DNA of 32,434 nucleotides from a virus, in IMG/VR virus record IMGVR_UViG_3300030085_002855, positions 3,081 to 35,514 of that record; one strand, written 5' to 3'. The translations under genes were made by a program, and so were the position numbers. The notes under the pieces were generated by a model. The model was not told where the DNA came from. It was given only the letters and a program-made list of their open reading frames with translations, and searched no databases. Shown piece by piece: positions 1-32,434 of the stretch. Every line of letters begins with the position of its first letter. Positions within the stretch are counted from its first letter, which is position 1.

Positions 1-11
1 TTGTAATCATC

Positions 12-137
12 ATGGCTTGTGAAAATGGAGAATGCGTCGTCTATGAAGAACGAGACAAATCAAAGTACATCAAACTGCTCAGCAAATATATTAGAAAATT
101 TGTTAGAGATAAACTGGAGCTCTATGGAAAAGAATAA
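12..137 (+). CDS. Small hypothetical protein upstream of gp33, possibly cut at its 5' end
   Basis: This reads as 41 residues beginning MACENGECVVYEERDKSKY and is rich in Lys, Arg and Tyr. The C-terminal two thirds (KLLSKYIRKFVRDKLELYGKE) look like an amphipathic basic helix. The frame stays open to the left edge (codons GTA ATC ATC before the ATG), and no ribosome site is visible in the 11 bases available, so the true start may lie outside the window. It overlaps the gp33 start by 14 nt, which suggests translational coupling. The function is unknown. This frame looks more protein-like than the alternative GTG extension of gp33 over the same bases. Confidence 0.55.
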   Translation: MACENGECVVYEERDKSKYIKLLSKYIRKFVRDKLELYGKE

Positions 138-384
138 AGAACTAGAACAGGTAATTGAAAGTAAATTTTTAACACCTTCGAAATTCGCAATTGAAATTGA
201 GAAAATCGTTGCCGAAGAAAAATTTAACTACATCGATGCTATTGTTCACTATTGCGAAATTAACAATCTTGAGGTAGACTCGGTAACGAAGCTCATTTCT
301 AAACCACTGAAAGAGCGTCTGAAGTGGGACGCAATTCGTCTTAATTTCATGAAGAAAACTTCTCGTGCAAAACTTCCTCTATGA
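124..384 (+). CDS. 33: gp33-like late-transcription accessory protein
   Basis: This is an 86-residue protein. In T4, gp33 bridges RNA polymerase and the sliding clamp gp45, so that late promoters read by gp55 are activated by replication. The region FLTPSKFAIEIEKIVAEEK, followed by IDAIVHYCEINNLEVDSVTKLI, matches the helical core of cyanophage gp33 as I recall it. The placement next to gp59 and gp32 is the T4 order. I chose ATG 124 because GGAG sits 4 nt upstream; a GTG at 19 in the same frame would overrun the preceding small gene with a low-quality Ser/Asn-rich extension. The C-terminus (KLPL) overlaps the next ATG in an ATGA junction. Several CTAAATA or ATAAATA late promoters elsewhere in the window fit the presence of a late factor. 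Confidence 0.8.
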   Translation: MEKNKELEQVIESKFLTPSKFAIEIEKIVAEEKFNYIDAIVHYCEINNLEVDSVTKLISKPLKERLKWDAIRLNFMKKTSRAKLPL

Positions 385-581
385 TTTCTCGTGATGATTT
401 AATGCACCATCGCTTACAAGCATGGTTGCGTGAGAACAAATGTGATGATCTAGAGTACCTTGGTTTTTATCCAGATACTTATGGTATCGATCGTCATTGG
501 TATCGTATTGCCGAACATGAAGTAACAGTTGATTGTATTGAAGGAATTGATTTAGTAGATGCCGAAAGTGACACCGTTTGA
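381..581 (+). CDS. Conserved-type small protein between gp33 and gp59
   Basis: This 66-residue acidic protein starts in the ATGA overlap with the gp33 stop and runs 23 nt into gp59, so it belongs to one translationally coupled operon. It begins MISRDDLMHHRLQAWL and has several Tyr, His and Trp residues in the middle (YPDTYGIDRHWYRIAEHEV). There is no signal peptide or membrane segment. I do not recognise a family with known function. Its position among replication and late-transcription genes suggests a role there, but that is inference. No ribosome site is visible, so it probably relies on coupling. Confidence 0.65.
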   Translation: MISRDDLMHHRLQAWLRENKCDDLEYLGFYPDTYGIDRHWYRIAEHEVTVDCIEGIDLVDAESDTV

Positions 582-1158
582 GACCTATCAACATTATCTT
601 TCATTAAAGAATCATTTTACCAATCCAAAATATGATTTTTTTAAGTACGGTGCAAAAACCCGTGCTAGTGTAACCTCTTTTAATAAGAGGAAAGATAAGT
701 ATTGGTTTGAGAAAACCTCTAGAAAATACAGCGACAAAGAAGTCGTTGATTTTCTTGTATCCAATTTTGCTTCCACCGATAACCCACAAAACCTATGGAT
801 TGGAGAAATTATCAATTCTGGCGAAAGAACATACGCCGAGTGGATGAAACGTCAACAGAGTTTGACGTACTTGTTCAGAGAGCAAAGCAACGAATTGCTC
901 TCGGAGAACGAATTAGAGAGTCTATTCGATTGTTCGAGAGGACATCCGAAAATTCTAAAAAAATTTCTAAGCGGGAGTATATCGCTAGAAACCTTAGTGA
1001 TCTACGAAAAAATATTCCGTTTCTCAAAAAACTTCGATAAGAAGTTAAAAGATCCCGTGTGGGAAACCGTAAGTTTAAAACTTAAAAAATATGATCCCTT
1101 CATAAATATTGATGTATTCCAATTTAAAAAAGTTTTAAGGGCACTTGTAAATGAGTAA
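559..1158 (+). CDS. 59: gp59 replicative helicase loader
   Basis: This 199-residue protein is close to T4 gp59 (217 aa). gp59 loads the gp41 helicase onto gp32-covered forked DNA and coordinates the start of leading-strand synthesis. Its block KYDFFKYGAKTRASVTSFNKRKDKYWFEK aligns with the T4 stretch KYDVIKYNWCMRV...KRRDKYFFQKL. The following LWIGEI matches T4 AWIGDI, and ISLETLVIYEKIF matches T4 ISFETFILLDSFL. It overlaps the previous gene by 23 nt and the next by 8 nt, and lies two genes before its partner gp32. The start has no clear ribosome site, so coupling to the upstream gene is likely. Confidence 0.93.
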   Translation: MPKVTPFETYQHYLSLKNHFTNPKYDFFKYGAKTRASVTSFNKRKDKYWFEKTSRKYSDKEVVDFLVSNFASTDNPQNLWIGEIINSGERTYAEWMKRQQSLTYLFREQSNELLSENELESLFDCSRGHPKILKKFLSGSISLETLVIYEKIFRFSKNFDKKLKDPVWETVSLKLKKYDPFINIDVFQFKKVLRALVNE

Positions 1159-1483
1159 TTTTTTCGACTCTGAAATCATTCAGGAAGAACTGAAAGAAAT
1201 TAATAAATTACAAGAAGATATCTACGGAAGTGTTCTCACTTTCGGTATCATGGACCGTGAAACAAAATTGGAACATGTTGAAATGCTGGCAACGTTGCTA
1301 GAAAAGCAGCGTGTGATGTATACTAGACTTTCCCTTTCAGATGACCCACAAGCGGTTGAGATGAAAGAGAATCTTCGTAAATCTATTCAGATGATGGGTT
1401 TTTCACCCGACACTGATGTGAATGTCTTATTTGATAGTATGATGAAAACAATCGAAGCACTCAAACAAAACATTGACGCTTAG
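1151..1483 (+). CDS. DUF1825-family protein
   Basis: This 110-residue protein begins MSNFFDSEIIQEELKEINKLQEDIYG and continues with FGIMDRETKLEHVEMLATLLEKQRVMYTRLSLSDDP. That matches the all-helical DUF1825 family of cyanobacteria (FFDSEIVQ...FDREGK...RY..F..R..LSED). Cyanophages carry a copy at this place between gp59 and gp32. The biochemical function is unknown. It starts 8 nt inside gp59, with AAGGG about 9 nt before the ATG. The end of the gene contains the -35 box of the gp32 promoter. A host origin for the gene is plausible but cannot be shown from this window alone. Confidence 0.85.
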   Translation: MSNFFDSEIIQEELKEINKLQEDIYGSVLTFGIMDRETKLEHVEMLATLLEKQRVMYTRLSLSDDPQAVEMKENLRKSIQMMGFSPDTDVNVLFDSMMKTIEALKQNIDA

Positions 1484-1501
1484 TGCTTTCCTTGCTATAC
1501 T
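1473..1501 (+). promoter_or_regulatory. sigma70-type promoter for gp32
   Basis: TTGACG (1473-1478) and TATACT (1496-1501) are separated by exactly 17 bp. A TG one base before the -10 box (TGCTATACT) makes it an extended -10 promoter as well. The -35 lies inside the last codons of the DUF1825 gene. It allows gp32 to be transcribed separately from the upstream operon by the host-type holoenzyme. Confidence 0.85.
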
Positions 1502-1546
1502 ATCCAAGTAAATCCCCCGAATCCAAACTAATCCGAGGTAATCCTA
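1502..1546 (+). promoter_or_regulatory. gp32 leader with 10-nt periodic ATCC repeats, a candidate autoregulatory operator
   Basis: ATCC occurs five times, starting at 1502, 1512, 1521, 1531 and 1541, so the period is about 10 nt. The last copies flank the GAGG ribosome site (1534-1537) and reach to within 2 nt of the ATG. The leader is nearly free of G and should be unstructured. T4 gp32 represses its own translation by binding cooperatively along an unstructured leader, and this array could serve the same role. That function is inferred from pattern and position. Confidence 0.5.
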
Positions 1547-2470
1547 ATGTCTTTTGCTGACCTTAAGAAGCAATCTAAACTGGGCTCTTTGACCGCCAAA
1601 CTGGTTAAAGAAGTAGAAAAAATGAATAACAATGGCGCATCATCTGGTGATGATCGTCTCTGGAAACTGGAATGTGATAAGAGCGGCAATGGTTATGCCG
1701 TTATCCGTTTCCTGCCTGCTCCGAACGGTGAGGATCTGCCGTTCGTGAAACTGTACTCCCACGCCTTCCAAGGACCTGGTGGTTGGTACATCGAGAACTC
1801 ACTCACCACTCTCGGTCAGAAAGATCCTGTCTCTGAATACAACTCCATGCTGTGGAACAACGGCACGGATGCTGGTAAAGAGCAAGCACGCAAACAGAAG
1901 CGTAAACTCACCTACATCAGCAACATCTATGTTGTGAAGGATCCTGCCAATCCTGAGAATGAGGGCAAAGTCATGCTCTACAAGTTTGGCAAGAAGATCT
2001 TTGATAAACTCACTGCTGCTATGCAACCTGAGTTTGAGGATGAGGAAGCAATCGATCCGTTCGACTTCTGGCAGGGTGCTAACTTTAAACTGAAAGCAAA
2101 GAACGTTGCTGGTTATCGTAACTACGATTCTTCTGAGTTCGCTGCCCAGAGCGCACTCTTGGACGACGATGACGCAATGGAAGCAATCTGGAAGAAACAA
2201 TTCTCTCTTTCCGAGTTTGTTGGTAATGATCAGTTTAAAGAGTATGAAGTGCTGAAGAAGCGCCTTGACTATGTTCTTGGTGCTAAGAGTGCTCCCCGTC
2301 TGGATCCTGAGGTTGATGATGAAGATGATACTCGTGGTTCTACCCGCGAACTCACTTCTGATCTCCGCACTGAACTGGAGGAACTGAAACCCACCCGTTC
2401 TGCAGCACCTGCTGTAGAGGATGAAGATGATGACACTCTCTCCTACTTCGCAAAACTTGCTGAAGAGTGA
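1547..2470 (+). CDS. 32: gp32 single-stranded DNA-binding protein
   Basis: This 307-residue protein (T4 gp32 is 301) coats ssDNA in replication, recombination and repair and docks gp59 and the polymerase. It has a basic N-terminal cooperativity region (residues 1-25, with LKKQSKLGSLTAKLVKEVEK). The OB-fold core contains WKLECDKSGNGYAVIRFLP, GGWYIENS and VVKDPANPENEGKVMLYKFGKKI, which is almost identical to T4. The C-terminus is very acidic (EDEDDDTLSYFAKLAEE), as in T4, where it recruits partners. The T4 zinc ligands are missing: where T4 has three Cys after WYIEN, this protein reads SLTTLGQKDPVSEYNSMLW, with none. The ribosome site is GAGG, 9 nt before the ATG. Codons such as CGT, CTG and AAC are more frequent than in the structural genes, as expected for high expression. 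Confidence 0.97.
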   Translation: MSFADLKKQSKLGSLTAKLVKEVEKMNNNGASSGDDRLWKLECDKSGNGYAVIRFLPAPNGEDLPFVKLYSHAFQGPGGWYIENSLTTLGQKDPVSEYNSMLWNNGTDAGKEQARKQKRKLTYISNIYVVKDPANPENEGKVMLYKFGKKIFDKLTAAMQPEFEDEEAIDPFDFWQGANFKLKAKNVAGYRNYDSSEFAAQSALLDDDDAMEAIWKKQFSLSEFVGNDQFKEYEVLKKRLDYVLGAKSAPRLDPEVDDEDDTRGSTRELTSDLRTELEELKPTRSAAPAVEDEDDDTLSYFAKLAEE

Positions 2471-2485
2471 AGTACAATCAGATCT

Positions 2486-2510
2486 GCCTCACTCTGTTAG
2501 TAGTGGCGGC
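2486..2510 (+). terminator. Weak hairpin after gp32
   Basis: GCC-T-CACT (2486-2493) can pair with AGTG-GC-GGC (2502-2510) around an 8-nt loop, with a small internal bulge. It is followed by ATATTTTAAT rather than a clean U tract. It lies in the 61-nt gap between gp32 and the Mom-like gene and could partly terminate or stabilise gp32 mRNA. The stem is imperfect, so this is a weak call. Confidence 0.3.
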
Positions 2511-2531
2511 ATATTTTAATCTTATATTTAA

Positions 2532-3119
2532 GTGAAATCCGACTACTACATTGATCGTGTAAGTAAATCCGAAGCCGCAGAGTTACTTCTGCGGTTTCAC
2601 TATCTTAAGGATATATCTAAAACCTTTAAGTCTGGATATAATTACGGTCTATACAAAAATAATGATTTTTGCCCACTAAACATTGGTGGTATTCAGGGAG
2701 TCTGTATCTTTACAGGTCTCCCTGTTCCTGAAATTGCAAAAGGTGCTTTTGGTTTAGAACGTCATGAACAGGATGGACTCTTTGAATTATCACGACTCTG
2801 CATCCACCCGAATACTCAGCAGAGCGAGTATAATATCACTTCTTGGTTTGTATCAAAAGCGATTAGACGCCTTAGAAAAGAGACCAACGTTAGGGGGATT
2901 ATCTCATACGCTGATAGTGACCATCATTCTGGTACAATTTATCGCGCTTGCAACTTTCGGTATTGCGGTCTATCAGAACCAAAGAAAGATTTCTATTTTG
3001 CAGACGGAACTAAACACTCTAGAGGGAGTGTCAAAGGATCAGAAGGTGAATGGAGAGATAGATCCCAAAAACACCGATATGTGATGATCTTTGATAAGAA
3101 ACTAGATCTCTTATGGTGA
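2532..3119 (+). CDS. Mom-like (GNAT-fold) DNA base-modification protein
   Basis: This 195-residue protein resembles the Mu Mom family, which modifies adenine in phage DNA and so blocks restriction. The diagnostic central stretch runs from about residue 84 to 142: FELSRLCI, then NITSWFVSKAIRRLRKE, then GIISYADSDHHSGTIYRACNFRYCG. This is the Mom/GNAT pattern (E-L-x-R-L, S-W-F, I-S-Y-A-D, G-x-I-Y-x-A-x-N). The C-terminus is charged and ends in YVMIFDKKLDLLW. The start is GTG with no good ribosome site. The gene follows gp32 in the same direction and runs 9 bp into the opposite-strand gp53 end. Substrate and chemistry cannot be read from sequence; a protein acetyltransferase is the alternative. 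Confidence 0.75.
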   Translation: MKSDYYIDRVSKSEAAELLLRFHYLKDISKTFKSGYNYGLYKNNDFCPLNIGGIQGVCIFTGLPVPEIAKGAFGLERHEQDGLFELSRLCIHPNTQQSEYNITSWFVSKAIRRLRKETNVRGIISYADSDHHSGTIYRACNFRYCGLSEPKKDFYFADGTKHSRGSVKGSEGEWRDRSQKHRYVMIFDKKLDLLW

Positions 3120-3824
3120 CTTGGTACGAATATTATCAGATCTCTTAATTACTTCACCTGAGGTCATTCTAACGTATTGTGATGACTTACCGTATTGCAA
3201 TAAATCACGAGTATCATTTAGGAATTGTTGCAGATAAGATTTTCTAAGAACGTATATTGCCCTTTTCTTTTCATTCTCTTCAGTTTCATATTCGAAATTA
3301 GAAACTGATCTTGTTATATTTGTCTTTGTAACCATCTGATCTAGACCACTGTCCCAGAATCTTACATATGACGATGTTACTGCCGTATCAACTTTTGGTT
3401 TTGGTGATTTAAAGTTATAATCAACGACTTGACCTTTAGGTAAAACGATTCTACCTTTACTATCTTTTACCTCTATAGTTTCATAATAAAGAGTCGCATT
3501 TAAATCACTTCCATACTTATCATAAGAATATTCGTAAATATCACGACTTGATAATGGCCATTGATCTCTTACATTTGTAATACCAGCAGTAATCAAAACA
3601 ACCCAATCAAGACCAACTGATCCATATAATTCATCAGCAACTTGATCTGGTCTCATCCCATCACCAATTTGATACTTCTCAAAACTAGTGAGATTATTTT
3701 GTACATCTTCTCTGAGTTTTATTCTCTTAAAAAGATTTTTTGCTGCAACATACTCTTCTGAGGTGTTACGATCCAGAAGAGGTGAAAGATATTCTATATT
3801 TGGTAGTTCTCTGAAATAACCCAT
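3111..3824 (-). CDS. 53: gp53 baseplate wedge subunit
   Basis: This 237-residue protein (T4 gp53 is 196) is a wedge component that helps wedges close around the hub. The recognisable core is GMRPDQVADELYGSVGLDWVVLI followed by WPLSSRDIYEYSYDKYG. It corresponds to T4 SPRPEELANAIYGNPQLYWVLLM and its downstream YQASIQKYK. The C-terminal helix NEKKRAIYVLRKSYLQQFLNDTRDLL matches T4 NEKLRQIKIIAKSDINSFMNDLIRIM. The middle (residues about 115-165) is longer than in T4. Its ATG overlaps the gp48 stop by 1 nt (TAATG). Its 3' end overlaps the convergent Mom-like gene by 9 bp. Confidence 0.92.
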   Translation of the reverse strand: MGYFRELPNIEYLSPLLDRNTSEEYVAAKNLFKRIKLREDVQNNLTSFEKYQIGDGMRPDQVADELYGSVGLDWVVLITAGITNVRDQWPLSSRDIYEYSYDKYGSDLNATLYYETIEVKDSKGRIVLPKGQVVDYNFKSPKPKVDTAVTSSYVRFWDSGLDQMVTKTNITRSVSNFEYETEENEKKRAIYVLRKSYLQQFLNDTRDLLQYGKSSQYVRMTSGEVIKRSDNIRTKSP

Positions 3825-4939
3825 TAGTATCCTACTCCGATTGCGCCATCACCCTCATCATAATCACCTTCATAAACTGGTTGAATCTCTTGGAATGATA
3901 GATCTAACATCATAGAGATTGGGGTAGAATCATCATATGTAGCATAAACATTTTCAGCAGTGTAATTAACTTTAATATCAGTTAGTGCTGCTTGCTTAAA
4001 CTTATTGAGGAATGGATGTAATGCATTACCTCTCATATATGACAACTCAAAAACATTTGGTGTTTTTAGATATAAGTTTCCTTGTTCGACAGTTTTTGCT
4101 GCCATGTTCTTTTTCAGTGATCGAATAATATATTTTATTTGAGTACTTTCATTTTTATCTCTAGGAGTCAATTTAAATGAGAAGTTAAACGATCTCAACT
4201 TTACCCCATCGAATAATAATTCCATGTTTGGGTTAAAAATCTTTCCTTGAGATCTGGCAATAACTTGGTCCAGACTTACATTTGCCCCAAAGATATTAAC
4301 GGCATTAATAGCAAGTTGTTTTTGTAATAAATTCTTGATGTTTGTAGAACCTCCAGATTCATTAACAGTTCTATTTAAAATTTTAGTAGCAGAACCATCT
4401 ACTAAACCTCCTAAACCACCTCTCATCATTTCTTCAGAGCCTGCCAGTGCAGATGCTGCAACAGAATTCATTGCTCCACCATTATATGAAACTGAATTAC
4501 TATCAGTTACATTGGATGGAATTGGTAATAATATAACACCACCTTTTGATAAAGTATTTTGTGCTAAACCAACTTTATTTCCATTAATTGAACTAGCACC
4601 TTTAGTATTACCACCAAAACCAGTATTATTAAAGAAACTAGATTCTTCTATCAATCCAGTATTTTTGCGTTCTTTAATAATAATGCGAAGATAATCAGTA
4701 TTTTCAGTTAGTGCTTCGTATGGATATCTTAAAATACCAGTAGGTGCATTTACGTCAGAAGTATTGACGTCATTAATACTACTATTAAGATTATTACTGT
4801 ACTCCACAGCCGATGCAGTTGCTTGTGCATCCGCTACTGCTACAGCAGCTTCTTTAGCTTGTGTGGGAGTTTTCCCTGCTGAAATAGCAGCATTATATGC
4901 TTCATTTTGTGCAGGATTTGAATAAGCTTGTATAGTCAT
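3824..4939 (-). CDS. 48: gp48-like baseplate tail-tube cap protein
   Basis: This 371-residue protein (T4 gp48 is 364) caps the baseplate hub and starts tail-tube polymerisation. The C-terminal half carries the tube-like fold shared by gp48 and gp54: MELLFDGVKLRSFNFSFKLTPRDKNE, KYIIRSLKKNM, then FELSYMRGN, and finally MMLDLSFQEIQPVY. The N-terminus (residues 1-50) is Ala/Asn/Ser rich, with RYPYEALTENTDYLRIIIKER beginning the folded part at about residue 70. gp54 is the alternative, but length and the gp53 neighbour favour gp48. It follows the small protein ending at 4986 and has its own late-promoter motif upstream. Confidence 0.82.
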   Translation of the reverse strand: MTIQAYSNPAQNEAYNAAISAGKTPTQAKEAAVAVADAQATASAVEYSNNLNSSINDVNTSDVNAPTGILRYPYEALTENTDYLRIIIKERKNTGLIEESSFFNNTGFGGNTKGASSINGNKVGLAQNTLSKGGVILLPIPSNVTDSNSVSYNGGAMNSVAASALAGSEEMMRGGLGGLVDGSATKILNRTVNESGGSTNIKNLLQKQLAINAVNIFGANVSLDQVIARSQGKIFNPNMELLFDGVKLRSFNFSFKLTPRDKNESTQIKYIIRSLKKNMAAKTVEQGNLYLKTPNVFELSYMRGNALHPFLNKFKQAALTDIKVNYTAENVYATYDDSTPISMMLDLSFQEIQPVYEGDYDEGDGAIGVGY

Positions 4940-4982
4940 AGTATTACAACATTTACGTTTGTCATTAAATATTGACCTACTT

Positions 4983-4997
4983 TATTTAACTATTTAG
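4983..4997 (-). promoter_or_regulatory. Late promoter motif(s) before gp48
   Basis: Read on the minus strand, CTAAATA (4997-4991) is followed directly by GT and then TTAAATA (4989-4983). Both resemble the T4-like late promoter core TATAAATA in its cyanophage CTAAATA form. They overlap the last codons of the upstream small gene and lie 45-55 bp before the gp48 ATG, so they could give gp48-gp53 extra late transcription. Confidence 0.55.
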
Positions 4998-5357
4998 GCG
5001 GAATTTTGCAAAAGGAATCTCTTTTGCATCGGCAAGTTCATCTGTGTAAATTTCATAGATCTGCCCAACTATCTCACTCCAGGTATACTGTCTTACTTTA
5101 CCCCAATGTAAATTAATCCCCCTAAATCCCCAGGTGAATACATCACTCACTGCCACGAGAGGGTTTTGGTCATATTTAATGTTGGGTGTTTTGGGATTAT
5201 ACACGAAGACATAGTATCTACCAGATTCTGGAACTTTACCACCTTCTTCGAGCACACTCAATAATTCAAGCATTACATCATCAGGATCTTCGGTCCCAAC
5301 AACGTTATTCATTACAGAACGAATTCTATTTTCTTTATCGTCTGTTGGATATGCCAT
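4986..5357 (-). CDS. Small structural-type protein between gp4 and gp48
   Basis: This 123-residue acidic protein begins MAYPTDDKENRIRSVMNNVV. Its centre reads GRYYVFVYNPKTPNIKYDQNPLV, then DVFTWGFRGINLHWGKVRQYTW. The pattern (Y-x-P-K-T, Y-D-x-x-P-L-V, G-F-x-G-I-N-L-H-W) looks like a family of small myovirus virion or assembly proteins, but I cannot attach a function. It starts in a TAATG overlap with the gp4 stop and belongs to the same late operon. No membrane segment or catalytic motif is visible. A minor baseplate or head-completion role is inference from context only. Confidence 0.7.
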   Translation of the reverse strand: MAYPTDDKENRIRSVMNNVVGTEDPDDVMLELLSVLEEGGKVPESGRYYVFVYNPKTPNIKYDQNPLVAVSDVFTWGFRGINLHWGKVRQYTWSEIVGQIYEIYTDELADAKEIPFAKFRLNS

Positions 5358-5794
5358 TACTTGATACCTAGTTCATCTTCTGTTAGAACTTTAAACTCCC
5401 ACATACGATCTTTACAAAATTCTTCTGCTGCTTTCCACTTTGCCATGTTTTTGGCATACTCTGTGACTTCGTAGATATATGCTTTTGTTTTTCTTTTCTG
5501 AACTTTCGGTTCTCTAGTTTGTTTTTTAGGTTTTACCTCAATCAAATATTTTTTAAGTGAACCATTGCTTTCTTTCACCTTAATATAAAAGTCTGGGAAG
5601 TAACGATGAATGCGATTATCTAATGGAGAACGATATGGTAGTGCTATTTCTTCTGATCCCCACTCAAGAATGTTTTCATTTAAATCACAATAAACCATAA
5701 ATTTTCTTTCCCAGAGAGATCTGTATATGATGTTTGTTGGATCTCCTTTATATTTCTTTGGGTAAGATGGTTGATATTTTCCCTTATATGACAT
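5357..5794 (-). CDS. 4: gp4 head-completion nuclease-like protein
   Basis: This 145-residue protein (T4 gp4 is 150) is needed to finish heads before tail joining. The sequence shows a PD-(D/E)XK nuclease layout: YRSLWERKF with Glu29, YFPDFYI with Pro67-Asp68, and LIEVKPKKQ with Glu86-x-Lys88. A basic region follows (KVQKRKTKAYIY). It is the first gene of the leftward late operon gp4, small protein, gp48, gp53. Its ATG is immediately next to a plus-strand late motif at 5795, and its own minus-strand late promoter is at 5826-5832. All motif residues are intact, so nuclease activity is plausible. Confidence 0.88.
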   Translation of the reverse strand: MSYKGKYQPSYPKKYKGDPTNIIYRSLWERKFMVYCDLNENILEWGSEEIALPYRSPLDNRIHRYFPDFYIKVKESNGSLKKYLIEVKPKKQTREPKVQKRKTKAYIYEVTEYAKNMAKWKAAEEFCKDRMWEFKVLTEDELGIK

Positions 5795-5801
5795 CTAAAT
5801 A
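5795..5801 (+). promoter_or_regulatory. Late promoter CTAAATA for gp19
   Basis: CTAAATA followed by GAAATAAC begins one base after the gp4 start codon and lies 33 nt before the gp19 ATG. It faces right and matches the late core motif found before several other structural genes here. Confidence 0.7.
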
Positions 5802-5825
5802 GAAATAACAAAGACTTAATAGTAA

Positions 5826-5832
5826 TATTTAG
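5826..5832 (-). promoter_or_regulatory. Late promoter CTAAATA for gp4
   Basis: On the minus strand this reads CTAAATATTACT. It starts 2 nt from the gp19 ATG and lies 31 nt before the gp4 ATG, mirroring the plus-strand motif at 5795-5801. The two motifs form a compact divergent late control region of about 40 bp. Confidence 0.68.
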
Positions 5833-5834
5833 AG

Positions 5835-6557
5835 ATGCCTAGCGTTCCTAATATAACCCATCTCACGATGGACAAGATACTCTCTAGTGCGGAGGGTGGA
5901 CTTTCTAGAGCAAATCAATATCAGGTTTGGATTTCTAATGGTTGGGGACTGAGTGCTGACGGAACATCAACACCCTTTATAAATCATGTACAACAGTATT
6001 ATAATTTAGCCTGGAATGCTACATTGCAAGAAAAACTATCTATTTCATGTGCTGAGGCAAATCTTCCATCATCAACATATGCCACTGGAGAAGTAAAAGA
6101 TAACTACATGGGTGTTGGGCAAGAGTATGCACACACCAGAGTTAATACTGATATTGATTTCACATTTTACCTTGACTCAAACTATGAAATATTGACATTG
6201 TTTGAGGCATGGATTGATTATATTTCTGGAACTGGTGCTCCACAATCAACTGGTCCTGGATATTACAGAAGATTTGCATATCCAAAACAATATAAGAATG
6301 AAACGGGAGTTTGGATTACGAAGTTTGAGAAAAACTGGAATACTCCTGGTGCCAGAAACATAACCTATCAATTAATTAATGCATTTCCAAAATCTATTGC
6401 ATCTATTCCACTACAATATGGTGAAGCAGAAATTGTAAAAGTATCTGTGACGATGAATTATGATAGATATAGAGTTTATAGAAATAGTGGATCGGGACCT
6501 GCAGCAGCAAATTCTGCTGCAGCAAATGGTATAACGGGAGCTGTGGCACCTGATTAA
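5835..6557 (+). CDS. 19: gp19 tail tube protein
   Basis: This 240-residue protein (T4 gp19 is 163) polymerises on the baseplate cap to form the inner tail tube. Recognisable parts are the N-terminal MPSVPNITHLTMDKILSSAEGGLSRANQYQVWIS, then LSISCAEANLPSSTYATGEV, then HTRVNTDIDFTFYLDSNYEILTLFEAWIDYI, and the final beta strand EIVKVSVTMNYDRYRVY. These match the gp19 fold, with its conserved mid-protein strand and late Y-x-R-Y. The extra length comes partly from the Ala/Gly/Ser-rich tail after residue 220. It is driven by the late motif at 5795; the ribosome site is poor (TAGAG). Confidence 0.9.
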   Translation: MPSVPNITHLTMDKILSSAEGGLSRANQYQVWISNGWGLSADGTSTPFINHVQQYYNLAWNATLQEKLSISCAEANLPSSTYATGEVKDNYMGVGQEYAHTRVNTDIDFTFYLDSNYEILTLFEAWIDYISGTGAPQSTGPGYYRRFAYPKQYKNETGVWITKFEKNWNTPGARNITYQLINAFPKSIASIPLQYGEAEIVKVSVTMNYDRYRVYRNSGSGPAAANSAAANGITGAVAPD

Positions 6558-6574
6558 TAGTTAAATATACCATA

Positions 6575-6581
6575 ATAAATA
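6575..6581 (+). promoter_or_regulatory. Late promoter motif before gp26
   Basis: ATAAATA in the context CATAATAAATAAAAA lies 26 nt before the gp26 ATG, in the 50-nt gap after gp19. A second, weaker TTAAATA occurs at 6561. A strong GGAG at 6601-6604 then serves as the ribosome site. Confidence 0.55.
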
Positions 6582-6607
6582 AAAATAACTGAATTGTATC
6601 GGAGATT

Positions 6608-7330
6608 ATGCCTTTACCAAAAATTAATACTCCAACATATGAGTTGGAGATTCCTTCTAATGGGAAGAAAGTAAAATATCGTCCTTTTCTGGTACGAGAA
6701 GAAAAAATTCTTGTTATGGCATTAGAGTCTGAAGACATGGCTCAAATTACAAATGCTGTTATAGAAATTCTTTCAGATTGTATTAGTACACGAGGTGTGA
6801 AGGTCGCAGAACTTTCTACATTTGATATTGAGTATCTTTTCCTCAACATTCGTGGAAAGTCTGTTGGTGAAGTTATTGAAGTTAACGTAACCTGCCCTGA
6901 TGATGGTGAAACCCAGGTCAAACTAGATATCAACATTGATGATATCAAGGTACAGACTAATAAGGAACATACTAACATTATTAAAATTGATGATACCTTA
7001 TCAATGAAGATGAAGTATCCATCAGTTAATCAGTTCATCGAAAATAACTTTGAGTATCAAGATGCTCAACCTGGTGTTGATAAATCACTAGATGTTATTA
7101 TTTCATGTATTGATATGGTATATAATGCGGATGAGTGTTGGTCTGCAAGCGATTGCACCAAAGAAGAAATGGAAGGATTTGTTGAACAAATGAATACCAG
7201 ACAATTTAAACAAATTGAATCTTTCTTCTCTACGATGCCTAAACTTTCACATACTGTGAAAGTTAAAAACCCAAACACAAAGAAATCTAATGAAGTTGTG
7301 CTTGAGGGATTAGCATCTTTTTTCGCTTGA
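6608..7330 (+). CDS. 26: gp26-like baseplate hub protein, zero-frame product
   Basis: This 240-residue protein belongs to the T4 gp26 baseplate-hub assembly family (T4 gp26 is 208 aa). Typical parts are the opening MPLPKINTPTYELEIPSNGKKVKYRPFLVREEKILVMA, then VKVAELSTFDIEYLFLNIRGKSVGE, then CPDDGETQVKLDI. The C-terminal helix is FVEQMNTRQFKQIESFFSTMPKLSH. The gene ends TCT TTT TTC GCT TGA. This contains the slippery heptamer T-TTT-TTC, so a fraction of ribosomes may continue in the -1 frame into the next ORF and make a product of about 297 residues. That arrangement, directly before the tape-measure gene, is the one used by tail-assembly chaperones of many other phages. Confidence 0.87.
   Translation: MPLPKINTPTYELEIPSNGKKVKYRPFLVREEKILVMALESEDMAQITNAVIEILSDCISTRGVKVAELSTFDIEYLFLNIRGKSVGEVIEVNVTCPDDGETQVKLDINIDDIKVQTNKEHTNIIKIDDTLSMKMKYPSVNQFIENNFEYQDAQPGVDKSLDVIISCIDMVYNADECWSASDCTKEEMEGFVEQMNTRQFKQIESFFSTMPKLSHTVKVKNPNTKKSNEVVLEGLASFFA
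7318..7324 (+). other. Predicted -1 programmed frameshift site (T TTT TTC)
   Basis: In the gp26 frame the bases read T-TTT-TTC, the X-XXY-YYZ form where both tRNA-Phe can re-pair after slipping back one base. The new frame runs CGC TTG ACA ATG with no stop and enters the 55-codon ORF at 7333. A 6-bp stem (7346-7351 GTCTTG with 7362-7367 CAAGAC, 10-nt loop) lies 21 nt downstream, rather far for a classic stimulator. Confidence 0.6.
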
Positions 7331-7332
7331 CA

Positions 7333-7500
7333 ATGTCGCATACTAGTCTTGAGTCTTACTACAAGACAAATTTTGCCTTGATGCAGTACCATAAATACTC
7401 TTTGACCGAGTTAGAAAATATGATGCCGTGGGAGAGAGAAGTATACGTTACTTTGCTCCAACAATATATTGAGGAAGAAAACGCAAAACAACAACAGTAA
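7333..7500 (+). CDS. Small tail-assembly chaperone-like ORF, probably the frameshift extension of gp26
   Basis: This is 55 codons, reading MSHTSLESYYKTNFALMQ, then YSLTELENMMPWEREVYVTLL, then QQYIEEENAKQQQ. The pattern (Y-S-L-x-E-L-x-x-M, W-E-R, a helix ending in E-E-N and Gln residues) resembles the C-terminal parts of tail-assembly chaperones, which sit between the tail tube and tape-measure genes. It lies in the -1 frame of gp26, starts 3 nt after its stop and ends exactly at the tape-measure start (TAA then GTG). No ribosome site precedes its ATG, which favours expression by frameshifting at 7318-7324. A free-standing small hub-assembly protein is the alternative. Confidence 0.75.
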   Translation: MSHTSLESYYKTNFALMQYHKYSLTELENMMPWEREVYVTLLQQYIEEENAKQQQ

Positions 7501-9921
7501 GTGGCATTAGAAAACCAACCATCTTTTACAGCACCATCTCTACCCAAAATGGGAAGAAGTACTATTGCTTCTTCCGTTATTTCTGGTGCTGGTAAAATTG
7601 GTTCTGGTAATCCAAAGTTAAAAACATCCAAAATTAGTTTTCAGAACGCGGGTGGTTTAAAAACATCTAAAATTGGTCTTCAGGATGCGAGTAGTAGTCT
7701 AAAACTTGAGAAGAATAGTGACATTGCTGCTTCACTAGAAGAGACTAATACCGTTCTTGTAGAGATACAAAAACAATTAGCACTAGATTTTGCTAATAGA
7801 ATCGTAGAAAGAAAAGATAGAATATCTTCGATTAAGAAGCAAAGAGATGCTCAGAAAAAGATGGCTAGAGAGTCATCTGTAGAATCTCCTTTATCAAAAA
7901 TATCTAAAAAATCCAGTGGTGTCCTGAACAAGGTGATGGCACCCACTAAAAATATTTTTAGTAAAATTATTGATTTTTTATCTTTAATTGGAACTGGAAT
8001 ACTTGTAGAAGAAGCATTTAAATGGTTCTCTGATAAAGAAAATAGAAAGAACTTAGAAAAAGTTTTTACTTTTCTAACTGATAATTGGAAAATACTTGCT
8101 GGTATTTTTATTGGTGGAAAGATACTTGGTGGAATTTTAAAGTTAGTTGGTGCAGCGAAAGCTTTAAGAGGTCTCCTTAGAAGAGTTGGATTATTAAAGA
8201 ATAAAGGTATTTGTGGTTGCTCTGATCTACCTGGTAGAGGTAGAAATAGAATACCTCGCGGATTTAGAACTCCAAGAGGTGGTGGAACTCAATTCTCTAG
8301 ATTCTTTAGGGCAGGAGCAAATCAAGCACCCATCGGTAGAATGGGTAGTCTTATCAATGAATCTACTGGACAAGCAACGAGAATGCTCGGTGCAAACAAA
8401 GCAGTTGATGTTCTTGGCAACTTAAAAAATGCTGGTGTTAGTAATGCAAACCGTGCTAGAGTCTTAGCAGGGCAATTAAGTGAAACACAAGCATTAGATA
8501 TTGCAAGAAAGAATACTGGAATATTGGGAAATCTTCGCCAAAATATTGGTGGAATTTTTGCTCAAGGACGTAATCTTGGTAGAGGAATAGTATCTCAAGG
8601 TCAAGAATTAATAGGTGGTGCATATAGAGGTATAAAAGGGTTCGGATCAAATGTGATGGACCTTGGTAGAACAGTTGGCAAAGGACTGATGGATGCAGGT
8701 GGTGCAGCTGTTAGTGGTTTAAAATCAACATGGGACAATATTGGCAAGACAGTTGCTAATTTAGATCCACGTAAGTTACCAGAAGTTATTCAGAATGCAG
8801 TTAAGGGAGAAATTGATAAGTTAAAGAAAGGATCACCAATATTTAAAAAGTTGATGAGTTTCATCAAAAATCCAAAAGATTTTATGACTTTATTAGCAGA
8901 TTTGGTATCTAAAGCAAAACCTGCCGTAAAGGGTATTAAGGATGCTAGGAAAGCAGTTCCATTTAAAATCCCTGGTGTTGATGTTCTTATTTCATCTTTG
9001 ATTGCAGCAGTGGAAATTGGAACAGGAGCTCCTGCTGGTAATGCATTATTGGGAGCACTTGGTGGTGTATTAGGATCTGCTGCTGGTACGACAATCGGTT
9101 CTTTTGCTGGTCCTCCTGGAGCATTGATTGGTGCTATGGCAGGTGGTGTTGGTGGAGAACTTTTATTCCGCCAAATTGCTTCTGCTATAGGTTCTCAAGT
9201 TGAGGAATCTGGCGCATCTTGGAATATGAATCTCAGTCCTAATGGTGCTCCACTATTCTCTAGTTCTTATGATCCAATGAATTTTGGTAGTGAAGAAGAA
9301 CCAGTAGAAGGTAAAAAGTTTGGTGGAATGATCCAAGGTCCTGGGCACGGTGCTGGGGGAGTTAAGATTGAGGCAGAAGGTGGTGAAGGATATATCTTAA
9401 ACAGATATGCAGCATCTAAAAATAGAGCATTCTTGGATGATGAAAACTTTAACCAAGGTAAGCAATTAGCAAAGTTTGCAAAAGGAGTTTCTCAGCAACA
9501 AAAGTCTTTAGGAATTCAACTTGATAATGTTAATAGATTTGAGGAAGTAACAAAAGAATTTAATGATATTCTGAAAGAAAAAATTAGAAAACAAGAAGAA
9601 TTAAAAAATAAAGAAGATACTCCAAGAAATCCACCCATGGGTGGTGGGGAACCACTTCATGGAGATAGAGTTCCTCCTGGTCCAATGTCCTTACAGGTAA
9701 TACCACATTCTCCTAGAGAAAGATCTCTTCAAAGATCAAGACCTAGTAGTGGAGGAACAACGGTAATTAATGCTGCTCCTGTTGTAGAACCAAAATCAGC
9801 ACCTGCTGTTCTACAGCAGTCTGCAGGTGCTGATCCCGAAAACACAATTGAGATTGATTCTTACGATGAAACTAATGAATATATTATTGAGGCATATGAA
9901 AGATACGGAATTTTCTTGTGA
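7501..9921 (+). CDS. Probable tail tape-measure protein (gp29 position)
   Basis: This 806-residue protein is the best candidate for the ruler that sets tail length. The first 60 residues repeat L-K-T-S-K-I twice, and a helical charged region follows (about 75-130). Next come hydrophobic stretches at about 150-180 (KIIDFLSLIGTGILVEEAFKWF) and 195-225 (WKILAGIFIGGKILGGILKLVG), then a long Gly/Ala helical body. A second hydrophobic Gly/Ala segment occurs at about 507-557. FGGMIQGPGHGAGGVKIEAE with GEGYILN (from about 607) is the motif often found near tape-measure C-termini. The start is GTG directly after the upstream stop. The N-terminal hydrophobic block resembles that of the next protein, suggesting paralogy. 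Similarity to T4 gp29 itself is not obvious by eye. Confidence 0.65.
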   Translation: MALENQPSFTAPSLPKMGRSTIASSVISGAGKIGSGNPKLKTSKISFQNAGGLKTSKIGLQDASSSLKLEKNSDIAASLEETNTVLVEIQKQLALDFANRIVERKDRISSIKKQRDAQKKMARESSVESPLSKISKKSSGVLNKVMAPTKNIFSKIIDFLSLIGTGILVEEAFKWFSDKENRKNLEKVFTFLTDNWKILAGIFIGGKILGGILKLVGAAKALRGLLRRVGLLKNKGICGCSDLPGRGRNRIPRGFRTPRGGGTQFSRFFRAGANQAPIGRMGSLINESTGQATRMLGANKAVDVLGNLKNAGVSNANRARVLAGQLSETQALDIARKNTGILGNLRQNIGGIFAQGRNLGRGIVSQGQELIGGAYRGIKGFGSNVMDLGRTVGKGLMDAGGAAVSGLKSTWDNIGKTVANLDPRKLPEVIQNAVKGEIDKLKKGSPIFKKLMSFIKNPKDFMTLLADLVSKAKPAVKGIKDARKAVPFKIPGVDVLISSLIAAVEIGTGAPAGNALLGALGGVLGSAAGTTIGSFAGPPGALIGAMAGGVGGELLFRQIASAIGSQVEESGASWNMNLSPNGAPLFSSSYDPMNFGSEEEPVEGKKFGGMIQGPGHGAGGVKIEAEGGEGYILNRYAASKNRAFLDDENFNQGKQLAKFAKGVSQQQKSLGIQLDNVNRFEEVTKEFNDILKEKIRKQEELKNKEDTPRNPPMGGGEPLHGDRVPPGPMSLQVIPHSPRERSLQRSRPSSGGTTVINAAPVVEPKSAPAVLQQSAGADPENTIEIDSYDETNEYIIEAYERYGIFL

Positions 9922-9932
9922 GGTACTGAACA

Positions 9933-11726
9933 ATGGAAGTAAAACAGGTTAATTCTTTAAAACTAAATGCAAAGAAGATCAATAGTGTATTGATCCGAGG
10001 AAACAGTAATGTAAAAAAATTAAGAGCAGACGAAAATAATTTGCTTTTGAGAATTGCCGATGAAAAGAAGAAAAAAACAGAAGAAAAGAAAGTAGAAAGT
10101 AGAGGTAAGATGAGTTTTCCAGGCAAAGGAATGCTTGGTAAGGTGGCAAAACCTGTTATGAGTGTTTTTGATAAACTACTAGAATTTTTTGGTAATATTT
10201 TACTTGGTGTTCTTTTAGAGGAACTTCCGAAAGCAATAGCAGCAGCAGAAAAATTCTTTGAGGATAATCCTTGGATTATACCAACTGTTAAAAACATATT
10301 TAAATTCTTGGGTAACACCTTGATGGGAATGATTGATCTTGTCAATATTATTAAACCTGCTGTAATTACTGCCTTCGAGAAATCTAGAGATGCCGTTATT
10401 TCTGCCCTGAATCTTTTTGGAATTGAGACTGATGCTCTGATGAGCGAAGATATGAAATCAGCAGAGCAATCTGTAGATGAAGCAATTGCTGCAACACAGA
10501 CTGAAGAAAATGAAACACCTGCAGAAGAAATGCAACCAACAGGTGAAGGTCCAATACCAGTACAATCAAATCCAAATATTCCAGCAGCATCAATTACACC
10601 AGTAAGTAGTTCTCCAGAAGCACCAGGACCAGGACCAGATGCAGTAGAATCAACAGCATCAACTCCAGATTCATCATCTCTAGCTCCAGCACCACAATCT
10701 CCAGTATCTGCACCAAAACCAGAAGGTCCCACATTAGACCAATTTAAGTTTGGAGGATCAATTCCAAAACTTGGTGGTGGAGGGTCAACACCGATTAGAA
10801 CTAGAAGGCAAAGAAGAAGAATGGTCCAGGAAACTGGAGTACAAAGAAAAGCAAGAGAACGATTGAGTTCTTATGGAAGATTCTTTGAGAATATGAAACT
10901 AGCATCATCTCTTGATGATAAGCAAAGTGAAAATAATGAGTCTTTCGAGAAGTTCTTAGAAAATTACCAAAAAGTACATAGTCTTGGTAAATATTCTTCT
11001 TTTGGAAGAGATCCCGATCATCCAGAGATTGATCCCAGAAATCCTTACGATCCTGTAAGTAATCTAGAGAATGCAACTTTTAGTGATGCTGCTGGAGCAC
11101 CTAGTAAATTTGTTAATACCAGAGACTTCCAAGAACAAAGAAGTGGATATAAGCATCATGGTGAGGACTATCCAATTGCACAAGGAACTGCAATTAGAAT
11201 GTTAAAGGGTGGAGTAGTTCATGGTGGATATTATGGTTTTGGAGGGGGTGCTATTGGTGGACAAGTTCTTATTACACATGATGATGGAACACAAACTAGA
11301 TATGGGCACTTGAGTGAAATATTTGTAAAACCTGGTCAGGAAGTAAAACCTAATGATATTATTGCAAAAACTGGAGGAGACCCAGGAACTAGAGGTGCAG
11401 GAAGATCTTCAGGACCACACTTACACCTTGAGTACTATCCTAGTACAACAGCAAGATATGCAGATCCATATCCAGTAGCAGATAAGTATTTTGTTTTTGG
11501 TAAAGGGGAATCTTCGAATAATGGTGATGGTGAGGGAGGACCAATGCGTCCTCTTAGTAGGGATCGTAGTGGTAACATTAGTCAATCCATGGATGATGGC
11601 ATGGAAGTTGTTTACATAATACAACCCATGGTACAGAGTGGTAGAGATACTATTCTGATTAGGAATATAGATAGACCTACAGTAATGAGGTCTAAATCTA
11701 ATCTAAAGAGACCAAGTTTAGCGTAA
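9933..11726 (+). CDS. Tape-measure-like virion protein with M23 metallopeptidase domain
   Basis: This 597-residue protein has three parts. Residues 1-60 are a basic helical region. Hydrophobic segments follow at about 65-130 (FDKLLEFFGNILLGVLLEELP), resembling the previous protein. A Pro/Ala/Ser-rich linker (about 190-265) precedes a K-F-G-G-S-I motif. The C-terminal M23/LytM domain (about 390-510) has all zinc and catalytic residues: His408 and Asp412 in HHGED, Y-G-H459-L, and His496/His498 in HLHLE. M23 enzymes cut peptidoglycan cross-links, so this is the likely wall-piercing activity of the tail, since no lysozyme domain is seen in the hub and spike genes that follow. It starts 11 nt after the preceding gene with GAGG upstream. 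Confidence 0.8.
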   Translation: MEVKQVNSLKLNAKKINSVLIRGNSNVKKLRADENNLLLRIADEKKKKTEEKKVESRGKMSFPGKGMLGKVAKPVMSVFDKLLEFFGNILLGVLLEELPKAIAAAEKFFEDNPWIIPTVKNIFKFLGNTLMGMIDLVNIIKPAVITAFEKSRDAVISALNLFGIETDALMSEDMKSAEQSVDEAIAATQTEENETPAEEMQPTGEGPIPVQSNPNIPAASITPVSSSPEAPGPGPDAVESTASTPDSSSLAPAPQSPVSAPKPEGPTLDQFKFGGSIPKLGGGGSTPIRTRRQRRRMVQETGVQRKARERLSSYGRFFENMKLASSLDDKQSENNESFEKFLENYQKVHSLGKYSSFGRDPDHPEIDPRNPYDPVSNLENATFSDAAGAPSKFVNTRDFQEQRSGYKHHGEDYPIAQGTAIRMLKGGVVHGGYYGFGGGAIGGQVLITHDDGTQTRYGHLSEIFVKPGQEVKPNDIIAKTGGDPGTRGAGRSSGPHLHLEYYPSTTARYADPYPVADKYFVFGKGESSNNGDGEGGPMRPLSRDRSGNISQSMDDGMEVVYIIQPMVQSGRDTILIRNIDRPTVMRSKSNLKRPSLA

Positions 11727-11732
11727 AAAATA

Positions 11733-13007
11733 ATGCAAAATCAATTATCAGCAACATTAGATACATTAGAAATAACTCCAGCAAATGGTGAATCTACAGA
11801 TTTGAGTGGGGGTTTTATCTCGTTTGATTATTTTGAGAGTTTATTTTCGCCACATATAACAGCATCTCTCAATATTATCGATACTGGTTCTGTTAAATCT
11901 AATACTGATACGCAAGAAAGACCAGCAGATATTATATCAGCACTACCAATTAGAGGTAATGATGATGTAAGTGTAATATTTTGCCACCCAACAGGAAGAT
12001 TAACTTTTGGCGCACCCTATCCACTAAAAGTAAAAAAAGTTTCATCTCTTGGACTTGATCAGGGTAAAAAAATTATTAATTTAAAACTGGTAACCCCAGT
12101 TGCAGTAAAGAATAAGCAAACATTTCTCGCATCACCATTTGAGGGATTGATATCAAACTCAGTACAAAAGATTTTGACAAATCTTGTTCCTGAAAGACAA
12201 AGTTTTATTGATCCAACATCAAATTCTTTGGCATTTAAGGGGACGCAGACAGATCGTCCTTTTGATAAGATTATTGATTTGGCAACGCAATCAATTTCAG
12301 TAAACTCAAATGGTGTTCCTGGATATTTTTTCTGGGAATCATCAAGTGGTATGAATTTTAGATCTGTTCAGGAAATAATGAATGCTGGAGCATCTTCGGA
12401 TTATTTCTATGGTAATGGAAATCCAGACACAGATACTGGTAATAATAGAATACTAGAAACAAATGAAGTACGAGAGTTTGATACATTATCTTCTGTTGCT
12501 GCCGGCGCATTTAAAACTGATGTATTGACTTGGAGTCCATATACGTTTGAGTTGACTGAGGCATCATACACATTATCAAATACAAATTTTGAAACTATGG
12601 GATCTGAACCTTTCGTTGCCTGGTCAGAATCTGCTGATATCCAACCTAGATTTATGTCATTCTTAACGAATGATGGAAACTCTACTACTGGTCTTTCTAC
12701 TGCAAGAAATAATGATCCTATAAAGTGGTCTGCACTTTCTACGATGAGATATAACTCTCTCTTTAATCAGGAAATTGAGATTGCAGTTCCTCTGAATTTA
12801 AGACTCAGGGCAGGGCAAACTATGAATGTCAACTTCCCAAGAATTTCCGAAGAAAAAATTGAGGAAGGTGTACTTGACCAGTCTAAGAGTGGTAAATACT
12901 TAATATTACACTTATCACATAAGTTTGATAGTACACCACAAGTTGGATCTGTAACTCACTTGACTTTAATCAGAGATACAAGCGGTTTGCATAACGGAGT
13001 AGAATAA
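11733..13007 (+). CDS. 27: gp27-like baseplate hub protein
   Basis: This 424-residue protein (T4 gp27 is 391) is likely the central hub ring beneath the tail tube. The N-terminus LDTLEITPANGE...GGFISFDYFESLFSPHITASLNIID is the first hub beta-barrel strand pattern. FKGTQTDRPFDKIIDLATQSI and GYFFWESSSGMNFRSVQEI match the hub families, in which a short F-W-E-S...F-R-S segment recurs. The C-terminus returns to beta structure (LNLRLRAGQTMNVNFPRI, then KYLILHLSHKF), typical of gp27-type domains. It is directly followed (1 nt gap) by the OB-fold protein expected to sit below it. I judge the match by architecture and order more than by residue identity. Confidence 0.75.
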   Translation: MQNQLSATLDTLEITPANGESTDLSGGFISFDYFESLFSPHITASLNIIDTGSVKSNTDTQERPADIISALPIRGNDDVSVIFCHPTGRLTFGAPYPLKVKKVSSLGLDQGKKIINLKLVTPVAVKNKQTFLASPFEGLISNSVQKILTNLVPERQSFIDPTSNSLAFKGTQTDRPFDKIIDLATQSISVNSNGVPGYFFWESSSGMNFRSVQEIMNAGASSDYFYGNGNPDTDTGNNRILETNEVREFDTLSSVAAGAFKTDVLTWSPYTFELTEASYTLSNTNFETMGSEPFVAWSESADIQPRFMSFLTNDGNSTTGLSTARNNDPIKWSALSTMRYNSLFNQEIEIAVPLNLRLRAGQTMNVNFPRISEEKIEEGVLDQSKSGKYLILHLSHKFDSTPQVGSVTHLTLIRDTSGLHNGVE

Positions 13008-13008
13008 T

Positions 13009-13536
13009 ATGTCAACTTTTAAACCAGCATTTTTCGGTAAATCAGCAAGATCTTGGTTTATTGGACAAGTCGCACTAAATCAAGTAGCAAATAAAGTAGA
13101 CGAAGGAAGATGGGGTGATCGTGTACAAGTTAGAATTCTAGGATTAGATCCAAAAACTGGAGCAAAACTTGAGGATGCTAAACTTCGTTGGGCACTAGTT
13201 TTAAGACCAACATCACAAGGATCTTTAAGTATGGGATCTAGTGGTTTAGTTGGTGGTGAATGGGTTATGGGTATTTTCTTGGATGAAAAGTTTGAGGAAC
13301 CACTCATTCTTGGTAGTTTTTCTAGAACTGATCCAAGATATCAGGTTACTGAAAATGAAACAAAAAATCTCAAGAGTACAGAATTTATGAAAACTCTTGA
13401 TTATTTTGATGCCATTCAACCAGCTCCATATCAACTTGTTGGTGGTCCTAAATCTCCAGGTCCACAAGCAACTAGTGTTTCTAATATAGATATACAAGAC
13501 TACAATAAAGCATTTAACAAAGTACCCAAGAACTAA
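13009..13536 (+). CDS. gp5-like OB-fold hub protein without lysozyme domain
   Basis: This 175-residue protein carries an OB-fold like the N-terminal domain of T4 gp5. RSWFIGQVALNQV...GRWGDRVQVRILGLDPKTG leads to DAKLRWALVLRPTSQG and then GLVGGEWVMGIFLDEKFEEPLILGSFSRTD, the classic W-V-x-G-x-F-L-D...P-x-I-L-G ending. T4 gp5 continues into a lysozyme and a triple-stranded beta-helix; here the gene stops after a short linker with YFDAIQPAPYQLVGG. The missing functions may be supplied by the M23 protein upstream and the spike-like protein at 15870. The position after the gp27-like gene supports a place at the tip of the hub. Confidence 0.75.
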   Translation: MSTFKPAFFGKSARSWFIGQVALNQVANKVDEGRWGDRVQVRILGLDPKTGAKLEDAKLRWALVLRPTSQGSLSMGSSGLVGGEWVMGIFLDEKFEEPLILGSFSRTDPRYQVTENETKNLKSTEFMKTLDYFDAIQPAPYQLVGGPKSPGPQATSVSNIDIQDYNKAFNKVPKN

Positions 13537-13539
13537 TCG

Positions 13540-15870
13540 ATGACTGATTCAGCATTTAACTCATCTGCTTTTAACCTGAAATGGCCTGGTGCCGCAAATA
13601 ATTGGAATCTCTATAGTTCTTATGGTGAATATGAACTGGATGAAGATGCACCAACTTACTGGAAATCTGCAGCAAATGCACAGTGGATTGATATTGTAAA
13701 CACTTCATGGGAAATTGGTGATCCATGTGGTGATGGGCAAATGGCAAAGATCCATCGATCACTCCATAAGTTTTTTACTTTTCTAAAAGGAATTAAAAAG
13801 TATGGAGATTTATACATTAATGGCACAATTAGTAAAGTTCAGAACTTACAAAATACAATTAAGGCAACAACAGCAGCAATTGCATCTGTTCTAAGAGTTG
13901 TAATACAAAGATTTCGTAATTGGTTACTTAATCATATTAAAGCACTTATTCAGAATGCCATTGAGAATTTACTGCCAAACTGGGCAAGACAGATTAAGAA
14001 AGGTATTGTTGCACAAATTTTAGACCAAATATTTTGCGGTATTAAAAAGATAATCAAAGGATTAGTAGATTTAGTTGGTGACTTTTTGTACTCTCTAATT
14101 GGTCAAGTCATCAATACACCATTTTGTGCTGCAGAAAAATGGGCAAATGCATTGATTAATCGTCTTGTTAGTGACATTGACAAAGCATTGGGACCAATAT
14201 TTGATAGTATTAATGATATACTAGGTGGTGTTGCGAAGATATATGGATCTGTAGCATCAGCAATTAATAAGATCTTGGGATTCCAAGGATTCTTGTGTGG
14301 AGAACCAAACTGTCCAGATATTAAAGAGTTTAAATTGGGACCATGGGGAGGTCCATCACCAGCACAGGTAGACGCATTTAATAACTTTAACTTTGGAATT
14401 TCACCAAATTTCCCTGGTGAAATTACTAAAGGTGCAAATGATGCATTAGATGATTTCTTTGGCGAAGATAGTCAGACATCAGTATCTCCAGGAAATTGTT
14501 ACACTGGATCTTTTGAGTGTGGAATTCCTCAGATTGTACTGTTTGGTGGTGGTGGATCTGGTGCTGCAGCACAAGTTGTTGTTAATAAAATAGGACAAGT
14601 CATAGGATCCAATCTACTTAGTGGAGGAAGTGGATACACATCAACTCCATTTGTTTCTGTTGAAGATCCAGCAGGTTGTGGTAATAATGCTTCTGCCTCT
14701 GCTGTTCTTGGAGACTCTGGTGATGATATTGGAAAGGTTGTTGCTATTAAAATCAATAATCCTGGAAGTCAATATAGTTCAGGTTTTGGTGGTGGATCTC
14801 CAATCATTAATACTTTTGTTGGATCTCCGAATCCAGCAGTTCCTGGTGGAACAATTAATTTAAGTTGGAATGTTTCCAATGCAGATATCGTTTCTATGGA
14901 TATGCCTGGATACGATGCTCTACCACTGATAGGAAATGCAAGTTTTCCAATTTCACCAGATATTTACTTTGGACCAGGTGAGACTACAACAACTCAACAA
15001 TTTACCTTAACTGCCAAGAAAACAAACAAAAAATCTCAAATACAAGAAGTAAGTAAAACATTTATTTTAACAATCAAGAAAGATAAAAATGCTGATGAAG
15101 AAGGTCCAAATATCAATACCCCAGTAATTGATTCATTTACTGCATCTCCAGGAACTGTAGAAGAAGGAGAAATCTTCACACTGTCATGGCAGACCTCAAA
15201 TATTACTAATGTTACTCTCAATACCCCAGGATATGAATCACTACCAGAAGATGGTGCTGTAAGTTTGGTGGCACCTTCAGACTTACAATTTCCTCCAGAT
15301 GGATCTAATGCCATACTGGAATATACTTTGACAGCAAAAAATGCTAATGCACTCACCGAATTTAATAAAGAAAGTCCCATTAAAGAAGTAAGTAGTACCA
15401 TACAGATTTTTGTTACTCCCAAAGATAGTGATTCAACAGGAGGTGATGATCCAACAGATGGTAATTCAACAGGAACAGGTGATGGCACTGATGGACTAGT
15501 TGGAAGTGGTGATGGTGGCAGTCCTAATGATGGTATTGCAGTAATTGATGATATTGATATTATCAATACTGGTATTGGATATACATCTGGAGATACTGTT
15601 AGTATCAGTGATGGTGATGGTTCGGATATAGGATTTGAGATTAATCCTTCAGGACAAATTGTTGGACTGAACGTAAATGAAGGTGGTTATGGATTCACAA
15701 CCATTCCTAATTTGACAATAAATAGTTCCACTGGTGTAGGTGCAGAATTTAGAGTAAACTTAAAGTTTATTCCATTGAATGACTTCTTAGAAGATCAGAG
15801 ACAGAAAGAATTAGGATTCGTAATTGATCCTAACAAACTAGTACAAGTTATCGACTGCGTATCACAATAA
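13540..15870 (+). CDS. Large multidomain virion protein with two Ig-like repeats
   Basis: This 776-residue protein has an unrecognised N-terminal part containing WPGAANNWNLYSSYGEY. A long helical region follows (about 70-260), with amphipathic segments and paired Cys. A Gly-rich beta module (about 327-410, GGSGYTSTPFVSVEDPAGC) comes next. Two Ig-like domains lie at about 420-515 and 527-630, each starting I-x-x-F-x-x-S-P-x-x-x-x-x-G and containing L-S-W and Y/F-T-L-T-A-K. A Gly/Asp/Ser linker and a second G-Y-T-S module (about 670-745) finish it. Such modules occur in adhesive tail and baseplate proteins. Its place between OB-fold and spike-like genes suggests baseplate periphery or spike attachment. 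There is no enzymatic motif, and no T4 counterpart is recognised. Confidence 0.7.
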   Translation: MTDSAFNSSAFNLKWPGAANNWNLYSSYGEYELDEDAPTYWKSAANAQWIDIVNTSWEIGDPCGDGQMAKIHRSLHKFFTFLKGIKKYGDLYINGTISKVQNLQNTIKATTAAIASVLRVVIQRFRNWLLNHIKALIQNAIENLLPNWARQIKKGIVAQILDQIFCGIKKIIKGLVDLVGDFLYSLIGQVINTPFCAAEKWANALINRLVSDIDKALGPIFDSINDILGGVAKIYGSVASAINKILGFQGFLCGEPNCPDIKEFKLGPWGGPSPAQVDAFNNFNFGISPNFPGEITKGANDALDDFFGEDSQTSVSPGNCYTGSFECGIPQIVLFGGGGSGAAAQVVVNKIGQVIGSNLLSGGSGYTSTPFVSVEDPAGCGNNASASAVLGDSGDDIGKVVAIKINNPGSQYSSGFGGGSPIINTFVGSPNPAVPGGTINLSWNVSNADIVSMDMPGYDALPLIGNASFPISPDIYFGPGETTTTQQFTLTAKKTNKKSQIQEVSKTFILTIKKDKNADEEGPNINTPVIDSFTASPGTVEEGEIFTLSWQTSNITNVTLNTPGYESLPEDGAVSLVAPSDLQFPPDGSNAILEYTLTAKNANALTEFNKESPIKEVSSTIQIFVTPKDSDSTGGDDPTDGNSTGTGDGTDGLVGSGDGGSPNDGIAVIDDIDIINTGIGYTSGDTVSISDGDGSDIGFEINPSGQIVGLNVNEGGYGFTTIPNLTINSSTGVGAEFRVNLKFIPLNDFLEDQRQKELGFVIDPNKLVQVIDCVSQ

Positions 15871-16460
15871 TGGCAAAACAAGCACCTGAAATTACGATTA
15901 CTAATAATCCACATGCGTTTATACAATGTGGACCAGTTGCAACAGAAGAATATGATGATAAAAGAGATCTCACTATTGTAACTTCTGGCGGAGCACAGTG
16001 TGTTTATGCTAAAAGTGGCAATAAGACTGAGGTTATACCAGGAGCAAGTGGAGAAATATGTGGTGGTAATTTAGATCCATCACAAAAAGAAGTAATTGCA
16101 AAGGCAATTGTTGCTCCTGCTGGTGATATTATTATCCTTGCCGAAAATGGCAACATTAGATTTAAGGGTAAGAATATTTACTTCGAAGCAGAAGGAGCAT
16201 CAACAGATGATGGTGAAGATGGTAACATTATCGCCAAGGGAAATGGGCAAGTGATTATCAATGGTGGTGATCATATAAGAATGGCATCTGATGATATATG
16301 TGTTGCCGCAGCAAAAAGTTTAACAGTCAATGCTGATGTAAGATTGGTTGGAGATATCCAAGGAGCAGATTCTCTATCAAGTCTTGGAATAATTAAAGCA
16401 CTACTTGGTGGAAACTGGCTAAGTATTATATCAGCAGTAGGTAATTCTTGTAGAAACTAA
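15870..16460 (+). CDS. Spike-like beta-structured virion protein
   Basis: This 196-residue protein starts in a TAATGG overlap with the preceding gene. From about residue 84 it has short regular strands, DIIILAENGNIRFKGKNIYFEAEG then GNIIAKGNGQVIINGGDHIRM then DICVAAAKSLTVNADVRLVG. This is the repeat style of gp5 C-terminal or VgrG-like beta-helical needles. The end (SSLGIIKALLGGNWLSIISAVGN) is hydrophobic. Together with the 175-aa OB-fold protein it could make a split central spike. It might alternatively be a PAAR-independent tip or a baseplate decoration. No catalytic motif is visible. Confidence 0.6.
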   Translation: MAKQAPEITITNNPHAFIQCGPVATEEYDDKRDLTIVTSGGAQCVYAKSGNKTEVIPGASGEICGGNLDPSQKEVIAKAIVAPAGDIIILAENGNIRFKGKNIYFEAEGASTDDGEDGNIIAKGNGQVIINGGDHIRMASDDICVAAAKSLTVNADVRLVGDIQGADSLSSLGIIKALLGGNWLSIISAVGNSCRN

Positions 16461-16461
16461 A

Positions 16462-17271
16462 ATGGCATTAGAACAAGTAGAATTTGGAAAAATAGATGTA
16501 ATGAGTCCTCTTTTTGGAGGAGCATTAGTTGTACCATCTACATTCTGGGAACCAGGATCTCTCTCGGCACATAAAGGTCATTTTGGTATAGGTGCAACAG
16601 CACTTATTTCTAGCGCGGCACTTTCAGTTGGTCCATCAGTAACTTCACCATTAAGTATTAACAGTATTGGTCTTAACAATCACATTGGTATCTACAATGT
16701 AACTGGAGCACATATTAAAATTGGTTCAAGTCTGAGTTTGGGTGCTCTAGATTCTACTGTTACTGCAATCTCAAACAAATTAAGTGCATTATTTGCTAAG
16801 ATTACTCCTAAAATTTTAGAAGTAACTCCAGCATCTACCAATGCTGCCGCCATTGGATCATTAAATGGGGTTTGGACTTTTAATGGGTTACTAATCTCTG
16901 TAGAACCTGATTTAACTGGTTCTGATATTAGACTTAAAAAGAATATTAGGAGATTAGAAGATTCTGATTGTTTGGCTAGGTTGATGAAGTTAAACCCGGT
17001 ATCTTATGAATGGAAAGAAGATAAATTGCCAACATCATTTTTAAACGAGCATCGTGATGAAAATGAGATGCTGAAGAGAGAAATGGGTTTTATCGCACAA
17101 GAAGTGGAAAAATACATTCCAGAAGTAACTGGAACCAAAAAATTTAATGATATTCCATATAAATCTATCAGGTATGGTAAACTTGCTGCATTGATAGTTG
17201 GTGCTGTCCAAGAACAACAAAAAGAAATAGACTCATTAAAAACAAGAATTGAGGCATTAGAGGGATCATAA
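16462..17271 (+). CDS. Virion protein with C-terminal S74 intramolecular chaperone
   Basis: This 269-residue protein has a beta-rich N-terminal half (LSINSIGLNNHIGIYNVTGAH and similar) and an S74 endosialidase-type chaperone domain from Ser154. The cleavage motif is S-D-I-R-L-K-K-N, with Ser154 and Lys159 at the spacing of the known Ser-Lys dyad. EMGFIAQEVEKYIPEVT, YKSIRYGKLAALIVGAVQEQ and a final coiled coil (QKEIDSLKTRIEALE) follow. These domains trimerise, assist folding of beta-helical fibres and then release themselves. The mature protein would be about 153 residues. It starts 1 nt after its neighbour and is probably a small trimeric spike or fibre. Confidence 0.85.
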   Translation: MALEQVEFGKIDVMSPLFGGALVVPSTFWEPGSLSAHKGHFGIGATALISSAALSVGPSVTSPLSINSIGLNNHIGIYNVTGAHIKIGSSLSLGALDSTVTAISNKLSALFAKITPKILEVTPASTNAAAIGSLNGVWTFNGLLISVEPDLTGSDIRLKKNIRRLEDSDCLARLMKLNPVSYEWKEDKLPTSFLNEHRDENEMLKREMGFIAQEVEKYIPEVTGTKKFNDIPYKSIRYGKLAALIVGAVQEQQKEIDSLKTRIEALEGS

Positions 17272-17272
17272 T

Positions 17273-19081
17273 ATGACTATTGAAAATTCACTGAAAAGAC
17301 AAGGAATTGATATTCTGAAGAAAGATCAGAATGCTCTAGATGGTGCTTTTAAGAGGCAAGCGAAAGAAAAAGCACCTGATAAGTATCAACTTGATGAAAT
17401 TTCACAACAACCAGATGGATCCTGGGCAAGAAAAAAAGTTGATCAAAAAGAAAGAATTTATGATGAAGATGTAGTTCCTCAAAAGGAAAAGGAATTTAAG
17501 GAAGAAGCAGAAGTTTTACAAGAACTTTGTAGGAGAGTCGATAACAAGATAATCTCTTTAAATAATCTCATTAACTTTAAGAAAGGACAAATTGTAAATC
17601 TATCAACAACTGCTAATAATGGTAATTGTTGGCCAGGTATTGCATATAGTGGATCGCAAGCATCATCAGCACGAGTTGGAACACTAACAACAACCTTTGT
17701 TACATCTACAACAATTAACAATGATATTGAGAGAGTGAAAACTTATGTTCCTATGGCAGGTCCTGGATTCAATCCTGGAGCATCAAATCCATTTGAACCA
17801 GATACTGTTAAAACTCTATCACCAAGTAATTCTGGATATGGATATAAAAATTTACCAGATCCAATAAAATTCAGATCAAACTCTAATGTTCTAACTGGAT
17901 CTACTGTAGATGGGAGTGGATCTAATATTGGTGGTGCAAGATTTGATATATCAACAACTCTAGCAGATCATCAGGGTCCAAAATTAGTTTCAACAGTAGG
18001 TCTTAATACTGGATTTTGGTATGCTGGTGCAGGACAACCACTAGAGGCATCTGATACCACTGTAACAGCAGCACAATGTGTTGGTATTGCAAACAGTATT
18101 ACTACAATTTACGATGAAATTCGTGCATTACGCACAGAAAGAGATTCTCTACGTGGATCACTCAATGGTGTAAAGGATAAGAAAAAAGAGAAGGAACTGG
18201 GACACTGGGGATATCAGAACATGAAAACTGAAGCGTCTAGAAGAAAAACTTCCAATGCTTCTGCTATTTCTGCTATCGAAAAATTAGATACTAACGAAGT
18301 TGTTGAGGTGGAAGAGGGATTACAAATGTATCTCGATGCTGCTAGTAATTCATCTTACTTTGGATCTGGGGATATCTGGTATGATCTTAGTGATAGGGGA
18401 GATTCAGATGCTGATATTGAACCAGATGCCGCAACAGGACCACAGTTTGTTCAGGCTTTATTAGAAACTGGAAATTATTTTAGTTTTGATGGTTCTAATG
18501 ATCACGTAGATTTTGATGCCGGTAACATTGATGGCAACACAACAACAGTTACTGTAGAAATTCTTGCCAGACTAAAACCAAACTTTGGTTTTATTTCAGA
18601 TAATATTGGAGATCCTGCTTTTCCTGGATCTGGAGTAAACATGATATTTGGATTTAATCTATATGATGTTGTTTTTGGTGGAACTGTTTCTGTTGGAAGT
18701 ACAACTAATGTACAAGGATTAGGATTTAATACTGGTAATGGTGATATCTATGGAATAGATGGAAATCAATTCGAATCTCTTGGTCTCAATAATAACTGGA
18801 AACATTATGTATTTGAGATGAGAAGTGATGTATCTTATACGAATAATAAGATGTATATTGATGGGGTCCAACAGGTTGGTCTTAGCCAGGTTAGACCAGG
18901 AGGAAGTGGAGAAAATGCAACAAATAGAGAGTTTAATGGTGGTCTTGGTAGAATTGCTGGATGGCAAAATGATAACTCGTACAGAGCACGGATGGATGTT
19001 GCAATGTTCCGTGTCTACAATAAAGCACTTACCGATCAGGAAGTACTAGACAACTACAACGAAGTCAAGGACCGCTTTTAA
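17273..19081 (+). CDS. Virion protein with C-terminal LamG/ConA-like domain
   Basis: This 602-residue protein has a charged helical N-terminus (about 1-110, with KRQGIDILKKDQNALDGAFKR and a coiled coil before LNNLINFKKGQIVN). A beta-rich middle follows, then a second helical part (about 275-325), and from about 343 a LamG-type jelly roll. In that domain YFSFDGSNDHVDF, VTVEILARL, NKMYIDGVQQ, LGRIAGWQN and the closing MDVAMFRVYNKALTDQEVLDNYN are typical. Such lectin-like domains bind glycans, so a role in host-surface contact is likely. It is the last gene of the run from gp26, and the strong promoter at 19093 begins just after it. Confidence 0.78.
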   Translation: MTIENSLKRQGIDILKKDQNALDGAFKRQAKEKAPDKYQLDEISQQPDGSWARKKVDQKERIYDEDVVPQKEKEFKEEAEVLQELCRRVDNKIISLNNLINFKKGQIVNLSTTANNGNCWPGIAYSGSQASSARVGTLTTTFVTSTTINNDIERVKTYVPMAGPGFNPGASNPFEPDTVKTLSPSNSGYGYKNLPDPIKFRSNSNVLTGSTVDGSGSNIGGARFDISTTLADHQGPKLVSTVGLNTGFWYAGAGQPLEASDTTVTAAQCVGIANSITTIYDEIRALRTERDSLRGSLNGVKDKKKEKELGHWGYQNMKTEASRRKTSNASAISAIEKLDTNEVVEVEEGLQMYLDAASNSSYFGSGDIWYDLSDRGDSDADIEPDAATGPQFVQALLETGNYFSFDGSNDHVDFDAGNIDGNTTTVTVEILARLKPNFGFISDNIGDPAFPGSGVNMIFGFNLYDVVFGGTVSVGSTTNVQGLGFNTGNGDIYGIDGNQFESLGLNNNWKHYVFEMRSDVSYTNNKMYIDGVQQVGLSQVRPGGSGENATNREFNGGLGRIAGWQNDNSYRARMDVAMFRVYNKALTDQEVLDNYNEVKDRF

Positions 19082-19092
19082 TAGTGGCACAC

Positions 19093-19121
19093 TTGACAGG
19101 GGACACTAGATACCTTATAAT
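19093..19121 (+). promoter_or_regulatory. Consensus sigma70 promoter (TTGACA-17-TATAAT)
   Basis: TTGACA (19093-19098) and TATAAT (19116-19121) are both perfect consensus and separated by exactly 17 bp. It starts 12 nt after the LamG gene and drives the 67-aa gene, the Phd-like gene and probably the tRNAs. It is the strongest host-type promoter in the window and sits amid late genes. Confidence 0.93.
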
Positions 19122-19130
19122 ACTAAGGTA
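19111..19130 (+). promoter_or_regulatory. Operator-like palindrome over the -10 box
   Basis: TACCTTA (19111-19117) and TAAGGTA (19124-19130) are perfect inverted arms around a 6-nt centre. They cover the whole -10 box and the expected transcription start. A dimeric DNA-binding protein here would block the promoter. The operon encodes a Phd/YefM-like protein, a family that represses its own promoter through palindromes, which makes autoregulation the simplest guess. Confidence 0.6.
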
Positions 19131-19148
19131 ATCAAGGGAACACCCCCA

Positions 19149-19352
19149 ATGAACACCGAAACTTTCGTCGAAGGCGTGCTGATTGATGTTTGCACCCGCA
19201 CTTTTCTTCTGATGAGTGATCAAGGAGACGAAAAGGTAGTAGAATGCAGTACTACCGAAGAGTTTATGAATGTTCTTGAGGTTTGCACCTCACACCTTAA
19301 CGAAGATCAGATTGAGTATGCTGATCTCGCCATCTATGGGAAAAAATCTTAA
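19149..19352 (+). CDS. Small acidic hypothetical protein, first gene of the Phd-like operon
   Basis: This 67-residue protein begins MNTETFVEGVLIDVCTRTFLLMSDQ and continues CSTTEEFMNVLEVCTSHLNEDQIEYADLAIY. The first half looks like beta strands and the second like a helix. It contains three Cys. It is not recognisable as a RelE, Doc or other known toxin. Its stop overlaps the start of the Phd-like gene (TAATGG), so the two are translationally coupled. The function is unknown; as the first partner of an antitoxin-like protein it deserves testing as an unfamiliar toxin or a plain host-takeover factor. Confidence 0.75.
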   Translation: MNTETFVEGVLIDVCTRTFLLMSDQGDEKVVECSTTEEFMNVLEVCTSHLNEDQIEYADLAIYGKKS

Positions 19353-19525
19353 TGGAAGTATTTACAATCAAAGAGTGGGAAGAAAACTTCGATGATCTTC
19401 TAGAAAGAGTAGAAAACGGAGAGCACATTGGTATCGTCAAAGAAGATGGTACAGCAGCAGTAATGATGCCCGCAGATGATGAACTTATACGAATATACAC
19501 TGACAATAACAACGAAGCTCAGTAG
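19352..19525 (+). CDS. Phd/YefM-like antitoxin-type DNA-binding protein
   Basis: This 57-residue protein reads MEVFTIKEWEENFDDLLERVENGEHIGIVKEDGTAAVMMPADDE, then a short polar tail. It follows the Phd/YefM N-terminal fold: strand, helix with N-F-x-x-L-x-x-R-V-E-x-G-E, strand, then K-x-x-G-x-x-A-V-x-x-P. That domain dimerises and binds operator DNA. The C-terminal toxin-neutralising part of normal Phd proteins (about 80 aa in total) is missing or very short, and no toxin gene follows. It is translationally coupled to the 67-aa gene and sits 9 nt before the first tRNA. The operator-like palindrome at 19111-19130 would suit autoregulation. Confidence 0.75.
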   Translation: MEVFTIKEWEENFDDLLERVENGEHIGIVKEDGTAAVMMPADDELIRIYTDNNNEAQ

Positions 19526-19534
19526 TTCATCTGC

Positions 19535-19606
19535 GGGAATGTCGCCTAATGGTTAAGGCCCTCTGCTTATAACGGAGTGAATCGGGTTCAATTCCCGACA
19601 TTCCTA
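19535..19606 (+). tRNA. tRNA-Ile (anticodon UAU)
   Basis: The acceptor stem GGGAATG pairs with CATTCCT, with a G-U first pair. The D stem is GCC/GGC, the anticodon stem CTCTG/CGGAG has the loop CTTATAA, and the T arm TCGGG-TTCAATT-CCCGA is canonical. The anticodon TAT is at 19568-19570 and the discriminator is A. No CCA is encoded. It reads the AUA codon, which many bacteria read with a lysidine-modified CAU tRNA instead. Confidence 0.9.
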
Positions 19607-19609
19607 TTT

Positions 19610-19682
19610 GCTCCTTTAGCAATCTGGTGAATGCACCGAACTCATAATTCGGCTAAGGTGAGTTCGATCCTCACAAGGAGCA
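19610..19682 (+). tRNA. tRNA with anticodon CAU (Met, or Ile2 if lysidine-modified)
   Basis: The acceptor GCTCCTT/AAGGAGC, D stem GCA/TGC, anticodon stem CCGAA/TTCGG with loop CTCATAA, and T arm GTGAG-TTCGATC-CTCAC form a perfect cloverleaf. The anticodon is at 19643-19645 and the discriminator is A. The first acceptor pair is G-C, so it is not initiator-like. Elongator Met and Ile2 cannot be told apart by eye. Confidence 0.92.
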
Positions 19683-19687
19683 CCTAC

Positions 19688-19771
19688 GGGACGGTGGCGG
19701 AATCGGTAGACGCACCAGACTTAAAATCTGTTGAGATTTTTCTCGTGAGGGTTCAAGTCCCTCTCGTCCTA
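19688..19771 (+). tRNA. tRNA-Leu (anticodon UAA)
   Basis: It has acceptor GGGACGG with TCGTCCT (G-U at both ends), D stem GCG/CGC, and anticodon loop CTTAAAA with TAA at 19722-19724. The long variable arm (TGAGA-TTTT-TCTCG) is typical of class II leucine tRNAs. The T arm GAGGG-TTCAAGT-CCCTC follows. The discriminator is A, as required for LeuRS, and no CCA is encoded. Confidence 0.94.
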
Positions 19772-19775
19772 TGAA

Positions 19776-19782
19776 ATAAATA
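19776..19782 (+). promoter_or_regulatory. Late promoter motif before the 103-aa gene
   Basis: ATAAATA in the context GAAATAAATAAGG begins 5 nt after the tRNA-Leu discriminator and 29 nt before ATG 19805. It marks the return to late transcription after the tRNA island. Confidence 0.6.
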
Positions 19783-19804
19783 AGGCATGTGGGGAGTAAA
19801 TCCT

Positions 19805-20116
19805 ATGTCTTATAAGATTACGAAAAAATATTGTTGGTATGAAGAAAATGATGTACCAAGAATTGTTCAAATATTTTTCCTGAATGGGGTACCTTTCACA
19901 TTTGATGAGTTACCTGACGGTCACTTATATGACCAAGATATAGTAAGAGAAGCAGAAAGCAATACTCTTTATATGATAGAGGATATCTATTATGGTTCTT
20001 ATTACCTAATAGCTGAGCAAGCACACCCATGTTTGTTCATGGTAGAGTTAGAAAATCCAGAAGATATGCCAGAAGAAGAGTACTATGCTTTTGATGAGGA
20101 AGATTTACTGAACTAA
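19805..20116 (+). CDS. Conserved-type acidic protein upstream of the large fibre gene
   Basis: This 103-residue protein begins MSYKITKKYCWYEENDVPRIVQIFFLNG and is acidic at its end (NPEDMPEEEYYAFDEEDLLN). I chose ATG 19805 because GGGGAG lies 8 nt upstream; an in-frame ATG at 19787 would put that ribosome site inside the gene and too near the late promoter. No known domain is recognised. The position between late promoters, directly before the 1919-aa structural gene, suggests an accessory or chaperone role, but this is inference only. Confidence 0.7.
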   Translation: MSYKITKKYCWYEENDVPRIVQIFFLNGVPFTFDELPDGHLYDQDIVREAESNTLYMIEDIYYGSYYLIAEQAHPCLFMVELENPEDMPEEEYYAFDEEDLLN

Positions 20117-20119
20117 ATA
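20113..20119 (+). promoter_or_regulatory. Late promoter CTAAATA for the 1919-aa gene
   Basis: CTAAATA overlaps the stop codon of the 103-aa gene and is followed by AAAC. It lies 32 nt before the ATG at 20152, the same distance as the two late promoters at gp4 and gp19. Confidence 0.7.
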
Positions 20120-20151
20120 AAACATAGAAATCCAACGATTGTCATAATCAA

Positions 20152-23100
20152 ATGCCTCTTAATAAGCTAGATAATTTCATTAAGAATACTGATGGTCGTA
20201 TTCTTTATGTTTCTCCAAGTGATCTCGATTCTACGGATAGTATCGATAATCAGGGTAATTCACTCGCAAGACCCTTTAAAACTGTTCAGAGAGCACTTTT
20301 AGAGGCAGCAAGATTCTCATATGTAAAGGGTGATGACAATGATATTACAGAGAAAACTACCATCCTTCTTTTACCTGGTGAGCACCTAATTGATAATAGA
20401 CCAGGTTTTAGATTATATAATGATAATGGTACTGCTAAAGTAATTGCACCTGACTCTAGTGCTGGTGCAGCAAACCCAACTGCTTCTAGTGCATTAAATC
20501 TTTCATTAGAATCTAACTTCGACTTAACTCAAGTTGACAATATTCTTTATAAGTTTAATAGTATTTACGGTGGTGTAATTGTACCTAGAGGTTGTTCTAT
20601 TGTTGGTCTTGACCTCAGAAAGACTAAGATTAGACCAAAATATGTACCCAACCCAACTGACCCAACAGCAGGTTATGCTGGTATCTTCAAGATAACTGGT
20701 GCATGTTATCTCTGGCAGTTTAGTTTATATGATGCTAGAGAATCTGAACTTGCGTATACAAGTCCTACAGACTGGACTGATACTGCTAAACCAACATTCT
20801 CGCACCATAAACTCACTTGCTTTGAGTATATTGATGGTGTTAATAAGTATGGCAATACGGGTCTAACTGACCTTGACATGTATTATGCAAAACTATCTAA
20901 TGCATATGGAACTAGTGCTGGTACTAGAGAAATTGACCAGAAATATCCAGCAGATGCAGGTGGTTTTGCTAAGCAACGTCCAGAATGGGAGATTGTTGGT
21001 GCATTCGATACGGACGTAATTGATATTACTGCAATCAATATTAGTTCTTCTGGTAGTAACTTAGTTACAGTTACCACCAATGTACCTCATGAATTTAATG
21101 AAGGAACACCGATTAAGATTAGAAACGTAGTTCCTACTGATTATAATATTTCAACAAAAGTTCAGACTGTTCTGAGTGATAATAAATTTACATATCTGAT
21201 TCCTAATGCTAGAAGAGACCTTGATCTTCAAGGTAGTATTTCTTCTGCAACGGTTGTTATTGAAACTGATACCGTAACTGGTGCATCACCATATATCTTC
21301 AATATCTCCTTACGTTCAGTCTGGGGTATGAATGGTATGCACGCTAATGGCAGCAAAGCATCTGGTTTTAAATCGATGGTTGTTGCCCAGTTTACTGGTG
21401 TATCACTACAGAAAGACGATAGGGCATTTGTTAAGTACTTCCAAGATTCTAGACAATATGTTGGTATTGATGACTCTAAAGTAACTGGTGCAGATCTATC
21501 TTCTAATTCATCTTCAACAGATCCAAATACAGCATATCACCTAGATGCTAATGCAATTTATAGAAGAGGTTGGGAAACTTCTCACGTTAAAGCATCGAAT
21601 GACTCTTTCGTTCAGGTAGTTTCTGTCTTTGCTATTGGTTTTACTAAGCACTTTGATGGTTCTTCGGGTGCTGACTATTCTATTACTAACTCTAACTCTA
21701 ACTTCGGTCAGATCTCTCTGAACGGTGAAGGTTTCAAGGCAGACGCATTTGATAAGGATAATAATTTGTTCCTTACAAATATTATTCCACCAAAAGCAAT
21801 TACAACTCAAGAGAATACTGTTGACTGGATCTCTATCGATGTTGGTCTAACAACAAGTCCTACCGTTAATCCCAATCAAAATAGATTATATCTATTTGGA
21901 TTTACTAGTGAAGATATAAAACCACCCGTACTAACTCAGGGTTATAGAATTGGTGGCAAGAAAAATGATAGGTTATTTGCAACTATCAATGGTAATGAAT
22001 ATTACTCTGATATTGTTCTTGCAGATGGTATCAATACACATGAGAAAGTATATCACGTTGATACATCTACTGAAAATAAACTGACTCTAGCATCAGATCA
22101 TACTCTGAATAATTCTGAGAAAATTATTATTGAAAGTTTAGATGGTGATTTACCAGAAAATGTAAAAGAGCATTCTGTCTATTATGTAATTACATCTGCT
22201 AATAATACCGTTAGAACCGATGGCATTGTTCTTCTCGCAAGAGAAATTCAACTTGCAACATCAGAATCTGATGCAAGTCTTGGTATTCCAGTAACAATTT
22301 ATGGTGGTAGAAAACTAAAAATTTCTAGTAGGGTTCATGATAAAACTGCTGGTGAATTGGGTCATCCAGTTCAGTGGGATGAAACAAATACAAATTGGTA
22401 TATTAGTGTAAAACAATCAAATCCAGATCCATCATTCTATCAAAACACCTTATTTAACTATCTTGATAGTGTTGGTGTTGCTGGATATCAAGAAAGAACA
22501 GACCCATCATATATCAAGAGGATTGCAGATACTAGAAGTTTAGATCAAAAACTCTATAAGTTGAGAGTTGTTATTCCTAAAGAGATTAGTGCAGCAAAAG
22601 CACCAGAACCTGGTTTTATTATTCAAGAAAGTAGTGATACTGGTGTAAGAAACGATACTGATTTCATTCTACCGACCACTAGAAATCTAACTTCTGCTGA
22701 TTACAAGTATAATAAGAACAATAGATATCTTTCAAATGCAGTAAGATCTGATGCTGCTGATGGTGTATATACGATCACAGTAACAACAGAAAAACCACAT
22801 AATCTTCAAGTTGGCAATGATGTCAAGATTTATGGCATCAAAGACTCAACTCTGAATACTTTTGGTGAGTATGGTGTTGGATACAATGGTAAGTATCCAG
22901 TCAAAGATGTCCTTAGTGACATGGAGTTTACATATGAAATCACTGCAGGTGTATCTACTAATCCAACTTGGCCAACAACAAAAGACACATCTTGGCCAAG
23001 ATTTGAAAGAAACGATGTTAAAGACAACTTAGTTGTTTATCGTTCACTAACAATTTCTGATTATGTTGATGGTCAAAGAGATGGTGTATATCATCTTTTT

Positions 23101-25911
23101 GCTACAAATGCAAATGTAGCAGTTGAGGAAGAATTCACTGATAATGAGTACTCACAGAACATTGCAGATTTATATCCACAACAGGATAGAGATAACATTG
23201 ATGAAAACCCGATTGCTGCTAAGTCTTATGCACTTAGATCACCTCTTGGTAAAGTTATCACAAATAACTTAAGAAATTCTGTAACTAGAGAAACTGTTGA
23301 TAAGTTTAGTACAAGTTTTGGTGTTGGTTTAAATATTGCTAATGTGGAAGCAGAAGCAACATCTGGTATCACTACCTTAACTTTTGATAGAAATCATGGT
23401 TATGGTGGTATTGTAGATCTAAGTCTGACAAGTGGTGGTGTTGGTTACAACACTGGTACCTACTATAATGTCAAGATTTTAGAAGATGGAACAATCACCA
23501 ATACTTGGAGAGGTGCTACTGCTACTGTTACCGTTAACTCAAGTTCAAATGTATCTGCAGTAACAATTACAAACCCAGGTTCTGGATATACTGCTGGCAA
23601 TTTCCAATTAGATGAAAGTGTAATTGGCAACAACGGTGCAGAGGCAAATGTTAGTTTAACACTTGCTGCTGAAGGTATCTCTGAAGCAGATAATCAGGTT
23701 GTTCAAATTACTGGTATTGGTACTGCACAAGATGGTCACTATCGTATTCTCGATGTACCTTCATCGAATAGAATTGCTATTGCAAGAACTAATGGTGATC
23801 CACAAGTTTACACTGGTCAGTATAGTTTATTAGTTGGACCTGCAATTGCAGTCACCTCAACATCTTTTGACAGCACGACAAAAGTAGTTACAGTTAATTG
23901 TACTACTGCTCACGGTCTAGTTGCTGGTAATAAGTTTAAGGTTGTTGATACTTCGAATGCAAATATTGGTGATTTCTTAGTCAAATCAAGAGTTGGTGTT
24001 AATACATTTACATATGAAGCATCGGCAGAACCATCAAATGCTGGTTATATTCTGAAGCATGGTTTCTCTGCAAATGATGGCACTTCAGACCAATTCGGTG
24101 AAAACTTAAGTCAAAGAGGTAATTTTGTCTTTGATAAAGAGATTGCCTATGTTAATACTTTCACTGATGAAACCAGAATTAGAGTCACTCCATCTGGCAG
24201 TAATACTGGAACTGTAACTAGATTTAACTACGGTTCTTATATTCAGATTGATGATGAAATCATGAGAGTTGCAAGTAACACCCTTGGTGGTACTTTCAAT
24301 GACGAGATTACAGTTGTTCGTGGAGCACTTGCTACCAGAAAGACCACACACTTGGATGGTTCTCTAATCAGAAAGATTAAACCAATTGCGCTTGAAATTC
24401 GTAGACCAACTACGATGAGAGCATCTGGTCATACATTTGAATATCTTGGTTATGGTCCTGGTAACTATTCAACTGGTCTACCACAGGTTCAAATTAAGTC
24501 TCTTGATGAAACTGAAGAGCAACTTGCACAAGCACAGAAGAAGAAAGGTGCAATCGTTGTTTATACTGGTATGAACAATAGAGGTGACTCTTTCCAGGGC
24601 AACTCTAAGACAACTGCATCTAGTGGTGAGATCTCTACGTTTGATATTCCAACACCAACAATTAAAGGTGAAAGTGCATCGAGACTCAGTGCAGTATTTG
24701 ATGAAATCATTGTCAAGGAGAGAATTGTTGTTGAGGGTGGTGCATCTCAGCAGGTTCTATCACAATTTGATGGACCAGTTAATGTTAACCAAGAGAGTAA
24801 TTTTACTGCTCCAGTTAATGTTAGAGATACTCTCAATGTTAGAGATGAGACGCAATCAACCAATACAACTTCTGGTGCAGTAATTGTTAGTGGTGGTGTT
24901 GGTATTGCTAAAAACCTTAATGTTGGTGGTGAACTAGATGTAGATGGAACGACCAATTTAGATGATGTCAATATTTCTGGTGCTCTCAATGTTACTGGAT
25001 CTATTGTTGGTGCTGGTGGTACCTTTGGTAATATTCAAGTTGGTGTAACTGGTGATAATGAAATTGATACCAGTACTGGTGATTTAATTCTCGACTCTGC
25101 TAATGGCACAGTTAACATTACAGACAATGCTGATGTAGATGGAAACCTCAATGTTGACGGTGACACAACATTAAACGGCAATACAACAATTGGTGATGCG
25201 ATTACTGACCTATTAACAGTAAATGCAGCATCAGAATTTGATGGTACTGTAAACATTGACAATACATTCAATATTAGAAACGGCACCACCAATAAGTTTA
25301 CCGTTGATAATACTACTGGCAATACAAATATTGAAGGAACACTAATTGTTGGAGGCAAAATTACTGGTAATGGTGGTATTGAGTTTGGTAATGTTCAAAT
25401 TGGTGTAACCAACGATCAAACTATTGATACGTCGGATGGTGATTTGAATCTTAGTGCTGCTAGCAACACTGTTAGTATTCAGGCAGACCAAATTAACCTT
25501 GGTCAAGCATCAACTGATATTACAAATATAAATGGTGAACTTCGTGTCTCTCAAGATATTGTTGCATTCTACTCATCTGATATTAGGTTAAAAACTAATA
25601 TTACATCAATTAGTGAAGCACTTAGCAAACTCAATAGAATTACTGGTTGTGAATACATGTGGAATGAACTTTCATCTAGATATGGTACGCATGATGTTGG
25701 TGTAATAGCACAAGACGTACAAAACGTTTTACCAGAGGCAGTCATTGAAAGAGATAATGGTTATCTTGCAGTAGACTATCAAAAATTGATACCTCTATTA
25801 ATTCAAGCATTCCATGAACTGAATGATAAATTTGAAGCATTCGAACAATCAACTAATCTCAAAATTACTGAATTGGAACAAAGATTGAGAGATGACTTTA
25901 TCAATAACTAA
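20152..25911 (+). CDS. Giant tail-fibre or structural protein with C-terminal S74 chaperone
   Basis: This 1919-residue protein starts with a beta-helix-like entry (ARPFKTVQRALLEAARFSY at about 42-60, then TTILLLPGEH). A related small module recurs at about 293-353, 872-933 and 1237-1293, with V-T-V-x-T...P-H-x-x...G-x-x-x-K-I...F-T-Y. A Gly-rich G-Y-T module lies at about 1085-1160. The last third has short strand repeats (LDVDGTTNLDDVNISGALNV) and two copies of F-G-N-(I/V)-Q-(I/V)-G-V-T near 1624 and 1745. The S74 domain begins at Ser1809 (S-D-I-R-L-K-T, Lys1814), with HDVGVIAQDVQNVLPEAV and a coiled-coil end. Auto-cleavage would leave about 1808 residues. It may be the protein called VrlC in some cyanophages, but that is from memory and uncertain. 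Confidence 0.8.
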   Translation: MPLNKLDNFIKNTDGRILYVSPSDLDSTDSIDNQGNSLARPFKTVQRALLEAARFSYVKGDDNDITEKTTILLLPGEHLIDNRPGFRLYNDNGTAKVIAPDSSAGAANPTASSALNLSLESNFDLTQVDNILYKFNSIYGGVIVPRGCSIVGLDLRKTKIRPKYVPNPTDPTAGYAGIFKITGACYLWQFSLYDARESELAYTSPTDWTDTAKPTFSHHKLTCFEYIDGVNKYGNTGLTDLDMYYAKLSNAYGTSAGTREIDQKYPADAGGFAKQRPEWEIVGAFDTDVIDITAINISSSGSNLVTVTTNVPHEFNEGTPIKIRNVVPTDYNISTKVQTVLSDNKFTYLIPNARRDLDLQGSISSATVVIETDTVTGASPYIFNISLRSVWGMNGMHANGSKASGFKSMVVAQFTGVSLQKDDRAFVKYFQDSRQYVGIDDSKVTGADLSSNSSSTDPNTAYHLDANAIYRRGWETSHVKASNDSFVQVVSVFAIGFTKHFDGSSGADYSITNSNSNFGQISLNGEGFKADAFDKDNNLFLTNIIPPKAITTQENTVDWISIDVGLTTSPTVNPNQNRLYLFGFTSEDIKPPVLTQGYRIGGKKNDRLFATINGNEYYSDIVLADGINTHEKVYHVDTSTENKLTLASDHTLNNSEKIIIESLDGDLPENVKEHSVYYVITSANNTVRTDGIVLLAREIQLATSESDASLGIPVTIYGGRKLKISSRVHDKTAGELGHPVQWDETNTNWYISVKQSNPDPSFYQNTLFNYLDSVGVAGYQERTDPSYIKRIADTRSLDQKLYKLRVVIPKEISAAKAPEPGFIIQESSDTGVRNDTDFILPTTRNLTSADYKYNKNNRYLSNAVRSDAADGVYTITVTTEKPHNLQVGNDVKIYGIKDSTLNTFGEYGVGYNGKYPVKDVLSDMEFTYEITAGVSTNPTWPTTKDTSWPRFERNDVKDNLVVYRSLTISDYVDGQRDGVYHLFATNANVAVEEEFTDNEYSQNIADLYPQQDRDNIDENPIAAKSYALRSPLGKVITNNLRNSVTRETVDKFSTSFGVGLNIANVEAEATSGITTLTFDRNHGYGGIVDLSLTSGGVGYNTGTYYNVKILEDGTITNTWRGATATVTVNSSSNVSAVTITNPGSGYTAGNFQLDESVIGNNGAEANVSLTLAAEGISEADNQVVQITGIGTAQDGHYRILDVPSSNRIAIARTNGDPQVYTGQYSLLVGPAIAVTSTSFDSTTKVVTVNCTTAHGLVAGNKFKVVDTSNANIGDFLVKSRVGVNTFTYEASAEPSNAGYILKHGFSANDGTSDQFGENLSQRGNFVFDKEIAYVNTFTDETRIRVTPSGSNTGTVTRFNYGSYIQIDDEIMRVASNTLGGTFNDEITVVRGALATRKTTHLDGSLIRKIKPIALEIRRPTTMRASGHTFEYLGYGPGNYSTGLPQVQIKSLDETEEQLAQAQKKKGAIVVYTGMNNRGDSFQGNSKTTASSGEISTFDIPTPTIKGESASRLSAVFDEIIVKERIVVEGGASQQVLSQFDGPVNVNQESNFTAPVNVRDTLNVRDETQSTNTTSGAVIVSGGVGIAKNLNVGGELDVDGTTNLDDVNISGALNVTGSIVGAGGTFGNIQVGVTGDNEIDTSTGDLILDSANGTVNITDNADVDGNLNVDGDTTLNGNTTIGDAITDLLTVNAASEFDGTVNIDNTFNIRNGTTNKFTVDNTTGNTNIEGTLIVGGKITGNGGIEFGNVQIGVTNDQTIDTSDGDLNLSAASNTVSIQADQINLGQASTDITNINGELRVSQDIVAFYSSDIRLKTNITSISEALSKLNRITGCEYMWNELSSRYGTHDVGVIAQDVQNVLPEAVIERDNGYLAVDYQKLIPLLIQAFHELNDKFEAFEQSTNLKITELEQRLRDDFINN

Positions 25912-25919
25912 ACAACTAG

Positions 25920-25926
25920 ATAAATA
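25920..25926 (+). promoter_or_regulatory. Late promoter motif before the 989-aa fibre gene
   Basis: ATAAATA in the context TAGATAAATAACT lies 17 nt before ATG 25944, in the 32-nt gap after the S74 protein. The short distance would leave a very short leader. Confidence 0.55.
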
Positions 25927-25943
25927 ACTAAAAACCATAGAAG

Positions 25944-28913
25944 ATGGCAAATTATACAAAGTCTTTTAACTTCAGAAGTGGAGTTCAAGTAGATAATGAC
26001 AGATTTTTGGTTGACGGTAGGGGAAATGTTGGCGTCGGAACTTCGGCACCGAACAGATCCCTTGACGTTTATGGTAAAGCCAGAGTAAATGATCAACTTG
26101 AAACGGAAGACTTTCAAGTAAGTGGTGTATCTACATTCCAAGGAATGGTTAGTGTAGGTGCAAGTATTTTTGCTAACTCTGAAACTGGTATTATTAGTGC
26201 AACTTCATATAGGGGAGATGGTACTCTTCTTGCTGGTGTTATTGCAATTGCAACCAATGGTTGGGTTGTAAATTCAGGAACTCTATCAACAGATTTTAAT
26301 GTATATGTTGGTCCATTCCCACCAGGAGAGGGTAATTTAGATCATCTACCAACTGCAGAGGGAACATTCCAAGTAAACAAAGATTCTAGTACATTTACAG
26401 TACAACCAACTGGTCTGATTGGTTTGGGTACAACACTGCCAACAGAAAGACTAGATGTTAGAGGAAATGTAGTTGTTTCTGGGTTATCAACATTCCAAGA
26501 TCATGTTGATGTTACAGGTGATCTTTCTGTCTTGAGCAACTTTGAGGTAACTGGTGTATCAACATTTAGTAATAATGTTAACTATTCCACCGACATTGAT
26601 GTAGATGGTGTTACCAATTTAGACGAACTCAGTGTAACAGGTGTTTCTACATTTACTAGTAGTGTAAATCTTAATGATGGTGCAACAATTCCAGCAGGAG
26701 AGAGTCTTGATTTTGGAACTGATTTTTCAATCTCTAGATTTAGTAATCAGAACAAAGCACGTATTCAGTATACTGGTCCCGGTGATTTCACTTTTGAAAT
26801 AGATGATGTTGATTTTAGGAATAGTGGAAATACTGAAACTCTTATGACCCTTAGAAATGGGGGAGGAGTAAGTCTTTACTATGATAATAATATAAAACTT
26901 TCTAGTACTAGTGCTGGTATTAATGTAACTGGACGTACTGAAACTGATAATTTAAATGTTTCTGGTATTTCTACTTTCGCATCTACATTAGACCTTGATG
27001 GTGTTGTAAACATACCAGATGGTGATGGGGTTAAGTTTGGTACTGTATCGGATTATGCACAACTCTTTAGTGGGTCTGGAGAATTTTATATCAGAAACAC
27101 CGTAGGAAGTGGTGGCGGTGGTGGTGTTCAACTTCAAGGAAGAACTGGGGTACATCTTTGGGCTGGTGGAACTTCTTTTACTAATTTGGGGTTATCAGTA
27201 GAAAACGGTGTATCTTTATTAAAATATCAAGGAAATGAGAAAGCATCAACAGAGGACTATGGTTTTGATGTAACTGGTAGATTAACCACAGATGAATTAT
27301 CAGTTTCTGGTATTTCTACCTTCAACCAGTTGACATCAACCAATATTGCTATTGGTACTTCTGTTTTCTCTTCAGATTTCGTAGTCAAAAAACCAACCAG
27401 TGTCGTTGCTGACTTTATTTCTACGCAAGGATCTGTAACGTTAAGTTTAGGTGCTGATACATCTCTTGCAGATAATAGTACAACTATAAAGTACACTCCA
27501 ACTTCAGAAACTTTAGATATTTCAAATAGAGGTTCTGGTGATATTACATTCAGAACCCATGTTGGTAGTGGAGCATTAGTTGGTGTAGAAGCTGGTGGTT
27601 TCTTATTCAGAACAGGCACTACTGATAATATCTTAGCACATATTAGATCTGATGGTAGATTTGCAATTAATCAAGAAGTTTCTGCGGATCAAGAATTAGA
27701 TTTCAATCTCGTAGCAAATGGAAATTCTTTACTTAAAGGCAATTTATTTGTACAAGGTAATTTAGATGCTTCTTCTGGTATTGCGACATTCAATACCATT
27801 AATGTAAATACCCCATCTATCTTCTCAGAAGATCAAAACTTCCACACTACTTCTGGTCTCACCACTTTCTCATCTTTAAACGCTGAAACTCTCTTTACTT
27901 CATCTGGTATTAGTAGCTTTATTGGTTTTAGTACTTATTATGGAAGTGTATGTTTTGGCATAAAAGATAATCAAAACGGGGAAACTTATGGTGCTGGTTC
28001 TGATGTAGAGATGAAAATATATCATCCCATCAGAACATATGGTACAGAAATAGGCATTTCATCTTCACCAATTTACTATGATAATGCTGGTACCTATAGT
28101 GGAAGTAGTCAGTTTGACTATGTACAAGCTTTATCAGATCCAAGAAATGAAGACCTTTTATCTCAGTACGTAGCAGATCCAAATAAGATAATTCCTGCTT
28201 TTGGTTATGGTGACATTCAACTGAAAACAGGTGGTATGTCAATCATCAGTCAGGATTATATCAACATTCACCCATCTATTGCACAATCCTCAACTGGTAG
28301 TTGGACTGGTTTAACACCATCAGAAAATCTTGGAATGGGTCTTGAATATGTTAATGGTACTAATCTTTGTATGGTTGGTATTAACACTTTATTCACTAGA
28401 TCTGTAATGGATCTTGGGTATGGTGTTCCATCAATGAATTCATATGTCATTCCACCTAGATTGAATACTAATGATATTGAAACTGTAAGTAATCTTTGGG
28501 ACCCTACTGTTTCTAGTGGTTTGTCAGGACATAGTAGATCTAAACAGTCTACCCCAGATGGTCTTGTAACGGGTGGTATTCTATTTGATATAGAGAAGAA
28601 CCAACTTAAGGTTGCAACCGACTCTAAGACGTTCTCTGGCATTGCTACGTTCACAAATAATGGTAGTGGTCATGAATCATTTGTACCACCAACAGTTACT
28701 GATGCTGAGAGAACTACATTAACTAATGCAGGTATTCCAGTAGGTTCAGTTGTTTATAACACAACTAACAACGCACTAGAACAATATGATGGAACTGTTT
28801 GGACTAGTTTTGTTAAGAAAACTACTAGTGACGACATCTCAGTTTCTGTTTCTGGTACAGATTTGACTATTACTGTTGATGGAGTTGGAAGTGTAACCTT
28901 GACACTATCGTAA
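25944..28913 (+). CDS. Repetitive tail-fibre protein
   Basis: This 989-residue protein opens MANYTKSFNFRSGVQVDNDRFLVDGRGNVGVGT, a common start of marine phage fibres. It is built on a repeated V-(S/T)-G-(I/V/L)-S-T-F motif. About ten copies are visible from residue 58 to about 900, some degenerate such as S-G-I-A-T-F. Between copies are short beta segments such as TDELS or SVNLNDG. Near residue 80 is the S-Y-R-G-D-G-T-L-L-A-G motif shared with other fibre proteins. The C-terminal part (about 860-989) has GGILFDIEKNQLKVA and VGSVVYNTTNNALEQYDGTVWTSF, a small globular tip. No S74 domain is present, unlike the upstream gene. Host-receptor binding is the likely role. Confidence 0.8.
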   Translation: MANYTKSFNFRSGVQVDNDRFLVDGRGNVGVGTSAPNRSLDVYGKARVNDQLETEDFQVSGVSTFQGMVSVGASIFANSETGIISATSYRGDGTLLAGVIAIATNGWVVNSGTLSTDFNVYVGPFPPGEGNLDHLPTAEGTFQVNKDSSTFTVQPTGLIGLGTTLPTERLDVRGNVVVSGLSTFQDHVDVTGDLSVLSNFEVTGVSTFSNNVNYSTDIDVDGVTNLDELSVTGVSTFTSSVNLNDGATIPAGESLDFGTDFSISRFSNQNKARIQYTGPGDFTFEIDDVDFRNSGNTETLMTLRNGGGVSLYYDNNIKLSSTSAGINVTGRTETDNLNVSGISTFASTLDLDGVVNIPDGDGVKFGTVSDYAQLFSGSGEFYIRNTVGSGGGGGVQLQGRTGVHLWAGGTSFTNLGLSVENGVSLLKYQGNEKASTEDYGFDVTGRLTTDELSVSGISTFNQLTSTNIAIGTSVFSSDFVVKKPTSVVADFISTQGSVTLSLGADTSLADNSTTIKYTPTSETLDISNRGSGDITFRTHVGSGALVGVEAGGFLFRTGTTDNILAHIRSDGRFAINQEVSADQELDFNLVANGNSLLKGNLFVQGNLDASSGIATFNTINVNTPSIFSEDQNFHTTSGLTTFSSLNAETLFTSSGISSFIGFSTYYGSVCFGIKDNQNGETYGAGSDVEMKIYHPIRTYGTEIGISSSPIYYDNAGTYSGSSQFDYVQALSDPRNEDLLSQYVADPNKIIPAFGYGDIQLKTGGMSIISQDYINIHPSIAQSSTGSWTGLTPSENLGMGLEYVNGTNLCMVGINTLFTRSVMDLGYGVPSMNSYVIPPRLNTNDIETVSNLWDPTVSSGLSGHSRSKQSTPDGLVTGGILFDIEKNQLKVATDSKTFSGIATFTNNGSGHESFVPPTVTDAERTTLTNAGIPVGSVVYNTTNNALEQYDGTVWTSFVKKTTSDDISVSVSGTDLTITVDGVGSVTLTLS
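26110..28650 (+). repeat. Degenerate coding repeats of the V-(S/T)-G-x-S-T-F type
   Basis: Diverged copies of a unit encoding V-S/T-G-V/I-S-T-F recur irregularly along the fibre gene. DNA forms such as GGTGTATCTACATTC and GGTGTATCAACATTT are close enough to allow recombination between copies. The outer limits are approximate. Confidence 0.7.
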
Positions 28914-28980
28914 AATACCTGTAGACTACCTTTGTCAGGGTTGAAGAGAAAGAGTGTAGCCACTTAGAATACTGTCACAT

Positions 28981-29003
28981 GGGGTGTCTTCGGGTGCCCC
29001 TTT
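28981..29003 (+). terminator. Hairpin terminator with C(UUCG)G tetraloop
   Basis: GGGGTGTC (28981-28988) and GGTGCCCC (28993-29000) form an 8-bp stem with four G-C pairs, three G-U pairs and a closing C-G around UUCG, a very stable tetraloop. TTT follows. It ends the late fibre transcript just before the early-type helicase promoter. The U tract is short, so termination may be partial. Confidence 0.7.
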
Positions 29004-29004
29004 G

Positions 29005-29013
29005 TGCTATAAT
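29005..29013 (+). promoter_or_regulatory. Extended -10 promoter for the helicase operon
   Basis: TGCTATAAT gives a perfect -10 (29008-29013) with the TGn extension. No good -35 is found 16-18 bp upstream, because that space is the terminator hairpin. A weaker pair TTGAAG (28941) and TAGAAT (28965) with an 18-bp spacer lies upstream. Leader bases TCATAC (29018-29023) recur after the similar promoter at 30874. Confidence 0.75.
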
Positions 29014-29041
29014 TACTTCATACAGGACAGGAAACCACTCG

Positions 29042-30217
29042 ATGCTTCTTCGACCCCACCAGCAGAAAGCACTTGATGCCATGCTGGCATATGATAAGGG
29101 TCAGGTCATCATCCCTACGGGTGGTGGCAAGACCATGTGCATGATCTATGACATCCTTGAGAATCAAAAGTACATCGACAATGGCAGCACTGTTGTTGTA
29201 GTTGCTCCTCGTATTCTTTTGGCAGAACAACTTTGCAAAGAATTTCTTGAGGTTATTGATGATACTCACACTCATGTGATGCATGTTCATAGTGGTGAGA
29301 CTGAGTTTTTCAGCAGCACCAAACCTGAAAAGATTGCATTGTTCAACAATGTAGCACGATCTGCTGGTGAAAATTGCATTATCTTTACCACTTATCACTC
29401 CCTTCATAGAGTTCAGGAGGCAGATATTGAAGTCAACACCATCTACTTCGACGAAGCGCACAACTCAGTTCAACGTAACTTTTTCCCTGCTACGGAGTAC
29501 TTTGCTGCTGAGTCTGGTCGGTGCTATTTCTTCACTGCTACTCCTAAGCATTCTTTGTCTGTGTTCAAACCTGGCATGAATGATGGTGCTGTATATGGTC
29601 AAGTAATCTGTAATGTTCCTGCACCTAAGTTGGTAGAAGAGGGTTACATTCTGCCCCCTAAGGTTGTTGTCAAAGAACTTCCTATGGGTGATGAACGTCA
29701 GTCTGATTCTAAGAATCTTCTTGACACTATTGATGAGAATTCTCTTGACAAGATTCTCATTGCTGCACGTTCTACCAAGCAGATTGTCAAACTTCTGAGT
29801 GAGTCTGACTTTGCACTGCAACTTGTAGAACGTGGTTATTCTTGCATGTATATCACCAGTAAGACTGGTGCTATTATTGACGGCAAGAAAGTTACCCGTG
29901 AAGAGTTTTTCAAGACTCTGAATGCATGGGGTATTGATCCTGACAAAAAGTTTGTTGTTCTGCACCACTCTATTTTGTCTGAAGGTATCAACGTCAAAGG
30001 TCTTGAAGCAGTGTTGTTCATGCGTAACATGGATTACATTGGTATCAGTCAGTCAATCGGTCGTGTGATTCGTCTGGGTGGTGCTGAGAAGACCTTTGGA
30101 CTTGTCTGTGTGCCTGTCTATGATAAAGTGGGTATCAACACTGCCCGTAGTGTTCAGGCAGTCGTTGACACCGTGTTTCAGCAGGGTGAACCTGCCATCT
30201 CTGTTGTTCGTCGTTGA
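29042..30217 (+). CDS. SF2 DNA/RNA helicase (ResIII-like)
   Basis: This 391-residue protein has complete superfamily 2 motifs: a Q-like start LLRPHQQKALDAM, Walker A P-T-G-G-G-K30-T, motif Ia VVVVAPRILLAEQL, DEAH box Asp137-His140 (F-D-E-A-H-N), motif III T165-A-T-P, and motif VI Q337-S-I-G-R341-V-I-R344. It is shorter than T4 UvsW (503 aa), to which it is the nearest T4 analogue in class, so I do not give that symbol. I chose ATG 29042, after CAGGACAGGAA; an upstream in-frame ATG at 28979 lies before the promoter and inside the hairpin. The neighbouring gene 4 nt downstream is nuclease-like, so the two may act together in DNA processing, recombination or attack on other DNA. Confidence 0.9.
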   Translation: MLLRPHQQKALDAMLAYDKGQVIIPTGGGKTMCMIYDILENQKYIDNGSTVVVVAPRILLAEQLCKEFLEVIDDTHTHVMHVHSGETEFFSSTKPEKIALFNNVARSAGENCIIFTTYHSLHRVQEADIEVNTIYFDEAHNSVQRNFFPATEYFAAESGRCYFFTATPKHSLSVFKPGMNDGAVYGQVICNVPAPKLVEEGYILPPKVVVKELPMGDERQSDSKNLLDTIDENSLDKILIAARSTKQIVKLLSESDFALQLVERGYSCMYITSKTGAIIDGKKVTREEFFKTLNAWGIDPDKKFVVLHHSILSEGINVKGLEAVLFMRNMDYIGISQSIGRVIRLGGAEKTFGLVCVPVYDKVGINTARSVQAVVDTVFQQGEPAISVVRR

Positions 30218-30221
30218 ACCA

Positions 30222-30857
30222 ATGAAAACCACCATCGATCTGGTCACTGAGCTTCGGTCTTTGCCTGATGCCATCTATGAAAATTTCTGCAATCAGGCAA
30301 AGATGGTTGCCCTTGAGTACCCTTCTGCACATGGAATCGACTGTTTTGCCCGTGGTGAAACCATCGAATATGGGTTTATTGACATCGTAGGACAGCACAT
30401 TGACCTGAAACCTAATAAGAAGGAAGATTTCAATGATCCCGATGGTCGGTATGCCCTAGAGCACCTGACCGACGTGAAAACGAAGGGAAATGGGTTTTTA
30501 CCACGTAAAGACCAAAAAGCACTCTTCTATTCTAATCAGTGGGACATTAAGAAGACTGCTAATGGTTCAAAAGAGTTTGAATCTAAAGCACATTCTTATA
30601 TCTTGATTGACCCTCTTTGTGCTCGTATTGCTGTTGTAGACACTTCAGTTTTCTATCGCAAACCATTCAAACCAAACTCTGCACGTATTTCTTTCAGTGT
30701 AAAACCTCAAGATGTTTACATGGTTTATGATGGTATTGCTCAGGTAATTGATACAACCGTTGTACCTGATCCCAATGCAATCTATCGTGAGATCTGGAAC
30801 AAAGCTGGGGTTCGACTTCAAGAGATGACCACTTCAAAAACTGTCTCACTCGTCTAG
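30222..30857 (+). CDS. Possible PD-(D/E)XK nuclease-like partner of the helicase
   Basis: This 211-residue protein begins 4 nt after the helicase stop. A RecB/Cas4-like layout is visible: Y-G-F-I-D54-I-V, then a loop, then L-T-D84-V-K86-T-K, then Gln98 in P-R-K-D-Q-K-A-L-F-Y. This fits G-x-x-D...(D/E)-x-K-T...Q...Y of PD-(D/E)XK enzymes. The rest (SYILIDPLCARIAVVDTSVFYRKPF) is beta-rich and ends in a helix. I chose ATG 30222; a longer in-frame start at 30078 would lie deep within the helicase gene. The motif call is by eye and moderate; the gene is otherwise an unrecognised conserved-type protein. Confidence 0.55.
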   Translation: MKTTIDLVTELRSLPDAIYENFCNQAKMVALEYPSAHGIDCFARGETIEYGFIDIVGQHIDLKPNKKEDFNDPDGRYALEHLTDVKTKGNGFLPRKDQKALFYSNQWDIKKTANGSKEFESKAHSYILIDPLCARIAVVDTSVFYRKPFKPNSARISFSVKPQDVYMVYDGIAQVIDTTVVPDPNAIYREIWNKAGVRLQEMTTSKTVSLV

Positions 30858-30873
30858 GTTCTCAAACCAACTC

Positions 30874-30882
30874 TGCTACAAT
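30874..30882 (+). promoter_or_regulatory. Extended -10 promoter for the small-gene train
   Basis: TGCTACAAT is an extended -10 element (-10 TACAAT 30877-30882) with no clear -35. The leader continues ACATTCATACCGAAAGGAAC to ATG 30908, nearly the same order as the helicase leader. Transcription probably starts near 30889. Confidence 0.65.
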
Positions 30883-30907
30883 ACATTCATACCGAAAGGA
30901 ACAACTC

Positions 30908-31048
30908 ATGAAGTGCAAAGTTCAACTCTACAAAGCTGGTACTCAGTTTGATGAGATTGTAGTTGCTCGTGACTATCAAGATGCTAAAAATGTAGCACTT
31001 GCTCGTAACCCAGGTGCTACCGTTATTAGTGTTACTGCTGTTTTTTAA
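30908..31048 (+). CDS. 46-aa hypothetical protein
   Basis: It reads MKCKVQLYKAGTQFDEI, then VVARDYQDAKNVALARNPGATVISVTAVF. The layout is strand, strand, helix (D-Y-Q-D-A-K-N-V-A), strand, a compact beta-alpha fold often seen in short cyanobacterial and phage proteins, but the function is unknown. AAGGA (30896-30900) precedes the ATG by 7 nt. It is the first gene after the promoter at 30874, and its stop overlaps the next start (TAATG). Confidence 0.75.
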   Translation: MKCKVQLYKAGTQFDEIVVARDYQDAKNVALARNPGATVISVTAVF

Positions 31049-31308
31049 TGCCAGAAAAGTTTCTTAAACCACACTGCCCTTTTCCCAGTATTCTTAACGA
31101 TAAACCAGGAAATCCTTTAGGTTTCGTTACAAACGACGGGATGTGGGCAGCAATTCCGTGTGGAAAGGGGTTTATGGTCATACATAATGGGGACCATGTT
31201 AAATTATTTAACAATTACAAAAAGGCAGTTGACTTTATTCTAAACCAGACTAAAGTTAGGAAACGAAAACCAAGGAGTTCAAATGGACGAAAAACAACTC
31301 AAACGTAA
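31048..31308 (+). CDS. 86-aa hypothetical protein
   Basis: It begins MPEKFLKPHCPFPSILNDKPGNPLG and continues GMWAAIPCGKGFMVIHNGDHVKLF with a helix YKKAVDFILNQT. The C-terminus is very basic (KVRKRKPRSSNGRKTTQT), suggesting nucleic-acid or acidic-partner binding. The start is translationally coupled to the 46-aa gene, and it overlaps the next gene by 26 nt. No family is recognised. Confidence 0.75.
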   Translation: MPEKFLKPHCPFPSILNDKPGNPLGFVTNDGMWAAIPCGKGFMVIHNGDHVKLFNNYKKAVDFILNQTKVRKRKPRSSNGRKTTQT

Positions 31309-31462
31309 AGATGCATTTTTTATTTTTTACGAAAGTGTTTTGAAGCCAGATCACGAACTTCGACAGTATGCTCATGATGAGAAGTGCTTTCATGAATTGA
31401 TGGAATGGAGGCAAGAGATTGTGACGTATCTTGATCAACGTCGCAATCAGGAGTTCAATTGA
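31283..31462 (+). CDS. 59-aa hypothetical protein
   Basis: A charged, probably all-helical protein, MDEKQLKRKDAFFIFYESVL then a helix with FHELMEWRQEIVTYLDQRRNQEF. AAGGAG (31272-31277) is well placed 5 nt before the ATG, which supports a real gene although it overlaps its neighbour by 26 nt. Its stop shares bases with the next start (TGATG). No family is recognised. Confidence 0.75.
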   Translation: MDEKQLKRKDAFFIFYESVLKPDHELRQYAHDEKCFHELMEWRQEIVTYLDQRRNQEFN

Positions 31463-31707
31463 TGGACTCTTTTCAACTTATTATCTTCGGATTTTTCGGG
31501 GTAGTAACGTATTTCATCGTAACTGATGAGAACGTTGCTGCCCTTTTTTATTATCAATTTGAGTCAGCAAACACATACATTAGAAAGAAATGGTGGTGGG
31601 TGACTAACAATCCGAAGAATCCTGTGGTAAAATATCTTATCTACCGTCGTTCTCTGAAAATGGCAAGAGAATTGATGGCAGAAATAAATAAAGACAAAGG
31701 GAACTGA
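31462..31707 (+). CDS. 81-aa membrane-anchored hypothetical protein
   Basis: The N-terminus MDSFQLIIFGFFGVVTYFIV is a single membrane segment. The remaining part is polar, with two Trp-rich and basic stretches (RKKWWWVTNNPKN, KYLIYRRSLKMARELMAEINKD). I chose ATG 31462, in the TGATG overlap; a TTG at 31459 is possible. CAGGAG lies 8 nt upstream. A small inner-membrane protein made early could alter host transport or superinfection, but no family is recognised. Confidence 0.75.
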   Translation: MDSFQLIIFGFFGVVTYFIVTDENVAALFYYQFESANTYIRKKWWWVTNNPKNPVVKYLIYRRSLKMARELMAEINKDKGN

Positions 31708-31711
31708 TTGT

Positions 31712-32026
31712 ATGTTATCTACCGCATATAGACTCAGATTAGAATCAATTTGCCAATGCATTGCTAATAAAGAACAAGTTCCCTTAGAGGATATGATTTG
31801 GGCAGAAAAACTTGCCAAAGCACATACTACTGCTAGAGAATGGTTGAATAAAGCACGTCGTCAGGCTGCTCAAGATATTGAGGAGGGTAGTATGGATGAT
31901 TTTATGAATAAGATGGGGTTAGGTGACCCCGACCCATCTAATTACAAATCGGGGTTCGATTCTGCGGATGAAATCGTAGACTGGTTCAAACAAGATAAAC
32001 CTGACGATTGGAGGCAACGTGACTGA
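31712..32026 (+). CDS. 104-aa helical hypothetical protein
   Basis: A helical protein: MLSTAYRLRLESICQCIANKE, EDMIWAEKLAKAHTTAREWLNKARRQAAQDIEEG, then FMNKMGLGDPDPSNY and an acidic tail EIVDWFKQDKPDDW. It starts 4 nt after its neighbour and overlaps the next gene by 8 nt. It looks like a conserved cyanophage type, but no function can be assigned. Confidence 0.75.
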   Translation: MLSTAYRLRLESICQCIANKEQVPLEDMIWAEKLAKAHTTAREWLNKARRQAAQDIEEGSMDDFMNKMGLGDPDPSNYKSGFDSADEIVDWFKQDKPDDWRQRD

Positions 32027-32144
32027 AAAGATCACACCTGAAACATATGAAAAAATGAATAAAGAGTTTGAGGAGGAAGGCATGGCATTCCGAATCATTG
32101 TTCCTACTCAAGAACAAATTGATGAATGGAGGAAAGATGACTGA
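32019..32144 (+). CDS. 41-aa hypothetical protein
   Basis: A GTG start follows GGAGG with good spacing (TTGGAGGCAAC). The product is MTEKITPETYEKMNKEFEEE, then GMAFRIIVPTQEQIDEWRKDD, acidic with two helices. It overlaps the gene before by 8 nt and the next by 8 nt, keeping the pattern of densely coupled small genes. The function is unknown. Confidence 0.7.
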   Translation: MTEKITPETYEKMNKEFEEEGMAFRIIVPTQEQIDEWRKDD

Positions 32145-32322
32145 TGTTCGTGCAGAAAATGAAGAAAAGTGGCGTGTAGCAACCAATAAAGTTATCGCAG
32201 AAAATCTTATTGAACAAGTTGCAGAACTGGTGAATGGTGAGGTTCATCATCATCTAATGGTTGATCACAAAGGTGTAATTCAACGAAAGATTTCTATCAT
32301 TTACACGGAGGACTCAAAGTAA
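32137..32322 (+). CDS. 61-aa hypothetical protein
   Basis: It begins MTDVRAENEEKWRVATNKVI and continues ENLIEQVAELVNGEVHHHLMVDH. I chose ATG 32137 because GGAGG lies just upstream; a longer reading from 32068 would run through the preceding gene and has no ribosome site. The protein has an N-terminal helix and then strands with a His cluster. Its stop overlaps the next start. The function is unknown. Confidence 0.72.
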   Translation: MTDVRAENEEKWRVATNKVIAENLIEQVAELVNGEVHHHLMVDHKGVIQRKISIIYTEDSK

Positions 32323-32434
32323 TGGAAGCAGTAATCTATTCTAACGGCAATCAGGAATGTGAACGTGCTAAGATTCTTTTAGAAAAACTTAATTTTCAGA
32401 TTCACGTTTATAAATTAAATCAACACTTCTCTCA
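32322..32434 (+). CDS. Glutaredoxin-like protein (3' end cut by the window)
   Basis: The visible 37 residues read MEAVIYSNGNQECERAK, then ILLEKLNFQIHVYKLNQHF. This aligns with the first strand and helix of glutaredoxins (V-x-x-Y-S...C-x-x-A-K-x-L-L). The usual C-x-x-C is N-Q-E-C here, so the first, nucleophilic Cys appears to be replaced by Asn and only the second remains. Glutaredoxins reduce ribonucleotide reductase and other disulfides. The start overlaps the previous stop (TAATG), and GGAGGA lies upstream. The rest is outside the window. Confidence 0.7.
   Translation, partial: MEAVIYSNGNQECERAKILLEKLNFQIHVYKLNQHFS

Follow-up and report, generated by a model that had tools for sequence, protein, structure and literature searches.

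The gp26 gene of the window (the whole stretch of viral DNA that was analysed, 32,434 nucleotides) is followed by a small ORF in another frame, which raises the question of whether the two are separate genes or one gene read through a change of frame. The initial annotation, made from the letters alone, had predicted a -1 frameshift between them in the arrangement of the lambda G/GT tail-assembly chaperones. Comparative evidence strongly supports this arrangement: alignment of relatives reveals the gene structure, a conserved slip site and coding selection in the -1 frame. On this basis, it is very probable that gp26 and the following ORF form one gene with a programmed -1 ribosomal frameshift. 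The features concerned are listed below.

6608-7330, plus strand: gp26, predicted short tail-assembly chaperone (TAC-N), 0 frame, 240 aa; PF12322 (T4_baseplate, E 2e-73) and PHROG 150 (E 1e-77)
7304-7309, plus strand: SD-like GAGGGA, proposed upstream stimulator, 8 nt from the heptamer
7318-7324, plus strand: slippery heptamer T-TTT-TTC
7324-7500, plus strand: -1 frame extension, predicted TAC-C domain corresponding to T4-type gp51, ending at TAA 7498-7500; PHROG 634 (E 2.4e-28)
7328-7330, plus strand: gp26 stop codon TGA, which the -1 shift would bypass
7333-7335, plus strand: ATG of the small ORF, a possible reinitiation start that is not conserved
7346-7367, plus strand: 6-bp stem-loop, GTCTTG (7346-7351) with CAAGAC (7362-7367)
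7501-9921, plus strand: 806-aa protein with a GTG start, presumed tape measure

The 3' end of gp26 reads GCA TCT TTT TTC GCT TGA (TCT, 7316-7318; TGA, 7328-7330), and the heptamer lies in the correct phase with the gp26 codons, one codon ahead of the stop, as initially annotated. The -1 reading is TTT TTT CGC TTG ACA ATG TCG and so on; it runs through CGC TTG ACA into the small ORF and stays open until the TAA. The virtual fusion of gp26 and the small ORF has 297 aa, in agreement with the predicted length of about 297 residues. The small ORF had also been described as having no ribosome site, and this was confirmed: its ATG is located 2 nt past the gp26 stop with no such site at the normal distance, and the nearest SD-like element, GAGGGA, ends 23 nt upstream of the ATG, which is too distant to serve this ORF. 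The small ORF had further been said to end where a tape-measure-like gene begins. The GTG-initiated ORF at 7501 indeed follows directly, and its identification as the tape measure is plausible, presumed from its position, its size and a glycine-zipper segment; no similarity emerged when the 806-aa protein was compared with the tape measure annotated in Cr30. Adjoining it is a second large tail ORF (9933-11726) with an M23 peptidase domain at its C terminus (PF01551, E 2.4e-17).

The neighbours of gp26 comprise an upstream tail tube gene, head closure and other tail genes. Together with the nearest relatives of the window genes, they fit a T4-like cyanophage as the probable source. The gene preceding gp26 (5835-6557) encodes a tail tube protein (PF23849, E 5e-27); in S-PM2 and S-SSM7 the gene at the same place is labelled hypothetical.

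The rarity of the heptamer within the window was dropped as evidence, because TTTTTTC occurs in frame three times in the 15 plus-strand genes and the DNA is AT-rich. Since the heptamer by itself is not rare, the evidence lies in its position and conservation. We took gp26 loci from IMG/VR and from named phages; 339 had a complete gp26 end. Their 120-nt junctions comprised 251 distinct sequences, which a loose similarity cut reduced to 99 representatives. TTTTTTN was present exactly one codon before the gp26 stop in 248 of the 251 distinct gp26/gp51 junctions. Its last base was C in 237 junctions, A in 7, T in 3 and G in 1. Thus, the 0-frame residue may change from Phe to Leu while the six Ts are kept. 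The codon preceding the TTT of the heptamer encodes S, A, D, N, T or G, and its third base is always T (log10 P -19.5); TTT is the only codon used for the first Phe (log10 P -16.8), with TTC making up 32% of the Phe codons in the rest of the gp26 gene. Both probabilities take the 99 representatives as independent lineages and therefore overstate the case.

Three junctions deviated. The heptamer was shifted by one codon in MC09, where it is immediately 5' of TAG, and in ORM_20, where it is two codons ahead of TGA. It was absent from Vibrio phage K364 (ACG CTT TTT GCG TAATG, 3700-3730 of its locus), the one relative in which no slip site was found. In K364 the stop and the start of the second ORF overlap in TAATG, so that in this phage reinitiation may have taken the place of frameshifting.

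The -1 ORFs counted from the heptamer were 58-71 codons long in all 245 complete cases. In 34 of the 99 representatives, no ATG, GTG or TTG was found in the -1 frame before codon 20. Among such junctions without a start (60 distinct), codons 5-18 showed 14442 third-position differences against 8043 and 7381 at the other two positions, and single changes were synonymous in 6010 cases and nonsynonymous in 3434. When the same bases were read in the other two frames as a control, the position and synonymous/nonsynonymous patterns were reversed. This selection for coding in the -1 frame indicates that the stretch is translated. Since no start codon precedes codon 20 in these lineages, a shift from gp26 is the only evident route of entry.

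The identity of the proteins points in the same direction. The match to PHROG 634 assigns the small ORF to T4-type gp51 by homology, an assignment that, like the SD-like element, goes beyond the initial annotation. T4 gp51, a protein of 249 aa, aligns along its length with the gp26 family (PF12322; PHROG 150 as far as position 280) and also has the PHROG 634 end, which is missing from T4 gp26. T4 gp51 is thus a natural fusion of gp26 and gp51, from which gp26 would be the short chaperone (TAC-N) and the fusion the long one (TAC-NC). The predicted structure of gp26 had a pLDDT of 85.8, and a structure search with it found many viral gp26 proteins and one gp51. In a fold search of the PDB, the HK97 gp13 tail assembly chaperone (2ob9) ranked third and sixth and had the highest probabilities among the entries listed (0.28 and 0.20), although its E values of 0.68-0.90 are not significant. 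No relative came up when PDB sequences were searched with the gp26 profile.

Frameshifting might also be accompanied by some free gp51, made by reinitiation in the lineages that bear the ATG. The ATG 2 nt past the stop makes coupled reinitiation possible in the window genome, where the frameshift signals are intact as well. However, lineages differ in whether they have this ATG, and a need for free gp51 is not known from any relative, so that this double route is rather unlikely.

Considerably less likely is that gp51 is a separate small protein made only by termination and reinitiation at this ATG, the poly-T being incidental. The first ATG occupies the window's position, about 2 nt past the stop, in about a third of the representatives, and databases annotate gp51 as a gene of its own, currently as a "hub assembly catalyst". 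Against this stand the 34 representatives that have no start before codon 20 despite the -1 coding selection there, the invariance of the heptamer, which goes beyond amino acid constraint, and the fused form in T4. Slippage of RNA polymerase on the T run, rather than of the ribosome, is very unlikely, because six consecutive Ts are short for bacterial transcriptional slippage and the way the heptamer is phased with the codons, the SD-like element and the hairpins fit ribosomal slippage.

With respect to ribosomal frameshifting, we examined the possible stimulators on both sides of the heptamer. Upstream, the strongest anti-SD pairing within 60 nt is at GAGGGA in the window, and across the 99 representatives it is at the conserved Leu-Glu-Gly codons. 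The pairing at this site exceeds the expectation from synonymous codon choice (Wilcoxon p 2e-6). The spacing between GAGGGA and the heptamer is close to the distance that stimulates -1 shifts in E. coli dnaX. In dnaX, too, an SD-like stimulator (about 10 nt upstream) precedes a homopolymeric heptamer. The dnaX heptamer is A-AAA-AAG and the gene is unrelated; its shifted product is the shorter one, unlike that of gp26/gp51, and dnaX has a downstream hairpin, which here is found in many relatives but not in the window.

Downstream hairpins with z below -2 were detected in 42% of the representatives, compared with 0 and 3% in control stretches. They are of two types: a compact one formed by CCCTC/GAGGG, such as GCCCTC-TTTCAC-GAGGGC, and a 9-bp stem, GTATGGCTC/GAGTCATAC, with covarying pairs. 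Pairing of the 9-bp stem was 0.74 in register and 0.31-0.50 when the arms were slid. Neither type was found in the lineage of the window, in which the 9-bp stem pairs at 4 of 9 positions and z is +1.2. The 6-bp stem-loop of the initial annotation is present in the window, but its role as a stimulator was rejected, because it is weak (z -1.54 and -0.51) and starts 21 nt past the heptamer, beyond the usual distance of a stimulator. It is partially conserved in near relatives, with the third pair mismatched in most. An H-type pseudoknot made from the 6-bp stem and the 9-bp hairpin was also dropped, since about 2-3 nt would have to cross the 9-bp stem. In the window genome, GAGGGA is therefore a better-supported candidate stimulator than the 6-bp stem. 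We tentatively suggest, at somewhat less than even chances, that T4-like cyanophages keep the slip site while the stimulators turn over, with an SD-like element in most and at least two hairpin geometries gained and lost between lineages. If this is true, the turnover would tune the ratio of TAC-N to TAC-NC.

According to the frameshift model, the majority of ribosomes would end at the gp26 stop codon and yield the 240-aa TAC-N. In a minority, the tRNAs on TTT TTC would slip by one base to TTT TTT, with GAGGGA probably holding the slipping ribosomes back, and these ribosomes would produce the 297-aa TAC-NC with the gp51 domain at its end. By analogy with lambda gpG and gpGT, many short copies would coat the tape-measure protein and few long copies would recruit tail-tube subunits; the product ratio and the chaperone role are thus predictions of the model. 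In lambda, a short product and a long one reached by a -1 frameshift come from adjacent ORFs close to the tape-measure gene, and the predicted layout of the window locus, with its presumed tape measure, is similar. In genes of the G/GT type, the long product is a minor one of a few percent, and both products are missing from the virion and bind the tape measure. Its heptamer, G-GGA-AAG, is unlike T-TTT-TTC, and no sequence similarity of gp26 to lambda gpG was seen in family searches.

Vladimirov, Gautam and Davidson reportedly identified the TAC genes of T4-like phages (Virology, 2022), and their abstract is said to describe several T4-like groups in which frameshifting is conserved and to assign genes 26 and 51 to the group of T4 itself. 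Frameshifting by -1 is the usual route by which tailed viruses make two tail-assembly chaperones. Atkins et al. (2016, PMC5009743) describe G-T frameshifting as widely conserved among long-tailed phages "except T4". Some T4-like phages have a short gene and a fused long gene (PRFect, PMC10885494). PMC12846349, citing Vladimirov, Gautam & Davidson (2022, Virology 566:9), states that TAC-N genes of T4-like phages have poly-T -1 frameshift signals. The initial annotation did not recall the arrangement being described for the T4-like gp26 locus; the signals had already been reported, so that the finding is correct and not new. What sequence comparison adds here is how far the signals are conserved, the existence of lineages that have no start codon, and the candidate SD-like and hairpin elements. 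The TAC locus of Vandenendeviridae/Andersonviridae (phage Adele, PMC12846349) likewise has a conserved poly-T (GTTTTT) at the 3' end of TAC-N, a -1 frame that is always open and a downstream ORF misannotated as separate, although both the phage family and the motif differ from those of the window.

T4 gp26 and gp51 belong to the same families as the window locus (PF12322, PHROG 150 and PHROG 634). T4 encodes the short form and the long, fused form in separate genes, 26 and 51 respectively, whereas the window phage has one locus with a predicted frameshift. The single-locus arrangement beside the two-gene one bears on the long-held status of T4 as the exception to tail-chaperone frameshifting. 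None of the 14 named relatives inspected had the frameshift annotated. In syn9 and S-E7, gp51 is annotated from an internal ATG; in Aeh1, VH7D and ORM_20, the gp51 annotation is absent and the -1 extension is unannotated. In T4-like cyanophages, the annotations of gp26 and gp51 should be merged into that of a single frameshifted tail-assembly chaperone gene.

Elsewhere in the window, a 57-aa ORF at 19352-19525 (MEVFTIKEWEENFDDLLERVENGEHIGIV...) resembles a Phd/YefM-type antitoxin by eye. It lies directly 3' of a 67-aa ORF, and one base is common to both.
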